DNA from: Chloroflexota bacterium
GTDB taxonomy: Bacteria > Chloroflexota > Anaerolineae > Aggregatilineales > Phototrophicaceae
Reading direction: 5' to 3'
Assembly (NCBI GenBank): GCA_026709625.1
Contig: JAPOSR010000064.1
Span: forward strand, 49,005-113,004
DNA: 64,000 nucleotides
This document shows positions 1-64,000 of the stretch, piece by piece (the first letter of the stretch is position 1; each line of letters begins with the position of its first letter). The notes below the pieces were generated by a model. The model worked only from the letters and a program-made list of their open reading frames with translations. It was not told the DNA's origin and made no database searches. The translations under genes were made by a program, and so were the position numbers.

Positions 1-748
1 CGCTACCCGCCACCAGCATCGGGTAGGGCTTCCAATCGCGGTTGGCGAGCACGCTGGCAAACAGGAATTCATTCCATGAAAAAGCAAAGCAGATCAATGT
101 CGAGGCGACCAGGGCCGGGCGCGCCAATGGCAAGGCGATGCGCAAAAAAGTCGTGAATTCGCCCGCGCCATCCACCAGCGCCGCTTCACGCATTTCTGGC
201 GGCAGATCAGCAAAGTAGTCGCGCATGATCAGCACGGCGAACGGCAACGTAAAGGTGGCGTTGACGATGACCATGCCCGCCAGCGTATCCAGCAGTTTTA
301 GGTCGCGGAACATCAAGACAAACGGAATCAAGGTCGCGACCGGCGGCAAGAAGCGCTGCGACAAAAACCACGAGACCAGGTTGCGGTTGCCGATGCCATA
401 TTTGAAGCGCGCCAACCCATAGCCGGCCAGGGTGCCCAGCGTAGTCGCCACCAGCGTCGCGCCCAGCGAAATCAAGCTGCTGTTGCGCAAGGCTTTCATT
501 GTTTCTGCGCCGCCACTGCCGAATTCTTGCTGCCAGTTCAGCAAATTGGGTTCGAATTGCAGAAAGGGGATGATGTCGCCGCTCTTCCATTCCGATTTCA
601 GCGAGGTCAAAATCGCGTATCCAAACGGCGAAAACGCGATGAAAGTGCAGACGAGCGCCAGCGTGATGATGACATAATCGCCATAGCTTCGGCGCTGCGG
701 AATGTTTTTGACGACTGGGGCTTGAAGCGCTGCGCTGTTGTCTTGCAT
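1..748 (-). CDS. Carbohydrate ABC transporter permease, MalG-like (partial, runs off window start)
   Basis: Inner-membrane permease of a sugar ABC importer. The reverse strand is open from an ATG at 748 (GGAGG five bases upstream) to the window edge, so the 3' end is missing; the ORF track lists only a shadow here. The translation begins MQDNSAALQAPVV, has several hydrophobic segments, and carries the permease EAA loop as EAALVDGAGEFTTFLRIALP, which docks on the ATPase. It follows the MalF-like permease by 19 bp and belongs to the same operon as the binding protein at 1757-3430. The amino-sugar genes next door suggest an N-acetylglucosamine or chitooligosaccharide substrate, which is inference. 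Confidence 0.88.
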   Translation of the reverse strand, partial: MQDNSAALQAPVVKNIPQRRSYGDYVIITLALVCTFIAFSPFGYAILTSLKSEWKSGDIIPFLQFEPNLLNWQQEFGSGGAETMKALRNSSLISLGATLVATTLGTLAGYGLARFKYGIGNRNLVSWFLSQRFLPPVATLIPFVLMFRDLKLLDTLAGMVIVNATFTLPFAVLIMRDYFADLPPEMREAALVDGAGEFTTFLRIALPLARPALVASTLICFAFSWNEFLFASVLANRDWKPYPMLVAGS

Positions 749-767
749 GCTCGCCTCCGTGGTGTTT

Positions 768-1646
768 TTATTCGAAGCGCTCACGCACGCGATAGAAGTA
801 AATAGATGAGATCACAATCGCCACGATCACCAGCAGATAAGCCAGCGCCGCCGCCTCGCCCAGTTGAAAGCTGCCGACCAAACCCGTCTCGTAGGCATAA
901 TACACATAGGTCTGGGTGACTGAGCCCGGCCCGCCGCGCGTCAAACTGTAGGGGATATCGATGATCTTCAGCGACTCCACCATGCGCAGCAGCATCACCG
1001 TGCCCAAAGCCGGCGCGATCATAGGAAAAGTGATGGACCGAAACAACTGCCAGTTGGACTTGGTATCGAGCCGCGCCGATTCATACAGATCATCCGGGAT
1101 CGCTTGCATGGAGGCGAGGATGATGATGAAGACAAAGGGCGTCCACTGCCAGACATCCGTAAACATGACAGCCAAACGCGCCGGCATGGGTTCGATAAAC
1201 CAGTTGACGCGCCCCAAACCCAGCCCTTCCAGCACATTGTTGATTGGCCCCGATTGCTCGTTGAAAATCACCACGCCCAGCCAGCCGACAGCGATCGGCG
1301 CGGCGAACAGCGGCATGGTGACGATGGCTCGCATTTGTCGTAAAAAGGGCAGGCTGTGGTTAAACACCCAGGCGACAAAGGTGCCAAAAAACAATGTCGA
1401 GGCTGTGCTGCCCAAAAATAAAAAAGCGCTGAAGCTGGCGGTGCTGACAGCTTTCTTGTCGACTTTCTCATCGCCGATGCCCAGGATCTCCGCATAATTC
1501 TCGAAGCCGATGTATTTGGGATTGCGCCCCAGCCGATAATTCGTCAGGCTCAATCCGAAAGAATAGAGCAGTGGAAAGAGCGTGAAAGCCAGAATCCAAA
1601 TCACGCCTGGCATCAAAAAAAGGTACTTGGCTCGGTTGTTGGTCAT
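768..1646 (-). CDS. Carbohydrate ABC transporter permease, MalF/UgpA-like
   Basis: First permease of the sugar ABC importer, about 292 aa with six hydrophobic segments. The EAA loop reads ESARLDTKSNWQLFRSITFP. The ORF track starts earlier (1673), but those first residues (MGEGAGGIS) are translated from intergenic repeat DNA, so I place the start at the ATG of MTNNRAKYLF at 1646, preceded by a GGGGG stretch. The order binding protein, MalF-like, MalG-like on the minus strand is the usual CUT1 arrangement. No ATPase gene is visible; CUT1 systems often share a distant MsmK/UgpC-type ATPase. Confidence 0.9.
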   Translation of the reverse strand: MTNNRAKYLFLMPGVIWILAFTLFPLLYSFGLSLTNYRLGRNPKYIGFENYAEILGIGDEKVDKKAVSTASFSAFLFLGSTASTLFFGTFVAWVFNHSLPFLRQMRAIVTMPLFAAPIAVGWLGVVIFNEQSGPINNVLEGLGLGRVNWFIEPMPARLAVMFTDVWQWTPFVFIIILASMQAIPDDLYESARLDTKSNWQLFRSITFPMIAPALGTVMLLRMVESLKIIDIPYSLTRGGPGSVTQTYVYYAYETGLVGSFQLGEAAALAYLLVIVAIVISSIYFYRVRERFE

Positions 1647-1654
1647 GGATATTC

Positions 1655-1757
1655 CCCCGGCCCCTTCCCCCAAAATGAGGGAAGGAGAGGTTTTTCGACT
1701 TTCGTGAACTTACGAAGCCCCTCCCTCTTTATGGGGGGAGGGGTATGGGGTAGGGGT
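1655..1757. repeat. GC-rich repeat with hairpin between binding-protein and permease genes
   Basis: The spacer contains two CCCCTCCC/GGGGAGGGG-type inverted repeats (one at about 1717-1743) and resembles the internal part of the dispersed element seen elsewhere in the window, but lacks its conserved ends. On the minus transcript it forms a strong GC stem just after the binding-protein gene, where it could reduce transcription of the downstream permeases or protect the upstream mRNA. Confidence 0.55.
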
Positions 1758-3430
1758 CACATCCCGCCCATGTAGCCGATGGCCTGCTGATAGATCTCCA
1801 ACTGGCTGTCGGTATCGAGGTCGTCGGTGATTTCTTCCCAGTCTTCAGCGGTGTTATCCAAGGCTTCCTGTGCCGATGATTGCCCGGTCATCGCCTCGGA
1901 CAAGCGGATGTCCAGCGTCTCCTGGATGTATTCCAACGTGCCCGGGATGCGCAGGTAGGTCACCGAAGTCGGTTTGTCATAAACATTGGAGCCATAGGCG
2001 TTGATGTAGCGTTCCATGTCCGCCGCATCGAAGCCAACCGCCGTATAATCTTCCGAAGCCGCCGTGCCGCGCGGGGCATAGAGCTGGTAGGTGCAGCAGG
2101 GGTCGACACCCTGCCAGCCGGTGGTGGCGTTGTAGAAGTTGACAGACGGGTTGGCGATCATCGCCATGTAGAAGTAGGTCAGCTCTGGGTTTTCGCTGAA
2201 TGACGACATGGTGGGGTGCCAGCTGCCGCCAGTGGTATTGCCGACGCAGTTGGGATTTTCGGCATCCACGACCACTTCACCAATCTCGCGGTCATACCAT
2301 TCGCTGGAACAGGGAATGACATCCGCGCCCAGGCTGCCACGGATGGTCGACCGGTCGGTATTCTGCGAAAGCGAGCCGACATCGCCCCAGCTGAAAGTGG
2401 CGATGGCGTTGCCGCCGAGGAAGTTGTCCCAAGCCTCGCCCAGCTGCCAGCCAAACTGCGCTTCTTGCCCGGTCGCGGCCAGTTCTTGCAAGAATTCCAG
2501 CGCCATGACATGGCCCGGCTCGTTGATCAGTGGCGTCATGTCATCGGGGTCGAACCAGAAGACATTGTCATACTTGCTGACAGCGCGTGGGTCATCGCCT
2601 TCGGCCGGCGTTACAGCGAACGAAGCCGCCAACGTGGCGAAGTGGAAGTGACCCTGCCCGCCGGGCGCGAGATGAAGGCTGATGCCGTCATCAGGATCGC
2701 CATCGCCATTCCAGTCCTTGCCGTTGAAGAAGCTGGTGATGGCCAGCAGATCTTGCCAGGTCGCGATGGGATAGGGCATAGGCGAGCCGACTTCGGCTTC
2801 ATATGCCGCTTGCCATTCGGGGTCGCTCAGGATGTCATGGCGATAATAGAGCAGCTGCGCATCGCCGTCCATCTGGCTGCCGTATGTTTCGCCGCCCCAT
2901 TGCAGCAGGGCGCGGAAAGCTGGCGCTGTGTCTTCGGGCGACCACTGGGCGAAGCGCTCATCGCCGATCCATTGGTCAATCGGTTGGATCCAGCCATTGC
3001 TGATCCAGTCGCCATATTGCCAGGCTGCGCCGATGAAGACATCGTAGGTGTATTGCCCGGTCAAGAAGTCAGCGGGAATGGTCGTGCCCAACTGGTTGTA
3101 GGGGATCTCAACGATCTCCAAGGTTGCGCCAGTCGCTGCCTCGAAGGCGTTGCGATAGAAATAAATGGTGCCGCTGATGCCGCCGCGCGAGCCCTGACCC
3201 AGCACGCCAAAGGTGATCGTCTTGCCTTCGCCCAGCGCGCGACCATCGGGGATATTCGCCGCCAGCAGCGCTTCAAAAGCCAGCGTCTGCTCCAGCTCGG
3301 TCTCGGCGACTTCAGGGATAGGGAAGATCTCGTCAGCCGTCTTGCCAAAGAATGTGTCTTGCGCCGCGACGCCCAAAACGCCAGTGAGAAGGACAAAGAT
3401 GGATATGAGAATGCCGAATTTCACTTTCAT
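1757..3430 (-). CDS. Sugar ABC transporter extracellular substrate-binding protein
   Basis: Secreted solute-binding protein of 557 aa. It has a clear signal peptide (MKVKFGILISIFVLLTGVLGVAAQ) without an obvious lipobox Cys, then a family-1-type binding fold (EAATGATLEIVEIPYNQL and a GGNAIATFSWGDV segment near residue 340). It is longer than the usual 420-450 aa sugar-binding protein. It heads an operon with two permeases (1646 and 748). Adjacent nagA, GH20 and SIS genes suggest amino sugars or chitooligosaccharides as ligand; this is context only. Confidence 0.88.
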   Translation of the reverse strand: MKVKFGILISIFVLLTGVLGVAAQDTFFGKTADEIFPIPEVAETELEQTLAFEALLAANIPDGRALGEGKTITFGVLGQGSRGGISGTIYFYRNAFEAATGATLEIVEIPYNQLGTTIPADFLTGQYTYDVFIGAAWQYGDWISNGWIQPIDQWIGDERFAQWSPEDTAPAFRALLQWGGETYGSQMDGDAQLLYYRHDILSDPEWQAAYEAEVGSPMPYPIATWQDLLAITSFFNGKDWNGDGDPDDGISLHLAPGGQGHFHFATLAASFAVTPAEGDDPRAVSKYDNVFWFDPDDMTPLINEPGHVMALEFLQELAATGQEAQFGWQLGEAWDNFLGGNAIATFSWGDVGSLSQNTDRSTIRGSLGADVIPCSSEWYDREIGEVVVDAENPNCVGNTTGGSWHPTMSSFSENPELTYFYMAMIANPSVNFYNATTGWQGVDPCCTYQLYAPRGTAASEDYTAVGFDAADMERYINAYGSNVYDKPTSVTYLRIPGTLEYIQETLDIRLSEAMTGQSSAQEALDNTAEDWEEITDDLDTDSQLEIYQQAIGYMGGM

Positions 3431-3533
3431 CGAAGACTCCTGTCATATTGGAAGCAGGTTGCGCCTCAATTCTTGAAACAGGCGCGAGCCAACTATAACA
3501 AGTCTGGCAGACAATGCAAAAAATGACATGCGG

Positions 3534-3685
3534 GGGAGTGATGAATGCGTGGATATGGCAACCAAGCCCCCCATCCCCCGGCCCCTTGCCCCCAGAACGA
3601 GGGAAGGGGAGTTTTTCCGGCGCTTCCGCAGCATGGCAGCCCCTCTCTCATTTTGGGGGAGGGGTTTGGGGCGGGGGAGGTGGCA
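3534..3685 (-). mobile_element. Dispersed TIR element, partial copy
   Basis: Occupies most of the 3431-3762 intergenic gap. Relative to the best full copy (39867-40045) it is inverted: it begins with the right terminal repeat (GGGAGTGATGAATGCGTGGA), continues through the GC-rich core (CCCTTCCCTCGTTCTGG in reverse orientation) and stops near GTGGCAAC without the left terminal repeat. I see no other feature in this gap. Confidence 0.7.
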
Positions 3686-3762
3686 ACTTGTTGGATGCCC
3701 AGTTATTCAGCTGGTCGCCCGCGCTTCCAGATATGGTTTTCGGACGATTTGATACACTGCCC

Positions 3763-4173
3763 CTATAGTTTGTCGCCGGTTGATTTTGGCTGCGCGAGTT
3801 GGCGGCAATCCACCCGTAGCTTGCCTTTGATTCGGTTGCATGCGCCACAGAGCAACTGCAAGTTTTCCAGAGTCGAGCGTCCACCGCGCGCGATTGGCAG
3901 CACATGATCCAGCGTCAGCGATTTGGCTGAGCCGCAGTTTGCGCAGCGTTCGCCATATTTTTCGACGAGCGTCGTCTGCCAAGCCGCATAGTTGGCGCGC
4001 AAAATGGCTCGTTCGCGCCGCTTCACCTGTGGCGGCACCGCCCAACGCGTCCGTTCCCTTAGGTGTTGAGGCGAATATTCGCGTCCGCCACGCGTCAGGA
4101 ATCGGCGCAGCTGGCTTTCTGGCGCGGCACAGCGGCAACGATGCGCCAGCCGACCGCAATAGACGCAGTTCAC
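3763..4173 (-). CDS. HNH endonuclease family protein
   Basis: Small predicted nuclease of about 136 aa. The C-terminal half has the HNH pattern: a CANCG zinc knuckle, LDHVLPIARGG, then ENLQLLCGACNRIKG. The N-terminus carries a second cysteine cluster (NCVYCGRLAHRCRC). The ORF track begins at 4236, inside nagA. I prefer a GTG at 4173, because its GTGA overlaps the TGA stop of nagA (4170-4172), giving translational coupling, and the protein then starts directly at the first zinc cluster. Role unknown; such small HNH proteins occur in mobile elements and defence, yet this one is locked to a sugar catabolic gene. Confidence 0.8.
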   Translation of the reverse strand: MNCVYCGRLAHRCRCAAPESQLRRFLTRGGREYSPQHLRERTRWAVPPQVKRRERAILRANYAAWQTTLVEKYGERCANCGSAKSLTLDHVLPIARGGRSTLENLQLLCGACNRIKGKLRVDCRQLAQPKSTGDKL

Positions 4174-5324
4174 AGCGTTTGATGCACGACTTCGCCACCC
4201 AGCACAGTCGTCTGGACACCCGCGGCCTCGTCCCACAGCACGATATCCGCATCTGCGCCGACTCGCAGCGAGCCTTTGCGCGGGTAGAGGCCGACGCTGC
4301 GCGCCGGGACGCGCGTCAACATAGGCAGCGCCTGCTCGAGTGTCAGGCTGCAGAAGCGCATCAGGTTGCGTAGCGCCCCGGGCATGGTCAGTGTGCTGCC
4401 CGCCAAGCCGCCATGCGCCGCCCGCGCCACGCCACCCAGCGTCGTCACCGTGACATCGCCCAGCCCATAGATGCCATCCGCCAGCCCAGTCGCGCGCATG
4501 GCATCGGTGATCGCCAAGACCCGTTCGCGCCCCGCCAGCCGCAGCAGCAAGCGCAGCACCGCCGGATGCACATGCACGCCATCGGCGATGATCTGAAAAG
4601 TAACTTGTGGATTTTCGATGGCCGCGGTCAAGATGCCTGGCGCGCGATGATGCAGCCCGGGCATGCCATTGAAGGTATGCGTGATTTGGCTGATGCCGGC
4701 GCGGAAAAAATCGCCGGCGGCGGCATAATCGGCGGCGCTGTGCCCGATTGATACATGGATGCCGCGCGCGACTGCCTCAGCCAGCAGGTCCGCGCCACCA
4801 GCCAGCTCGGGTGCCAAGGTAATCAGCTTGATGACGCCGCTATCCAGCCAGGGGCGATACTCGGCGGGTTCGGGCGAGCGCAAATGTTGGGCGGGCTGGC
4901 TGCCACGGTAGTCCGCGTTCAGGTATGGACCTTCCAGATGCGCGCCGACAAAGGGACTGCGCTGCGCATTGATGTGCTCGCGCAGGGTATCCAGCGCCCG
5001 GCTGATGCGCGCGCGGCTGTCCGCCATGGTTGTGCCCAGGCAGGTGGTAACGCCCTGCCGCAGCAAGAACGCGCCCAGATTGCCCAGCAGCCCGGGCCTG
5101 GCGTCCATCACATCGCAGCCGTCGCTGCCATGCAGGTGCAGGTCGACGAAGCCGGGCAGGGCATAGCAGCCGCGCGCGTCCAGCCGGCGGTCGCCCGGCT
5201 CTGGCGTGATTTCGCCGGCGCGGGCGATGGCGCGAATGCCGCCGCCCTCAATGAGCAGGCAGCGTCCGTCCAAAAAACGGTCTTCTTGCCAGATGCGGCT
5301 GTTAGTGATGAGCAAGCGTGACAT
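4170..5324 (-). CDS. nagA: N-acetylglucosamine-6-phosphate deacetylase
   Basis: Cytoplasmic metallohydrolase converting GlcNAc-6-phosphate to glucosamine-6-phosphate and acetate. The 384-aa length is normal. Visible motifs are the metal site VDLHLHGSDG, the signature HLEGPYLNADYRG, GHSAADY, the substrate loop THTFNGMPGLHHRAPG and the catalytic aspartate region ITDAMRATGLADG. It is divergent from the SIS gene at 5571 across a 246-bp gap. With GH20 and two SIS enzymes it forms an amino-sugar degradation locus. Its stop overlaps the HNH gene start. Confidence 0.95.
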   Translation of the reverse strand: MSRLLITNSRIWQEDRFLDGRCLLIEGGGIRAIARAGEITPEPGDRRLDARGCYALPGFVDLHLHGSDGCDVMDARPGLLGNLGAFLLRQGVTTCLGTTMADSRARISRALDTLREHINAQRSPFVGAHLEGPYLNADYRGSQPAQHLRSPEPAEYRPWLDSGVIKLITLAPELAGGADLLAEAVARGIHVSIGHSAADYAAAGDFFRAGISQITHTFNGMPGLHHRAPGILTAAIENPQVTFQIIADGVHVHPAVLRLLLRLAGRERVLAITDAMRATGLADGIYGLGDVTVTTLGGVARAAHGGLAGSTLTMPGALRNLMRFCSLTLEQALPMLTRVPARSVGLYPRKGSLRVGADADIVLWDEAAGVQTTVLGGEVVHQTL

Positions 5325-5558
5325 GGCGCTTAGTTTACCACTGCTGCGTGCCGAGTCTCGACCTTGATTGTCTGGACAAACACATCCAGTTGCATGGCAT
5401 TATTTCCGGCTGCGGCGCTGGCCTAAGTCTGCATTGCTCACGGTCTTGCCGCTTCTCTGGGGATTTGCCCAACTCGATTAGACAAATCTCTTGGCGACAA
5501 AAGCGGATAAGATCAGCTTTTCACAAAATACCGGGCAGGACGAGGGCACCGTTTCTGT

Positions 5559-5570
5559 TACAATGATAGT
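5559..5570 (+). promoter_or_regulatory. -10 element abutting the start codon (possible leaderless transcript)
   Basis: A TACAAT hexamer at 5559-5564 lies six bases before the ATG at 5571, and no Shine-Dalgarno sequence precedes that ATG. A transcript starting about seven bases after the -10 box would begin at or next to the start codon. No convincing -35 hexamer is visible. Confidence 0.4.
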
Positions 5571-6608
5571 ATGAATGTTGGACAGCACACCCTGCGCGAA
5601 ATCCTCAGCCAGCCCGCGGCTTGGTCGGCGGCATTGCGCGCTTTTGAACAGAGCCAAAGCGAGACGCTGGACCTGTGGGCGACCGCCGACTTCGACCAGG
5701 TGATCGTAACCGGCTGCGGATCGACCTATTATCTTTCGCTGGCTGCGGCGCAACTGCTGCGGCAGAGCGGTGTGCATGCCAGCGCGGTGCCAGCCAGTGA
5801 ATTGCTGCTGCGCCGCGAAGCTGTTTGCCTGCCCGGCGCGCGCTATCTGCTGCTGACTATCTCGCGCAGCGGCACGACCACCGAAACACTGCGCGCCCAG
5901 GAGAATTTCGCGAAAGCTGGCGGGCGCGTCATCTGCATTACCTGCGACAGCGCCAGCCCCTTGGCGCAGTCCGCCGACCTGGCGATCGCCGTTGATGCCG
6001 CCCAAGAACGCAGCGTCGCCCAGACACGCTCGTTCAGCAGCATGTTGGTGGCTGCGCAGCTCTTGGCGGGCGCGTTGAGTGGGCAATCCGCCAGCGTCGG
6101 CGCGGGGTTGCCCGGCGCCTGCGTCGCTCTGCTCGATTCCTGCGCCGATTCGATGCGGCTGCTCGGACAAGATGAGCGTCTGTGCCGCTTCTTCTTCTTG
6201 GGGGCGGGCGCGCTTTATGGCATCGCCTGCGAAGCCATGCTGAAGATGAAAGAGATGGCGCTGGCTCACAGCGAGGCATTTCATCCGCTGGAATTTCGGC
6301 ATGGGCCCATGTCGCTGGTGGGCGCGGACAGTCTGGTCATCGGCTTGGTTTCGCCCGCCGCGGCGCAGCACGAATTGCGCGTCTTGCAAGAGATGCGAGT
6401 CATGGGCGCGACTGTGCTGGTCATCAGCCAAAGCCACAGCGAATTCGCGCATCACATCGCGCTGCCAGCCGACCCGCCTGCTGCCTGTGCGCCCGCGCTG
6501 CACCTGCCGCCCCTGCAGCTGCTGGCATATTGGCGCGCGCTGAAAAATGGCTGCGACCCCGACCAGCCGCGCCACCTAAGCGCAGTAATTTCGCTGGACG
6601 ACATCTAA
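5571..6608 (+). CDS. SIS-domain sugar isomerase/deaminase (GlmS C-terminal-like)
   Basis: Protein of 345 aa with two SIS sugar-phosphate-binding domains like the isomerase half of glucosamine-fructose-6-phosphate aminotransferase. Motifs: GCGSTYYLSLAAAQLL and SRSGTTTETLRA in the first domain, and HPLEFRHGPMSLVG in the second. It lacks the N-terminal glutaminase domain, as in NagB-II or AgaS-type deaminases that convert glucosamine-6-phosphate to fructose-6-phosphate. It starts a plus-strand operon with GH20 (26 bp downstream) and a second SIS protein, which fits GlcNAc degradation after NagA. The precise substrate is inferred. Confidence 0.85.
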   Translation: MNVGQHTLREILSQPAAWSAALRAFEQSQSETLDLWATADFDQVIVTGCGSTYYLSLAAAQLLRQSGVHASAVPASELLLRREAVCLPGARYLLLTISRSGTTTETLRAQENFAKAGGRVICITCDSASPLAQSADLAIAVDAAQERSVAQTRSFSSMLVAAQLLAGALSGQSASVGAGLPGACVALLDSCADSMRLLGQDERLCRFFFLGAGALYGIACEAMLKMKEMALAHSEAFHPLEFRHGPMSLVGADSLVIGLVSPAAAQHELRVLQEMRVMGATVLVISQSHSEFAHHIALPADPPAACAPALHLPPLQLLAYWRALKNGCDPDQPRHLSAVISLDDI

Positions 6609-6634
6609 CCGCTTCGCTATAAAGGACAAGGCGC

Positions 6635-8203
6635 ATGGCTGATATCACGCTTTTCCCGCAACCAGCTCGACTCGAACGCATCGGCGCAGATTTTTCGCTT
6701 GCCGCCGACGCGCGCATCATCGCTCACGACCGCGCCTTGGGCGAGATCTTGGCGAGCTATCTGCGCCCAGCCACCGGGTTCGCCCTGCCTGTGCAAGAGA
6801 CCGAGAGCAGCGAACCGGCCGCGGATGCCAATGTCATCATTCTCGAAAAGATGGTGGCGGGCGACTCGCCAGAAGCCTATTCGCTCGTGGCTGGCGGGAC
6901 GGCGCTGCGCTTGCAAGCGGCTGATCGGCGCGGTTTCCTGCATGGCTTTCAGACGATCCGCCAACTCCTGCCGAGGCAGATCCTCGCGGGCGAAGTCGCG
7001 CCGGGCGTCGACTGGCGCATACCCGGGCTGGAACTGGATGATGAGCCGGCTTTTGGCTGGCGGGGCTTGCATCTGGATGTCGGGCGGCACTTCTTCCCGC
7101 TGGATTTCATCAAACAATTCATCGACATGCTGGCTTTCTATAAATTCAACATCTTCCACTGGCACCTCACTGAAGACCAGGGCTGGCGCATCGAGATACA
7201 AAAGTACCCGCTTCTGACTGAAATTGGCGGCTTCCGCAGCGAGACGATCGTCGGCAACAACATGAACGCAAACGAATACGATGGTCAGCCCTATGGCGGT
7301 TTTTATACGCAGGCTGAGATCCGCGAGGCAGTTGACTATGCCGGCGCGCGCGGCATCACCATCGTGCCCGAAATCGAGATGCCCGGGCATGCAGTGGCGG
7401 CGCTGACTGCCTATCCAGCCTTGGGCTGTCGTGGCGAAGGCTACGAAGTGCGCCGCAAATGGGGCATCGCCAAAGACATCTTTTGCGCGGGCAATGACGA
7501 AGTCTTTGTCTTCCTGGAAAATGTGCTGGACGAGGTCTTGGCGCTCTTCCCGTCCGAATACATTCACATCGGCGGCGACGAAGCGCCCAAAGACCGCTGG
7601 AAAGCGTGCCAAGCCTGTCAAGCGCGCATCCAGGCGGAAGGGCTGGCTGATGAGCGCGAACTGCAAAGCTGGTTCATTCGCCGCATCGAAAGCTGGCTCA
7701 ACGCGCGGGGACGCAAGATGCTGGGCTGGGACGAAATCCTAGAAGGCGGCCTCGCGCCCAATGCCACCGTGATGAGCTGGCGCGGCAGTGAAGGCGGCAT
7801 CGCGGCTGCCAACGCCGGGCACGATGTCGTCATGACCCCGAATACCTATTGCTACCTCGACTATTATCAGTCGGTCGATACGCAGAGCGAACCACTGGCT
7901 ATCCCGTCCATTCTGCCCCTGCGGCAGGTATGGGATTATGTGGTGATACCACCGCAGATCGACAAGGAAAAGCGGCACCATATCCTGGGCGGGCAAGGCA
8001 ATATCTGGACGGAATACATGCCCAACAGCGACCATGTCGAATACATGATGTTTCCGCGCGCCATCGCCATCGCCGATGTGCTGTGGCATCATCCGCAAGA
8101 GCGCGATTATGCGGCGCTGGTCGAGCGGCTGCAGCGGCATCTGCCCAGCCTCGATACACTGGGAGTCAACTACCGTCGGCTAGACGAGGCAGACAGCGCA
8201 TGA
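6635..8203 (+). CDS. Beta-N-acetylhexosaminidase, GH20
   Basis: 522-aa glycoside hydrolase releasing terminal GlcNAc or GalNAc by substrate-assisted catalysis. It has an N-terminal GH20b-type domain (to about residue 130) and the catalytic barrel, with FHWHLTEDQGWRIEI, VPEIEMPGHAVAAL and the catalytic Asp-Glu pair in HIGGDEAPKDRW. There is no signal peptide, so it should act in the cytoplasm on imported oligosaccharides, which fits the adjacent ABC importer. Its TGA overlaps the ATG of the second SIS gene (ATGA, 8200-8203). Confidence 0.94.
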   Translation: MADITLFPQPARLERIGADFSLAADARIIAHDRALGEILASYLRPATGFALPVQETESSEPAADANVIILEKMVAGDSPEAYSLVAGGTALRLQAADRRGFLHGFQTIRQLLPRQILAGEVAPGVDWRIPGLELDDEPAFGWRGLHLDVGRHFFPLDFIKQFIDMLAFYKFNIFHWHLTEDQGWRIEIQKYPLLTEIGGFRSETIVGNNMNANEYDGQPYGGFYTQAEIREAVDYAGARGITIVPEIEMPGHAVAALTAYPALGCRGEGYEVRRKWGIAKDIFCAGNDEVFVFLENVLDEVLALFPSEYIHIGGDEAPKDRWKACQACQARIQAEGLADERELQSWFIRRIESWLNARGRKMLGWDEILEGGLAPNATVMSWRGSEGGIAAANAGHDVVMTPNTYCYLDYYQSVDTQSEPLAIPSILPLRQVWDYVVIPPQIDKEKRHHILGGQGNIWTEYMPNSDHVEYMMFPRAIAIADVLWHHPQERDYAALVERLQRHLPSLDTLGVNYRRLDEADSA

Positions 8204-9234
8204 GCCAACTGCAAAAAGAAATTGCTGAACAGCCAGGCGTCATCGGGCGTTTGCTGGATGATGCCTGGGCGGACACCGAGCGGGCCGCCGCGACGATTCG
8301 CGCGTTTAATCCGCCTTTTGTCTGCATCGCCGCCCGTGGCACATCGGATAATGCCGCCCGCTATGCGCAGTATCTTTTTGGACATGCGCTGGGGCTGCCG
8401 GTCATGCTGGCTACGCCATCGTTGCACACGCTCTACAAGCGGCCTGCCGATTTGTCCCGGTCGCTGGTCATCGGCATTTCCCAATCGGGCGCGGCGGAAG
8501 ATGTGCGGCAAGTGCTGGCTGACGCGCGCAAACAAGGCGCGTTGACGCTCGCTATCACCAATATCGCGGATTCGCCTTTGGGCGCGACAGCCGAAACCAC
8601 CCTGCTGCTGCGCGCGGGGCAAGAGCTTTCGGTGGCGGCAAGCAAGACCTATACCTCCCAGCTGACGGTCGTGGCCATGCTGACTGCGGCGCTGGCGGAT
8701 GACCCGGCGATGCGCGGCGACCTGGCGCGGTTGCCCAAGCTGGCGGAGAAGACACTGGAGCTTTCTGAGGCGATCGGCGGCTGGTCAAGCCGCTACCAAA
8801 AAATTGCGCGACTGGTGGCGCTGGGACGCGGCTTCAACTATGCGACCGCCTGCGAGATCGCGCTCAAGATCAAAGAGCTGATTTACATCGCCAGCGAAGG
8901 CTACAGCGAAGCCGACTTCTGGCATGGGCCCATCGCCGCGATCGATGCGCTGCATCCGGTCGTGCTGGTCGCGCCCAGCGGGCCTACGCTGGATTCGCTG
9001 CGCACTATGCAAGCCGACCTGGTAAAGCGTGGCGCTGATCTGCTCGTCATCAGCGATGATGAGCAAACGTTGGCGGACGCGACCACCCCGCTGCCGGTGC
9101 CAGCAGCGCCCGAGTGGCTCAGCCCGATTACCTGCGTAATGCCGGGGCAGATCTTTGGCATGCAGCAGGCGCTCGCGCGGGGCTACGCCGTCGACAAACC
9201 GCGCGGCCTGTCCAAGGTGACAGTAACCGAATAA
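8200..9234 (+). CDS. SIS-domain sugar isomerase/deaminase, second copy
   Basis: About 344 aa. The track ORF begins at 7849 within GH20, but the real start is the ATG at 8200 (MSQLQKEIAEQPGVIG), overlapping the GH20 stop by four bases. Motifs are ARGTSDNAARYAQYLFG, SQSGAAEDVRQVL, AASKTYTSQL and SEADFWHGPIAAID, typical of the NagB-II/GlmS isomerase-like group. It diverges strongly from the first SIS protein (5571), so the pair are distinct paralogues rather than a recent duplicate. Probably glucosamine-6-phosphate deaminase; which of the two does this cannot be told from sequence. Confidence 0.88.
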   Translation: MSQLQKEIAEQPGVIGRLLDDAWADTERAAATIRAFNPPFVCIAARGTSDNAARYAQYLFGHALGLPVMLATPSLHTLYKRPADLSRSLVIGISQSGAAEDVRQVLADARKQGALTLAITNIADSPLGATAETTLLLRAGQELSVAASKTYTSQLTVVAMLTAALADDPAMRGDLARLPKLAEKTLELSEAIGGWSSRYQKIARLVALGRGFNYATACEIALKIKELIYIASEGYSEADFWHGPIAAIDALHPVVLVAPSGPTLDSLRTMQADLVKRGADLLVISDDEQTLADATTPLPVPAAPEWLSPITCVMPGQIFGMQQALARGYAVDKPRGLSKVTVTE

Positions 9235-9322
9235 ATCAGGCAAGCGTTAAGCCACCGGCGATTGGCGCAGGCGAGAGGCGGCGCCTCGCCGGCAGCTCAA
9301 CGTTGTTGGCGAGCGCCAATGG

Positions 9323-9460
9323 CTTGCCCACACCCCAAACCCCCCAGCAAAAATGAGGGAGGGCTTACATATTGCGAAAGCGCAGGGAAACTTCCTTTCC
9401 CCCGTCCTGGGGGCAAGGGACCGGGGGAAGGGGGCTTGGTTCCAGGCATTCACCACTCCT
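9323..9460 (+). mobile_element. Dispersed TIR element, degenerate copy
   Basis: Fills the middle of the 9235-9543 gap. It shows the GC-rich core (AAAATGAGGGAGGGCTTACAT, then GGGGGCAAGGGACCGGGGGA) and a worn right end (GGCATTCACCACTCCT). The left terminal repeat is missing. A TACACT -10-like hexamer at 9499-9504 and an AAGGAG ribosome-binding site precede the next gene; nothing else is visible. Confidence 0.65.
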
Positions 9461-9543
9461 GTCTTCGCGCCTTTGTGTGGCGCTGCGCCCGCTGTGGGTA
9501 CACTATCCTGCCTGCGTATCTACCCAAACCAAGGAGCTAGCCC

Positions 9544-10686
9544 ATGTCCAGCGACCGCTTGCAGCAATTTCAATCTATCTTGGACCAGCATGCCGACCTC
9601 GCCTTCTTTCCCATCTCGTCCGATCTGCAATACCTGACCGGCGTCCCGCGCGACTTTCCCAATTATGGCCACACCATCCACCCTGGCGATTGGCTGCAGG
9701 GCGCTTGGATCAGTCCATCTCGTCCGCCCGTCTTGCCGCTGCCGCGCATGACAGCCGAATTTGGCGGATTAAGCCGCTTGCAGGATATCGACATCCGCGT
9801 GCTGGGCGATTGGGACGAGCCCGCCAGGCTGCTGCGGAGCATCTTGGACGACTTCGACCTGCCCGACAAGCCGCGCGTTGCCATCAGCGACTTCGCCACT
9901 GGCGAGACAGTATCCCAGCTGCAGCGACTTCTGCCCGGGGCAATTTGGCTGTCGGCGACGGCGCTGCTGCGTCGTCTGCGCGTCATCAAATCGGCGGACG
10001 ATATTGAGCTGATGAAGCAGGCTGGCCGTATCACCGAAGCCGCCTTTGCCGATACGCTGGCGCAGATGCGGCATGGCATGACCGAGCTGCAGATAGTCGA
10101 AGAAGTCAATTATCAGCTGCGCAAGCACGGCTCGCTGGGGCAGTCATTCACCACATCGCTCTACAATTCCGCGCCGAGCCTGCCGCTGATCTTTGGCGAC
10201 CGCATGAAAAGCTGGCCGCGCGCGCTGGAACCGCCAGTGGCGATCTTGTTTGACTTTGGCGGCATCTATGAAGGCTGGTGTTATGACTTTGGTCGGACGG
10301 TCTTCTTTGGCGAGCCACCTGCCGAAGCCCAGCGCGTCTATGACCTGGTTATGGCTTCGCAGGCGGCTGGCATCGCAGCCTTGAGAGCGGACACAGCCAC
10401 CACCAGCGATGCCGATCGCGCCGCGCGAGATGTCATCGCGGCGGCTGGCTATGGCGAGGCATTCCGGCATCGCCTCGGGCATGGCATCGGCATGGATGTG
10501 CACGAGCCACCATTCCTCACGCGCGGGGATGAAACGCCCCTGCAAGATGGCATGCTCTTCACCATCGAGCCGAGCATCATGCAGTTCAACGATTATTCAG
10601 CGCGGGTCGAAGATGTCGTGGTGGCGCGCCCGGGCGGCGGCGAGAAGCTGACGAATGGCTGGCAGGAGCTGGTTGTGATTGAGTAG
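9544..10686 (+). CDS. M24 family metallopeptidase (Xaa-Pro dipeptidase/aminopeptidase type)
   Basis: 380 aa with a creatinase-like N-terminal domain (about 1-140) followed by the pita-bread catalytic domain. The expected dinuclear metal ligands are present: two Asp in FDFGGIYEGWCYDFGRTVF, His in HRLGHGIGMDVHE, Glu in FTIEPSIM and Glu in ARVEDVVV. It should cleave X-Pro bonds in short peptides in the cytoplasm. It has a good AAGGAG ribosome-binding site. Convergent with the pyrroline-5-carboxylate dehydrogenase gene, which could take up the proline/glutamate released; this link is inference. Confidence 0.92.
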   Translation: MSSDRLQQFQSILDQHADLAFFPISSDLQYLTGVPRDFPNYGHTIHPGDWLQGAWISPSRPPVLPLPRMTAEFGGLSRLQDIDIRVLGDWDEPARLLRSILDDFDLPDKPRVAISDFATGETVSQLQRLLPGAIWLSATALLRRLRVIKSADDIELMKQAGRITEAAFADTLAQMRHGMTELQIVEEVNYQLRKHGSLGQSFTTSLYNSAPSLPLIFGDRMKSWPRALEPPVAILFDFGGIYEGWCYDFGRTVFFGEPPAEAQRVYDLVMASQAAGIAALRADTATTSDADRAARDVIAAAGYGEAFRHRLGHGIGMDVHEPPFLTRGDETPLQDGMLFTIEPSIMQFNDYSARVEDVVVARPGGGEKLTNGWQELVVIE

Positions 10687-10712
10687 ATGCCGAGCGGTGG
10701 TCAGCATTTGCC

Positions 10713-12278
10713 TCATGCCACGATAGTATGCGACTGTTCGCGCATATACTGCTGCAAGTAATACCAGCTGCCAGCTGCTTTGCCGCTGCCGGTGCTGCCT
10801 TTCCAGCCGCCGAAAGCCTGATAGCCGGGCCAAGCGCCGGTGGTCGCTCCGCTCGCGCGATTGACATAGAGCACGCCGGCTTCGATATTGTCCAAAAACC
10901 ACTGCGCTTCGTCTGCGTCTTCGCTGTAGAAGCCCGCTGTCAAGCCCAGCGCGGCATCGTTGGCCAGCCGCATGGCTTCGTCGTTGTCTGCCACTGCGCG
11001 CACCGCCACGATCGGCGCGAACATCTCGTGCCGCCACAAGCGATGCGCATCGGGCAGGCGCGCCACGACTGTCGGCGCGACGAAGTAGCCCTTGCCCAGC
11101 GGCAACGTGCGCCCGCCCGACAAGATCTGCCCCGCGCCCAGCTCGTCCACATACTGCTGGTAGGCCGCATAGGCTTGCTGGCTGATGATGGGACCCATGT
11201 AGGTATCGGCATTGGTGGGGTCGCCCACAGCGACTTCGTCCGCCAGAGCGACCAGCTTGTTCACGAAATCGTCATGCACAGCCGCATCGACATACACCCG
11301 CGAGCAAGCCGAGCACTTCTGCCCGGTCAAGCCAAATGCCGAGCGCATCACGCCCAGCGCCGCTTTGTCGAGGTCGGCTTTTTCGGTGATGATGGTCGGG
11401 TTTTTGCCACCCATCTCAGCGATGACGGGCCGATAATAGCCAGACGCGGTGCTGAAGGACTGGATGATGCGCATGCCCACTTCATAACTACCGGTGAAGG
11501 TCAAGCCGCCCAGCGCCGGCTCGCCAACCAGGGCTTTGCCGGGCGCGTCGCCGCCATAGACCATGTTGAAGACGCCGGCTGGCAAGCCCGCGTCTTGCAG
11601 GCACTGGGCGATTAAGTAGGCGGTCAGCGAACCTTCGGCGGCTGGTTTCAGCACGACTGTGTTGCCGGCGATCAATGCCGCGCCGCTGGGGCCTGCGGTC
11701 AGCGCCGCCGGAAAGTTGAAGGGGCCGATCACCCCCCAAACACCGTAGGGTTTGAGTACGCTGCGGTTGTGATGCCGCGCCGATTCGCTGAGCAGCTGGC
11801 GGTCGAAGCCGGCATTTTCGCGCATGGCTTCGGCGCAATAGCGGATGAGGTCGGCGGCTTCTTCGACCTCGCCGATGGCTTCCAGGCGATTCTTGCCGAC
11901 CTCCAGGCTGACTGCCGCCGAGATCTCGAACAAACGCTGGCTGATAAGCTCGGCGGCGCGCTCCAGCAGGGCAACGCGCTCTTGCCAGGGGGTAGCCCGC
12001 CAGACGGGGAAAGCGGCTTGCGCGGCGGCAACGGCGGCAGCGACATGTTCGTCCGTCGCCCGCGCGAACTTACCCAGCAGCCAGTCGCGGTTGATTGGCG
12101 AACGCCCCTCGAAGCTGCCCGACCCCGCCTGCCATTGTCCGTTGATCAGCAGCGGATATTCGCGCCCGAGATTCTGCTTCAGCGCGGCGACATCTTCGTC
12201 AAAGTATTCGTGCAGCAGCGGGTCGGGGCTACCGAGCGTGGAGTAGGTTACTTTGATGCGCTTGCGCTGCTTGGTCAT
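10713..12278 (-). CDS. pruA: 1-pyrroline-5-carboxylate (L-glutamate gamma-semialdehyde) dehydrogenase
   Basis: 521-aa aldehyde dehydrogenase oxidising glutamate semialdehyde to glutamate with NAD, the last step of proline and arginine catabolism. Motifs are the NAD-site FNFPAALTAGPSGAAL, the catalytic Glu in VIAEMGGKNPTII and the catalytic Cys in GLTGQKCSACSRVYV; the C-terminus shows AFGGWKGSTGSGKAAGSWYY typical of the RocA/PruA subfamily. The length matches stand-alone P5CDH, without a proline dehydrogenase domain. AGGAG precedes the ATG at 12278. Confidence 0.93.
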   Translation of the reverse strand: MTKQRKRIKVTYSTLGSPDPLLHEYFDEDVAALKQNLGREYPLLINGQWQAGSGSFEGRSPINRDWLLGKFARATDEHVAAAVAAAQAAFPVWRATPWQERVALLERAAELISQRLFEISAAVSLEVGKNRLEAIGEVEEAADLIRYCAEAMRENAGFDRQLLSESARHHNRSVLKPYGVWGVIGPFNFPAALTAGPSGAALIAGNTVVLKPAAEGSLTAYLIAQCLQDAGLPAGVFNMVYGGDAPGKALVGEPALGGLTFTGSYEVGMRIIQSFSTASGYYRPVIAEMGGKNPTIITEKADLDKAALGVMRSAFGLTGQKCSACSRVYVDAAVHDDFVNKLVALADEVAVGDPTNADTYMGPIISQQAYAAYQQYVDELGAGQILSGGRTLPLGKGYFVAPTVVARLPDAHRLWRHEMFAPIVAVRAVADNDEAMRLANDAALGLTAGFYSEDADEAQWFLDNIEAGVLYVNRASGATTGAWPGYQAFGGWKGSTGSGKAAGSWYYLQQYMREQSHTIVA

Positions 12279-12384
12279 GCATTCGTCTCCTGTTTTTTTG
12301 ATGCCGATATCGCTACCCGCACCCGAAAGATTGATGCAGGGGCGTGGCGATGTCTCGCCCGCAAAGCTCGCGCGGTCTTGCCAC

Positions 12385-12702
12385 TCAAGTCAGCGTATCG
12401 CTGTCCATAATGCGTTTGTTGACGCGCTCAATGCGCATAATCAGGCGTTCGTCGACATCCGGGCAGGCGGCGACGGTATCGCGCGTCATCCAGTCGTTTT
12501 CGCTGAGTTGACGCTGCTTCGCCGCCAGCAAAGGCAGCACTGCCGAAAGCGCATAGATGCAGAAGTGCTTGCCAGCCGGGAGGCGCAATTTGGCGCTTTC
12601 CGTCAGTTCAAAATAGTCGCCGACCTGCAAACCGCAGACGCTGCGCCCTTCGATGCGCTCGACTGTCACGCGTAGATCATACAGCGCAAAGGGGCGCTGC
12701 AT
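12385..12702 (-). CDS. TIGR04076 family protein
   Basis: Small protein of 105 aa. It matches the layout of the TIGR04076 family: VTVERIEGRSVCGLQVGDYFEL near the N-terminus, a central FCIYALSAVLPLL segment and a C-terminal aspartate/cysteine region (VAACPDVDERLIMRIERV). Function unknown. It is two bases downstream of the PLP-enzyme gene and last in a three-gene operon, so it likely supports the same pathway. Confidence 0.75.
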   Translation of the reverse strand: MQRPFALYDLRVTVERIEGRSVCGLQVGDYFELTESAKLRLPAGKHFCIYALSAVLPLLAAKQRQLSENDWMTRDTVAACPDVDERLIMRIERVNKRIMDSDTLT

Positions 12703-12704
12703 GC

Positions 12705-13808
12705 TTAGCCGCCACCCAGTACGCGCAGGCAGGCATCGCGCACGATGATCTCTTCGCCGCGATTCAGTGTCATGGGGTTGAGATGGAACTGCGCCTCGTT
12801 GAATGGCGAGACCGCGATGGCTGGTTCACCCGCCAAGAAAGCCCTCACAGCGGCGTCCGCCGTCATGCCCAGCGCAGCGGCATCGATCGTCACGCGGCAC
12901 CAGGGCAGCGGTTGATTGGCTTCGTTGGGGAAGGCGCGTTCTGCGCGGACACCCGCCAGTGGATTCAGCGCCGCCAGCCACAGCGCCACGCAATCTTCAC
13001 AATAGCTTGCGCGGGCGGCATGGTCCAACCCCAGATAGCGCTCCACCGCCGCCAGCAATCCCATCAGCTCTTCCTTGCCGACCTTCAGCGGCCGTCCCAA
13101 ACCATGATTGGGGCTGCTGATTGGGCGAATGCGCTCGATCAGCTCGCGGCGTCCCAGCATCAGTCCAGTTGGCTGGGGACCGCGCAGGTCTTTGCCGCCA
13201 CTGAACAGCGCCAGGGCTGCGCCCAGCTGGGTATAGCGCCACAGATTGTCCACCGGCGGCAGTTGGGCGGCCGCATCCACGATGACAGGGATGTCCTGCG
13301 CCGCGGCAACTTCGATCAACTGTGGCAGCGGAATATCGTCGGGACTGTTCATCGTGCCGGCGAACCAGAAGATGCAGGCGGTGCGTTGGTTAATCGCCGC
13401 GCGCAGGCTGTCCAGGCAAGGGTCGATTTCGATGAAGCGCATGCCGATGGCTTGCACGCCGAAGTCATACCCATTGCGATGGTGGCGCTGCAAGATGGCT
13501 TCGTGAGGCATGTCGTCCAACTGTGGGAAGGTCTTGGCGGCTTCGGGGCATTTGCGCAAGACGCTGGCCGCCGCCGCCAGCAGCACGCCAGCCGCCGCCC
13601 CCGATGTCACATAAGCCGCTTCGTTGCGCGTCAACTCGGCGATGCGCGCGCCCACCGACCGCTGCAATGCCGCCAGGTCGACAAAGCTGTTTGCCGCCGC
13701 GGTCATGGCAGCCAAGACTTCGGGCGGCATCAGCGACCCGCCATACTTCGTCACAGTGGCATAGGCATTGATGACCGGGCGCAAGCCCAGTTCTTCATAA
13801 CTTGTCAT
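12705..13808 (-). CDS. PLP-dependent SelA/DgaE-like lyase
   Basis: 367-aa fold-type-I PLP enzyme related to L-seryl-tRNA(Sec) selenium transferase and to glucosaminate-6-phosphate ammonia-lyase (DgaE). Typical features are the start LRPVINAYATVTKYGGSLMP, TSGAAAGVLLAAAA, the PLP Asp in VIVDAAAQLPP and the Schiff-base Lys in SGGKDLRGPQPTGL. At 367 aa it lacks the N-terminal tRNA-binding part of bacterial SelA, and no selenocysteine genes are nearby, so a metabolic lyase role is more likely. ATGA overlap with the upstream amidohydrolase. Confidence 0.85.
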   Translation of the reverse strand: MTSYEELGLRPVINAYATVTKYGGSLMPPEVLAAMTAAANSFVDLAALQRSVGARIAELTRNEAAYVTSGAAAGVLLAAAASVLRKCPEAAKTFPQLDDMPHEAILQRHHRNGYDFGVQAIGMRFIEIDPCLDSLRAAINQRTACIFWFAGTMNSPDDIPLPQLIEVAAAQDIPVIVDAAAQLPPVDNLWRYTQLGAALALFSGGKDLRGPQPTGLMLGRRELIERIRPISSPNHGLGRPLKVGKEELMGLLAAVERYLGLDHAARASYCEDCVALWLAALNPLAGVRAERAFPNEANQPLPWCRVTIDAAALGMTADAAVRAFLAGEPAIAVSPFNEAQFHLNPMTLNRGEEIIVRDACLRVLGGG

Positions 13809-15028
13809 GGCTCATAGCTGCCTGTCGGTAAGCGAATTTTCCAGTAGGCCTCGGGCGCAACCGTCCAATCGGGCGCGGCGCGTCCATTCAGATCATACAC
13901 GACCTCGCCCGCGCGGATGGTCATCTCGCAGCCGAGCCGCTGTCCCCCAGCCATGCGCGCGCCACCGCAATCCACATAGCCGAAGCTGCCTTCGTCCAGC
14001 CTCAGCAGCGCCACATCAGCCTCTGCGCCGATGCTCAACGTGCCCAGCTCGGCATGTCCGATTTCGCGGGCGGGCGTCACGGTCGATCGATAGATGACTT
14101 CGCTCAGCGGCATACCCATGCACAGCAGCTTGGACATGGTGTGCAGCATGTCGTGCACGACGCCGTTGACATTGCCGACGTGCAGGTCGGTGCTGATGCT
14201 GTCGGGGCCAAAACCGCCCTGCAAAGCCGGGATAGCCTGGCGGAACCAAAAGCTGCCCGCGCCGTGCCCCAGGTCGAAGACAATGCCGCGTTCGCGCGCC
14301 TCGAATAGAAAGTCGGCGGGTTGGTTGTCGGCGTTTAAGATAGGAAACTGCTGCGCATAGACATGCGTGTGGATGTCGCCCGGCTGCATCTTGGTCAGCA
14401 ATTCCTGATAGGTGCGCCCTTTGCGATGCCAAAAGTCGACCATCAGCGGCTTGCCACAGATGGCGGAGGCTGCCAGCGCGCGGTCGACAGCCGCCCAGGG
14501 TGGATGCGCATCATCAAATGGCTCGCCAACCCAGTAATGCGCGGTTTTGATGCCCACGCAATCTTCAGGATATGCCAGGACAATCGAAGCCGCCAGCTCG
14601 GCATCCATCTCGGCGATGTCCTGCTCAAAAGGACCTATCATACCTGATTTGACGATGTTGATAAAGGCGAAGATGCGTGTGCGCGCCCGGTCAATGACAG
14701 TGCGTTTGAAGTGCAAAAAGTGTTTTGCGCCGGCTGTGCCTGTATCCACGACTGTCGTCACGCCTGAGCGGAAACTGTGATGATCGGCGATGACGCTCAG
14801 TGTTTCTGGTTCGCGCGTGTGATAGACATGAACATGGATGTCGATGAGCCCAGGCGCGATGATCAAGCCGCTGGCGTCGATGGTCTGGGCGGCTTCGCTG
14901 CTGGCGATATCGGGCGCGACAGCCGCGATCTTCCCATCTGCGATGGCCACATCCATAGGCGCGTCGATGCTGTTGGCAGGGTCGATCGTATGGCCGTTTT
15001 TGAGCAAGAGCGTGTACTGTGGCATCAT
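13805..15028 (-). CDS. Amidohydrolase/deacetylase family metallohydrolase (EF_0837/AHA_3915 type)
   Basis: 407-aa TIM-barrel metallohydrolase of the dihydroorotase-like superfamily. It has the metal motif GLIDIHVHVYH, a likely carboxylated Lys near INIVKSGMIGPF, and later HTHVY, FDLGHGAGSFWF and the metal Asp region SISTDLHVGN. Enzymes of this group occur next to SelA/DgaE-like PLP enzymes, as here (13805-13808 overlap), which supports the subfamily call. Substrate unknown; an acylated amino-sugar acid or N-acyl amino acid is a reasonable guess. Confidence 0.85.
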   Translation of the reverse strand: MMPQYTLLLKNGHTIDPANSIDAPMDVAIADGKIAAVAPDIASSEAAQTIDASGLIIAPGLIDIHVHVYHTREPETLSVIADHHSFRSGVTTVVDTGTAGAKHFLHFKRTVIDRARTRIFAFINIVKSGMIGPFEQDIAEMDAELAASIVLAYPEDCVGIKTAHYWVGEPFDDAHPPWAAVDRALAASAICGKPLMVDFWHRKGRTYQELLTKMQPGDIHTHVYAQQFPILNADNQPADFLFEARERGIVFDLGHGAGSFWFRQAIPALQGGFGPDSISTDLHVGNVNGVVHDMLHTMSKLLCMGMPLSEVIYRSTVTPAREIGHAELGTLSIGAEADVALLRLDEGSFGYVDCGGARMAGGQRLGCEMTIRAGEVVYDLNGRAAPDWTVAPEAYWKIRLPTGSYEP

Positions 15029-15072
15029 GCCGCTCGTTTCATTTATCTATCGTCTATCTGTCGTCGCGCCGG

Positions 15073-15780
15073 TTAGGATGAACCTTTTGTTGCCTTCGGC
15101 ATCCAGCCCAGCAGTAGCCGAGCTTTGTGCATATTTAGCACAGTATGGCGCGCATCGCCACCAATCATAAAGGTCTGAAAACGCCCTTGAAAGCGTAGCG
15201 CAGCCGCGAGCGCCGCAGCGACATCGCTGGCTGCTGTGGCCAGGCGGCGTTGCTCGGGCTTGATCGCTGTCAGTCGCGCATCGGGCGTGGGGAAGCACAA
15301 GCGCAGCGCATTGATGTGCATGTCCCAGTTGCGCGCGGCATTTTGACAGACTTGCTCGCCCAGATACTTGGTAAAGCCATACAGTTCGTGCGCATCGGGC
15401 GCGACATGCTCATCGGTGAAAGCGCGCCCATCCAGATCTGCGTAGATTGACATGCTGCTGGTATAGACCGCCTGCTTGATGCCGGCTGCCTGCGCCGCAT
15501 GCAGCGCCAGGTGCAGGCCCTTGACATTGATGTCGTAGGCGCTGTGTATGCCCGTCAGGCTGTCCCAATCTTCGCTGCCCATCGCCATATAAATCAGCGC
15601 TTGCTGCCCCGAAACAGCCTGAGCCAACGCCGCATAATCGCAAATGTCGCCCTGTATGCTGGGCAAACTGCTGTCCGCCGCTGGCTGCCGGTCGAATATA
15701 GTCAGGCTGTGCTCGCCTTTGAGATAGGGCGCTGTCATGCTGCCGACTCGGCCCGCGCCACCGATAATCAATACGCGCAT
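15073..15780 (-). CDS. NAD(P)-dependent epimerase/dehydratase (extended SDR)
   Basis: About 235 aa. The Rossmann motif GGAGRVG begins five residues after the chosen start MRVLIIGG (ATG at 15780, with AGGAGG upstream); the track start at 15813 adds a stretch that contains this ribosome-binding site. The catalytic Tyr-Lys pair is in YGFTKYLGEQ, preceded by YTSSMSIYAD. It is shorter than most extended SDRs (about 300 aa), and resembles uronate dehydrogenase/UDP-sugar epimerase-like proteins. Substrate unknown. Confidence 0.85.
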   Translation of the reverse strand: MRVLIIGGAGRVGSMTAPYLKGEHSLTIFDRQPAADSSLPSIQGDICDYAALAQAVSGQQALIYMAMGSEDWDSLTGIHSAYDINVKGLHLALHAAQAAGIKQAVYTSSMSIYADLDGRAFTDEHVAPDAHELYGFTKYLGEQVCQNAARNWDMHINALRLCFPTPDARLTAIKPEQRRLATAASDVAAALAAALRFQGRFQTFMIGGDARHTVLNMHKARLLLGWMPKATKGSS

Positions 15781-15874
15781 GCTGCCTCCTCGCAGGATAT
15801 GTACAAGCGCCACGCCGTAATGATAGACCCGCCCGCATTGAAAACAGAGCCAGCATCACCCAGGTCAATAACAG

Positions 15875-16489
15875 TCATTTGTTTGCACTCGCCGCGCGAA
15901 TAAATGCCTTGGGGTCATGCCAATAGCAGCCGATGCAAGTGCCATTGTACTGGCCATTGCCTTTGAACTGAGCGATTGGAAACCCTAGCCTTTTCGCATC
16001 ATATCGCTGTCCAGTATCACGGCATGTCTTGCAATGCTGGCGCTTGGCATTATTCGCCGCTTTTGACAGAGGTTGAAAGTCATCAAGCGTAACCGATGCT
16101 GTATCGCTAAGCCGTGGGTCATCGCGCCGTCCGTCTTTATGGTCTATCTCTACTTTGCTTGTGTCCAAGACCACACAGCGCTCATTTTTAAGCCGTTCTC
16201 TTATCCACTCAGGTATCGGCTTCTCAATGGCGATTTTCTTGAAGCCCTGCAACTCTATAGCTACGATTCTGCTGCCTGCCTTCCGCCTGCGGATGTTGTA
16301 TTTGCGAGCGAGCGGACCATCATCACGACACCAAGAGCCACCATTGCCCAACTGCAATCTCTGGTATTCGCCAACAAATTCTTCGATGCCAACACTACGG
16401 CTAAACCCCAGTTCATCAGGCTGCGCTAGCTTCAGGAACAAAGCCGCCATAGACCCCCCGCGCGGCTTCCAGTCGTGCCGAGCAATCAT
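15875..16489 (-). CDS. Type II restriction endonuclease, HNH type (predicted)
   Basis: 204-aa protein directly after a DNA methyltransferase, with the start ATG overlapping its TGA (16486-16489). The C-terminal half holds an HNH-like core: EIDHKDGRRDDPRL, then DDFQPLSKAANNAKRQHC, flanked by two zinc-type CxxC pairs (CKTC, CIGC). The N-terminal half contains GNGGSWCRDDGPLARKYNI, probably for DNA recognition. Context and motifs together point to a type II enzyme; specificity cannot be read. The pair looks less GC-rich than surrounding genes, in keeping with transfer. Confidence 0.78.
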   Translation of the reverse strand: MIARHDWKPRGGSMAALFLKLAQPDELGFSRSVGIEEFVGEYQRLQLGNGGSWCRDDGPLARKYNIRRRKAGSRIVAIELQGFKKIAIEKPIPEWIRERLKNERCVVLDTSKVEIDHKDGRRDDPRLSDTASVTLDDFQPLSKAANNAKRQHCKTCRDTGQRYDAKRLGFPIAQFKGNGQYNGTCIGCYWHDPKAFIRAASANK

Positions 16490-17247
16490 TGCAGCCGCTC
16501 CAGCACCCGATCAACATAACCGCAATCAATATCGCAACCTGCGAAGCGGCGCTGCTGCGATATTGCAGCCACAGCAGTCGTCCCCCCTCCCAGAAATGGA
16601 TCGACAACCAGGTCGCCGGCGTGACTGTGTAGCTGCACAAGCTCGGCGAAGAGGTCGTCTGGTTTCTGAGTCGGATGTATACGGTTGCCATTGTGTCGCG
16701 GGATGGGATAGTGATAAACGCCATTGTGATATTCGGCATTGAAAGTCGGCTTGCCAACCTTGACACCGACAACAGCAATTTCACGGCTGTTTGACAAATA
16801 GGTTCGCTTCGAGTTAAGAGGAACTGGATTGGTCTTCTGCCATATTATGAGCCGTATCATTACGAAGCCAGCCATTTCTAAGGCGGCTTTCAGGCTTTCG
16901 ATCTTCCAAATATCATAGAACGCGATGAGTGTGCCGCCCCTGCGCAACTTGGCATAGCACTTTGCAGCCAGTGCATCCAAATCAATTTCTTGGTGGTCCC
17001 ACTCGCCAAAGTCCATTGAGACAGCGAAGCGCTTGACACTTCGCTTGCCAAGCGATTGAAATCCCGTCTTGCGGCTAATGGCGTATGGAGGATCTGTGAG
17101 AATGAGATCCACAAATCCGCTGCCGAGGCTGTCGAGAAAGTCGCGGTAATCCGCGCACTCAATGTTTACGCTACACTGTGGGTGCATCAACATTTGCTTG
17201 CGCGACATTAAAATATGCCTTGGTACGTTGCTGATGTGTATCGCCAT
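16486..17247 (-). CDS. DNA methyltransferase, beta-class N6-adenine/N4-cytosine type
   Basis: 253 aa. Motif order is that of the beta class: catalytic motif IV as LILTDPPYAISRKTG near residue 50, a target-recognition middle part, then the SAM-binding motif I as DPFLGGGTTAVAA near the C-terminus, preceded by HPTQKPDDLFAELV. DPPY favours adenine N6 methylation. It protects host DNA against the adjacent HNH nuclease. No strong ribosome-binding site marks the start; MSRKQMLMHP (14 residues in) is an alternative. Confidence 0.9.
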   Translation of the reverse strand: MAIHISNVPRHILMSRKQMLMHPQCSVNIECADYRDFLDSLGSGFVDLILTDPPYAISRKTGFQSLGKRSVKRFAVSMDFGEWDHQEIDLDALAAKCYAKLRRGGTLIAFYDIWKIESLKAALEMAGFVMIRLIIWQKTNPVPLNSKRTYLSNSREIAVVGVKVGKPTFNAEYHNGVYHYPIPRHNGNRIHPTQKPDDLFAELVQLHSHAGDLVVDPFLGGGTTAVAAISQQRRFAGCDIDCGYVDRVLERLQ

Positions 17248-17273
17248 TTTCTAACGACTAGGACAGTCAGCAA

Positions 17274-18294
17274 CTAGGTCACCCGATGACAGCTCACAAA
17301 GTGCTTGGGCAGCACCTCGACCAGCGGCGGGTCGGGATCTTGGTAGCAGAGGTCAAATGCCACCGGGCAGCGCGTGTTGAAGTTGCAGCCGGTCGGCGGA
17401 TTGGCTGGGCTGGGCAGGTCGCCACTGATGATGATGCGCTGGCGGCTCTCTTCGACTGCTGGGTCGGGCACGGGCACAGCCGACAGCAGCGCCTGCGTGT
17501 AGGGGTGCTGCGGATTGTCATAGACCGCGTCGACCGGGCCTAGCTCGACGATTTTTCCCAGGTACATCACAGCCACGCGGTCGCAGATATGCCGAACCAT
17601 GCTCAGGTCGTGGGCGATGAAGAGGTAAGTCAGGTTTAGTTCGTCTTGCAGCTCTTCCATCAGGTTGACGACCTGCGCCTGAATCGATACATCCAGCGCC
17701 GAGATGGGCTCGTCGGCCACGATGAAGCTGGGCTCTAGAGCCAGCGCGCGGGCGATGCCGATTCGCTGCCGCTGACCGCCGCTGAATTCGTGCGGATACC
17801 GATTGATGAAGTAGGGGTTCAGCCCCACCTTTTCCATGAGCTGTTCGACATATTGTTGGCGCTCTTTTCTGTTGCTGTAGATGTTGTGGATTTGCAGCGG
17901 CTCGCTGACGATGCTGCCCACAGTCATGCGCGGGTTGAGCGAGGCAAACGGGTCTTGAAAGATGATCTGCATACGCCGGCGCATCTGGCGCAGGTCGTTG
18001 CCAGACATGGTAGAAAGTTCTTGCCCTTCAAACTTGACGGTGCCTTCAGTCGGGCGATACAGCTGCAAAATGGTGCGCCCGGTCGTGCTTTTGCCACAGC
18101 CCGATTCGCCGACCAAGCCCAGCGTCTCGCCACGCAAGACATCGAAGCTGATGCCATCAACAGCGCGCACCGCGCCGACTTGGCGCTGGAAGACGATGCC
18201 AGACGAGATCGGGAAGTGCTTCTTCAAGCCCTTGACTTCGAGGATGACCTCGCCATCGGCTTGGTGATTGCGAGTTGTGTGTTCCATCACTTGA

Positions 18295-18302
<8 letters not shown>
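17274..18302 (-). CDS. Oligopeptide/dipeptide ABC transporter ATP-binding protein, DppF/OppF-like
   Basis: 342-aa ATPase with Walker [11 protein letters not shown]-loop [12 protein letters not shown], signature [15 protein letters not shown], Walker [13 protein letters not shown] and the C-terminal oligopeptide-family segment with cysteines ([16 protein letters not shown]) that can hold a 4Fe-4S cluster in this family. It overlaps the DppD-like gene by 8 bp. No permease or binding-protein gene accompanies the pair, so it must serve components coded elsewhere. Confidence 0.93.
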
Positions 18303-19314
<1,012 letters not shown>

Positions 19315-19443
19315 AGTGACACCCCCCTTGCGCGACGCTGACGCTCGGTTCCGGTTTGGTTCGCAGACGCGACAAACAAATACTAGCAGATGTGGCGAGA
19401 GTATAGCAAATATTGATCAAGTCGACCAAACGGCGCAACTGGC

Positions 19444-19589
19444 GCGAGTGGCTAGTTGCGTGGATATGGCAACCAAGCCCCCAGAACCAGGGAAGGGGAG
19501 GCTTCCCAGCGCCTCCGCAGCATGGTGACCCCTCCCTCATTTTTTGGGGTGGGGGCAAAGCAACGCGTATCCACAAAAATCGCCACTCC
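19444..19589 (-). mobile_element. Dispersed TIR element, copy with both ends
   Basis: Lies in the 19315-19613 gap in inverted orientation. It begins with the right terminal repeat (GCGTGGATATGGCAACC) and ends with the left one (GTATCCACAAAAATCGCCAC then TCCC), with the CCTCCCTCATTTTTTGGGG core between. No clear target-site duplication is visible. Nothing else is seen in the gap. Confidence 0.75.
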
Positions 19590-19613
19590 CAGATTGCGTC
19601 CCGGAGTTGCAAC

Positions 19614-21095
19614 TTAGAAAATAGCGAGTCTCCGCAGCGCCGCCATATCCAGCTGCGCTTCGACAATATCTGCGATTCGATCGATATCTTCATCCAACGA
19701 ACGCTGGACGCTGTTATGCGTCTGCCAGCCCAGTGAACCAAGCCATGCCCGGCGCAACGCGGCATTGTGAAAGAGCCCGTGGATATAGCAGCCCCAAACG
19801 CGCCCATCCGCGCGCATCGCCCCATCGAATTGTCCGGCGCTGCCCAGCTCGAGCCAGGGCGAGTGGCTTGTGCTTTGTCCACAATGTATTTCGTATCCGC
19901 TGACCGCGCTGCCCACCAGTGGCGCCAGCCAGGCGCTTTTGCTGATGATCCGCGCCGAAATCTGCGAAGTTATTTTGCTTGGGAAAAATGTGGTCTCCAA
20001 AGGCAACAGGGCGAGCGCCGCCAAAACCCCTTCTGTGGACTCAACTGCCTGCGGGTCGTGAATGCGCCAGCCCAACATCTGATAGCCGCCACAAATACCC
20101 ACGACCGCTCCTCCTTGTTCGGCAAATTTGCGAATGCGGACATCAAAGCCCCGCTCTGCCAGCCAGCGATAATCCGCCAGCGTATTCTTTGTGCCCGGAA
20201 TCACAACTGCGCTCGCCGCCGCCAGCTGCTGTGGATCCACCACATACCGCACACTGACGCCTGGCTCTGCTCTAAGAGGGTCAAAGTCATCAAAGTTTGC
20301 AATCCGCGGCAAGGCGATTATGGCGATGTCGATTGCCGCTTCATCGCTTGGCAGGCGAGCGGGACTTTCGACCGGCACGCTGTCTTCATCGGGGATAAAA
20401 TGATTGAAAATGTACGGAATCGTCCCCAGAACCGGCAGATTGCTGCGCCGCTGCAAGATGTTGATGCCTTCATCAAACAAGCTGGGATCTCCGCGAAACT
20501 TGTTGACAATCATGCCGCGAACCAATGCTCGCTCTGTCGGCGCGAGCAGCATCAAAGTCCCCAATAGCTGCGCAAAGATCCCTCCTCGGTCGATGTCTCC
20601 GACCAAAATGACAGCAGCCTGACAATATGCTGCGACCGCCATGTTCACCAGATCGCTCTGCCGCAGGTTCAATTCTGCCGGGCTGCCAGCCCCTTCAATA
20701 ATGACCAGCTGGTTCTCTGCCAGCAACTGGTCGATCGACTCGCTGACTTTTGACCACAAGAACGATTTGTGGTCGTAATAGCCGCGCGCCGACAATGTCT
20801 TCCACACGCGTCCCTGGACGATTACCTGCGAGCGCGCATCTGCCTCTGGCTTGAGCAAAATCGGGTTCATGTTCACAGTCGCTTCAACGCCACACGCTTG
20901 CGCCTGTGTAAACTGCGCCCGGCCGATTTCCCCGCCATCCGCGCAGACTGCGGCGTTGTTGCTCATGTTTTGCGCTTTGAATGGGACAACCCTGACGCCC
21001 ATCCTCGCAAATATCCGACACAGCGCAGTGACCAGAAAGCTTTTGCCCACTGAAGACATAGCGCCTTGAATCATGAGCGCTTTTGCCGTCACCAT
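19614..21095 (-). CDS. cobQ: Cobyric acid synthase
   Basis: About 493 aa, amidating cobyrinic acid a,c-diamide in cobalamin synthesis. The N-terminal dethiobiotin-synthetase-like ATPase has MIQGAMSSVGKSFLVTALCR and VPFKAQNMSNNA; the C-terminal class I-like glutaminase has the nucleophile Cys in GICGGYQMLG and His in WGCYIHGLFHN. The track start (21134) lies before a strong AGGGAGG; I choose ATG at 21095, though GTG at 21092 has better spacing. No other cobalamin genes are nearby, so it is an isolated pathway member here. Confidence 0.93.
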   Translation of the reverse strand: MVTAKALMIQGAMSSVGKSFLVTALCRIFARMGVRVVPFKAQNMSNNAAVCADGGEIGRAQFTQAQACGVEATVNMNPILLKPEADARSQVIVQGRVWKTLSARGYYDHKSFLWSKVSESIDQLLAENQLVIIEGAGSPAELNLRQSDLVNMAVAAYCQAAVILVGDIDRGGIFAQLLGTLMLLAPTERALVRGMIVNKFRGDPSLFDEGINILQRRSNLPVLGTIPYIFNHFIPDEDSVPVESPARLPSDEAAIDIAIIALPRIANFDDFDPLRAEPGVSVRYVVDPQQLAAASAVVIPGTKNTLADYRWLAERGFDVRIRKFAEQGGAVVGICGGYQMLGWRIHDPQAVESTEGVLAALALLPLETTFFPSKITSQISARIISKSAWLAPLVGSAVSGYEIHCGQSTSHSPWLELGSAGQFDGAMRADGRVWGCYIHGLFHNAALRRAWLGSLGWQTHNSVQRSLDEDIDRIADIVEAQLDMAALRRLAIF

Positions 21096-21259
21096 CACCT
21101 CCCTGGCGAATACATTCCGCAGATGACATTTCACGCTTGCGCGGCGTTGAAAAAATCACCCTCATTATAATGATAATGGATTGCCTCTTTGCGCAAAGTC
21201 TAGCTGCCTGTCTCGAGAGCCGCTTAAGCAAAAAAATGAAAAAACTGCAAGTTTGGGTA

Positions 21260-21287
21260 TGGTCAGTCGCATTCGCGCGCCTATAAT
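21260..21287 (+). promoter_or_regulatory. Predicted sigma70-type promoter of the RidA gene
   Basis: TATAAT at 21282-21287 with TGGTCA at 21260-21265, spacer 16 bp. The transcript would have a leader of about 40 bases containing the AGGAGG site before the ATG at 21336. Confidence 0.5.
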
Positions 21288-21335
21288 CCTCGCATTGCCC
21301 CGCAAACGAGTTCATTTCATCTAGGAGGAAGCCAC

Positions 21336-21773
21336 ATGTCAATCGATGACAAAGCCAAGGCGCTGGGCATCGACCTTAGCGACTTCACGCCTTCGGGCAC
21401 GCTTGCGCCAGCCACGCGCATCGGCAATACAATTTATGTTTCCGGGCATGTCTCCACTGGCTATATCGGCAAGCTGGGGCGCGACCTGGATGTAGAGACC
21501 GGCAAGCAAGCCGCCCGCGTCTGCGCCATCGACCTGCTCAAAGCCGCCTATACCATCACCGGCACGCTCAATACCCTGCGTCCGCGCAAGCTGCTGGGCG
21601 CTGTCAATTCCCTGCCCGAATTCACCGACCAGCACTTGGTCATCAACGGTGCCAGCGAATTGCTTTGGGAGCTGTATGATGGCGAGCTTCACGCCCGCAG
21701 CGCCTTGGGTTTTGCCTCGCTGCCCAATGGATTCGCAGTCGAGATCGAAGCTGTATTCGAGGCGCTCGACTAA
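21336..21773 (+). CDS. RidA family protein (YjgF/YER057c/UK114)
   Basis: 145 aa with strong AGGAGG site. It has the RidA fold signatures: GNTIYVSGHVSTG, PEFTDQHLVINGASELL, the arginine in HARSALGFASLPNG and the end FAVEIEAVFEALD. RidA proteins hydrolyse reactive enamine/imine intermediates from PLP enzymes such as threonine dehydratase; this sequence resembles the longer YjgH-like relatives more than classical RidA. It lies 25 bp before an MFS gene, probably co-transcribed. Confidence 0.88.
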   Translation: MSIDDKAKALGIDLSDFTPSGTLAPATRIGNTIYVSGHVSTGYIGKLGRDLDVETGKQAARVCAIDLLKAAYTITGTLNTLRPRKLLGAVNSLPEFTDQHLVINGASELLWELYDGELHARSALGFASLPNGFAVEIEAVFEALD

Positions 21774-21798
21774 GACGCCCCTCGCATGGTATCCGCCG

Positions 21799-23079
21799 GT
21801 GATCAGACGCGCGCTCCACACAATTGGACAGCTTAATCCGCAGGCGCGGCTCTACTTCCTGGTTCTCGTCGGCATGTCATCGGTCGTTGATGGCGTCTAC
21901 AACGTTCTGCTCAATCTGTACCTGCTGCGCCTCGATTATGGCACGGAATTCATCGGCTTGGTCAATGCGGTCGGCTTGCTGACCTTTGGCTGCGCCAGTT
22001 TGCCGGCTGGCATCCTCGGGGCGCGCTATTCCAATACGTTGCTGATGAAGAGCGGCGGCGCGCTGAGCGTAGCTGGCGGCCTGCTGTTGCCACAGGTCCA
22101 ACTGCTGCCGCCTGGCTTGCGCGAAGGCAGCCTTGTCATCCTCTTTGCCATGATATTGACCGGCTTCTCGTTTTTCTTCGTCAACAGCGCGCCCTATTTG
22201 ATCAATGTGGTCGACCCGGAACACAAGCATCTCGCTTTTTCGCTGAATACGGCGCATTGGGCTTTGGCAAGTTTCGGCGGCAGCCTGCTGGGCGGCGTGC
22301 TGCCTGGCTTGTTTGCCGACCTGCAAGCCACCACCCTTGCCGACGCCGCGCCATACCGCCTCACCTTGACACTGGCCGGGTTCGTCATGGCATTCGCGCT
22401 CTTGCTGCTGCTGCGTTTGCGCCCATTGCCGGTCGATAGCCAGCTGGCCAAAGCCGATGCAGCCGCCGCGCCAGCCGATACACGCGTCTGGACAGCCGCT
22501 TTTGTCAGCCTCATCGCCATCATGACCCTGATTCGTCTGTTTCAAGTCGCTGGCTCGGCGACGGTGCTGGTCTTTTTCAATGTCTACATGGACAGGCAGC
22601 TGGCGATCTCCACCGCCGCAATCGGCGCCATTGCCGCGGTCGGGCGTTTGACTGGCGTTCCCACCGCGCTTCTCACACCGGCGCTGATTAAGCGAGTCGG
22701 CATCGTGAAGGTGGTGCTATGGTCCTCGCTGCTCACCTCGGTCTTCCTGCTGCCGATGGCGATGATCGAACATTGGCTGGCGGCCGCCATCGGTTTCATC
22801 GGCGCGCTCGCGGTTATGTCCGTCCGCTTCACAGCCATGACCGTCTTCATCCTTGATCTTGTGCCCAAGGTCCAGCAGTCCATCATGGCTGGCAGCGGCG
22901 AGACGGCAGCCGGCTTGAGCTTCGCCATCATGTCGCTCGGCGGCGGCATCCTGCTTTCCTTCTTCGGCTTCCGCGAACTTTTCCTGCTTGGCGCGCTGCT
23001 TTCTTTTATCGGCGCGCTGCTCTTTTGGCTCTATGCCCAAAGCGCCAAGACCAAGCGCGCGCTCAAGCCAGAGCTCTGA
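21799..23079 (+). CDS. Major facilitator superfamily transporter
   Basis: Polytopic inner-membrane carrier of about 426 aa with twelve predicted hydrophobic segments. The track ORF begins inside RidA at 21649; a GTG at 21799 (VIRRALHTIGQL) just after the RidA stop gives a sensible cytoplasmic N-terminus. Charged loops match the MFS pattern (GARYSNTLLMKSGG between TM2 and TM3). Substrate is not predictable. Coupling with RidA suggests an amino-acid-like or drug-like compound only weakly. Confidence 0.82.
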   Translation: MIRRALHTIGQLNPQARLYFLVLVGMSSVVDGVYNVLLNLYLLRLDYGTEFIGLVNAVGLLTFGCASLPAGILGARYSNTLLMKSGGALSVAGGLLLPQVQLLPPGLREGSLVILFAMILTGFSFFFVNSAPYLINVVDPEHKHLAFSLNTAHWALASFGGSLLGGVLPGLFADLQATTLADAAPYRLTLTLAGFVMAFALLLLLRLRPLPVDSQLAKADAAAAPADTRVWTAAFVSLIAIMTLIRLFQVAGSATVLVFFNVYMDRQLAISTAAIGAIAAVGRLTGVPTALLTPALIKRVGIVKVVLWSSLLTSVFLLPMAMIEHWLAAAIGFIGALAVMSVRFTAMTVFILDLVPKVQQSIMAGSGETAAGLSFAIMSLGGGILLSFFGFRELFLLGALLSFIGALLFWLYAQSAKTKRALKPEL

Positions 23080-23167
23080 CCAGAGCAAGCTTCGCAATGC
23101 AATTTTCTGGCTGGGCAGAGGGCAGCCGCTGGTCCGCTCGCAGCGCCCGACCTCGATATGCAAGGGC

Positions 23168-23261
23168 GAGGAAGCGCTGGCAAAACCCCCTTCCCTCGCT
23201 CTGGGGGCAAGGGGCCGGGGATGGGGGGCTTGTTTGCCATATCCACGCATTCACCACCCCC
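23168..23261 (+). mobile_element. Dispersed TIR element, right half
   Basis: Partial copy in the 23080-23311 gap: CTTCCCTCGCTCTGGGGGCA, then the right terminal repeat as GCCATATCCACGCATTCACC. The left half is absent. A CACAAT hexamer at 23299-23304 lies just ahead of the next ATG. Confidence 0.68.
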
Positions 23262-23311
23262 GCTCCTTTCCCCCATCGCGCATGGCGGGGCTTTGTGGCA
23301 CAATCGTCAGT

Positions 23312-24559
23312 ATGCGACACGACATCAACATTGACGATCCGCGCGCGCCAGAGATGGCGGAAGCGATAGAAAAATGCGTGCACTGCGGCTTCTGTCTGGC
23401 GGCTTGCCCCACCTACAAGCTGCTGGGCGAAGAGATGGATTCGCCGCGTGGACGGATCTACCTGATGAAGACCGCGCTGGAGGGCCGCATCGACCCCGCC
23501 GATGCCCAGCCGTATATCGACCGCTGCCTCGGCTGCATGGCTTGTGTGCCGGCTTGCCCGTCTGAGGTGGCGTATGGCGATTTGCTGGTGGGGTATCGCG
23601 CCCGGCAAGAAAGCCAACGCGAGCGCCCGCCGCTAGATGCCATGACGCGCAAGATGGTTATCGAGACCTTGCCGTATCCGCGGCGTTTTCGGCTGGCTGC
23701 GCGCGCCGGCAAGCTGGGCAAGTGGCTGGCGCCGGCGCTGCCACCCACATTTTCCGCCATGCTCGACCTGCTGCCATCTGACCTGCCGCCATCACAAGCT
23801 CTGCCTGAAACGCTGCCTGCGCAGGGCAAGCGGCGTGGGGTTGTGGCGCTGCTGCCCGGCTGCGCGCAGCAGGTCTTGGCGCCGGGCATCAACCATGCGG
23901 CTGCGCGTCTGCTGGCGGCGAATGGCGTGGACGTGCATGTTCCGCGAGCGGCTGGCTGCTGTGGTTCGATCCTGCTGCACATCGGCGCGGAGCAAGAAGC
24001 GCAGGCTTTGGCGCGCCGCAACTTTGCCGCGATTGCCGACGATGTCGATGCCATCATCACCACGGCGGCTGGCTGTGGCAGCGGCATCAAAGATTATCCA
24101 CTGCTTTTTAAGAACCAGCCAGAGGCCGCGGCCGCGCAGTCATTCGCGGCCAAAACAATGGACTTCAGCGCCTATCTGGCTGGCATCGGACTGCGCGCGC
24201 CCATGCAGCTCCCGACCGATACCCGCGTCGTCTACCAAGATGCCTGCCACTTGCTGCACGCGCAGGGACACAAGGCAGAGCCGCGCGCGCTGCTGAGAGA
24301 AGTGGGCAATTTGCAGTTGCTAGAGATCGCCGATGCGGACACGTGCTGCGGCTCGGCGGGCACATACAACATTGACCAGCCAGAGATCGCCAGCCAACTG
24401 GGCGCGCGCAAGGCCGCGGCGATACTGTCGGCGCAGCCGGATGTGGTTGTCTCGGGCAATATCGGCTGCATTACGCAGATCCGCCAGCAGCTTGCGCAGC
24501 ATACAGGCGCTCCGCCCGTCCGGCACATCGCCCAACTGCTGCACAGCGCGTTGCCCTAG
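23312..24559 (+). CDS. (Fe-S)-binding protein, glycolate oxidase iron-sulfur subunit GlcF-like
   Basis: About 415 aa from the ATG at 23312 (MRHDINIDDP); the longer track ORF includes repeat DNA. Two 4Fe-4S ferredoxin motifs are near the N-terminus (CVHCGFCLAACP, CLGCMACVPACP), followed by two cysteine-rich CCG domains (AGCCGSILLHIG and CCGSAGTYN). These pass electrons from a flavin dehydrogenase such as GlcD to the membrane. No GlcD/GlcE gene is adjacent, so its partner is elsewhere or it serves another FAD oxidase. Confidence 0.88.
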   Translation: MRHDINIDDPRAPEMAEAIEKCVHCGFCLAACPTYKLLGEEMDSPRGRIYLMKTALEGRIDPADAQPYIDRCLGCMACVPACPSEVAYGDLLVGYRARQESQRERPPLDAMTRKMVIETLPYPRRFRLAARAGKLGKWLAPALPPTFSAMLDLLPSDLPPSQALPETLPAQGKRRGVVALLPGCAQQVLAPGINHAAARLLAANGVDVHVPRAAGCCGSILLHIGAEQEAQALARRNFAAIADDVDAIITTAAGCGSGIKDYPLLFKNQPEAAAAQSFAAKTMDFSAYLAGIGLRAPMQLPTDTRVVYQDACHLLHAQGHKAEPRALLREVGNLQLLEIADADTCCGSAGTYNIDQPEIASQLGARKAAAILSAQPDVVVSGNIGCITQIRQQLAQHTGAPPVRHIAQLLHSALP

Positions 24560-24564
24560 CGCCC

Positions 24565-24604
24565 AAAAAAAACCGCAGAGCCCCCGCCATTTGACGAGGG
24601 CTCT
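24565..24604 (-). terminator. Rho-independent terminator of fasciclin gene 1
   Basis: On the minus strand the stem AGAGCCC...GGGCTCT (24577-24604) is followed by GCGG and an eight-base T run (24565-24572). It lies about 50 bp after the fasciclin stop. A near-identical copy follows the second fasciclin gene. Confidence 0.8.
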
Positions 24605-24657
24605 TGGGCATCTTCCCGTTGTGGATGCGGGAACTGCATGGCGGCTGCGATGGTTGC

Positions 24658-25698
24658 TTATTCGCTGGGTACGATGACCGCATCTATCACATGGATGACG
24701 CCATTGCTTGCTGGTATATCCACCAAGTCTAACAGGATGTTGGCATTGTCGATCATAACGCCCGCATCGCTGATGGATATTGATGCTTCGCTGCCATTTG
24801 CCATGCTGATGGCAGCCATTCCCATGTCGTCCACGATGCCGCCAAGCTGGAAGCTGTAGACCGTGCCCGGCAAGACATGGTATTGCAGCACCGCGGTGAG
24901 CAGCGCTGTGTCTGCGATGATATCGTCCAGGTTTTCGACCGCAGCGAAAGCCGCGTCAATCGGCGCGAAGACAGTTACAGCCGCGCCGGGATCTGCCAGC
25001 AGCTCAAGCACAGCCGGGTCAGCCGCTTGCACAGCCGCCAGCAGGGTTGTGAATTGCGGCGATTCTGCCCCGGCTGCCTCGACAACGATTTCAGCAATGC
25101 TGCGCAATTCGGGGACGATAACCGCGTCGATGACATGGATCACGCCATTGCTGGCGCTGATATCAACCATTTCGAGGACGAGCCCGGCTTCGTCGATTTG
25201 GATGCCGGCGCTCAGGTCGAGCCCGTCTTCGCCCATCGTGCCCGACACCTCAAGTGTCTGTCCGCTCAGTGTGCCGACTGGCAAGCTGACATGCCCCATG
25301 TCGTCGGCCATGGCCGATTCCAGCGCGCCGACGACATCGGCAGAGCCAATCGCGCCAGCCAAGACATGATAAAGCAAGATTTCGTTCAGGCGGGGCGTGC
25401 CTTCTTCGGTGAGGATCTCGCCGAAGGCTTCTTCGCCCAGCGCTTCTGCCAAGGCGGCAAAGGCGGCGTCAGTCGGCGCGAAGACGGTCAATTCGGCTTC
25501 TGGATCGGCAAGGGTTGTGAGGATGGCGGGGTCGGCGGCGCTGACGGCAGCCAACAAGGTGGCAAATTCCGCTTCTTCTGCCGCAGCCGAAGCAACAACG
25601 ATATCGGCAATGGTTGATTCATGGCCATCCGCCATGGCGGGCAAAGCAACGAGCAGGGCAAGCAGCGCGATGACTGCAAGGGCGATGCGGTGTGACAT
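24658..25698 (-). CDS. Secreted protein with two fasciclin (FAS1) domains, copy 1
   Basis: About 346 aa from the ATG at 25698 (AGGAG seven bases upstream), which opens a clean signal peptide (MSHRIALAVIALLALLVALPAMA). Two FAS1 domains follow (about 25-175 and 190-340), each with the H1-type TVFAPTDAAFAAL or FAPIDAAFAAV box and a YHVLAG/YHVLPG segment plus NGVIHVIDAVIVP. FAS1 proteins mediate adhesion or bind surface polymers. It is the better-preserved member of a tandem pair with 26032-27078. Confidence 0.93.
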   Translation of the reverse strand: MSHRIALAVIALLALLVALPAMADGHESTIADIVVASAAAEEAEFATLLAAVSAADPAILTTLADPEAELTVFAPTDAAFAALAEALGEEAFGEILTEEGTPRLNEILLYHVLAGAIGSADVVGALESAMADDMGHVSLPVGTLSGQTLEVSGTMGEDGLDLSAGIQIDEAGLVLEMVDISASNGVIHVIDAVIVPELRSIAEIVVEAAGAESPQFTTLLAAVQAADPAVLELLADPGAAVTVFAPIDAAFAAVENLDDIIADTALLTAVLQYHVLPGTVYSFQLGGIVDDMGMAAISMANGSEASISISDAGVMIDNANILLDLVDIPASNGVIHVIDAVIVPSE

Positions 25699-25863
25699 GC
25701 GTACAACTCCTGTCTGGTGTATTGTGTGTTCAAAACTTACTAAAACTAATGATAGCACAAGGATCCTGCCGAACTGTTTGCAGAGTGTAAATAAACTGTA
25801 AAAGTCAGGCGGTGGGCTGTCGCCGCGTTGGGGGGCAGCGCCTTGCTGTTCCGCTTTGTTGCA

Positions 25864-25949
25864 TCAGCCACAGCCAGCGACCTCGGCGACATGCTAGCCG
25901 CCCAGCCGGCCAGTTTGTCCCTGGTGATCAACATGATGCCAATTCGATG
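25864..25949 (-). pseudogene. Remnant of the 3' end of the SH3-domain gene
   Basis: On the minus strand this stretch matches the last codons of the gene at 27218-28351: both contain CCAGGGACAAACTGGC and GTCGCCGAGGTCGCTGGCTG. The remnant reads GQTG then RLGG, a TAG stop, and HVAEVAGC without the original stop. It is what remains of a tandem duplication that copied the fasciclin gene along with its upstream neighbour's tail. It occupies the 25699-26031 gap, together with a terminator copy. Confidence 0.82.
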
Positions 25950-25969
25950 GGACTGCACATCCAGCGCCC

Positions 25970-26007
25970 AAAAAACCGCAGAACCCCCGCCATTTGACGA
26001 GGGCTCT
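25970..26007 (-). terminator. Rho-independent terminator of fasciclin gene 2
   Basis: Copy of the terminator at 24565-24604: minus-strand stem AGAGCCC TCGTCAAATGGCGG GGGTTCT followed by GCGG and six T. One arm has a G-to-A type change that weakens the stem relative to copy 1. Confidence 0.7.
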
Positions 26008-26031
26008 CGGGCATATTCCGGCGATGGTTGC

Positions 26032-27078
26032 TTAGTCGCTGGGGATAAGGACCGCATCAATCGCATGGATGATGCCGTTGCTTGCTGGTATATCCAACAT
26101 GTCGAGCAGGATGTTGGCATTGTCAATCGTGTAGAAATCGGCGCTGCGGGCTAATGTTGCAGCGGTGGCCTGTGCATCTGCCCTGTCTAAAGCCAGGTCG
26201 TGGTGAAATTGGGAGCTGTAGACCGTGCCCAGCACGATATGATGCTTCAGCACCTTGGTGAGCAGCGCTGTGTCAGCGAGGATATCGCCCAGATTTTCGA
26301 CCGCAGCGAAAGCCTCGTCAGTCGGCGCGAAGACAGTCAAACGCTGGTCGGGATCTGTCATCAGATCGAGCAGAGCCGGGTCGGCCGCCTGCACAGCCGC
26401 CAGCAGAGTCGTGAATTGCGGCCATTCTGCCTTGGCTTCGCGGGCAATGGCTCCAGCGACGTTGTTGCTGGATTCGGGCATGATGACCGCGTCGATGGCA
26501 TGGATTACGCCGTTTCTGGCTGTGAGATCAACCATTCCGGGCACGAGACCAGCTGTTTCGTTGATTTGGATGCCGGCGCTCAGGTCGAGTCCGTCTTCGC
26601 CCATCGTGCCCGACAGCGTAAGGAAATTGACATACTTGTTCATCAGGGGAGCCCTCAATGTGGCCGACTCCCTGCCGTGGGTCAGTTCGTCTTCCAGTAC
26701 CTCGATTAGAGTGGCATAGCGAACGGCGTTGTCGTCAACCAAGATATGCTGGCGCAAGATTTGGTTCAGGCGTGGCGTGCCTCTTTCGGTGAGGATCTCG
26801 CTGAAGGTTGCTTCGCCCAGCTCTTCTGCCAAGGCGGCAAAGGCGGCATCAGTCGGCGCGAAAAGGGTCCATCCTCTTGTTCGGTCGGCAATGGCTGCGA
26901 GGATATCGGGGTCGGCGGCGCTGAGGGCAGCCAACAAGCTGGTAAATTCAGCTTCTTCTGCCACAGCCGAAGTAACGAGGATATCGACAATGGATGCTTC
27001 GCTACCATCCGCCATGGCGGGCAAAGCAACGAGCAGGGCAAGCAGCGCGATGACTGAAAGGGCAATGCGGTGGGACAT
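26032..27078 (-). CDS. Secreted protein with two fasciclin (FAS1) domains, copy 2
   Basis: About 348 aa; signal peptide MSHRIALSVIALLALLVALPAMA, nearly identical to copy 1. Two FAS1 domains with TLFAPTDAAFAALAEELG, LTVFAPTDEAFAAVENLG and NGIIHAIDAVLIP. The central part is more diverged than the ends (for example HILVDDNAVRYATLIEVLED replaces the YHVLAGAIGSADVVGALES region), so the copies have drifted or one is under different selection. Same orientation, own ribosome-binding site and own terminator. Confidence 0.92.
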   Translation of the reverse strand: MSHRIALSVIALLALLVALPAMADGSEASIVDILVTSAVAEEAEFTSLLAALSAADPDILAAIADRTRGWTLFAPTDAAFAALAEELGEATFSEILTERGTPRLNQILRQHILVDDNAVRYATLIEVLEDELTHGRESATLRAPLMNKYVNFLTLSGTMGEDGLDLSAGIQINETAGLVPGMVDLTARNGVIHAIDAVIMPESSNNVAGAIAREAKAEWPQFTTLLAAVQAADPALLDLMTDPDQRLTVFAPTDEAFAAVENLGDILADTALLTKVLKHHIVLGTVYSSQFHHDLALDRADAQATAATLARSADFYTIDNANILLDMLDIPASNGIIHAIDAVLIPSD

Positions 27079-27217
27079 GGGTACAACTCCTGTCTGTGTG
27101 TATTGTGCGTTCAAAACTTGCTAAAAATACGCTAACACTAGATTCCTGATGAGTGGTTTGCAGCGTGTAACTGGCTTGTAAAGGCCAGACGCTGGTCTGC
27201 CGCCCCGTTTTGTTGCG

Positions 27218-28351
27218 TCAGTCACAGCCAGCGACCTCGGCGACATACTTGCCACCCAGCCAGCCAGTTTGTCCCTGGCGCTCGACCTGGTGCCAATTCG
27301 CTCGTTGCGCGAGGCGGGTTGCCTGTGCGCCGCGCGGCACATAACCCAGTCGCGCGCCAGAAAGACTGGGGCGGTCGCGCAAGACCAGGTTGCCGGTTGT
27401 GACGATGGTGCAGGCGGCTGGCTGCGCAGGCTTGGGTTTTGGCTTGGGAGCGGCGTGGGTGGGTTGTCCATGCACCAGCGCCACTGTGCCTGCCGACGCG
27501 ATCGCTACGCAGACCGTATTGTCCACAGCGGTAGAGTCCAACCTGCTCAGCGCGCGCGGAGCCGTAGCCGCATCTAGGAACATGACCGCGCCCAGTCTGG
27601 GGAAGCAGACCTGTACGCCTGGCTGGACATTGCCCCAAATATCGACCGCGTCCAGCAAGCCGGCGTCTATCACAGCCGAATTGCCCACGCCTCTGGCATC
27701 CAAACGCTGGCACTGGATGCCCGTGCTCAAGCCGCCTGGCGCTGTCACTGTCGCGCTGTTCGGCGGCAGGTTCTGGCAGGTTTGCGGTGGTGGCGCGGCT
27801 CTGAATGTGGCGGTGTGCGAGCCTTGTATGATCTGGTCGTCGGGCAAGCCACAGATGTCCCAAGCGCCTGACAAGGTCGTGTGGCTGCGAATCTGCTCCA
27901 CGCCGATTTCGCAGTTGCTGATGCGGCTGTTCTGGATCAACAACTGCCCATCCTTGACTCGGATTGCCCTGCGGTCGCGGGGTCGCAGGTATTTCATGCG
28001 CAGGTCTGTGATTGTCAGCGCGCCGTTCTTCTTGACTTCGAAGGCGGGGTCGCCCTTGTTGATGCGGTATTCAAAGTTGTTGCCTTGAATGACGATTCGG
28101 GAGCGAATCGAGGGCAGTTCACCATTGGGGCGGACATGGCGCGTCAAGATGATCGTATCCGCGCCTTTGCCAGCCGCGCAGCCGCCGCGGGCTTTGTCTT
28201 CGTTGGCTGATTTAATTGCCGATGAAAAGCCGCAATCGCCCGCCACGCGGATATCGGCAGCGTATGCGAGGGAGGCTGCCAATGCGAATGGCATGATCAA
28301 AACCAGAAACTTCAATCCAAAGCGCCTGTGGATGACTGGATTGCTCATCAT
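27218..28351 (-). CDS. Secreted protein with beta-helix-like region and C-terminal SH3 domain
   Basis: About 377 aa from the ATG at 28351 (MMSNPVIHRRFG). A signal peptide (FLVLIMPFALAASLAYA) is followed by a region like right-handed beta-helix surface proteins (ADTIILTRHVRP, LTITDLRMKYL, LLIQNSRISNCEIG), a middle cysteine-containing domain, a Pro/Lys-rich linker (APKPKPKPAQPA) and a bacterial SH3 domain (TTGNLVLRDRPSLSGARLG ... GWLGGKYV) that probably binds cell-wall or surface polymer. Its 3' end was copied into the fasciclin duplication. Confidence 0.8.
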   Translation of the reverse strand: MMSNPVIHRRFGLKFLVLIMPFALAASLAYAADIRVAGDCGFSSAIKSANEDKARGGCAAGKGADTIILTRHVRPNGELPSIRSRIVIQGNNFEYRINKGDPAFEVKKNGALTITDLRMKYLRPRDRRAIRVKDGQLLIQNSRISNCEIGVEQIRSHTTLSGAWDICGLPDDQIIQGSHTATFRAAPPPQTCQNLPPNSATVTAPGGLSTGIQCQRLDARGVGNSAVIDAGLLDAVDIWGNVQPGVQVCFPRLGAVMFLDAATAPRALSRLDSTAVDNTVCVAIASAGTVALVHGQPTHAAPKPKPKPAQPAACTIVTTGNLVLRDRPSLSGARLGYVPRGAQATRLAQRANWHQVERQGQTGWLGGKYVAEVAGCD

Positions 28352-28506
28352 GCTGCTTCCCGCCGATTGACTGCTCTTGTGCCCTCTATACACAAGGGGC
28401 TTGGCCTATCCTCACCACCCGTCCAATCGGAAACCTTGGCGCAGATCGGCAATTAACCAAGCGGCTGTTTTGGCGTATAGTTCGCTGGGTACAGACGAAC
28501 AGAGAA

Positions 28507-29046
28507 ATGAGACGAATCATGACCTACCGCCTCACTTATGATGAATTGGAAGCGCGCTGGGCAGACGAAAGCCCATCGCCGGCTGATGATGGCGCTGTCG
28601 AGTTGATTGTTCGCCGCCCTGCGCCTGACGAGCGTCAAGAATTGTCCCGCGCCAATTTCAGCGCCGCGGGCGGCTTGGAGAGCGATGACTGGCTGCGCCG
28701 CAGTGGCAAAGCCGATGCCCAGATCACGCTCATGAACAGCCGCGTCATCCAGCTGCTGGCGGGTGACAAGGCGCGCTGGGCAGAATCGGGCGACCAGTTG
28801 TTCGTCGACCTGGATCTCAGCGAAGACAACCTGCCGCCGGGCACACAGCTGCAGATCGGCGGCGTCTTGATGGAAGTCACGCCGCTGCCGCACACAGGCT
28901 GCAACAAGTTCGCTCGGCGCTTTGGCTCGCCCGCGCGCAAATGGGTCATGTCTGACGAAGGCAAACGCGCCCGCCGCCGTGGGCTGTATACGCGCGTCGT
29001 GCAAGATGGCGAGATCGCCGTGGGCGACCGCATCCGCAAGGTCTAA
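28507..29046 (+). CDS. MOSC domain-containing protein
   Basis: 179 aa. The MOSC core is seen as ITLMNSRVIQLLAG, DQLFVDLDLSEDNLPPGTQLQIG, LPHTGCNKFARRFG with the conserved Cys, and RGLYTRVVQDGEIAVGDRIR. MOSC domains carry sulfur via this Cys or bind molybdenum cofactor. It is a stand-alone form without the beta-barrel N-terminal domain. An internal ATG at 28519 (MTYRLTYDEL) is an alternative start. Confidence 0.9.
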   Translation: MRRIMTYRLTYDELEARWADESPSPADDGAVELIVRRPAPDERQELSRANFSAAGGLESDDWLRRSGKADAQITLMNSRVIQLLAGDKARWAESGDQLFVDLDLSEDNLPPGTQLQIGGVLMEVTPLPHTGCNKFARRFGSPARKWVMSDEGKRARRRGLYTRVVQDGEIAVGDRIRKV

Positions 29047-29124
29047 TGGTCTCTGCGCAATTGATGGCGAACACAATTTTGGGCGAGCGCCCCGATGCAA
29101 CCCCACCGGTTTTTGGAGGCTGGC

Positions 29125-29562
29125 ATGATAGACGGCACATTGATTCATCCGCAGATATTGCAGACGCTTGGCACAGCTGGCCACGGCGCGACCATCCTCA
29201 TTCCCGATGGCAACTATCCGTTTGCCACCCACGCTCATCCACGTGCCCAGCGCGTCTACCTGAATTTGGCGCCGGGCATCTGCACAGTCACCGATGTCCT
29301 GCGCGCTGTCCTCAGCTGCACGCCAGTCGAAGCCGCCCAGGTTATGCGCCGCGACGATGGCGCAGAGCCCAGCATCTACGCTGACTTTCGCAAGCTGCTG
29401 CCCGCTGATGTGCCGCTGCAGCCCCTGGAGCGCTTTGCCTTCTATGCAGCCGCCAAACAAGACAACTGCTGCTTGGTCGTCGCGACTGGCGAGCAGCGCA
29501 TATTTGCCAATATCCTGTTGACCATCGGCGTCGTCCAGCCGCCAGACGCGATGGTGGTCTAG
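29125..29562 (+). CDS. RbsD/FucU family sugar mutarotase
   Basis: About 145 aa, with GGAGG upstream of the ATG at 29125 (MIDGTLIHPQILQTLG). The conserved GHGATILIPDGNYPF motif includes the catalytic-type His and Asp. These enzymes interconvert sugar anomers; by length and sequence it is of the FucU (L-fucose mutarotase) type. With the rhamnose-like operon at 31 kb it may feed L-deoxy sugars into catabolism. The next HAD gene starts 4 bp downstream. Confidence 0.9.
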   Translation: MIDGTLIHPQILQTLGTAGHGATILIPDGNYPFATHAHPRAQRVYLNLAPGICTVTDVLRAVLSCTPVEAAQVMRRDDGAEPSIYADFRKLLPADVPLQPLERFAFYAAAKQDNCCLVVATGEQRIFANILLTIGVVQPPDAMVV

Positions 29563-29566
29563 GACT

Positions 29567-30238
29567 ATGGCGGTTGAAGCCATCATCTATGATATGGACG
29601 GCGTGCTGGTCGACAGCGAGGTGTATTGGGACCAAGCGCGGGTTGACTTTGCGGCAGAACGCGGTTTGCGCTGGACAGACGCCATGCAACGGCAGGCGAT
29701 GGGACGCAGCACGGTCGGCTGGGCGGGTATCATGCGCGAGCAGTTGACGCTGGATATGTCGCTGGACGCGATCATCGCCGAGATGAAAACGCGCGTCATC
29801 GCCCAGTACGAGCGGCGCATGCCAACACGACCCGGCGCGCTGGAGTCGGTGGCGGCTATGCAGGCGCAGTATCGCATCGGCTTGGCGTCGGGTTCGCCAA
29901 CCGAGATCATCAAAGCCGTCTTGCGCATCACCGGGCTGGATCAGCAATTCGAGGTGATGATCTATGGCGATGGAGTGGACAAAGGCAAACCAGCGCCCGA
30001 CATCTACCTGGAAGCGCTGCGGCAAATGGGGGTGTCGCCGGCGCGCGCGCTGGGTATCGAAGATTCCGCCAATGGCTTGCGCGCATTGAAAGCGGCGGGC
30101 ATGTTCGCTGTGGCCGCGCCCAGCCTCGCTTATCCCCTGCCGGCAGAGTCCCTGGCGTTGGCCGACGCGCATATCACGACGCTGGCAGCGTTCACGGTTG
30201 ATCTGGTGCGGAGCGTTGAGCGGGGCGGTCGGCTCTGA
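29567..30238 (+). CDS. HAD family hydrolase, beta-phosphoglucomutase-like
   Basis: 223 aa. HAD motif I is IYDMDGVLVDSE, motif II LASGSPTEI, motif III Lys in YGDGVDKGKPAPDIYL and motif IV GIEDSANGL. The alpha-helical cap after motif I puts it with sugar-phosphatase/phosphomutase members. Co-transcribed with the FucU-like gene (4-bp gap), so a sugar phosphate is the likely substrate. Confidence 0.9.
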   Translation: MAVEAIIYDMDGVLVDSEVYWDQARVDFAAERGLRWTDAMQRQAMGRSTVGWAGIMREQLTLDMSLDAIIAEMKTRVIAQYERRMPTRPGALESVAAMQAQYRIGLASGSPTEIIKAVLRITGLDQQFEVMIYGDGVDKGKPAPDIYLEALRQMGVSPARALGIEDSANGLRALKAAGMFAVAAPSLAYPLPAESLALADAHITTLAAFTVDLVRSVERGGRL

Positions 30239-30268
30239 CAAGCGCCAAAGCCGACGCATAGCTACCCG

Positions 30269-30803
30269 TTAGTCGTTGTCTATGATTCTGAATGTGCGGC
30301 TGGTGGCGTAAGACAGCATGTAATAACCGTTGGGGAAGCGGTTGCCGCTATCCTCCGACATGGTTACGGTGACTGTTTCGGTGGGCTCGTCGTCCGAGTC
30401 ATTCAACGGTACGATATAGAACACGCTACGATCGGCTCCACTGGAGATCCTCTCTGTGGCACAATTCCCGCTGGGGCTTAGGTATCCGCGCTCTGCGCGT
30501 ACCCGATAGTCCACTCCCAGGGTTGCGCTGCCGCTGAAGCAGAGCCGGAAATGCGCTTCATGGCCATAACCGGCGCCAAGCGACACGCGGTTCACAAAAA
30601 ATGCCGCTGTGTCACCGACATAGCCGCCGAGGCCGGCTTCGCCTTCCGATGCGTTCCCGGAACCATGACTCCACAGAAAGATGACCATGTTCATGCCCTG
30701 CGCCTGGACAACGGGCAAGGCGACTCCAGCCAAAACGAAGAACAAAAGCAGGATGACTAAACGACTAATGCGGGGGGGGGGGGGTAAATTTACGAGACAT
30801 CAT
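30269..30803 (-). CDS. Calx-beta-like secreted protein, start disrupted by poly-C tract
   Basis: The body reads as a mature Calx-beta-like domain (ASEGEAGLGG, FSGSATLGVDYRVRAERG, DDEPTETVTVTMSEDSG) behind a hydrophobic signal segment (LVILLLFFVLAGVALPVVQA). In the frame of this body there is no ATG or GTG between an upstream stop and the signal segment. A good GAGG ribosome-binding site with two ATG codons (30803, 30800) sits just upstream, separated by a run of 13 C. With 13 C these ATGs read MMSRKFTPPPPH and stop; with 12 or 15 C they run straight into the signal peptide. The gene is therefore off as assembled. Confidence 0.75.
30772..30784 (-). repeat. Poly-C(13) homopolymer, candidate phase-variation switch
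   Basis: Thirteen consecutive G on the plus strand (C in the coding strand), six codons after the best start of the secreted-protein gene. The length sets the reading frame. Confidence 0.85.
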
Positions 30804-30893
30804 ACACCTCACTTATTTTTTTTCTTATTCGCAACTGTAGCCGGCAAGATAGCGCTTGTCAAGAAAAGCGAATGCGCTCGCGCCCCAGCAGTT

Positions 30894-30962
30894 GGGATTG
30901 GCGATTTTTGTGGATGCGCGTTGCTTTGCCCCCACCCCAAACTCCTCCCCAGTCCGTGGGCG
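30894..30962 (+). mobile_element. Dispersed TIR element, left end only
   Basis: Left terminal repeat GGGATTGGCGATTTTTGTGG followed by GCGTTGCTTTGCCCCCACCC and the start of the core, then the similarity stops at GTCCGTGGGC. It lies in the 30804-31079 gap, in which nothing else is evident. Confidence 0.7.
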
Positions 30963-31079
30963 AATTGACAGTCGGCGTGGCTGCGGCGAGAATCGCATTT
31001 TACACATCGGAAGCGATGCTATGCAAATGCGCTTGTCCGCCAATGCCGCCAGCCGCGGCTTGCAGCGCCAGAAGACCTC

Positions 31080-32510
31080 GTGACAGCGGCGCATGTCATC
31101 GCCATTGACCTTGGCGCGACATCCGGGCGTGTCATGGATGCCGCTTTTGATGGCGCGCAGCTGAAATTGCGCGAGGCGCACCGCTTTCCCAATATCCCCG
31201 TGCAGACGCCGACCAGCCTGCATTGGGATGTCCTGCGGCTTTGGCGCGAAATGACTGTTGGGATAGGCGCCGTTGCGGACGCAGAATCCATCGGCTTGGA
31301 TTGCTGGGGCGTCGACTACGCTCTGCTCGACAGCGCCGGCGAATTGTTGGCCAATCCCTATCATTACCGCGACCCACGCACTGACGGCGCGATGGAATGG
31401 GTCTTCGAGCGCATGCCGCGCCGCGAGATATTTGCGCGCACGGGCATCCAGTTCATGCCGCTGAACAGCCTCTATCAGTTGGCGGCGGGACTTCGCGATG
31501 GCAGCCCGCAACTGGACAATGCCGCCACCCTGTTGACCATCGCCGACTTGTTCAATTATTGGCTGACGGGCAGCAAAACCTGCGAATTCACCGAGGCGAC
31601 CACCATGCAGCTGGTGAATGCGCGGCGGGGCGATTGGGACCGCGACTTGCTGCGCGCTGTGGGCATCCCGACCGACATCCTCGCGCCAATCGTGATGCCG
31701 GGCACGCGACTGGGCAGTTATGCGGGCATTGATGTCGTTGCGCCGGCCTGCCACGACACGGGCAGCGCGGTTGTCGCCGTGCCAGCCACCCAGCCCAATA
31801 TCGCCTATCTCAGCAGCGGCACCTGGAGTCTGTTGGGGCTGGAGCTGGCTGCGCCGATATTGAGCGATGCCGCCTATGCGGCCAATCTCACCAATGAAGG
31901 CGGCTATGGCGGCAGTTGGCGCTTCTTGAAGAATATCATGGGCTTGTGGGTGGCCGACCAATGCCGCGCGACCTGGGCGGCGCAGGGGCGTGGATACAGC
32001 TTCAGCCAGTTGACGGCGATGGTAGACTCTGCGCCGTATTTCCGCAGTTTTATCGATCCGGATGATGCCGTCTTCCTCGCATCGGGCGATATGCCGCAGC
32101 GCATCAGCGACTATTGCGCGCGCTCAGGGCAAGCCAAGCCCGAAAGCGATGCTGAGATTATCGCAGTCGTTTATGCCAGCCTGGCTTACAAATATCGCTA
32201 TGTGCTCGAGCAGCTGTCGGCGGCGAGCGGCCGGACTGTCGAGGCGCTGCATATCATCGGCGGCGGCTCGCGCAATGCCACCCTCAACCAGATGACGGCG
32301 GACGCGACTGGGCGGGTGGTCATCGCCGGGCCGGCGGAAGCGACTGCGGCTGGCAACGCGATCGCGCAGTTGATCGCCCTGGGCGAGCTGGGCAGCGTGG
32401 GCGAGGCGCGCGCCATGTTGAGCGAATCGGCGAGACTGCGTCGCTATGAACCGCGCGCCGCCGCAGCCTGGGACGAGCGCTATCCGCGTTTTTGCGCCTT
32501 GTTGGGATAG
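31080..32510 (+). CDS. Rhamnulokinase-like FGGY sugar kinase
   Basis: 476 aa, GTG start. Motifs typical of RhaB: AIDLGATSGRVM phosphate loop, LDCWGVDYALLD, PYHYRDPRTDGAM, SSGTWSLLGLELAAP and NLTNEGGYGGSWRFLKNIMG. It phosphorylates L-rhamnulose or a related ketose at C1. It leads an operon with an ABC importer and a class II aldolase that would cleave the product. No rhamnose isomerase gene is in the window. Confidence 0.9.
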   Translation: MTAAHVIAIDLGATSGRVMDAAFDGAQLKLREAHRFPNIPVQTPTSLHWDVLRLWREMTVGIGAVADAESIGLDCWGVDYALLDSAGELLANPYHYRDPRTDGAMEWVFERMPRREIFARTGIQFMPLNSLYQLAAGLRDGSPQLDNAATLLTIADLFNYWLTGSKTCEFTEATTMQLVNARRGDWDRDLLRAVGIPTDILAPIVMPGTRLGSYAGIDVVAPACHDTGSAVVAVPATQPNIAYLSSGTWSLLGLELAAPILSDAAYAANLTNEGGYGGSWRFLKNIMGLWVADQCRATWAAQGRGYSFSQLTAMVDSAPYFRSFIDPDDAVFLASGDMPQRISDYCARSGQAKPESDAEIIAVVYASLAYKYRYVLEQLSAASGRTVEALHIIGGGSRNATLNQMTADATGRVVIAGPAEATAAGNAIAQLIALGELGSVGEARAMLSESARLRRYEPRAAAAWDERYPRFCALLG

Positions 32511-32579
32511 ACGGGTTATAATGCGGCGCGTTCGGCTGGCAAAGAATTGCGCTCGCGGCCACACGCGCAGGACACAACA

Positions 32580-34112
32580 ATGAGCGACATGCTGCTGCGG
32601 ATGCAGGGCATCAACAAGAATTTTCCGGGCGTGCAAGCGCTGAAAAACGCGCATTTCGAAGTGCGGCGTGGCGAAGTGCATGCGCTCATCGGCGAAAACG
32701 GCGCTGGCAAATCCACCATGATCAAAATCGTGTCTGGCGTTTATCAGCCCGACAGCGGCGATATCCAGATCGCTGGCCAGGCAGCCCACTTCGGCAACCC
32801 GCGTGAAGCGCACCTGGCTGGCATCGCCACCATTTATCAGGAACTTGGCTTGTACCCGGAACTGTCTGTGGCAGAGAATATCTTCATGGGTCATGCGCCG
32901 ATGAAAACGCGCCTGGGCTTGCGCACCATCGACTGGGAACGCATGGAAAGCGGCGCGGAAGACCTGCTGGCTGAGTTGAATATCCACGACCTGGATGTCG
33001 GCGCGAAGGTGGGGGCGCTCAATGTGGGCAACCGGCAGCGCGTAGAGATCGCCAAGGCGCTGTCGCTCGATGCGCAGATCTTGATCATGGACGAGCCGAC
33101 CGCCGCCCTGACCGAAAGCGATGTCGAGCAGCTTTTCAGCATTGTGCGGCTGCTGCGCCAACGCGGAGTCAGCATCATTTATATCAGCCACCGTCTCAAT
33201 GAAATCTTTGATCTAGCCGACCGTGTCACTGTGCTGCGGGATGGCGAGACGATCGGCACGCAGCAGGTCGCAGACACCAGCGAAGCCGAGTTAATCCGCA
33301 TGATGGTGGGACGCAAGATCGAAACTCTCTTCCCCAAGCAGATGGCGCAGATCGGCGCTGTGGCGCTTGAGCTGCGCAACCTGCATCGCCCGCCGCTCAC
33401 GCGTGATATATCCTTATCGGTGCGCGCGGGCGAGATCGTGGGGCTGGCGGGTCTGGTGGGCAGCGGCCGCAGCGAGACAGCGCAGGTCATCTTTGGCGTG
33501 CTGCCAGCCGATTCGGGCGAGATCATCATCAATGGCGCGCCGGTGACAATCAACAAACCATCGGAAGCGGTGGCGCAGGGCATCGGCTATGTGCCAGAAG
33601 ACCGCGGACGCCAAGGACTCATCCGCGAGATGACCATCCGCGAAAACACCTCCATGGCTGTTTTGGAGTCTGTGTCTCGCTATACATTTATCAATCGCGC
33701 CCAAGAACAGTCGCTCGCCAGTCAATCGATTGAGCAATTGAGCATCCGCGCCACTGGCACAGAGCAGACCACCAACAAGCTGAGCGGCGGCAATCAGCAA
33801 AAAGTTGTCGTCAGCAAGTGGCTGGCCAGCAAACCCAAAGTGCTGATCATGGACGAGCCAACGCGGGGAATCGATGTCGGCGCAAAAGCTGAAATCCACC
33901 GCCTGATGAGCCGACTGGCTGCCGAACAGGGCTTGGCCATCTTGATGATATCCAGCGAGCTGCCCGAGATTCTGGCGATGAGCGACCGCATCCTGGTTAT
34001 GCGCGAGGGTCGGCTGGTTGGTGAATTCAGCCGCGATGAAGCCACGCAAGAGGCAGTCGCCCATGCCATGATGAGCGAAGCCGCCCGCCAAGCCGCGAGC
34101 GCCGCGCCATGA
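32580..34112 (+). CDS. Sugar ABC transporter ATP-binding protein, RhaT/RbsA-like
   Basis: About 510 aa with two ATPase halves, as in CUT2 systems. First half: Walker A GENGAGKSTM, signature LNVGNRQRVEIAKAL, Walker B LIMDEPTAAL. Second half has a degenerate Walker A (GLVGSGRSET), signature LSGGNQQKVVVSKWL and MDEPTRGIDVG. The chosen ATG is at 32580 (MSDMLLRMQG); a TATAAT hexamer at 32517-32522 could give extra transcription from inside the operon. ATGA overlap with the following permease. Confidence 0.94.
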   Translation: MSDMLLRMQGINKNFPGVQALKNAHFEVRRGEVHALIGENGAGKSTMIKIVSGVYQPDSGDIQIAGQAAHFGNPREAHLAGIATIYQELGLYPELSVAENIFMGHAPMKTRLGLRTIDWERMESGAEDLLAELNIHDLDVGAKVGALNVGNRQRVEIAKALSLDAQILIMDEPTAALTESDVEQLFSIVRLLRQRGVSIIYISHRLNEIFDLADRVTVLRDGETIGTQQVADTSEAELIRMMVGRKIETLFPKQMAQIGAVALELRNLHRPPLTRDISLSVRAGEIVGLAGLVGSGRSETAQVIFGVLPADSGEIIINGAPVTINKPSEAVAQGIGYVPEDRGRQGLIREMTIRENTSMAVLESVSRYTFINRAQEQSLASQSIEQLSIRATGTEQTTNKLSGGNQQKVVVSKWLASKPKVLIMDEPTRGIDVGAKAEIHRLMSRLAAEQGLAILMISSELPEILAMSDRILVMREGRLVGEFSRDEATQEAVAHAMMSEAARQAASAAP

Positions 34113-35524
34113 AAAAAGACAAAGCCGCGCCCGCGCCACGCCACACGCTGGATTTCTTGGGCATCGCGCTGGCTGTGGTCATCATCGGCGCTTATTTTCT
34201 GCTGCCGTTTATTACCCAGCCGGGGCGTGGCCCATCGACCGTCGCCGTGCTGACAGAAAGCAAAAAAGCCAACGAGCTGGGGATATTCAAGACGGGGCTG
34301 GAGGTCCTGCCGCTGGCTGCGTTGGGCATGCTGCTCTTGGGCATCTGGAATGTGCTTGTTCCCGGCGCCGCGCGCGCTATTTCCTTGCTGCTGGCGCTGG
34401 CTGGCCTGCTGGCGCTGGTTTATTACATCAACTTCTTCCGCGATACCCCCTTGGTCTCCCCAGCGAATGGGGGAGAGGGGACGGTCATGGGCAGCCTTGG
34501 CATGGCTTTTTGGATCATGCTGGGCGCATCGGCGGTGGCTGTCCTGCAAGCGCTGATTCCCCGCGCTGTGCCCGCGCCGCGTTATCGGTTGGCCAAGCTC
34601 TTTGGCAACCAGGAGAGCGTGATTCTCTTTGGCTTGCTGCTGCTGGTGATCGTGGTCGGGCTGGCGAATCCGCGTTATTTGCAAGAGCGCAACATCAGCG
34701 ACAACCTGGCAGGCAACGCCTATATTGCGGTGGCGGCGCTGGGCATGACCATGGTGATCATCACCGGCAATATCGACATTTCGGTGGGCTCGCTGGTGGG
34801 TTTGCTGGCGGTGGTCAGCGGCCGGCTGGCGGTGGCTGGCGCGCCCGCGCCACTCGCTTGGCTGGTGCCGCTGGTGGTCGGCGGCGGCTTCGGCGCTCTG
34901 ATTGGATTCTTGGTGGCATACCTGCGGATTCCTTCGATTGTGGTGACGCTGGGCATGCTGAGCATCATCAAAGGCATCTTGATTATTTGGGTGCAGGGCG
35001 AGCGCGTCACCGATATGCCAGCCGGCTATTTCTTGTCGCAGATGCGGCCACTGGGCATTCCTATGCCCATCATTATTATGGTTGTTCTGACGATCGGCGT
35101 GGCGCTGTGGATGCGCTACAGCGCGACCGGGCGGGCATTTTATGCGCTGGGGGGCAATGCCGAAGCCGCGCGTCTGTCTGGCTTGTCGCGCCGCCGCCTG
35201 GTGATGACTGTCTTCGTTCTTAACGGCGTATTCGTGGGCGTGGCCAGCGTGATGTATTCCACACAATTCAACATCATCCAGGCGACGCCGCCGCCAGCGC
35301 TGGAATTGTCGGTGATTACTGCATCGGTGGTGGGCGGCGTCAGCATCCTCGGTGGCACGGGCACGGTTGTCGGCTCGACTATGGCAACGCTGCTGCTGAA
35401 TTTCATCCGCTCGGCGATGATCTTCATCAATATATCACCGTTCTGGCTGAAGGCGGTGCAGGGCTTGTTGATTTTGGCGACAGTGCTGGCCGATTTGCTG
35501 CGTCGGCGTCGGCAGCGGCTCTAG
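34109..35524 (+). CDS. Sugar ABC transporter permease, RhaP-like, long form
   Basis: 471 aa, longer than usual CUT2 permeases (about 330). The C-terminal 300 residues are the standard permease (GMTMVIITGNIDISVGSLVG, LGGNAEAARLSGLSRRRL, GGVSILGGTGTVVGS). The N-terminal 150 residues add extra hydrophobic segments. Within them a GC-rich hairpin-like stretch codes for PLVSPANGGEGTVMGS in frame and resembles the dispersed repeat core. It overlaps the ATPase gene by four bases. Confidence 0.9.
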   Translation: MKKDKAAPAPRHTLDFLGIALAVVIIGAYFLLPFITQPGRGPSTVAVLTESKKANELGIFKTGLEVLPLAALGMLLLGIWNVLVPGAARAISLLLALAGLLALVYYINFFRDTPLVSPANGGEGTVMGSLGMAFWIMLGASAVAVLQALIPRAVPAPRYRLAKLFGNQESVILFGLLLLVIVVGLANPRYLQERNISDNLAGNAYIAVAALGMTMVIITGNIDISVGSLVGLLAVVSGRLAVAGAPAPLAWLVPLVVGGGFGALIGFLVAYLRIPSIVVTLGMLSIIKGILIIWVQGERVTDMPAGYFLSQMRPLGIPMPIIIMVVLTIGVALWMRYSATGRAFYALGGNAEAARLSGLSRRRLVMTVFVLNGVFVGVASVMYSTQFNIIQATPPPALELSVITASVVGGVSILGGTGTVVGSTMATLLLNFIRSAMIFINISPFWLKAVQGLLILATVLADLLRRRRQRL

Positions 35525-35535
35525 GGGAAACTAAC

Positions 35536-36519
35536 GTGCAATCCGCACCGCGCAATCCGACAAGGGTAGACAAGCTGCGCCACTACCTCATCAGCCAAGA
35601 GGGCGTGCTCTTCTTCATCATGCTGGTCTCGGTGCTCTTGCTTGCCACGCGCACCGATAAATTTCTGACGGTCGACAACCTGCTGCAGCAGGGACGTTTC
35701 ATGACCGAAGTCGGGCTGATCGCCATCCCCATGACCTACATCATCATCACGGGCGGCATCGACTTGTCGGTGGGCTCAATTATGGGACTGGCGGCGATCG
35801 TGCTGGGCTGGAGTTGGCAAACGCTTGGCTTCCCGCTGGAGCTGGCCATCATCACTGGCGTCTTGAGCGGGACGCTGGCTGGCTTCGTCAATGGACTTTT
35901 CATCGTGCGTGTCGGCGTGCCACCGCTGATTATGACATTGGCGACTCTGGCGCTGTTTCGCGGGCTGGCCGAGGGCATCAGCCAGGCGCGATCGGCGCGC
36001 GGCTATCCGGAGTGGTTTTACCAGCTGGGGCAGGGCGAGCTGCTGGGCATCCCGACGCAGCTGTGGCTTTTGATTGTAACGGTGGCGGTATTTGGCATCG
36101 TGCTGGCGCGGACGCAGCTGGGGCGGGCGCTGTATGCAATCGGCAACAACGAGACGGGCGCTCGCTTCAGCGGGCTGACGGTCAACCGCTATCTGCTGTT
36201 GATCTACACATTCAGCGGCTTCATGGCGGGCGTGGCTGGCTATATTTTTGTTTCGCGGGTGAGCACGACGCGCTCGGACATGGGCGCTGGCATTGAGCTG
36301 GATGTGATCGCGGCGGTGGTGCTGGGCGGGACGAGCATCTTTGGCGGCACGGGCTCTATCCTCGGCACGACGATCGGCGTGGTATTGATCCAACTGCTGA
36401 AGAACGGCTTAACGCTCTCGGGACTAACAAGCGACGCCACGATTGTTGTTATCGGCAGCGTGCTGATATTTGCTATACTGGTCAACAACTTTATTCTGTC
36501 CAGGCGGGGCAACAGCTAA
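35536..36519 (+). CDS. Sugar ABC transporter permease, RhaQ-like
   Basis: 327 aa, GTG start 11 bp after the first permease. Conserved CUT2 segments: PMTYIIITGGIDLSVGSIMG, AIGNNETGARFSGLTVNR and DVIAAVVLGGTSIFGGTGS. Partner of the long permease in a heterodimeric channel. Confidence 0.93.
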   Translation: MQSAPRNPTRVDKLRHYLISQEGVLFFIMLVSVLLLATRTDKFLTVDNLLQQGRFMTEVGLIAIPMTYIIITGGIDLSVGSIMGLAAIVLGWSWQTLGFPLELAIITGVLSGTLAGFVNGLFIVRVGVPPLIMTLATLALFRGLAEGISQARSARGYPEWFYQLGQGELLGIPTQLWLLIVTVAVFGIVLARTQLGRALYAIGNNETGARFSGLTVNRYLLLIYTFSGFMAGVAGYIFVSRVSTTRSDMGAGIELDVIAAVVLGGTSIFGGTGSILGTTIGVVLIQLLKNGLTLSGLTSDATIVVIGSVLIFAILVNNFILSRRGNS

Positions 36520-36606
36520 ACCCGCAAAGGAGGCGCGCCAGGGGACCATAGAGAACAGGAACAATATCAATTCCGTAAACCCAAGCAACCATGTGGAGAA
36601 AACAAT

Positions 36607-37776
36607 ATGAAGAAGGGATTTGCACTTGCCGTGATTTTGGCGCTGCTGGTTATGGTCGGACTGCCGCTGAGCGCTGACGGGCACGAGCGCTGGGATGGCG
36701 CTGACGACCTGGCTGTCAACCCGCTCGCCTGTGGCATGGGCGACGCGATGATGGAAGACGACAGCGACGCGATGATGGATGGTGACGCCGGCGAAGATAT
36801 GGGCATGGTGGAGTACGATGGCGGCCAGCCAGCCATGATGGACATGGATATGGCGGGCATGGACATCACGTTGGTGGATGTGCCCAAGCTGGTCGGCATC
36901 GGCTACTTCGCCGCCACCACCCTCGGGCAGAAGCAAGCCGCCGAAGAGCTGGGCAATGTCAACGTGACGACCGACGCGCCCACCGAAGCCAATATCGATG
37001 ACCAGATTCAAGTTATCGATACCTATATCACCCAGGGCGTGGACGGCATTCTCTTCGCCGCCAACGACCCGGTCGCCATCGCGCCCGTTCTGCGCAAGGC
37101 GCTCGAAGCCGGCATCCATGTGGTCGGCTATGACGCCAACAGCGAGCCCGATGCCCGCGAATGGTTCGTCAACCAAGCCGAGTTCAATGGCATCGCCAAA
37201 GCTTTGGTCGACAGCCTGGCCGACCAGATGGGCGCGGATGCTGCCTTTGGCATCGTCACCTCGACCTTCACCACGCCCAACCAAGCGCGATGGATCGCCG
37301 AGATGTGGGCTTATGCCAGCGAATGCTATCCTGATCTGACCTGGCTGGAGACACTTGAGGCTCAGGAAGACGCCGTGCTCAGCTTCCAGCAGGCGCAGAC
37401 CCTCATCAACAAGTATGGCGAAGACATGGACGGCATCTTCGCGATGACCTCAGTGGCCACGCCCAACAGCGCTGATGCGGTGCAGCAGGCTGGCTTGTGT
37501 GGGGATATTGCTGTCGTTGGCTTGGCGACACCCAACGGCATGAAGCCCTATGTTAATGACGGCTGCGTGCGCGATGTGGTCTTGTGGAACCCGGTCGACC
37601 TGGGCTATGCGGCGGTCTATGTGACGCGCGCTGTTGTCGATGGCGAACTTATGCCTGGCGATAGCTCGGTCATGGCGGGACGCCTGGGCGAACTGATGGT
37701 CGTCAATGGCAGTGAAGTTTTGCTTGGCCCCCCATTCGTCTTCAATGCCGACAACATCAATGACTTCGACTTCTAG
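36607..37776 (+). CDS. Sugar ABC transporter substrate-binding protein, RhaS-like, with Met/Asp-rich insert
   Basis: 389 aa. A signal peptide (KKGFALAVILALLVMVGLPLSA) precedes a periplasmic-binding-protein fold typical of family 2 sugar binders: VGIGYFAATTLGQKQAAEEL, GVDGILFAANDPVAIAPVL, VGYDANSEPDAREWFVNQ, DGIFAMTSVATPNSADAV and LWNPVDLGYAAVYV, the last typical of RhaS. Between the two (residues about 38-85) is an unusual Met/Asp-rich stretch (DAMMEDDSDAMMDGDAGEDM). Downstream a GC hairpin separates it from the aldolase gene. Confidence 0.9.
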   Translation: MKKGFALAVILALLVMVGLPLSADGHERWDGADDLAVNPLACGMGDAMMEDDSDAMMDGDAGEDMGMVEYDGGQPAMMDMDMAGMDITLVDVPKLVGIGYFAATTLGQKQAAEELGNVNVTTDAPTEANIDDQIQVIDTYITQGVDGILFAANDPVAIAPVLRKALEAGIHVVGYDANSEPDAREWFVNQAEFNGIAKALVDSLADQMGADAAFGIVTSTFTTPNQARWIAEMWAYASECYPDLTWLETLEAQEDAVLSFQQAQTLINKYGEDMDGIFAMTSVATPNSADAVQQAGLCGDIAVVGLATPNGMKPYVNDGCVRDVVLWNPVDLGYAAVYVTRAVVDGELMPGDSSVMAGRLGELMVVNGSEVLLGPPFVFNADNINDFDF

Positions 37777-37801
37777 CTGGGACTAACCTCCCAGCCCCTA
37801 G

Positions 37802-37829
37802 CCCCCTCCCTAAAAACACGGGGAGGGGG
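37802..37829 (+). terminator. GC-rich hairpin after the RhaS-like gene (attenuator-like)
   Basis: Perfect 9-bp inverted repeat CCCCCTCCC / GGGAGGGGG with a ten-base loop, 26 bp after the binding-protein stop and before the aldolase. No T run follows, so it may stabilise the upstream mRNA or partly terminate. It also resembles the core of the dispersed element. Confidence 0.5.
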
Positions 37830-37852
37830 AACTTGGTGGCGATGCCGAAAAA

Positions 37853-38614
37853 ATGCCCACAGCGCTCGACAGCCTCATCAACTTAACGCGTGACTTGGGC
37901 GACCCAGCGCGGGATTATGTCATCGTTGGCGAGGGCAACACCTCCATGCGCCGCGATGCCGAAAGCTTCGTGGTCAAAGCCAGCGGGCATCAACTGTGCG
38001 AAATCTGCGCCGATGGCTTCCTAAGGCTGCGCCTCAAGCCCATACTGGAACTGTTGGACGACCCGCCAGCCACACTCAGCGAAGAGAAAGCGCGCACCCA
38101 AGCGGCTGTGCTCGATGGGCGCGTTGGGCTGAACGCCTCTGTCGAAGCCAGCTTCCATGGCATGCTGCTGCACGAATGTGGCGCGCGCTACATTGGGCAT
38201 ACGCACCCCACTGCCGTCAACCAGTTGTTATGCAGTGAATACGCCGCCGATTTCGCTCTGCAACGCCGCTTTCCTGACGAGGTCGTGCTCTGCGGCCCGC
38301 AGTCGGCGCTGGTGCCGTATGCCGATCCAGGCTTGCCACTGGCGCTCATCATGCGGCAGCGCGTTCGTGAATTTATGGCGAAGTATGGCGAAGCGCCCAA
38401 GCTGATCTTGTTGGTGAATCATGGGCTGATCGCGCTGGGGCAGACGCCAGCCGAAGTGCTGAACATCACCGCTATGGCTGTCAAAGCGGCGCGGATTTAT
38501 CATGGCGCGCTGCTTACGGGTGCGCCGACTCACCTGCCCGCGGACGAAGTCGCGCATGTCTACCAGCGCCCTGATGAGATCTATCGCCGCCAGCTTTTTG
38601 TTAAGAAAACATGA
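37853..38614 (+). CDS. Class II aldolase/adducin family protein
   Basis: 253 aa. Zinc-site histidines are visible in GARYIGHTHPTAVNQLL and LLVNHGLIALGQTPAEVLN; EASFHGMLLHECGA carries the catalytic-type Glu region. It resembles the aldolase part of RhaD-type L-rhamnulose-1-phosphate and L-fuculose-1-phosphate aldolases. Placed after a RhaB-like kinase and a RhaS-type importer, cleavage of a ketose-1-phosphate to dihydroxyacetone phosphate and lactaldehyde is the likely role. Confidence 0.85.
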   Translation: MPTALDSLINLTRDLGDPARDYVIVGEGNTSMRRDAESFVVKASGHQLCEICADGFLRLRLKPILELLDDPPATLSEEKARTQAAVLDGRVGLNASVEASFHGMLLHECGARYIGHTHPTAVNQLLCSEYAADFALQRRFPDEVVLCGPQSALVPYADPGLPLALIMRQRVREFMAKYGEAPKLILLVNHGLIALGQTPAEVLNITAMAVKAARIYHGALLTGAPTHLPADEVAHVYQRPDEIYRRQLFVKKT

Positions 38615-38621
38615 ATCTCCT

Positions 38622-38650
38622 TTGTTTTTAGCACCGTAATACGATACAAT
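38622..38650 (+). promoter_or_regulatory. Predicted sigma70-type promoter
   Basis: TTGTTT (38622-38627) and TACAAT (38645-38650) with an exact 17-bp spacer, upstream of an AGGAG site and the ATG at 38675. One of the best promoter matches in the window. Confidence 0.65.
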
Positions 38651-38674
38651 CAACGCAACCTTCAGGAGAGAACC

Positions 38675-39400
38675 ATGAAGAAGATCGCATTGCTGTTCGT
38701 ATTCGCCAGTTTGTTTATACTGCTGGCTGGGCCGGCTTTGGCGCAAAGCAATGTCATGCGCGTCAAAGTGCGCAAAGGTGAGCCTTTTACAGTCAAATTG
38801 AAAAAGAACAGCACCTACATCGTCAATCCTTTCCCCAATATCTTGATGCCCGAAGCGGAAGTCGCCAGTGGCGGCGGCTGCATCGTCAACGCTAGCCCCT
38901 ATGACGATTACTTTATGCAGCACAGCATTTTTCAAACGAACTCGCGCAACTGCAAAGTGACGCTGAATGTGGTGTGGGACGAAGTCGGCAGCAGCGGCGT
39001 AGTGACCTTCATCCGCGTGAAAAATATAAAGAACATTGACCTGACGGCGGACTGGCAGCCCGTTACCTTGGGCAAAGGCACCTTTGCGGTATGGGGCGAA
39101 GGACCTTTGATGGTGGCTGAGATAGCTGGCCAATCGGCGGGCTGCCGTGAAGCGCACAGCGGCAGGAACAACCGTCTGGGCATCGCGGATATTGTTCACT
39201 CGCATATTGATGAAGACAACACGGCAATTGATGGCGCGACGCAAGAGCAAAGACCCGGGATCAACAGTTGGCACACATGGTTCAGAGTCTTGCCCAAGCG
39301 CTGCGAGCTGCAAATGCGTTCAATCTTGAACGGAGATGGGCAGGCTGGCCGGCTCACTTTGCTGAAATTGTCTTCTCAGCCGATTCGCCCGCGCGGCTGA
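38675..39400 (+). CDS. Secreted protein of unknown function
   Basis: 241 aa with a clear signal peptide (MKKIALLFVFASLFILLAGPALA) and a good promoter and ribosome-binding site. The first 150 residues look like a folded beta domain (VKVRKGEPFTVKLKKNSTYI, VVTFIRVKNIKNIDLTADW), faintly like chagasin-type inhibitors; I would not rely on that. The last 90 residues are of unusual composition and may be out of the original frame, though I could not find a better continuation. It ends 15 bp before the ASRT gene, so the two are probably co-transcribed. Confidence 0.6.
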   Translation: MKKIALLFVFASLFILLAGPALAQSNVMRVKVRKGEPFTVKLKKNSTYIVNPFPNILMPEAEVASGGGCIVNASPYDDYFMQHSIFQTNSRNCKVTLNVVWDEVGSSGVVTFIRVKNIKNIDLTADWQPVTLGKGTFAVWGEGPLMVAEIAGQSAGCREAHSGRNNRLGIADIVHSHIDEDNTAIDGATQEQRPGINSWHTWFRVLPKRCELQMRSILNGDGQAGRLTLLKLSSQPIRPRG

Positions 39401-39415
39401 CCGCGGAGAGACGCA

Positions 39416-39796
39416 ATGCCCACCAATGGCGCGCTCACCTGGCTCGTCCCTGATGCCTACCTGGCCGAGCCAGCCGATGCCGACCCTGTCAACAAAAATC
39501 ATGAATCGATATGCGTCCTCAATGTCACGCCCGATGACGCCAACATCCTGCTGGATTTCTATTTTGAAGACCGCCCACCTGTGGAAGGCATCGCCGTGGT
39601 CGTGCCAGCCAAACGGTGCCCGCACCTGCGCCTCGACAAGCCTGAGCAGATCGGCGGCTTGGTGATTCCTTTTGATGTGCCCTATGGCCTGCGCCTGCGC
39701 AGTGATGTGCCGATTGTCGTGCAATACTCGCGCATGTATGCCAGCGGCGGCAAAATCGACAGCCTCATCACCACTATGGCGTATCCGGTTGATTAG
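39416..39796 (+). CDS. ASRT family protein (sensory rhodopsin transducer-like)
   Basis: 126 aa, matching the Anabaena sensory rhodopsin transducer family over its length: HESICVLNVTPDDANILLD, PVEGIAVVVPAKRCPHLRL, SDVPIVVQYSRMYASGG and the end LITTMAYP. GGAGAG precedes the ATG. No rhodopsin gene is present. The ASRT fold has been proposed to bind small molecules, possibly sugars, which would fit its place just after a deoxy-sugar operon. No signal peptide, so cytoplasmic. Confidence 0.8.
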   Translation: MPTNGALTWLVPDAYLAEPADADPVNKNHESICVLNVTPDDANILLDFYFEDRPPVEGIAVVVPAKRCPHLRLDKPEQIGGLVIPFDVPYGLRLRSDVPIVVQYSRMYASGGKIDSLITTMAYPVD

Positions 39797-39866
39797 GGCG
39801 ATTCACTTGCGCGGCGCAGAGTCAGGGCAGTCCTGCGGTCGCTCATGCCCCCGCATTTTCTCGATG

Positions 39867-40045
39867 GGGAGTGGCGATTTTGGTGGATACGCTTTGCTTT
39901 GCCCCCACCCCAAACCCCTCCCCCAAAAATGAGGGAGGGGCTTACATACTGTGGAAGCGCAGGAGAAACTCCCCTTCCCTCGTTCTGGGGGCAAGGGGCC
40001 GGGGGATGGGGGCTTGGCTGCCATATCCACGCATTCATCACTCCC
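39867..40045 (+). mobile_element. Dispersed TIR element (MITE-like), reference copy with target-site duplication
   Basis: 179 bp. The left end GGGAGTGGCGATTTTGGTGG and the right end, read in reverse, GGGAGTGATGAATGCGTGGA form terminal inverted repeats sharing GGGAGTG, GTGGATA and then GCCCCC. The insert is flanked by the same 7 bp, CTCGATG, at 39860-39866 and 40046-40052, which looks like a target-site duplication. No reading frame inside codes for a transposase. It accounts for the 39797-40037 gap. Confidence 0.8.
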
Positions 40046-40433
40046 CTCGATGCGCCAGCTTGACCGGGCAGGCGATGCCATGTCCGCCGCCTTCGACCAC
40101 CAGTTGCTGACCGACATAGCCATCCGCTGCGGGCTGTAGACGGTAGCTGATGATATAGCCGATTTCGCGGCCATCAGCCGGCATGGGCGCGATGAAGCTG
40201 GCGCTGCCCGTGTAGTGGCCAGTCTCATCACGCAGCAGGCGGAAGTCGTCAAAAGCAATTTTCTGCTCGTCAAGGCGCGTGATTTGGATTGCATCGGGCT
40301 CTCGCGCCTGGCAGTCGCCCGCATACTCCAGCGTCCAGCTGCCTGTGCCTGGCGTAGGTGTGGGCATCGCCATGTTGCCGCAGCCGGATAGCAGCAAACA
40401 CAGCAGGACTATGCGCAGGCGATGGGGGCGCAT
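40038..40433 (-). CDS. Small lipoprotein of unknown function
   Basis: About 131 aa from the ATG at 40433 (MRPHRLRIVLL). A lipobox LLLSGC near residue 17 marks it as a membrane-anchored lipoprotein, followed by a Thr/Pro linker (MPTPTPGTGSW) and a beta-rich domain with two cysteines (AGDCQARE, GIACPVK). The last three residues and the stop (RGE, TGA) are read from the mobile element and its duplicated target, so the insertion has replaced the original 3' end. Confidence 0.75.
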   Translation of the reverse strand: MRPHRLRIVLLCLLLSGCGNMAMPTPTPGTGSWTLEYAGDCQAREPDAIQITRLDEQKIAFDDFRLLRDETGHYTGSASFIAPMPADGREIGYIISYRLQPAADGYVGQQLVVEGGGHGIACPVKLAHRGE

Positions 40434-40552
40434 GTGCGATTTTTCGCGCAATTTCCACAGATAGGCGCGCGCCATTCGTTCGCCCTTCAGGTTCGGTAAC
40501 AGCGTATGGGCGAGACAACTGCCTCGCCCCTGTATGTCGGCTTTGGGCGGGG

Positions 40553-41608
40553 TTACAGCAAAACTTCCTGCCCGCTGGCTTCGCTTTCATAGATGGCGTT
40601 GAGCACCTGCATGACTTGCAGAGACTGCTCGGCTGGCACGGGCGAAGGCGCGCCGTCCAGGATGGCTTGCGCGAACTCGATGCACTCCTGCGCATGCGGC
40701 TCAGCCTGGTCGCGCGTCAGCTTCAAGCTGCGGTTGATAAGCTGCTTGGTATCATAATTCGTCTGGTAGATCTCGCAGCGGGGCCAATGCGAGCCGCCTT
40801 TGTCGCCATAGAGCCACATCTGCATGTCTTCGCTGTCGGTGTTGTGGTGCAGCATCCAGGAGACTTCGAGCACCAGCGTCGCGCCGTTTTCGAAGCGCAC
40901 AAAAGCCAGCGCCAGCTCTTCGACATCCATCTCGGGCGGCACGGTGTTCAGGTTGTCCCACAGACCAAAGGCTTTGGGATTTTTCGCCAGGCGCTTGCTG
41001 GCGACGCCGGTCACCGACACCGGGCGCGGATTGCCCATAAACCACAGCGTTAGGTCGAGAATGTGCACGCCGATATCAATGGTCGCGCCACCGCCACTAT
41101 GCTGTTTGAGCAAGAAGCCCGGCCGGGTGGGGATAGCCGTGCGGCGCAGCATCCAACTGCGCGCGTGATACACATCGCCCAGCGCGCCGGCGTCAATCTC
41201 GGCTTTCAGCGCTTTTGATTTGCCACTGAAGCGGAAATGCTGGGCGGTCATCAGCAGTTTGCCGCTGCGATCGCGGGCGTCGATCATGCGTTGGACATCG
41301 GCGGGCGTTGGCGCGAGCGGCTTCTCGCAGATGACATGCTTGCCAGCCTCCAGCGCGGCAATCGACAGATCGGCATGGTACATATTGGGCGTGCAAACAT
41401 CGATAATGTCAATATCGGGGGCCTTGATGAGCTCGGCGCTGTCGCTGTACAGGCGGCTGACACCATGATTCGCGCCCCAGCTTTCTAGCGCGGCTGGCGA
41501 CAGGTCTGCGCCGGCGACGACTTCGGTATTGGGCGATTCTGCCCAGCCCGGCATGTGCGCGCGCGCGATACCGCCGACGCCGATGACACCCACTTTCAAA
41601 CGGCTCAT
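40553..41608 (-). CDS. Gfo/Idh/MocA family oxidoreductase 1
   Basis: About 351 aa. The track ORF begins at 41794, but AAGGAG precedes the ATG at 41608 (MSRLKVGVIGVGGIARAH), where the NAD(P) Rossmann motif GVGGIA begins. The sugar dehydrogenase catalytic motif is CEKPLAPTPADV (Lys), and C-terminal features include DIGVHILDLTLWFMG. It oxidises a cyclic polyol or sugar. Follows the second oxidoreductase by 11 bp, so co-transcribed. Confidence 0.92.
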   Translation of the reverse strand: MSRLKVGVIGVGGIARAHMPGWAESPNTEVVAGADLSPAALESWGANHGVSRLYSDSAELIKAPDIDIIDVCTPNMYHADLSIAALEAGKHVICEKPLAPTPADVQRMIDARDRSGKLLMTAQHFRFSGKSKALKAEIDAGALGDVYHARSWMLRRTAIPTRPGFLLKQHSGGGATIDIGVHILDLTLWFMGNPRPVSVTGVASKRLAKNPKAFGLWDNLNTVPPEMDVEELALAFVRFENGATLVLEVSWMLHHNTDSEDMQMWLYGDKGGSHWPRCEIYQTNYDTKQLINRSLKLTRDQAEPHAQECIEFAQAILDGAPSPVPAEQSLQVMQVLNAIYESEASGQEVLL

Positions 41609-41619
41609 GTTCTTGCTCC

Positions 41620-42639
41620 TTATGGTATTTGGGGTTTTACCCAGGCATTTGTATTTGCAGCTTGATACAAGGATTGCATGACGGCGCTGCGGTCCGCCGC
41701 TTCTTTCGCGCTGATCAATGGCGCAGATTCCCCCAGCAGCGCCTCTAAAAACAGGACGAAGGCGTGGGGCAGGGCATCTGGCAAATCTGTCCATTCGCCA
41801 CCATCCGCACCATCCAGATTATCCGACTTTATGAACAATTTGCCACTGTCAACATAGGCGATGCCGCCAGTGCCGCTGATGAAAGCTGGCTGCGGATTTA
41901 GCATATCCACCCAGCCAGCCGCCAAGGAAGCGATTGCGCCACTTTTGAAACGCAGCAGCCCTTCGCCATATTCATCGCAATTGTAGCGCCCCAGCAGCCG
42001 GTCGACCTGCGCTGTTACGCATTCGACATCGCCGAGCAGCCACATCAACAAATCCAGCGAGTGCGCGCCTAGATCGCCAAAGCCGCCACAGCCCGCGCGC
42101 TCTAGATCTGCCATCCAGTGGAAGCCGTCTTCGTACCAGCCGAGCCCGGGGTCGAACCAGCCCGCCAATGCGCCGTGGTGAACATTGCTGTGGCGCGCCC
42201 GCGTAATCGTGCCCAATGCGCCATCATCAAGCCAGATTTTCAACTGACGGCTGATTGGATAGCTGCGCATAAAATGGCCGATCTGGAAGAGCACGCCAGC
42301 CTCATCAATGGCGCGCTGCATGGCATAGGCATCGGCGGCGCTCGCGGCCAACGGTTTCTCGACGAAGACATGCTTGCGGGCGGCGCAGGCGGCTTCGACC
42401 AGTTCGCGGTGCAGGTTGGTCTCGGAGCAGACAATGACAGCATCGACAGCTTCATCACGCAGGATATCGCGGTAGTCGCTGACGGCAAGGCAGCTGCTGT
42501 GCCCGGCGGCGATTGTGGCGCGCGCTGGGTCGCTGTCCCATAGCGACTGGATGGTGAAGCGCGTCGGGCGCTCCAAAATGGACTGGATGAACGACGGCGT
42601 GTGAATGTGCGCCACGCCCAAGAAAGCGAGTGTTTTCAT
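41620..42639 (-). CDS. Gfo/Idh/MocA family oxidoreductase 2
   Basis: 339 aa; start MKTLAFLGVAHIHTPS with GAGGAG upstream. The usual N-terminal GxGxxG is replaced by GVAHIHTP, as in some members that bind the nucleotide differently. The catalytic Lys is in VEKPLAASAADAYAM, and DLGAHSLDLLMWLLG is the second-domain motif. Distinct from oxidoreductase 1. Probably acts on the same sugar or inositol-like compound. Confidence 0.9.
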   Translation of the reverse strand: MKTLAFLGVAHIHTPSFIQSILERPTRFTIQSLWDSDPARATIAAGHSSCLAVSDYRDILRDEAVDAVIVCSETNLHRELVEAACAARKHVFVEKPLAASAADAYAMQRAIDEAGVLFQIGHFMRSYPISRQLKIWLDDGALGTITRARHSNVHHGALAGWFDPGLGWYEDGFHWMADLERAGCGGFGDLGAHSLDLLMWLLGDVECVTAQVDRLLGRYNCDEYGEGLLRFKSGAIASLAAGWVDMLNPQPAFISGTGGIAYVDSGKLFIKSDNLDGADGGEWTDLPDALPHAFVLFLEALLGESAPLISAKEAADRSAVMQSLYQAANTNAWVKPQIP

Positions 42640-42807
42640 GCCGACTCCTCAGTAGAAGCAAGTGAGTAGTAGAATCCAGCGACAACGTACACTGGGAATA
42701 CAGAATGGATAGAGCTTGTTCGCCACAGAGACACCGAAACAAGCGCAAGCGGGGCGGTCATCGCCGCTTGCCTGCGCCAAACTGTGGCAAAATCCTTGTT
42801 TCTTGGC

Positions 42808-44265
42808 TCAGTTTTCCAGGTCAAAGTCCACTTCAAAGCGCCGCCGCCAGGGCAGCCGCACATTGGCTACGCGCCAGCCAAGCAGGTCGGGCAGGCGGTC
42901 GATTTCCGCTTGCAGGCTCTGCGCTGCCAACGTTGTCATCTCGCGCTCAGCCGCGGCGGAATAAAGCGTGGCGCTGTCATCCAGGCGTGGGCGCACACAT
43001 TGCATATAACAGTGATCTTCCACAAAACGGCGCGCTAGGAAATGCTGCGCTGCCGCCGCATCCACCAGGTGCATATGCGCGATGCCCTGCGCCAGCGCCA
43101 CGCCAATCGTGTTGCCAGCGGTATTCCAAGCCCCATAAGCCGCCAGCGACAAGAGCGGAACATGTCGTTGCAGCGCCTCGATCAGCACGGGGTCGCTGCC
43201 ATTGGGGTAGGCGACATCGCAGACGATGACGCGCTTGCCAGCTGCCGTCCAGTCCGCAATCTGCGCGGCGAAAGATTCAACTGCTTCTGCGCGGTAGGCG
43301 CGGTCGCTGGCGGCCTGAGCGGGATTATAGAAATCGCTGCCGCTGGGGACAGGCGTGTTGAGCGCGACCAGCAGGTCGGCGTGGTCGATATTGTCCACCG
43401 GCTCGCCACCAACCGCGCGGATCTGTCGCTGGAGTGTGAGCCGCACCGGCCCGTCTTCGAAAGGCGCGATACGCTCGGCATCGGCGGGGATGGCGCAATG
43501 TACAAAGAAGCGCGGTTTTTTGCCCAGCGCCGCCAGAAACGCCCGCGCCAGCAATGCGCTGCCCACTTCGTCTGCGCCGGGATACATCAAAAGCCGCGGG
43601 TCATCGCCGCGCCGCCGCGCCCATTCGCGCAGCCAGGCTTTCTCGCGCGTGCCAAAGCCATATTCGCTGGTATCGTCCGAGCTGATGACCAGCAGGTCGA
43701 AGATGTCATCCGCCAGCAGATCGAGCGTCGCCAGGTTGACAAGATGATTGCGCGCGCGCCGCCGCAGCATGTCTTGCAGGTGCGCCGCGTATGGACTGTG
43801 TGATGGCGCGGGCTTTCCGCCGAAGTGGTGCGCATCGTACCGCTGGGAATAACCGTAAAGCTCGGGTCCCGATTCGCGCCAATAGTCAGGCTCTTCGACG
43901 CTGGCGCGGTTTTTGGATATGCGAGTCACCAGCCCAAAGGCGTAGATGGGCAATTTTGGGTGGCGGCGCTTAAGCTCGCGCAGGGTGTCCAAGCGGCGCA
44001 GCGCGTCCAGTGGCCTGTCGTCAGTGATGCGCGATGGCACCAGCCCGCCATAGACCAGCATCTCCAGCGACACAACCAGCGCGTCCATGTCGGCGGCGTG
44101 ACGCAGCAGCCAGTCGCCCAGCGCGACGCAATCGGCGGGCTTGCGGAAGCGGCTTTGCAAACCAGGCGGCGGCAGCGCGACATCCAGTCCGGCGATCTCG
44201 CCGATCATGCGCGGGAAGCGCGTGTTCACCGGGCGCTCGTCCAGCGGGATAAGTCCGATTTTCAT
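42808..44265 (-). CDS. DUF4127 family protein
   Basis: 485 aa. Recognised by the opening IGLIPLDERPVNTRFPRMIG, then DALVVSLEMLVYGGLVPSRI, LLVISSDDTSEYGFGTREK, MYPGADEVGSALLAR and DVAYPNGSDP. Function unknown; the conserved acidic residues suggest a metal-dependent enzyme, which is inference. GGAGG precedes the ATG. Found between the oxidoreductases and the dioxygenase-like gene, all on one strand. Confidence 0.85.
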   Translation of the reverse strand: MKIGLIPLDERPVNTRFPRMIGEIAGLDVALPPPGLQSRFRKPADCVALGDWLLRHAADMDALVVSLEMLVYGGLVPSRITDDRPLDALRRLDTLRELKRRHPKLPIYAFGLVTRISKNRASVEEPDYWRESGPELYGYSQRYDAHHFGGKPAPSHSPYAAHLQDMLRRRARNHLVNLATLDLLADDIFDLLVISSDDTSEYGFGTREKAWLREWARRRGDDPRLLMYPGADEVGSALLARAFLAALGKKPRFFVHCAIPADAERIAPFEDGPVRLTLQRQIRAVGGEPVDNIDHADLLVALNTPVPSGSDFYNPAQAASDRAYRAEAVESFAAQIADWTAAGKRVIVCDVAYPNGSDPVLIEALQRHVPLLSLAAYGAWNTAGNTIGVALAQGIAHMHLVDAAAAQHFLARRFVEDHCYMQCVRPRLDDSATLYSAAAEREMTTLAAQSLQAEIDRLPDLLGWRVANVRLPWRRRFEVDFDLEN

Positions 44266-44384
44266 GCGACCTCCTGTTTGCTCGCGCTATCTGCGCAGAG
44301 CGCGGGCTGGCCACAAGGGCATTTTGTTATAAAGACGCAGGGACAGGTTCAGGAAAGTTGCCAAACGCTGAATGCCGATTTCAC

Positions 44385-44505
44385 TGCTAGCCCAAAGCCC
44401 TCTCCCTCACGAAAGGCGAGGGCTTTAATTCCACTGAATGCGTCTGCAAAACACCCTTGCCCTGTTCTGGAAGACGGGGCTGGACTGGGGGATGAGGGCT
44501 TAGCG
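44385..44505. repeat. GC-rich repeat related to the dispersed element (degenerate)
   Basis: Shares the core pattern (CCCTCTCCCTCACG, CTTGCCCTGTTCTGGAAGAC, GGGGGATGAGGGCTT) but lacks the terminal repeats. A TATAAA hexamer lies at about 44329. Otherwise the 44266-44516 gap is empty. Confidence 0.5.
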
Positions 44506-44516
44506 TGAACACTTGG

Positions 44517-45308
44517 TCAGGATTGCTTCAGCAATTCCTCTTTGCCGCGGCGTTCGCGGTAGCCGTTCACGATCAAGCCAGGCCGGCCCAGGCTCTGCCC
44601 ATCCCATTGGTCGTTGTGCGGGTCGCGAAAGCCCATGCGCACCATGCGGCGCGGATCGCTGGTCTGGTTGATATAGCTGCCATGGATGCAATACAGATGA
44701 AAGACCACCACATCGCCACGCTTGGCTGGCACAGGCACGGTGTCTTCCAACTGGTATTTGTTCGCATCGAGATGTGGCGAACAAGGCGTGCCATCGGCAT
44801 TTTGCAGCACATGGGGGATTTTGCCGCGCTTGTGCGAGCCCGCCAGAAAGCGGATCTCGCCATTTTCATGGAAGGTGTCGTCCAGGTGCACCAGCACATC
44901 GACATAGCGCCCGTCGGCATGCTCATAGAAGGGATAATCCTGATGCATGGGGAAGGGGTGTCCGGTCTGTGGCGGTTTAATGTGCATGGTGGTGTGGTGC
45001 AGCTCAACGCTGGAGGCCAATAATTGCGAGAGCGCCTCGCCGAGCTTGGCGTTTGTCACGGCGCGCATCCAAGCGTCGGAATACAGGTGCAGGTCGTGCA
45101 TGGCGGTCAGCTTGACCTGCTTTTCCAGATCTTCGTCAAAATAGACATCGCGCCAGGGGCCCGACCAGCCGGGACTGGTGATCGCCCAATCTTCGATCAA
45201 GCGGTCGAGGCTGTCAGAAAGCGCGCCGATCTCGTCTTCATCAAAGACCTGGGGGATGCGCAAAAAGCCATTTTCGTGGAAGAAGTCGATCTGTTCCTGG
45301 GTCAGCAT
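44517..45308 (-). CDS. Phytanoyl-CoA dioxygenase (PhyH) family protein
   Basis: 263-aa Fe(II)/2-oxoglutarate oxygenase. The iron ligands fit HQDYPFYEH (HxD) and the later His in HLYCIHGSYINQTSDPRR, whose Arg binds 2-oxoglutarate. MLTQEQIDFFHENGFLRIPQ is the typical start. Bacterial members hydroxylate varied small molecules. It sits between the DUF4127 gene and the oligopeptide-type importer. Confidence 0.9.
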   Translation of the reverse strand: MLTQEQIDFFHENGFLRIPQVFDEDEIGALSDSLDRLIEDWAITSPGWSGPWRDVYFDEDLEKQVKLTAMHDLHLYSDAWMRAVTNAKLGEALSQLLASSVELHHTTMHIKPPQTGHPFPMHQDYPFYEHADGRYVDVLVHLDDTFHENGEIRFLAGSHKRGKIPHVLQNADGTPCSPHLDANKYQLEDTVPVPAKRGDVVVFHLYCIHGSYINQTSDPRRMVRMGFRDPHNDQWDGQSLGRPGLIVNGYRERRGKEELLKQS

Positions 45309-45410
45309 AGTGCGTTTTCCTCGCTACATGTTGTTTGATTTCGCGGCGCACAGTATACGCCCATCAGCGGCGGGCGCAAGACTTTGCTATCTCCAAAAAA
45401 AGCGCGCTTG

Positions 45411-47459
45411 TCAACCGTCTGCGGCTGTGATGGTGATGGTGTAGGCATCGACGCCGCGCCCACGACCATCCGCGCCCAGCAGCACCTCGTAGGTGCCGGT
45501 CGCGCCGAAAGTGAGGGTGCCGCGGTTGCTGCGGCGGGCGCTGTCGAAGGCAAAGACGATGCTGCCGTCGGGCGCATAGATGGTAGCCAGCGGGGCGAAG
45601 AAGCCAGTGCCGCTCAAACCGCGTCCGCCGGTGATTAGTTTGATCTCGACTGTTGTGCCGGCGATGCCTTCTAGGCGATAGTTGTGGCGATCGTCGGCGC
45701 TTTGGATTTCGTCGACCGTATCTTCGCCCAAGACGATGTCGCCCTTCGCCACCGCGCCTTCTCGCTCAATGACGAAGTCGGGCGGAGCGATGGTGGGAAT
45801 GGCGGTCGGCTCGGGCAGGTCGCCGGCGATGCTGATGGTATAGGCATCGACGCCGCGCCCACGATCATCCGCGCCCAGCAGCACCTCGTAGGTGCCGGTC
45901 GCGCCAAAAGTGAGCGCGCCACTGTTGCTGCGGCGGGCGCTGTCGAAGGCAAAGACGATGCTGCCGTCGGGCGCGTAGATGGTAGCCAGCGGGGAAAAGA
46001 AGCCGGTGCCGCTCAAGCCGCGCCCACCAGTAATCAGCTTGATGTCGACGGTCGCGCCTTCGATGCCCGCCAAGGTATAGCGATGCCGGTCGTCGGCTGT
46101 TTCAATCTCGCCGATTGTATCTTCATTCCAAAGGATGCTGCCTTTGTCGATCGCGCCGGCTCGTTCGATAACGAACTTTGGCTCGACGGCGCTGGCTGTG
46201 GCGGGTTCTGGCTCGGCAACTGCTGTCGGAATAGCTGTTGCTGTGGCTGGCGCCGCTTCTGGCGTCACGATGGCGGTCACGACTACAGTTTCGACGACAG
46301 TCTGCACTTCAATTTCCGGTTCGCGGTTTAGCGCGATGATGACGCCCAGCGCAAAGCCAAGGATAATCAGCGCGGCTGCGGCGATGCGCTCGCGGCTGCG
46401 ACTGCGGCTGGATGCGGCTGCGGCGATGCTCTTGGGGCGATTTTCTACCAAAGACAATTCTTGTGGCGCTACATCACGCTCGTCATACAGATAGCAAGCG
46501 GCTTCATGTTTGGATTTCTCCATCATGAAGAGCGGCGGCTGTTTTTCCAGGCATTTGTCCATGCGGTGCGGGCAGCGTGGATAATACCGACAGCCTTGGG
46601 CGGCGGCTGTGCGCATTTCTTCTTCGCTGGGCAGCGAGATATCGACATCCCACTTGTCGGTCGGGTCGGGCACGGGCACGCTGTCGATCAGCAGCTGCAC
46701 ATAGGGGTGCTGGGGGGCATCGATGACGTCGACAGCGGTTCCGCGCTCGGCTGTGGTGCCTTGGTAGAGCATATAGATTTCATCACCGATTTGATAGGCG
46801 GTGCTGAGGTCGTGCGTGATATACAAGAAAGAAATGCCGTGCTCATCACGCAGGCGCAGCATGGCATCCAGGATAGATGCGCGCAGGCTGGCGTCGACCA
46901 TAGAAACGGGTTCGTCGGCGACGATCAACTTGGGCTTAATCATATAGGCGCGCGCCATCATGATGCGCTGACGCTGCCCGCCGCTGAGCTGGTGCGGGTA
47001 TTTGCGCAGCACATCTTCGCCATACAAGCCGACCACATTCAAGCCAGCCTCGACCATGTCGCGGTATTCGCTTTGGTTGTCAGACAAGCTGAAATGGCGG
47101 TTGACCAGATCAAAGACATGGTCGATGCGATAAAAAGGATTGTAAACGCCGAATGGGTCCTGGAATACCGCTTGCACATTGCGGCGATAGGCTTTCAGCT
47201 GCTCGCTGTCCATATCGGTAATATCTTCGCCATCGAAGATAATCCGCCCTGATGTCAGCTTGATAAAGCCCAACACGAGGTTGGCCAGCGTGGTTTTGCC
47301 GCTGCCGCTTTCGCCAGCGATCGTGGTGATGGTCGCTGGCGAGCCACTGATGGTCATATTGAAGTTGTCCAGCGCGACTACTGACTTCTTCTCGCCAAGG
47401 AAGCCGCCGCTGGAATAGATTTTTGTTGCGTCACGAATTTGCAATAGTGGCGAGGGCAT
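45411..47459 (-). CDS. OppF-like ABC ATPase fused to a membrane helix and two extracytoplasmic repeat domains
   Basis: About 682 aa from the ATG at 47459 (MPSPLLQIRD, with GAGGAG upstream). Residues 1-340 are a complete OppF-type ATPase: Walker A GESGSGKTT at 49, [29 protein letters not shown], and the cysteine segment GCRYYPRCPHRMDKC. Then comes an SR-rich stretch, one membrane helix (359-377, IAAAALIILGFALGVIIAL), an Ala/Thr/Pro linker, and two 121-residue beta domains (about 429-549 and 562-682) resembling bacterial pre-peptidase C-terminal domains (GTGFFSPLATIYAPDGSIVF). The domains repeat every 133 codons with near identity. A usual OppF ends near residue 330. Confidence 0.88.
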   Translation of the reverse strand: MPSPLLQIRDATKIYSSGGFLGEKKSVVALDNFNMTISGSPATITTIAGESGSGKTTLANLVLGFIKLTSGRIIFDGEDITDMDSEQLKAYRRNVQAVFQDPFGVYNPFYRIDHVFDLVNRHFSLSDNQSEYRDMVEAGLNVVGLYGEDVLRKYPHQLSGGQRQRIMMARAYMIKPKLIVADEPVSMVDASLRASILDAMLRLRDEHGISFLYITHDLSTAYQIGDEIYMLYQGTTAERGTAVDVIDAPQHPYVQLLIDSVPVPDPTDKWDVDISLPSEEEMRTAAAQGCRYYPRCPHRMDKCLEKQPPLFMMEKSKHEAACYLYDERDVAPQELSLVENRPKSIAAAASSRSRSRERIAAAALIILGFALGVIIALNREPEIEVQTVVETVVVTAIVTPEAAPATATAIPTAVAEPEPATASAVEPKFVIERAGAIDKGSILWNEDTIGEIETADDRHRYTLAGIEGATVDIKLITGGRGLSGTGFFSPLATIYAPDGSIVFAFDSARRSNSGALTFGATGTYEVLLGADDRGRGVDAYTISIAGDLPEPTAIPTIAPPDFVIEREGAVAKGDIVLGEDTVDEIQSADDRHNYRLEGIAGTTVEIKLITGGRGLSGTGFFAPLATIYAPDGSIVFAFDSARRSNRGTLTFGATGTYEVLLGADGRGRGVDAYTITITAADG
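45435..46235 (-). repeat. Tandem 399-bp repeat inside the OppF-fusion gene
   Basis: The two domain-coding segments are offset by exactly 399 bp (133 codons); for example TAGGCATCGACGCCGCGCCC occurs at 45442 and 45841. Long runs are identical, so the duplication is recent or kept alike by gene conversion. Confidence 0.8.
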
Positions 47460-48468
47460 TGGCTCTCCTCTCAGCAAACTGCTCATCGTAAAGATGACAG
47501 GCGACTTCATGCAGGTCTTCTATCATTATCTGCGGCGGCTCGACTTCGGCGCAATGCTGCCAGGCAAAGGGGCAGCGCAGGCGAAAGATGCAGCCAGAGG
47601 GCGGGTTGCGCGGGTCATGCGTGATGCCTTCGGTGATCTTCAGCGGCTTGCGTTCTTTGATCGAGGGGATCGAGTCGATCAGCAGCTGCGTGTAGGGGTG
47701 GAGAGGCTTGGCATAGACATTGTTTACCGGGGCGATTTCGACCATTTTGCCAGCGTACATGACAGCGATGCGGTCGACGATCTGCGCCAGCAAGCCCATA
47801 TCGTGCCCGATGACGATCAAGGATACGCCGATTTCGTCTTTCACCTTGATCAATGTCTGGGCGACGATGCGCTGAACAACGACATCCAGCGCGCTGGTGG
47901 CTTCATCCGCGATGACCACGGTGGGGTGCAGCGCCACCCCCATGGCGATGCAAACGCGCTGCTTCATCCCGCCGCTCAGTTCGTGCGGATACATGTTGTA
48001 GATGCGGTTGGGCAAGCCAACATTTTGGAAGAGCTCGAAGATCCGCTCACGCAGCGCCTCGCGGTCTCGCTGCCGGCCCTCGTGCGATTCGATCACATCA
48101 ATGATCTGGTCTTTGACGCGCATAGTCGGGTTCAGCGAGTTCATCGCGCCCTGCGGGATTAGTGACAAGCCGGTCCAGCGGAACTTGCGCAGATCTTCTT
48201 CGCCCAGATTCAGCACTTCGGTGCCATCGACCTCGATGCTGCCATTCACGATGTAACCGGGCGGCTGCACGAGCTGCAAGATGCCATAGGCGGTGGTCGA
48301 CTTGCCACAGCCGCTTTCGCCGACCAGCCCCAGCGTCTCGCCTTCATAGAGATTGAAGCTGATGTCGCTGACGGCGATGACATCGCCCTGGGGCGTGGCG
48401 TAGTGGATGCGCAGCTTTTCGACCTTGAGGACGGTGCGGCTGCCGCTGCCGTTTCGCTTTTCACTCAT
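47431..48468 (-). CDS. Oligopeptide ABC transporter ATP-binding protein, OppD-like
   Basis: 345 aa: Walker [24 protein letters not shown], signature LSGGMKQRVCIAMGV, VVIADEATSALD (ATSA instead of the more common PTTA), and the C-terminal cysteine segment GCIFRLRCPFAWQHC. It overlaps the fused ATPase gene by 29 bp. Works with the two permeases upstream. Confidence 0.93.
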   Translation of the reverse strand: MSEKRNGSGSRTVLKVEKLRIHYATPQGDVIAVSDISFNLYEGETLGLVGESGCGKSTTAYGILQLVQPPGYIVNGSIEVDGTEVLNLGEEDLRKFRWTGLSLIPQGAMNSLNPTMRVKDQIIDVIESHEGRQRDREALRERIFELFQNVGLPNRIYNMYPHELSGGMKQRVCIAMGVALHPTVVIADEATSALDVVVQRIVAQTLIKVKDEIGVSLIVIGHDMGLLAQIVDRIAVMYAGKMVEIAPVNNVYAKPLHPYTQLLIDSIPSIKERKPLKITEGITHDPRNPPSGCIFRLRCPFAWQHCAEVEPPQIMIEDLHEVACHLYDEQFAERRANALATIANS

Positions 48469-48487
48469 GTGATTTCAGGCTCTCCCC

Positions 48488-49426
48488 CTAGTTGGCTTTG
48501 CGCAGGCGCGGGTTGGCGACTTCGTCCAAGCCCAGGTTGATCAACAGCAGGGCGACAAAAACGACCGACAAAGTGATCGTCGGGATGCCCCACCACCACC
48601 ACATGTTGCGGAAGAGCGCGCCCGCCTCGATAGCGAAGAAGATCGCCACGCCCAGCGAGGGGATGCGCTGCGGGCCAAAGCCCAGCACTTCCAAGCCGAC
48701 CGCCGAGATGATCGCGCCCTGCATATTGCCGATGTAGCTGGCGCCGAGATATGGCAAGAGGTTGGGCATGATCTCCCTGAACATGATATCGCGCACGGGC
48801 ACGCCTGATAGCCGCGCCATCTGCACATAACCGCTTTCGCGCATGGACAGCACCTGGGCGCGGATATAGCGCGTGGGCGTCGCCCAAGAGAATAAGGAGA
48901 TTAGCAGCGCCATCGTCAGCAAATCCACCGTGCCTAAGACCGCCTGGATGACGATAAGGTATAGTAGCGAAGGCTGGGTGATGGCGATATCGACGGCCAA
49001 TCGAATCACATCGTCGAATGTCCCGCCTAAGAATCCCGCCATGAAACCCAAGATGATGCCGACGATCATGCCGACTGTGGCGGCGATCACACCCACGAAG
49101 ATGGTGCGCGGCGTCCCGACGATCCACAGCGCCAACATATCGCGGCCGCTGTTTTCTGTGCCTAGCGGATGTTCGGGAATGCCTTCTTGCCCGCGCCAGT
49201 TTTCAAAACCGACTGGCGGCAGGTTCAACGGCGCGCGCGCGGACAAAGCCAAGTCGGTATCCCACAATTGATAACCGAGGAAGATCAGGAAGAACAGGCA
49301 GCCAAGCATGCCAGTGCCGCTTAGAAACTTCCAATTCAACCAGGGGTTGTCAAAGCGGTTGAGAAAGCCCGCCTCTTTTGTGCCGCCGGCGACGGGAGCG
49401 TCTTGCGTGTTGTTGTCTTCAGCCAT
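48488..49426 (-). CDS. Oligopeptide ABC transporter permease, OppC/DppC-like
   Basis: 312 aa. A cytoplasmic N-terminus, then HPLGTENSGRDMLALWIVGT, a hallmark of DppC-type permeases, several membrane segments and the EAA loop VQMARLSGVPVRDIMFREIM. Two bp from the OppB-like gene, so tightly co-transcribed. Confidence 0.93.
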   Translation of the reverse strand: MAEDNNTQDAPVAGGTKEAGFLNRFDNPWLNWKFLSGTGMLGCLFFLIFLGYQLWDTDLALSARAPLNLPPVGFENWRGQEGIPEHPLGTENSGRDMLALWIVGTPRTIFVGVIAATVGMIVGIILGFMAGFLGGTFDDVIRLAVDIAITQPSLLYLIVIQAVLGTVDLLTMALLISLFSWATPTRYIRAQVLSMRESGYVQMARLSGVPVRDIMFREIMPNLLPYLGASYIGNMQGAIISAVGLEVLGFGPQRIPSLGVAIFFAIEAGALFRNMWWWWGIPTITLSVVFVALLLINLGLDEVANPRLRKAN

Positions 49427-49428
49427 GT

Positions 49429-50439
49429 TTATCTCCCCTCCAGGCTAATCCGCGGGTCAATCAGCGGGTAACTCAGGTCGATGATCAGCACCGCCAGGGC
49501 GCTGGTCGTAATCAAGATGAACGCTGTGCCTTGGATAAGCCCGAAATCTTGCTCGCGCAGGGCAGTGACGATGAGGGTGCCCATACCGTTGTAGTTGAAG
49601 ATGACTTCCACCAGCACCACGCCGTTGACGAGGGTGCCGATGGAGACCGCCAGCGCCGTCATCTGCGGCAGGATGGCGTTGCGGATCATGTAGCGATAGA
49701 GGACATAGAAGGGCTTCAAGCCTTTTGCCTGCGCCAGGATCATATAATCCTCGCCCTCGATAGTGACCATCATGCCGCGCATGCCCAGCGCCCAATAGCC
49801 GAATGTAACCAGCACGATCGCCATGGCTGGCAGTGTGCCGTGATGAATCACATTCAGGATGAATTCCAAATTCAAGGCTGGCGTCATGCCAAAGCCATAA
49901 GAATAGGACTGTGGGAACCAGCCTAGCAGGAAGGCGAAGGTGTAGCTAAGCAGCAAGCCGGCTAACAGAGGCGGGATGGACGTGAAGATCATCGACATGG
50001 GGATAACCACTTTGGCCAGCCGCGGCGTCCGCTTCCAAGCCAGCAGCGCCCCGCAGAGGTTGCCGACGACGAAGAAAATGACGGTGGAGATACCGACCAA
50101 GCCGATCGTCCAGGGCAGAGCGCGGCCGACTAGCTCAGTCACCGTAGCCGGAAAACGAGCCATCGAATAGCCGAGATCGCCCTGCAGCAGCCCACCCAGA
50201 AAGCGCACATACTGCACATAAACGGGGTCGTTCAAGCCGAACCGCTCTTTCCAGCCTTCAATGATGGCGTTGGAATTTTCCACAAAACCAGCTTGATAGG
50301 ACAAGCGCGCGACCATCGCGGCAATGGGATCGCCCGGCGCCAGGCGCGGGATGATGAAGATCAACGTGGCCGCCACCCATAGCGTGAGGAAAAATACCAA
50401 TAGTCGGCGGACCAGGTAATTTAGAGATATTCCTCCCAT
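49429..50439 (-). CDS. Oligopeptide ABC transporter permease, OppB/DppB-like
   Basis: About 336 aa from the ATG at 50439 (MGGISLNYLVRRLL, with GGGG upstream); the track start adds 11 residues. Features: a first helix VFFLTLWVAATLIFIIPRLA, LAPGDP, RFGLNDPVYVQYVRFLGGLL and the EAA-like loop MVTIEGEDYMILAQAKGLKP. Standard DppB architecture of six helices. Confidence 0.92.
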   Translation of the reverse strand: MGGISLNYLVRRLLVFFLTLWVAATLIFIIPRLAPGDPIAAMVARLSYQAGFVENSNAIIEGWKERFGLNDPVYVQYVRFLGGLLQGDLGYSMARFPATVTELVGRALPWTIGLVGISTVIFFVVGNLCGALLAWKRTPRLAKVVIPMSMIFTSIPPLLAGLLLSYTFAFLLGWFPQSYSYGFGMTPALNLEFILNVIHHGTLPAMAIVLVTFGYWALGMRGMMVTIEGEDYMILAQAKGLKPFYVLYRYMIRNAILPQMTALAVSIGTLVNGVVLVEVIFNYNGMGTLIVTALREQDFGLIQGTAFILITTSALAVLIIDLSYPLIDPRISLEGR

Positions 50440-50542
50440 GCCAGCGCCCCTTTTTGTGCTTAGCGATGCCAAACAAATAAAACTGCAACCTGCTCAAATC
50501 AAGAAAATGAGAGTCAATTGTTGACCACCGCTGGCAAATCAA

Positions 50543-50568
50543 GAGGTTGGGACAAGCGTCCCAACCTC
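50543..50568 (-). terminator. Perfect hairpin between binding-protein and permease genes (attenuator-like)
   Basis: Eleven-base perfect inverted repeat GAGGTTGGGAC / GTCCCAACCTC with an AAGC/GCTT loop, 18 bp after the binding-protein stop. Only a weak T-rich tail follows, so partial termination or mRNA protection is likely, giving more binding protein than permease. Confidence 0.7.
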
Positions 50569-50585
50569 AGCGCTTGCCTGGTCAA

Positions 50586-52346
50586 TTACATTCCAGCTTT
50601 GGTGATTTCCTGGAAGAATTGATGCGTCGATTGCCACCAGGTGGCCGGGTGGTTCCAGTTGTTCTCGCTGGTTGGCCAGCCTTCCCAGTAGGTGCTGTTG
50701 AAGGGGATCAGCTTGGTCGCCTGGTTCAGCGGGATGAAGGGCAGGTCTTCGTAGAGGTAGCGGTAAGCTTCCACGACCATGCCGATGGCATCCGGGTGGC
50801 CCAAGGGCAGGGAACCGAGCTCGGATACGATTTCACTGTAGGCAGCGTTGTTTTCGCCATCCCAGCGAACGTGATTGTTGCCGCCGCTGTTTGGCTCGCC
50901 AACCGGCACCCACCATTGGCTGGTGTAGCGCTGGAGCGACGCCCAAGGCTCGTTGATGGAGCCGCAGGCATCCCAGTCGGTGGTGGCTTCGTAGTTGCCG
51001 AAACGCTTGTTATCGCCCCAGGTCGCGCCAGCGATGACCGCGGCCGAAGCCTCGATGCCGAAGGTCTGCAGCTGCTCAACCAGGTTGGTGGTGATGCGGC
51101 GCTTCTCGACGAAACCTTCGTGCACCTGGATTTGCAGGCTGAGCGCCTCGCCGTCCATATCGACCCAGCGGCCGTCGTCATTGCGCGAATAGCCATTTTT
51201 CTCGAGCAGCGCGGCGGCGGCGTCCAGGTCGGCTTCGGTGTTGAAGGTCATGCCAGCTTCTTCGATGGCATCGATGTAGGGGAACATGCCGCCATACTCG
51301 ACGTACAGGGTGCGCGAGGGGATGGTCACGCCTTCATACGCGATGTCGATGACTTGCTGGCGACTGATGGCGTGGTTGATCGCCCAACGCATTTCGGGGT
51401 TGTCCCAAGGCGCGACCTGCGTCTGGAAGGACAACTGGCGCGGGCAGGGATCCAGCCATACAAAGGGCATGCCTTCGACCCAGGCGAAGATATTGTCGTT
51501 CTGCGCCTGCATGGCTTCGAAAGCGCCCAAGGTGACATCCATGATGCTGTCGAGCTCGTTGGCGACAGCCATGGTGGTGCGGATCTGGTCATTGCCAGTC
51601 ACGACCCAGACGGCGCGCTGTGGTTCGGGCAGCTTGAAGACGCCGGTCTTGGCGCCCCACCAGTCTTCATTGAGGTCGTAGACCCAGCTGGTCTCGTTGG
51701 CGGAAGTGATGACATAGGGACCCGTGCCGAGCGGCCAGCCTTTTTCAAGGTCGAAGTGCTTGAAGGTGAAGGGATCCTTGTCGCGCCAGACATGCTCGGC
51801 GATAATGTTGTAGCTGCCCCAGATGCGCACCGAGAAGTTGTCCAACTGGAAGCGCGGATTCGGCCGAGTCAAGTTGAATACGACTGTATGGTCGTCAATC
51901 GCCTCAACGCTTTCGACCCAATCTTGCATGCTTGCCGCGCCACCCAGCGCTTGTGTCTCATCATTCAGCAGCAATTCCATAGTGAAGACGACATCTTCGG
52001 AATTGAAAGCCTCGCCGTCAGACCATTCCGCGCCTTCGCGCAGGTTGAGTGTCCAAACATCCAGCGTATCGTTGGGCACCATGCTCTCAGCCAGCCACGG
52101 CATGATCTCGCCGGTCTCGTAGTTGAGGATGAAGAGCGGCTCGTTAACGGCTTGATGCAAGCCCTTGTTGCGATGGTTGTGGGGCAGCATCCAGTTCATC
52201 TGGTCATAGTTGGCGACCGCGCCGGCCGGACCGTCAATATCAAAGATGACGGTGTCTTCGCGCGCGACATCCTGGGCGGCAGCCGTGAAGCTGAACGCCG
52301 CGATACCCGCGACCAGAAGGACGAACAGAAGAGTTCTCGCTTTCAT
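50586..52346 (-). CDS. Oligopeptide-type ABC transporter substrate-binding protein (family 5)
   Basis: About 586 aa from ATG 52346 (AGGAG upstream), opening a signal peptide (LLFVLLVAGIAAFSFTAAAQ). Family 5 features: YETGEIMPWLAESM, DVWTLNLREGAEWSDGEAFN, TMELLLNDETQ, WAINHAISRQQVIDIAYEG and AAALLEKNGYSRNDDG. Related proteins bind peptides or glycan oligomers. First gene of the importer operon and likely its most expressed product. With sugar oxidoreductases downstream, a glycan or glycoside ligand is as likely as a peptide. Confidence 0.92.
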   Translation of the reverse strand: MKARTLLFVLLVAGIAAFSFTAAAQDVAREDTVIFDIDGPAGAVANYDQMNWMLPHNHRNKGLHQAVNEPLFILNYETGEIMPWLAESMVPNDTLDVWTLNLREGAEWSDGEAFNSEDVVFTMELLLNDETQALGGAASMQDWVESVEAIDDHTVVFNLTRPNPRFQLDNFSVRIWGSYNIIAEHVWRDKDPFTFKHFDLEKGWPLGTGPYVITSANETSWVYDLNEDWWGAKTGVFKLPEPQRAVWVVTGNDQIRTTMAVANELDSIMDVTLGAFEAMQAQNDNIFAWVEGMPFVWLDPCPRQLSFQTQVAPWDNPEMRWAINHAISRQQVIDIAYEGVTIPSRTLYVEYGGMFPYIDAIEEAGMTFNTEADLDAAAALLEKNGYSRNDDGRWVDMDGEALSLQIQVHEGFVEKRRITTNLVEQLQTFGIEASAAVIAGATWGDNKRFGNYEATTDWDACGSINEPWASLQRYTSQWWVPVGEPNSGGNNHVRWDGENNAAYSEIVSELGSLPLGHPDAIGMVVEAYRYLYEDLPFIPLNQATKLIPFNSTYWEGWPTSENNWNHPATWWQSTHQFFQEITKAGM

Positions 52347-52753
52347 GTGTTTTACTCCTACAGCAATTGAATAGATGGTTTGCATTGCCAACTCCTGCAC
52401 GGGTTTGTCATGCATTGACTGAATGACGGGCGCGCCGGCGGCACCCTGGATTGCCAAAACATCAGGTTAGACCGCGTCGATAGCGCCTCCTTTCGCGTAT
52501 AGGGGTGTTTGAGATGACTTGCGGAAAATCTGCCAGGCAGAGCGGCGCGCCGAGTTCAGAAGCGCTTTGGGAACGCTCTTATGTAGCGGCGCGGGGGGAG
52601 GATGCACCTGTCGATTCATTACCGTCATGAAACCCTGTGCAGCAAGCAAATAGAGCCAGTAGCGTGTACATACAGCAATAATTCATATGCCAATCTAACA
52701 CAGCTTGTGACAATTTGCAAAGGCGAGTTGTGGTGAATTTGGCCTGCGCAGAA

Positions 52754-52804
52754 TGCTTGCCCCCTCGCTCATTTTTTGGAAAAGGGCTTGGGGCGGGGGA
52801 CGGC
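52754..52804. repeat. GC-rich repeat core fragment in the 52347-52876 gap
   Basis: CTCGCTCATTTTTTGGAAAAGG followed by CTTGGGGCGGGGGAC is a worn core of the dispersed element. The rest of this 530-bp gap is the leader of the binding-protein operon and shows no gene; its short ORFs are not convincing. Confidence 0.45.
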
Positions 52805-52876
52805 GCGAAATACCCTACACAGCCAAGCCAACGCTCGACTATACTGCCCACAAATCACCTGCGAGGCGCCAGCGAT

Positions 52877-53275
52877 TTGTACCAGCCAAACCAAAAACCC
52901 ACCCCATTGCCCAAGCTGATCCTCATCCTCGTCGGCTCGTCGGTGGCGATGATCGCCTTGATCTTGCTGCTGGCTGATGTCAAATGCCATTATGACATCG
53001 AGAATTGGTGGGCGGCACCGTATCCCGACGCTGAAACAGTGGATTTGCAATACGATCTGTTTCGACCGCGCGCGCTGGGCGAGACGCGCTGGGTCCTGGA
53101 AACTGCTGACGATGAAGACACCGTTCGCAAGTTCTATCAAGACTTAACCCTGGAGATATTGAACTCTGGCCGGACGCGCGGGCTGGCTTGGGCTGAACGT
53201 TTTATCCAATCAATTGAAAAGCCCGACGGCAGCAAGGCGACGCGCATCGTGCTGTTCAGCGCCTGCGGCACCTGA
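52877..53275 (+). CDS. Small membrane-anchored protein of unknown function
   Basis: About 132 aa if it starts at a TTG at 52877, which has GAGGCG eight bases upstream; the longer track ORF runs into repeat DNA. One N-terminal membrane helix (LILILVGSSVAMIALILLLA) then a soluble domain of about 95 residues (DIENWWAAPYPDAETVDLQ, DTVRKFYQDLTLEIL) facing outside. No family recognised. Confidence 0.6.
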   Translation: MYQPNQKPTPLPKLILILVGSSVAMIALILLLADVKCHYDIENWWAAPYPDAETVDLQYDLFRPRALGETRWVLETADDEDTVRKFYQDLTLEILNSGRTRGLAWAERFIQSIEKPDGSKATRIVLFSACGT

Positions 53276-53296
53276 TCGCCAGTTTGCTGAGTCCGC

Positions 53297-54184
53297 ATGA
53301 AGATCGCCGCCTTCCCCAAATGCTACCTGGAAGCCATCGCCGCTGGCGACATGACCGTCTTCGCGTGGATTGAGATGGCTCGTCAGCTGCCCGCCGAGGG
53401 CTTGGAGATGTACGAGGGCTTCTTCACCAGCCTCGCCGACAGCTATATCAACAGCGTGGGAGAGGCCATCGCCGCGGCTGGCTTCGCTATGCCCATGCTC
53501 TGTTGTTCGCCCGATTTCACCAACCCTGACAAAGCGGCTCGGCAACGGGCTATCGACCGCGAAATCCGCATGATTCGCATTACGCGCCTGCTGGGCGGGC
53601 AAGGCGCGGTCTGCCGCGTGCTCAGCGGCCAGCGCTATCCCGAGGTCTCCCGCCAGCAGGGCATCGAATGGGTCGTCGAGTGCATCGAGCAGGTCCTCCC
53701 CGCCGCGCGCGAGCAGGGTGTCGTGCTGGGCTTGGAAAATCACTACAAAGACGGCTTTTGGCGCTATCCCGAGTTCGCCCAGAAAATGGATGTCTTCCTG
53801 GAATTGCTGGATGCCATCCCCGAGCGCGAGTATTTTGGCGTGCAATACGATCCGTCCAACGCCATTGTGGCTGGTGATGATCCCTTGGAGCTGCTGCGGG
53901 CGGTGGCGGGGCGGGTCGTCAGCATGCACGCCAGCGACCGCTTTCTTGCGCTGGGCGCGAGTTTGGAGTCCCTGCGCAGCAGCGATGGCACGATCGGTTA
54001 TGCGCCAGAATTGCAGCATGGCGTCACCGGGCGCGGCTTGAACGATTACGATGCCATCTTCGCCATCCTGCGCGATGCCGGCTACAGTGGCTGGGTCAGC
54101 ATCGAAGATGGCATGAACGGCTTGGACGAAATGCGTGAATCGCTGCTTTTTTTGCATACAATGCGCGACAGACATTTTTCATAA
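53297..54184 (+). CDS. Sugar phosphate isomerase/epimerase (xylose isomerase-like TIM barrel)
   Basis: 295 aa. Metal-site residues are in VVLGLENHYKDGFWR (Glu), YFGVQYDPSNAIVAGDDP (Asp region), VVSMHASDRFLALG (His) and WVSIEDGMNGLDEM (Glu near the end), the usual AP-endonuclease-2 family order. Such enzymes isomerise keto/aldo sugars or inosose. It starts a pair with the Zn dehydrogenase (38-bp gap), and faces away from the Gfo/Idh cluster, with which it may cooperate. Confidence 0.9.
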   Translation: MKIAAFPKCYLEAIAAGDMTVFAWIEMARQLPAEGLEMYEGFFTSLADSYINSVGEAIAAAGFAMPMLCCSPDFTNPDKAARQRAIDREIRMIRITRLLGGQGAVCRVLSGQRYPEVSRQQGIEWVVECIEQVLPAAREQGVVLGLENHYKDGFWRYPEFAQKMDVFLELLDAIPEREYFGVQYDPSNAIVAGDDPLELLRAVAGRVVSMHASDRFLALGASLESLRSSDGTIGYAPELQHGVTGRGLNDYDAIFAILRDAGYSGWVSIEDGMNGLDEMRESLLFLHTMRDRHFS

Positions 54185-54221
54185 TGGGCAGATCGCTCGC
54201 GCGACCGCGAAGGGACGGGAC

Positions 54222-55265
54222 ATGCAAGCGCTGATCAAATATGGACGCGCCGACAAAAATGTGGAATTGCGCGAGATCTCCCAGCCAGCCGACCCCGCGC
54301 CCGGTCATGTCATCGTGCAGGTGCGGGCGGCCGGGGTCTGTGGCAGCGACCTGCACATGTGGCGCGAACAACAAAGCTGGGAGGTCAAGCTGCCGCTTGT
54401 GCTGGGCCACGAATTTTGTGGCACGATCGCGGCGATTGGCGATGGCGTGCGCGGCTTTGCCGAGGGCGACCGCGTGGCGGTAGAGACGGCGGCGAAAGTC
54501 TGCGGCGTCTGCGCCTACTGCCACAGCGGCAATTATAACCAGTGCCCGGGGCGGCTGGGCTATGGCGCGCTCTATGACGGCGCGTTCACGCAGTTTGTCT
54601 GCGCTCGCCAGCAGATTTTGCATCATATCCCGGACAATGTGCCTTTCGAGCATGCCTCGCTGACCGAGCCGATCTGCGTGGCCTACAACGCGCTGGTGGA
54701 AAAAACGCCGGTTGTGAAGCCGGGCGACCGGGTGGTCATTCAAGGCCCAGGCCCCATCGGCATGATGGCGCTGCTGGTGGCTAAGCTGCGCGGCGCGGGC
54801 GAGCTCATTATGCTGGGCACGCGGCGCGACAAACGGCGTCTGGTTGTGGCGGCTGCAATCGGCGCGACGCACACGCTTGATATCGATGAGCGCGACCCGC
54901 TGGAATTGATCCGCGAGTTGGGCGATGGTTTTGGTGCCGACCTGGTGGTCGATTGCAGCGGCGTTTCTGTCGCGCTTCGCCAAGCGATGCAGTTGGCGCG
55001 CCCCAACGGCATCATCACCAAGATCGGCTGGGGACCGCAGCCACTGGGTTTCTCGCTGGATCCGCTGGTGCAAAAGGCGGTGACCTTGCAAGGCAGCTTC
55101 AGCCATTTGCACAGCACCTGGGAGCGGGCGCTGGGCTTATTGAGCAGCGGGCAGATCGACCTAGCGCCCATCATCGGCGGCGTGTATCCGCTGGCGGATT
55201 GGCAAGCGGCTTTTGAGCGGATGGAAGCCGGCGGCAATGTGAAGTCGGTGCTGCTGCCCAGCTAG
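54222..55265 (+). CDS. Zinc-dependent medium-chain dehydrogenase, sorbitol dehydrogenase/threonine dehydrogenase-like
   Basis: About 347 aa from the ATG at 54222 (MQALIKYGRADKNVEL, AGGGACGGGA upstream). Catalytic zinc: VCGSDLHMW and LGHEFCGTIAAIG; structural zinc: CGVCAYCHSGNYNQC; the Rossmann motif is GPGPIGMMALLVAK. NAD(P)-dependent polyol oxidation is likely, linked with the isomerase just upstream. Confidence 0.93.
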   Translation: MQALIKYGRADKNVELREISQPADPAPGHVIVQVRAAGVCGSDLHMWREQQSWEVKLPLVLGHEFCGTIAAIGDGVRGFAEGDRVAVETAAKVCGVCAYCHSGNYNQCPGRLGYGALYDGAFTQFVCARQQILHHIPDNVPFEHASLTEPICVAYNALVEKTPVVKPGDRVVIQGPGPIGMMALLVAKLRGAGELIMLGTRRDKRRLVVAAAIGATHTLDIDERDPLELIRELGDGFGADLVVDCSGVSVALRQAMQLARPNGIITKIGWGPQPLGFSLDPLVQKAVTLQGSFSHLHSTWERALGLLSSGQIDLAPIIGGVYPLADWQAAFERMEAGGNVKSVLLPS

Positions 55266-55850
55266 TCAAAGCGCAGTCGACAGCCCCAGCTCGCCCAGCG
55301 CCCGCCGCAGCGCCTCCAGCGGCAACCCAACCACATTGCTGTAACTGCCTTCGATGCGCGCCACGGGGTGAAATTTTGTGTTTTGGATGGCATAGCCGCC
55401 AGCTTTGTCAAATGGATCGCCACTGGCGATGTATGTGGCGATTTCGCCTTCGCTGTAATCGCGCATGTGCACGGTGGTGCGGGCATGACGGGTGATGATG
55501 CGCGGGAAATCGCCAACCCGCCGCACGGTGAAGCCGCTGATGACGGTGTGCGCTTGCCCGCGCAGACGCAGCAGCATGGCTTGGGCGACTCGGGCATCCG
55601 GTGGCTTGCCGAGCAGATCGCCATGCTGTTCGACGATGGTATCCGCAGCGATGATGAGGCTGGGCTGGGGGTTGATATGCGCCAGGACGGCGGCGGCTTT
55701 TTGTCTGCTGAGGCGCTGCGCATACTCGACCAGGTCTTCGGCAGGCAGCCGTGATTCGTCGATGGCGGGCACGATGATGTCAAAGCGCAATCCCAGGCGG
55801 GCGAGCAGCTGTTTGCGGCGAGGCGATGAAGAAGCGAGGATGATGCGCAT
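55266..55850 (-). CDS. maf: Maf family nucleoside triphosphate pyrophosphatase
   Basis: About 194 aa from MRIILASSSPRRKQLL. Family motifs: SSSPRR, PAIDESRLPAEDLVEYAQRL, SLIIAADTIVEQHGDLLGKP and GGYAIQ followed by VGLPLEAL. Hydrolyses modified or canonical NTPs (dTTP/UTP type, as in YhdE) and influences cell division. Upstream MAPM at 55859 is an alternative start. Convergent with the Zn dehydrogenase, stops adjacent. Confidence 0.93.
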   Translation of the reverse strand: MRIILASSSPRRKQLLARLGLRFDIIVPAIDESRLPAEDLVEYAQRLSRQKAAAVLAHINPQPSLIIAADTIVEQHGDLLGKPPDARVAQAMLLRLRGQAHTVISGFTVRRVGDFPRIITRHARTTVHMRDYSEGEIATYIASGDPFDKAGGYAIQNTKFHPVARIEGSYSNVVGLPLEALRRALGELGLSTAL

Positions 55851-55973
55851 GGGCGCCATGTTACCCGCAGGCACCTTGTTCGCCCACTTCGAAACGAGGG
55901 CGAGGCTCGGCGAGCAAGAAGTAAGAAGCGCGTAAATTCGACCAGACGCGCCACCGCTGCGGCGATTTTTCGT

Positions 55974-55979
55974 TATAAT
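55974..55979 (+). promoter_or_regulatory. -10 hexamer of the Bax-inhibitor-1 gene
   Basis: Consensus TATAAT about 62 bp before the ATG at 56042; no clear -35. An AGGAGG site lies in the leader. Confidence 0.45.
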
Positions 55980-56041
55980 TCACATCAGGAATCGCAATAT
56001 AGCCTTGTCGCGCAGCGATATTGGGCTTAGGAGGCAGGCAC

Positions 56042-56761
56042 ATGTATATGGGAAGCGATGGATTTATGATTGACGCGCAAAAGAGCAAGGGCAAGCCGCT
56101 GGCCGGCGCGCAGCTGAATGCGGTGATGCGCAATGTCTATGGCTGGATGACCATGGGCTTGCTGGTGACGGCGGCCATCGCGCTGGGCGTCAGCAACAGC
56201 GGCATGATACCCAGCCAGACGGTGATGCTGGTCGCGGTCTTTGCGCAGCTGGGCATCGTCTTTGGTTTGAGTTTTGCCATCAAACGCATATCGGCGACGG
56301 CGGCGGGCATGCTTTTCTTCGTATACTCGGCGCTGACGGGGCTGACGCTTTCGATCATATTCGTGGCGTTCACACTGGGCTCGATTGCGGCGGCTTTCTT
56401 CAGCACGGCTGGCGTCTTCGCGGCGATGACCCTAGTCGGGCTGACGACCAATGTCGATCTGAGCAAGTACAGCGCCTACTTTATGATGGGCTTGCTGGGC
56501 TTGATCATCGCCAGCCTAGTCAACCTCTTCCTGGGCAGCACGATGATCGAATTTGTCATCAGCATCTTTGGCGTGCTGCTGTTCACAGGTTTGACAGCCT
56601 ATGATACCCAGCGCATCGCGGCGATGGCGGCTGATCCGCGCATGATGGTGGATGCCGAAAGCACGCTGAAGTTCAGCATCATGGGGGCGCTCACGCTGTA
56701 TCTCGACTTCATCAACCTGTTCATCTTTATGCTGCGTCTCTTCGGCGGCAGTCGAGAATAA
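56042..56761 (+). CDS. Bax inhibitor-1/YccA family membrane protein
   Basis: About 239 aa, with AGGAGG before the ATG at 56042 (MYMGSDGFMID). Seven hydrophobic segments; the family markers are VMRNVYGWMTMGLLVTAAIA, YSALTGLTLSII and YDTQRI near the last helices. BI-1 proteins are pH-sensitive calcium leak channels in studied homologues. Confidence 0.93.
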   Translation: MYMGSDGFMIDAQKSKGKPLAGAQLNAVMRNVYGWMTMGLLVTAAIALGVSNSGMIPSQTVMLVAVFAQLGIVFGLSFAIKRISATAAGMLFFVYSALTGLTLSIIFVAFTLGSIAAAFFSTAGVFAAMTLVGLTTNVDLSKYSAYFMMGLLGLIIASLVNLFLGSTMIEFVISIFGVLLFTGLTAYDTQRIAAMAADPRMMVDAESTLKFSIMGALTLYLDFINLFIFMLRLFGGSRE

Positions 56762-56842
56762 CTCTCTGCAAACCGCCCTCCCAGCCCTTGTCGGGGCGAC
56801 TCTTGGGGTCGCCCGCTGTTTCCTGCCTGGCTCTGCCGGGGC

Positions 56843-58066
56843 TCAGCGCGTCTTGCGTCTGCGATAGCTGAGCAGAACCAGGGTGGCGAACAGGCCGCTG
56901 GCCGCCCACAGCAGAAAAGGCACATTCAGCGCTAGGGTTGAAAACGCATTGCCCAGCGCTGGCGTGACGGATGTGCCGAGGTTTTGCCAGATGCCGCCGA
57001 AGCCCAGCGCGCTGCCCATCAAGGCGATATCCAAGCCCTCGACCTCGGTGATCGAGGCGCCTTTCAGCGCCATGAAGCTGTCAAAGCAGCAGCCTGCCAA
57101 AGCCATCGCCAGCAGCACGCCCCAATAACTATCGCCCACCAAGAACATCAGCGCTGTGCCGATGCTCATCATAGTCGTGCAAAATGCCATGACCAGTTTG
57201 CGATTGCCCAGCCGGTCGGACAAATGCGAAAGCGGCACGACACTGACCAGGCTGCAAAAGAAGAAGACCGTGATGGCTGTATCCGCCTCGACCGCGCTCC
57301 AGCCGATTTCGCGCAGGTAGGTGGGCACATAGCCGACCAAGCCGCGCATCAAGCCCAGCACGCCAAACACCGCCAGCGCGATCACCCACAGTTCGCGGAA
57401 GCGCGCCACCATCCGCAGGCTGCGCAGTATCCCGCGCAGGTCGAGTGGCTGGGTGGGACGGCGCGCTCGGTTGGGTGGATGCACAAAATACCACAGCGCC
57501 GCCATCGCAACCGCGCAAATGCCCAGAGCGATCAGCACATTGCGCCAGCCACCCAGCAGCGGCGAAAGCGTTGTGGCGCTCAAACGCGAACCCAGCATCA
57601 ATCCGGTGGCGAACCCGGCCGACATGACGCCCGACGCGAAGCCCAGCTGGCGCGAGGCAAACCACTCGCGGTTCAGTTTGACGAAGTTCATGGGCAAAAT
57701 GGGCTGTACCATGCCAAACAAAAATGAGGTGATAAACAGCGACCAAAAATCCACCGCAAAGCCACGCAGCGCGCCGCTGACCCCCGTGGCGAGGCACAGC
57801 AGCACCAAGGTGCGCCGCGTGCCGAAGTAGTCGATGAAGCCGCCGCCCAGCACCGATGTGAAGATGCCCATCACCGAGCCGACGCCCCAGATCATGCCAA
57901 TCTGCACCAGATCCAGCCCCAGCGACTCGGCGACCTCGCTGAACATGGCCGACAAGCCAGTTGTGGGGAAGCCCATGACGATGAAGCCAGACAAAGTGAC
58001 CATAGCCAGAATCACCCAGCGGTAAGGCGAGTCGGTGCGATGAGCTTGGTCGAGGGGCGGCGACAT
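56843..58066 (-). CDS. Major facilitator superfamily transporter
   Basis: 407 aa with twelve hydrophobic segments: YRWVILAMVTLSGFIVMGFP at the start, GGGFIDYFGTRRTLVLLC as the loop 2-3 motif, and LSHLSDRLGNRKLVM as its repeat in the second half. Resembles nitrate/oxalate or monocarboxylate-type carriers only in general. Stands alone on the minus strand between BI-1 and the molybdoenzyme gene. Confidence 0.9.
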   Translation of the reverse strand: MSPPLDQAHRTDSPYRWVILAMVTLSGFIVMGFPTTGLSAMFSEVAESLGLDLVQIGMIWGVGSVMGIFTSVLGGGFIDYFGTRRTLVLLCLATGVSGALRGFAVDFWSLFITSFLFGMVQPILPMNFVKLNREWFASRQLGFASGVMSAGFATGLMLGSRLSATTLSPLLGGWRNVLIALGICAVAMAALWYFVHPPNRARRPTQPLDLRGILRSLRMVARFRELWVIALAVFGVLGLMRGLVGYVPTYLREIGWSAVEADTAITVFFFCSLVSVVPLSHLSDRLGNRKLVMAFCTTMMSIGTALMFLVGDSYWGVLLAMALAGCCFDSFMALKGASITEVEGLDIALMGSALGFGGIWQNLGTSVTPALGNAFSTLALNVPFLLWAASGLFATLVLLSYRRRKTR

Positions 58067-58198
58067 GTTGCATCCAGCAGCTTGTCAACAGTGTCGCAAT
58101 CGTAACGCGCGCGGCGTGAAAATGATACGGCGCTTGTGCAACTGCGCGCGATGTGTTCCAATCCCTTCCTGTCAGGCAGCATTGGGAGGGGTAGCGCC

Positions 58199-58822
58199 AT
58201 GTCTTATCTATCGCGGCGAGCCAAAGAAAAAGACATGCGGGCGGCGGGCCGGCTGCCGGACGGACAGTCGCTGACCGAAAAATTTCCTGTGCTGACCTAT
58301 GGTCCCACACCGTCTTTTGAGCCAGCCAGTTGGGATCTGCGCGTGTTTGGCGCGGTGGAACAGCCACGGCGCTGGACTTGGGGCGAGTTCGCCCAGCTGC
58401 CGCGCGGCGAGATCACTTGTGACATCCATTGCGTCACGCGCTGGAGCAAGTTCGATACGCAATGGGAGGGCGTCTTCTTCCGCGACTTCCTGCGCGAGCT
58501 GCGGTTGACGAGCGAGGCGCGCTATGTCATCGCCCACTGCGAATATGGCTATACGACCAACTTGCCGCTTTCGGTCATGGACGATGACGATGTTATGCTG
58601 GCGGTCAAATACGAAGGTCGCTGGCTGCATGAGCCAGACTTGATCGAGCATGGCGGGCCGCTGCGCACGTTGGTGCCCAAACGGTACTTTTGGAAGAGCG
58701 CCAAGTTTCTGCGCGCGCTGGAATTCAGCCCCGTAGACAAGCCGGGCTTCTGGGAGCAAGGCGGCTACCACAACGAAGGCGACCCTTTCCAGGAGCAGCG
58801 CATGCGCCGCCGCAGATGGTAG
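58199..58822 (+). CDS. Sulfite-oxidase-like molybdopterin oxidoreductase
   Basis: About 207 aa, GGGAGGGG before the ATG at 58199 ([14 protein letters not shown]). The molybdenum-ligating Cys is in [52 protein letters not shown] and [18 protein letters not shown] are hallmarks of the short cytoplasmic form. It has no Tat signal, unlike YedY/MsrP. The substrate is unknown. The MOSC protein at 28.5 kb also relates to molybdenum cofactor but is distant. Confidence 0.92.
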
Positions 58823-58847
58823 ACTGGGGAGCCCTCGAATAGGCGGG

Positions 58848-59043
58848 GGGAGTGGCGATTTTTGTGGATACGCGTTGCTTTGCCCCCCGTCCCAAACCGC
58901 TCCCCGACCGCCTGTGTCTACGCGGCGCAAAATGAGGGAGGGGCTACCATGCTGCGGAAGCGCAGGAAAAACTCCCCTTCCCTCGTTCTGGGGGCAAGGG
59001 GCCGGGGGATGGGGGTTGCCATATCCACGCATTCACCACTCGC
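58848..59043 (+). mobile_element. Dispersed TIR element, full copy
   Basis: Both ends present: GGGAGTGGCGATTTTTGTGG on the left and GCCATATCCACGCATTCACC then ACTCG on the right, with the complete core. The left third contains an insertion-like change (CCGACCGCCTGTGTCTACGC) compared with the reference. No clear target duplication. It fills the 58823-59124 gap. Confidence 0.78.
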
Positions 59044-59124
59044 CAGCCGTGACTCGCTTTGTGATTTCACGTGAATTGTGGCAGAATCTTCCGCAGCGCA
59101 AGCTGAAGACGAAAGCGAAATGCC

Positions 59125-60225
59125 ATGCAGATGCAAGCCGCGATTTTGACCGCAGCGCACAGTCCTTTTCGCATCGAGACAGTCGAAATCGCTGCGCCAC
59201 AAGCTGGCGAAGTCCGCGTAAAGATGGCGGCGGCTGGCGTCTGCCACAGCGACTGGCATGTTGTCGAAGGCAATACGCAATACCCGATGCCCATCATCTG
59301 CGGGCATGAAGGCGCGGGATTGGTCGAGTCAGTTGGCGCAGGCGTCGCCAGCGTCAAGCCCGGCGACCGCGTTACGCTCAGCTTCCGTCCCGATTGCGGC
59401 GAGTGTTTTTATTGCTTAAACGACAAGCCGGTGCTCTGCGAGACCTTTACGCCTCAGCTGCGCGCGGGCACGCAAGCCGATGGCAGCAGCCGCTTGCGTT
59501 GGCGAGGTGCGCCCCTCTATATCTTCACTGGCTTGGGCTGCTTTGCCGAATATGTGGTCGTGCCCGAGCAGAGCTGCGTGCCGATCCGCGCCGATGTGCC
59601 GCTGGAGGTGGCGGCGCTGGTGGGCTGCGCGGTGTCGACGGGCGTGGGCGCGGCGCTGTATACAGCCGAAGTGCGCGCTGGGCAGAGCGTGGCGGTGTAT
59701 GGCGCGGGCGGCGTCGGCTTGAATATCATCCAGGGCGCGGCGCTGGCGGGCGCGCATCCCATCATCGCGATCGATACCAACAGCAGCAAAATGGAGATCG
59801 CCCGCGAGTTCGGCGCGACGCACACGCTGTATTCAGATGATAGCGTCGTGAATGGCATCCAAGAACTGACCGGCGGACGCGGCGCGGACCATGTCTTCGA
59901 GTCGGTGGGCTTGACGGCGCTGCAAGAGGCGGCTTTGGCAGCGACGCGACCGGGCGGGATGTTGACGCTGGTGGGCTTGTCGCCGATGGGCAGCGGCACG
60001 AACCTGCCCGGCGCCATCATCACGCGCACTGAGAAGACCATCCGCGGCAGCTATTATGGCAGCGTGCAGCCTCGCCGTGATTTCCCGCGCTTCTTGGACT
60101 GGTACGCTGAGGGACGGCTGAAGCTGGATGAGCTGGTCACGCGCCGCTACCGACTGGACGAGATCAACGAAGCCTATGCGTCCATGCTGACCGGCGCGGT
60201 GGCAAGGGGCGTGATTGTGTTTTAA
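59125..60225 (+). CDS. Zinc-dependent alcohol dehydrogenase (class III-like)
   Basis: 366 aa. Catalytic zinc: GVCHSDWHVVEG and CGHEGAGLVESVG; structural zinc in CGECFYCLNDKPVLCE; the long insertion before the Rossmann fold (TGLGCFAEYVVVPEQSCVPI) and YGAGGVGLNIIQGAAL are typical of glutathione-dependent formaldehyde dehydrogenase-like and related bacterial enzymes. The natural substrate is not certain. Confidence 0.92.
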   Translation: MQMQAAILTAAHSPFRIETVEIAAPQAGEVRVKMAAAGVCHSDWHVVEGNTQYPMPIICGHEGAGLVESVGAGVASVKPGDRVTLSFRPDCGECFYCLNDKPVLCETFTPQLRAGTQADGSSRLRWRGAPLYIFTGLGCFAEYVVVPEQSCVPIRADVPLEVAALVGCAVSTGVGAALYTAEVRAGQSVAVYGAGGVGLNIIQGAALAGAHPIIAIDTNSSKMEIAREFGATHTLYSDDSVVNGIQELTGGRGADHVFESVGLTALQEAALAATRPGGMLTLVGLSPMGSGTNLPGAIITRTEKTIRGSYYGSVQPRRDFPRFLDWYAEGRLKLDELVTRRYRLDEINEAYASMLTGAVARGVIVF

Positions 60226-60262
60226 GGATTTGCCTAATATGATGCAGGTTTCCAATGTAGCG

Positions 60263-60892
60263 TTATAAAAAGAGATAGTAGCGAAGCGCTGTCTCAGCAA
60301 CTTCTTTGAGAATGTGAAACATTTCCTCCCGAGTCCATTCAGGTTCTCTGAAGTACATCGATACCGGAGAAAAGTGATTCTTGTCTGAAGAGCCATCTTT
60401 CTTAAAGACATAAGTTCTGTTAAGAGGATAGAACTCGTTCATCATCAAGACCTTCGCCATGACGAATGAGTCTTTTCCATAGTCTTGCTCAAAGTCGGAT
60501 CCCCAGCCGAAGCATACAAAGGGTGTCAAGGGCTCATGATTCATAGCTGCGCGAATGCCTATCAGGTTTTTGCCCAGTCTTTCTATCGCGTTACCTTGCG
60601 CCTGTTTCGGCAGTCCTTCTTTCATTCGCGCTTTATTTGTTCCTTGTTTCTTAACCTCTGACACCAAGACAAGACGACGAAAATCCTTGTCATAATTTTT
60701 AAGCAGCCAAATTACTCCGCCATCTGGTTTTATAGTTCTATTGCTAAACACATGGTCAAATTCATTTCTGGTTTGCGAAGCCCGAATCAAATTAACGAGT
60801 TGACCGAACGAAAGCGAAACATCGTATTCAAGACTAAATCCCCGCAAGTGCTCTGCCATTCTCTCTTGTAAATACGCGATGCAATCTTCCAT
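60263..60892 (-). CDS. EcoRI-family type II restriction endonuclease, 5' part apparently frameshifted
   Basis: The 209-aa reading frame matches EcoRI: SNRTIKPDGGVIWLL (EcoRI has SNSSIKPDGG), VLVSEVKKQGTNKARMKEG (EcoRI VLVAEAKHQG) and QAQGNAIERLGKN (AAGNAIERSHKN). The catalytic Asp of PDGG and the Glu/Lys of SEVK are all present. EcoRI is 277 aa; this ORF lacks the N-terminus. The missing part is found in another frame: an ATG at 60986, overlapping the methyltransferase stop, reads MASSEELRRNTAQHMPK, and removal of one A from an A6 run (60933-60938) joins it to NRESKRSDKAIRLAMEDC. Confidence 0.88.
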   Translation of the reverse strand: MEDCIAYLQERMAEHLRGFSLEYDVSLSFGQLVNLIRASQTRNEFDHVFSNRTIKPDGGVIWLLKNYDKDFRRLVLVSEVKKQGTNKARMKEGLPKQAQGNAIERLGKNLIGIRAAMNHEPLTPFVCFGWGSDFEQDYGKDSFVMAKVLMMNEFYPLNRTYVFKKDGSSDKNHFSPVSMYFREPEWTREEMFHILKEVAETALRYYLFL

Positions 60893-60978
60893 GGCAAGAC
60901 GAATCGCTTTGTCGCTGCGCTTGGATTCGCGGTTTTTTGGGCATGTGCTGAGCTGTATTCCGCCTTAATTCCTCTGAA

Positions 60979-61596
60979 CTAGCCATTGTAGAAATAATGC
61001 CCTTCTAAACCATCGACATTGAAGATGAGCACTTCACTATGAAACAAGACACCATCGTATATGTTTTTTGGCAAGGAAACGATTGACCGAATCTTAGGAT
61101 AGAAGCCGTGCGTAAATCGTACCCAGCGCTTGCTCTTTGTCGTCTGATTCAAGCGAAGTCCATAAGGCGCGAACAAGACCAGTGGAACATCCACCCCCCA
61201 TAGCTGGATCGATTTGTCCAGCCACACCTCTGGCAAAAGAGGCCGTCGACCGAATGTTTTTGCAACGAGCGACTTGGTCTTTTCATCAATGTTGAAGGGT
61301 GGGTTCGCGATAACCAAGGCAGGGTTAGGCACTTCACCAACAGAAAACGAGAGAAAGTCGCGCGCAATCGTGCCAGGAAATCCCTGATATTCAATGTCTA
61401 TGCCAACGGTTCGGTACCCAGCCTCTCGAAAAGGCGCTAACAAGGAGCCTTGCCCCACGCAAGGATCCAGGATCGTACCTGCCCGATCGACCTTGTCATG
61501 CAGTATCTGAAACAAAAACTTGCTTACGCCTCTTGGCGTATACACCGTCGCGTTCTTCTGCGCATCATAAAAGTTGTTGCGATCTACGCGATACAT
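60979..61596 (-). CDS. DNA adenine methyltransferase of the EcoRI-like system
   Basis: 205 aa. SAM motif I is ILDPCVGQGSLLAPF, preceded by VYTPRGVSKFLFQIL; the catalytic motif IV is IANPPFN. This order (I before IV, NPPF) is that of gamma-class N6-adenine enzymes and is not that of the beta-class DPPY enzymes seen with RsrI. At 205 aa it is short and has little room for a target-recognition domain. It precedes the EcoRI-like nuclease with an 8-bp overlap. The sequence appears richer in A+T than its neighbours. The 219-bp gap to the next gene shows no feature. Confidence 0.82.
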   Translation of the reverse strand: MYRVDRNNFYDAQKNATVYTPRGVSKFLFQILHDKVDRAGTILDPCVGQGSLLAPFREAGYRTVGIDIEYQGFPGTIARDFLSFSVGEVPNPALVIANPPFNIDEKTKSLVAKTFGRRPLLPEVWLDKSIQLWGVDVPLVLFAPYGLRLNQTTKSKRWVRFTHGFYPKIRSIVSLPKNIYDGVLFHSEVLIFNVDGLEGHYFYNG

Positions 61597-61815
61597 GGCT
61601 GCACGTTTTCGTCTTTTGGGCTGACGAGTTCAAACGGCGCGATCTCTTCCCAGCGAACTCCGGCGGAGAACACGCGGTCACTGTCACCGTAGAACATAAT
61701 AACTATACAGTAAACGACTTTCGCGTGCAAGACCCGCTTGTTCGCAGTAATTTGTCCATGCTTCGTCCCCTACATCCGATTGCCATAAGCCTGCCCGACC
61801 GCGCTACAAGCTTTC

Positions 61816-63912
61816 CTAGCCGCCCGCCTCGCGGATGATCAGCCGTTGCCCGGGATAAATCCAACGTCCCATGTGCTCCAGCTGGTTGGCCATGATGATT
61901 TCCAGCTGATGGGTGCGATAGGCGACGGCGATGGCGCTGATGGTATCGCCCGGTTGCACGACATGGATGATGGAGCCGTCGGGCTGTGGCGGCTTGGGCT
62001 GAACCGGCTGGGCGTAGACTGGCGCGGACGTTGGCAAGGCTCTTGCCTGGGACACATGCTCGGCGGGCTGGCGCTTGACGCAATCGCTGGCAGGAGGCTC
62101 GTCGCCAATTGTAGTTACAATGCCGAAGACCTGCCCTTCAAGGGTATTTTCCAGCACCACATGATGCGTCTTGCCCTCGAATGTAGGACCCTTGGAGAAG
62201 ACGATGTAGCGGCGCGGGATCTTCAGTTGCGCTGCGTATTTGGGGCTTAGCTCAAAGATATGGCGGATTTCTGCGGACAGCCCCGCGCGCACGGCCACGC
62301 GACCGTCGTCGCTGCAGGTGACAAAGCCTTCAGCGACCGCTTGCACCTGCGGCTGATCCACCGCTAACACGAAAGTGCCTACTGCGGGCAGATTCGCGCC
62401 CTCGCGGTTGGGGCGGATCCGCCAGACTTCGGCGGCCGGCGGCTGTCCTCCCGAGCGGCAGATGATGCCGATGGCGCCCAATTTTATGTTGCAATTTTCC
62501 TGCCCCGGGACCGGCTGCCCAGCGCCCTGCGGGTTGTACAAGTCCTCCGAATCATCGGAGCTGTCGTCGGAAGGCGGCTGATTTGGCGTCACCAGCGTCA
62601 CCGGATTGATGATCGTTGTGTCGCAATTGGGGTCGCGGTTGTCGGTCACCACACCGCCCCTGCCGGGGTAGACATATGTGTCGACCGGACTGTTGTTCTC
62701 GAAATTGATGCAGCCGTTCAGCTCGATCGTGGCACCAAAGGTCGCCAGAACGCCCAATCCACCACTATTGTTGCGAAAAGCGACATCGGTGAAGCTGGCG
62801 AAACCTGATTGGTAACTGTTCCATGTGAGCATCACCGACCGGCCACCTGCGGAAGCGGTGGCATTGTCCTCGAAAAGAGCGTTGGTGACGCGCGCTTCGC
62901 CCAGGTTAAGCAAGACGCCGCCGTTGGTAGCGGAGACTTTGACGCGTTCGGCGCTGAAAATGCCCCAGTTGTAGAAGCGAATGCCTTCCAAAGCGACATT
63001 CTCCAGCTGCAGGCGGCTAGTGGCGGCGGTGAAAAAACTGTAACCGGTTCGGCTGCTGCGGATCGATCGACCGTTGCCGATGATGCGGATGCTGACGTCT
63101 TCCGAGATATCGTAGGCGCCAGTCAAGGCGCAGTCAGCGGTCAAGGTGTAAGTCGCCGATACATCCAGATTGCCGGCCGCGGGGAAGCCGCAGGCCATCA
63201 GCGCGGGCGCCGCGATGGCGGCTTGGCTGCCATTGCCGATTGTGCCGCTGCAGGCTCCAGTACTGTTGTCAGTCCAGGTTCCGCTACCTTCATAGATGTC
63301 ATAAGGAATGTTTCCACTGAGCGTCAGGCAGCCGTTGGTGGTAAAGGTCGCGCCAGTCTGCAACAAGACCGCGCCGCCACCGCCGAAATTATTGCGAAAT
63401 ACGGCATTGGTCAGGGTATGGCTAGTGTTGGCATTGGCCTGAATGGCGCTGGCAGTTCCGCCCAAGCTGAGAGGTCGGTTTCGATTCCCCGCGAAGTACA
63501 CATTCGTCAGCGTCGCTTGATTCGCTAGGATCATCGTCCCACCGCCGTTATTGGTGAATGAGACATTGTTGGCTGTTAACGTTCCCGCTCTGATGGCGCC
63601 TCCTGCATGGCTCTTAAAGTTGCCGTTGATGGTGACATTGTTCAGATTCAGGATGGCGCGGGGTCCCGAAATAATTGATAATTCATCGCCGTCCATGCGG
63701 ATGGTATGTCCGCCGCCATTGATGGTCACAGTAAACGGCGGAATTCTGGTGGCGATGGTAAGCCTGCCAGTTTGTACGCAGTCCGCTGTTAACGTGTATG
63801 TCGCGGTCCGAATCGCCCCACTGGCCGGCAAACCGCAGGCGGGGATTGTTTGGGCCAGCGCGGGCGGGACGAGCAAAAACAAGAGCGGCAGAAACAGCCT
63901 GAAGCGCTTCAT
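61816..63912 (-). CDS. Large secreted beta-helix-like protein with C-terminal LysM domain
   Basis: About 698 aa from MKRFRLFLPLLFLLVPPALAQ, a clear signal peptide. Two copies of a beta-helix-like module follow, each starting with a CGLPASG or CGFPAAG motif and containing TATYTLTADC or SATYTLTADC, then LNNVTINGN, LTNVYFAGN and LTNAVFRNNFGGG repeats. The middle has an acidic linker (PSDDSSDDSEDLYNPQG); the C-terminus is a LysM domain (HVVQPGDTISAIAVAYRTHQ) for peptidoglycan or glycan binding. The frame stays open upstream through a 19-C run to the GTG used in the track (63984), which would add MLFFPPPPPPPRKSES. Confidence 0.82.
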   Translation of the reverse strand: MKRFRLFLPLLFLLVPPALAQTIPACGLPASGAIRTATYTLTADCVQTGRLTIATRIPPFTVTINGGGHTIRMDGDELSIISGPRAILNLNNVTINGNFKSHAGGAIRAGTLTANNVSFTNNGGGTMILANQATLTNVYFAGNRNRPLSLGGTASAIQANANTSHTLTNAVFRNNFGGGGAVLLQTGATFTTNGCLTLSGNIPYDIYEGSGTWTDNSTGACSGTIGNGSQAAIAAPALMACGFPAAGNLDVSATYTLTADCALTGAYDISEDVSIRIIGNGRSIRSSRTGYSFFTAATSRLQLENVALEGIRFYNWGIFSAERVKVSATNGGVLLNLGEARVTNALFEDNATASAGGRSVMLTWNSYQSGFASFTDVAFRNNSGGLGVLATFGATIELNGCINFENNSPVDTYVYPGRGGVVTDNRDPNCDTTIINPVTLVTPNQPPSDDSSDDSEDLYNPQGAGQPVPGQENCNIKLGAIGIICRSGGQPPAAEVWRIRPNREGANLPAVGTFVLAVDQPQVQAVAEGFVTCSDDGRVAVRAGLSAEIRHIFELSPKYAAQLKIPRRYIVFSKGPTFEGKTHHVVLENTLEGQVFGIVTTIGDEPPASDCVKRQPAEHVSQARALPTSAPVYAQPVQPKPPQPDGSIIHVVQPGDTISAIAVAYRTHQLEIIMANQLEHMGRWIYPGQRLIIREAGG

Positions 63913-63950
63913 CAGCCACACAGCCAGTCCGGTCGTCGATTCAGATTTGC

Positions 63951-63969
63951 GGGGGGGGGGGGGGGGGGG
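63951..63969 (-). repeat. Poly-C(19) homopolymer upstream of the LysM protein gene
   Basis: Nineteen consecutive G on the plus strand followed by A, GG and eight A. It lies 39 bp upstream of the MKRF start, in its leader or in an N-terminal extension that stays in frame at 19 C. Confidence 0.8.
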
Positions 63970-64000
63970 AGGAAAAAAAAGCACAAACCAACAATTTCGG

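Follow-up and report, generated by a model that had tools for sequence, protein, structure and literature searches.

Most work on phase variation by homopolymer slippage concerns pathogens from a few phyla. A poly-C tract sets the promoter spacing of the fim genes in Bordetella, the pmp genes of Chlamydia carry poly-G/C tracts, and in Neisseria the tract of pilC lies in the signal-peptide region. Phase variation of pilC takes place via a poly-C/G tract within the reading frame, for which a range of 9-20 is listed, and variable and non-variable homologs coexist between Neisseria species (PMC5953494). Here we describe a gene with a comparable tract in a Chloroflexota bacterium, located in a stretch of 64,000 nucleotides (hereafter "the window") and initially proposed from the sequence to be phase variable. 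This original prediction knew of no such description in the lineage, and a literature search of partial coverage likewise found no paper on phase-variable Chloroflexota genes, nor on phase variation in sponge Chloroflexi. The mechanism is known, and its lineage and modular use are apparently new.

The gene, hereafter the window gene, lies on the minus strand, and the features on which the prediction was built, namely 13 C, a ribosome-binding site, tandem ATGs and a signal peptide in another frame, are all confirmed in the sequence. Upstream, a sigma-70-type promoter-like site (TTGACA-17-TACAGT, 30834..30862) has 10 of 12 matches in a region that holds 2 such sites compared with a mean of 0.6 in shuffles, which is suggestive only of a promoter for this gene. 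A Shine-Dalgarno-like GAGGTG (30805..30810) precedes the tandem ATG codons (30798..30803), which begin at 30803 and 30800. Between these ATGs and the tract stands ATGTCTCGTAAATTTA (also written TCTCGTAAATTTA after ATGATG), and the 13-C tract (30772..30784), the proposed slip site, starts 16 nt past the beginning of the second ATG. Directly 3′ of the tract come GCATTAGTCG and then the signal-peptide segment ISRLVILLLFFVLAGVALPVVQA (30701..30769), which has a hydrophobic peak of 3.27 and a cleavage site inferred by eye, followed by a mature secreted domain of about 143 aa with two conserved Cys (30269..30700). The open frame of the signal peptide runs to 30269 and, at 13 C, differs from the frame of the ATGs. 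This frame had been said to hold no other ATG or GTG, and we found none before the hydrophobic core; its sole alternative start is a TTG at 30745, inside the hydrophobic core and without a ribosome-binding site.

We translated the start of the gene in silico with 9 to 16 C. Only 9, 12 and 15 C open the long frame, giving 176, 177 and 178 aa, respectively; the prediction that 12 or 15 C would read into the signal peptide agrees with these frames, and 9 C does so likewise. The assembly count of 13 C leads to MMSRKFTPPPPH, a product of 12 residues ended by a TAG (30765..30767) that begins 4 bases past the tract and not, as first stated, four codons past it, while 14 C leads to 15 residues. As in a contingency locus, a C/G run of at least 9 (here 13 C, a length above chance) is found in the 5′ coding region, and gain or loss of C units shifts the gene into and out of frame in silico.

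The protein body had been named Calx-beta, an identity that searches with Pfam, NCBIfam and PDB profiles left unconfirmed. The window protein has no Pfam match at E values up to 10, and of 17 homologs only 3 reach PF03160, with a best E of 0.047. An AlphaFold2 model made from two sequences consists mostly of strands, with a mean pLDDT of 36 that is too poor for use. The mature domain may be described as distantly Calx-beta-like, and the assignment as weakly supported.

Apart from the 13-C tract and a second tract of 19 C, the C/G runs of the window never exceed 6. The first-order Markov expectation for runs of at least 13 is 0.001 for the window and about 0.05 for the genome of 3.24 Mb, compared with about 26 such runs counted in the genome stretches that we examined around tracts; runs of at least 10 total 38 in the genome. 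Runs of such length are found in nearly all genomes of the same genus, and the majority of genomes from the order's other families have few. The long C/G runs of this genome are not the product of chance. Loss of mismatch repair is ruled out as their cause by the presence of MutS1 in all 21 genomes tested, that of the window included, so that any instability would be confined to the tracts themselves. A dispersed intergenic repeat, GGGAGTGG...GTTGCTTTG, C9-11, ACCCCAAACCCCTCC (L041 4995-5005, L041 1724-1732, L050 1913-1921 and L028 1501-1510), carries moderate C runs of another origin, which dilutes plain tract counts. Furthermore, across the genus the fixed-spacing pattern ATG-N13-C9 taken by itself shows no enrichment relative to its reversed control, and the argument is therefore based on reading frames and signal peptides rather than on this spacing.

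The layout of the window gene, in which an ATG is followed by 6-31 nt, C9-C18 and a signal peptide, recurs across the genus. The same genome contains it in L039 (ATGTCCATTAAGTCTA, C12, signal peptide), in L052 (ATGAAACCCTTCTCTA, C11, a lipoprotein with DUF7424) and, at a contig end, in L073 (start same as L039, C13), all three in frame, and a pattern search returned further cases in congeners, both in-frame and out-of-frame. For one gene shared by G001 and G026, the 114-base/38-residue start after the tract is identical in DNA, and the tract is C11 in the former and C14 in the latter. Among the obligate read-through sites, defined by an ATG upstream and the absence of an internal Met, 5 of 16 are in frame, about one third, as expected if tract length drifts freely. 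The out-of-frame genes have intact bodies, with dN/dS of about 0.2-0.4.

A side test covered every run of at least 10 in the window's genome and in G030, an assembly of few contigs from which 65 runs were read, and a secreted start was scored when the longest frame after the run had at least 100 codons and, within the first 45 residues, a hydrophobic segment. Such starts were found on the C side in 6 of 38 cases in the window's genome and in 20 of 63 in G030, numbers whose independence is overstated a little because neighbouring runs are counted separately. The G-side control was at background (2/33 and 5/60, respectively), with nulls of 5.2% and 5.8% at random positions and values of 3.7% and 2.6% at short C runs; secreted starts are thus enriched on the tract side. 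Counted by locus, with slightly looser thresholds, G030 has about 17 on the C side and 4 on the G side.

The products of the tract-bearing genes are typical of surface variation, with Chlam_PMP repeats, a pectate-lyase-like adhesive domain, LysM, SH3_3, a DUF7424 lipoprotein, weak fn3 and a GT2 glycosyltransferase. The window's genome has, as is usual for contingency loci, a set of such loci with mostly surface or secreted products, and from these sequences a genus-wide set of poly-C switches on surface-protein genes is probable. The GT2 glycosyltransferase gene (L062, in G024), in which C12 follows ATGACCGGCATTCA, is assembled out of frame, a state that resembles the phase-variable glycosyltransferases of Neisseria. 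We also observed poly-G near the start of homologous large membrane proteins (G10 in L024 1501-1510, G11 and G15 in L141 of G030), which is absent from 28 other homologs and is therefore at best local.

The second tract of the window was also part of the original prediction, as a long poly-C tract at another secreted-protein gene, and it is real (19 C, 63951..63969, minus strand), with an N-gap and a C51/G51 run just beyond the window edge on its 5′ side. It is followed by a 710-codon open frame on the same strand (61816..63948) with a signal peptide, beta-helix-like repeats and a C-terminal LysM. This gene belongs to a large secreted family (family 2), the members of which were found by protein search. 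In at least 12 other species, its homologs show C7-C22 at the corresponding position, immediately in front of the signal peptide (C14 in G023, C15 in G006, C12 in G010, C12 in G026, C22 in G012, C9 in G015, C12 in G027, C9 in G005, C14 in G019, C13 in G018, C15 in G020 and C11 in G013), and further homologs have an ordinary start instead. Comparison of the G023 homolog (C14, OFF) with that of G010 (C12, ON) gives a dN/dS of 0.19. In some family-2 genes, including L152, L177 and that of the window, one leader frame past the tract stops at a TGATG or ATGA, where it overlaps an internal ATG located at the signal peptide; in the window this overlap, read directly, is the TGATG at 63910..63914 (minus strand). 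With such an overlap, tract length may act via translational coupling and not simple read-through, and with an internal ATG after it the tract need not be a simple frame switch in these genes.

Eleven tract sites of G030 (L109-L148) share pieces with each other. L130 and L146 are 98% identical in the upstream 80 bases, 67% downstream and 48% in their bodies; between L111 and L123 the upstream pieces are unrelated (40%, as against 45% when shuffled), the downstream pieces are 78% identical and the bodies are unrelated; L111 and L113 are alike on both sides (80% and 82%), again with unrelated bodies. Three start modules join, at poly-C tracts, one common signal-peptide module before unrelated bodies, which suggests for this one genome an exchange of start modules at the tract, and the tract looks like a recombination joint in G030. 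Tentatively, and with slightly less than even confidence, we propose that in this genus, of which at least one member probably comes from a marine sponge, the tract could serve as a slip switch and, at the same time, as a recombination joint by which new surface genes are recruited, perhaps the window gene among them, and could provide an animal symbiont with a large switchable surface.

The neighbourhood of the window gene, with an HAD phosphatase and a putative rhamnulokinase-like kinase (the latter named from its sequence), is kept in seven congeners (G001, G004, G005, G008, G012, G015 and G026), either whole or in the part covered by the stretch examined. The tract is absent from all seven syntenic orthologs, which have a normal start except in G004. 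In this last ortholog (L089), the ATG and the signal peptide are out of frame by one base, owing to a simple indel or an assembly error. With congener orthologs that start normally without a tract, the first part of the signal peptide appears to have been replaced by the tract in the window's species only, as a species-specific recruitment of a genus-wide device. Tracts of different lengths in relatives had been named as support for switching; they are found for homologous tracts in other species, and the window gene itself has seven tract-less orthologs.

Comparison of the window gene with four orthologs gives dN/dS of 0.21-0.38, values that are rough with dS near saturation, and, as in a contingency locus, the frame beyond the tract is unbroken and evolves under purifying selection. 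A paralog on contig C8 (L045/L103) has C18 behind an assembly gap and an intact frame. Its start region (L045 4919-5088) consists of two near-copies of the upstream sequence, a G48 run, a 10-N gap and the C18, an arrangement that reflects either duplication in tandem or the fusion of two alleles during assembly. A search for a same-species copy among named genomes and viral contigs found none.

Taken together, we estimate a probability of about 0.77 that the window gene is a translational contingency locus subject to slipped-strand phase variation at its poly-C tract. This reading is that of the original prediction, and tracts at surface-gene starts, homologous tracts of different lengths, about one third of sites in frame and OFF bodies under selection were all found. 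Slipped-strand mispairing at replication would alter the number of C. At 9, 12 or 15 C (3n), a ribosome starting from 30803 or 30800 would read prolines and enter the signal peptide, and the protein would be secreted (ON); at other counts it would stop within 12-15 residues (OFF). The prolines would fall in the n-region of the signal peptide and leave with it upon cleavage, so that all ON lengths should yield an identical mature protein. We infer that slippage occurs in living cells and that the switch would act on a secreted protein to vary the cell surface, possibly in a sponge host.

The count of 13 C comes from a draft assembly of 80 contigs, in which homopolymer counts may be off by one, and several long runs (C48-C51 above all) touch gaps or contig ends and have untrustworthy lengths. 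The true count might thus be 12 (or 15), with the gene always on and the tract a mere proline stretch, as the in-frame sister genes with clear starts (C12 in L039, C11 in L052) would also allow. We consider such an error unlikely: unique sequence flanks the tract on both sides, so that the long C run is real even if off by one, the tract recurs in many species with different lengths, and the 11 of 16 obligate sites that are out of frame in the genus are too many for a stay-in-frame rule.

Long homopolymers can also cause transcriptional slippage, and selection on OFF bodies fits equally a slip of RNA polymerase or ribosome on the 13 C that would maintain a low steady protein level whatever the DNA length. 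However, slippage is best known on A/T runs, and the lengths of homologous tracts differ widely and freely, which a programmed signal would not need and which makes this explanation quite improbable. A tract at this locus in the window's species only, with the consensus out of frame, is what would be seen in a decaying pseudogene broken by tract expansion. This origin is very improbable for a gene whose downstream frame is intact to the stop, with the dN/dS values given above, whose promoter-like and ribosome-binding sites are in place, and whose paralog in the same genome likewise has a tract and an intact frame.

If true, phase variation by a genus-wide set of switches in Chloroflexota would extend this mode of regulation to an uncultured lineage, and would suggest that surface variation is selected in its cells by a host, by phages or by predators. 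It would also be a warning for annotation, in which many such genes are wrongly called pseudogenes or given a start that is too late. The Chloroflexota-rich microbiome of the sponge Rhopaloeides odorabile has been sequenced, and attachment proteins are enriched in sponge symbionts (PMC8163846); switching of attachment proteins would fit this enrichment, although this is speculation.

Compared with the systems described in pathogens, the window gene shares with Bordetella fim a long C run as the putative control of a surface gene, whereas its tract lies within the coding sequence, past the ATG, and not in a promoter spacer. As for Chlamydia pmp, several of the presumably switched genes in this Chloroflexota genus have Chlam_PMP repeats or beta-helix adhesin-like domains, but the window gene is not a PMP and no autotransporter domain was seen. 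Neisseria pilC has a coding-region C/G homopolymer like the window gene, and frame loss there switches an adhesion-related protein; the protein, the phylum and the cell envelope are different here, where switching is proposed from sequence. Finally, the patchwork of tract-bearing and tract-less homologs between species, as in Neisseria, is seen here at the window locus.
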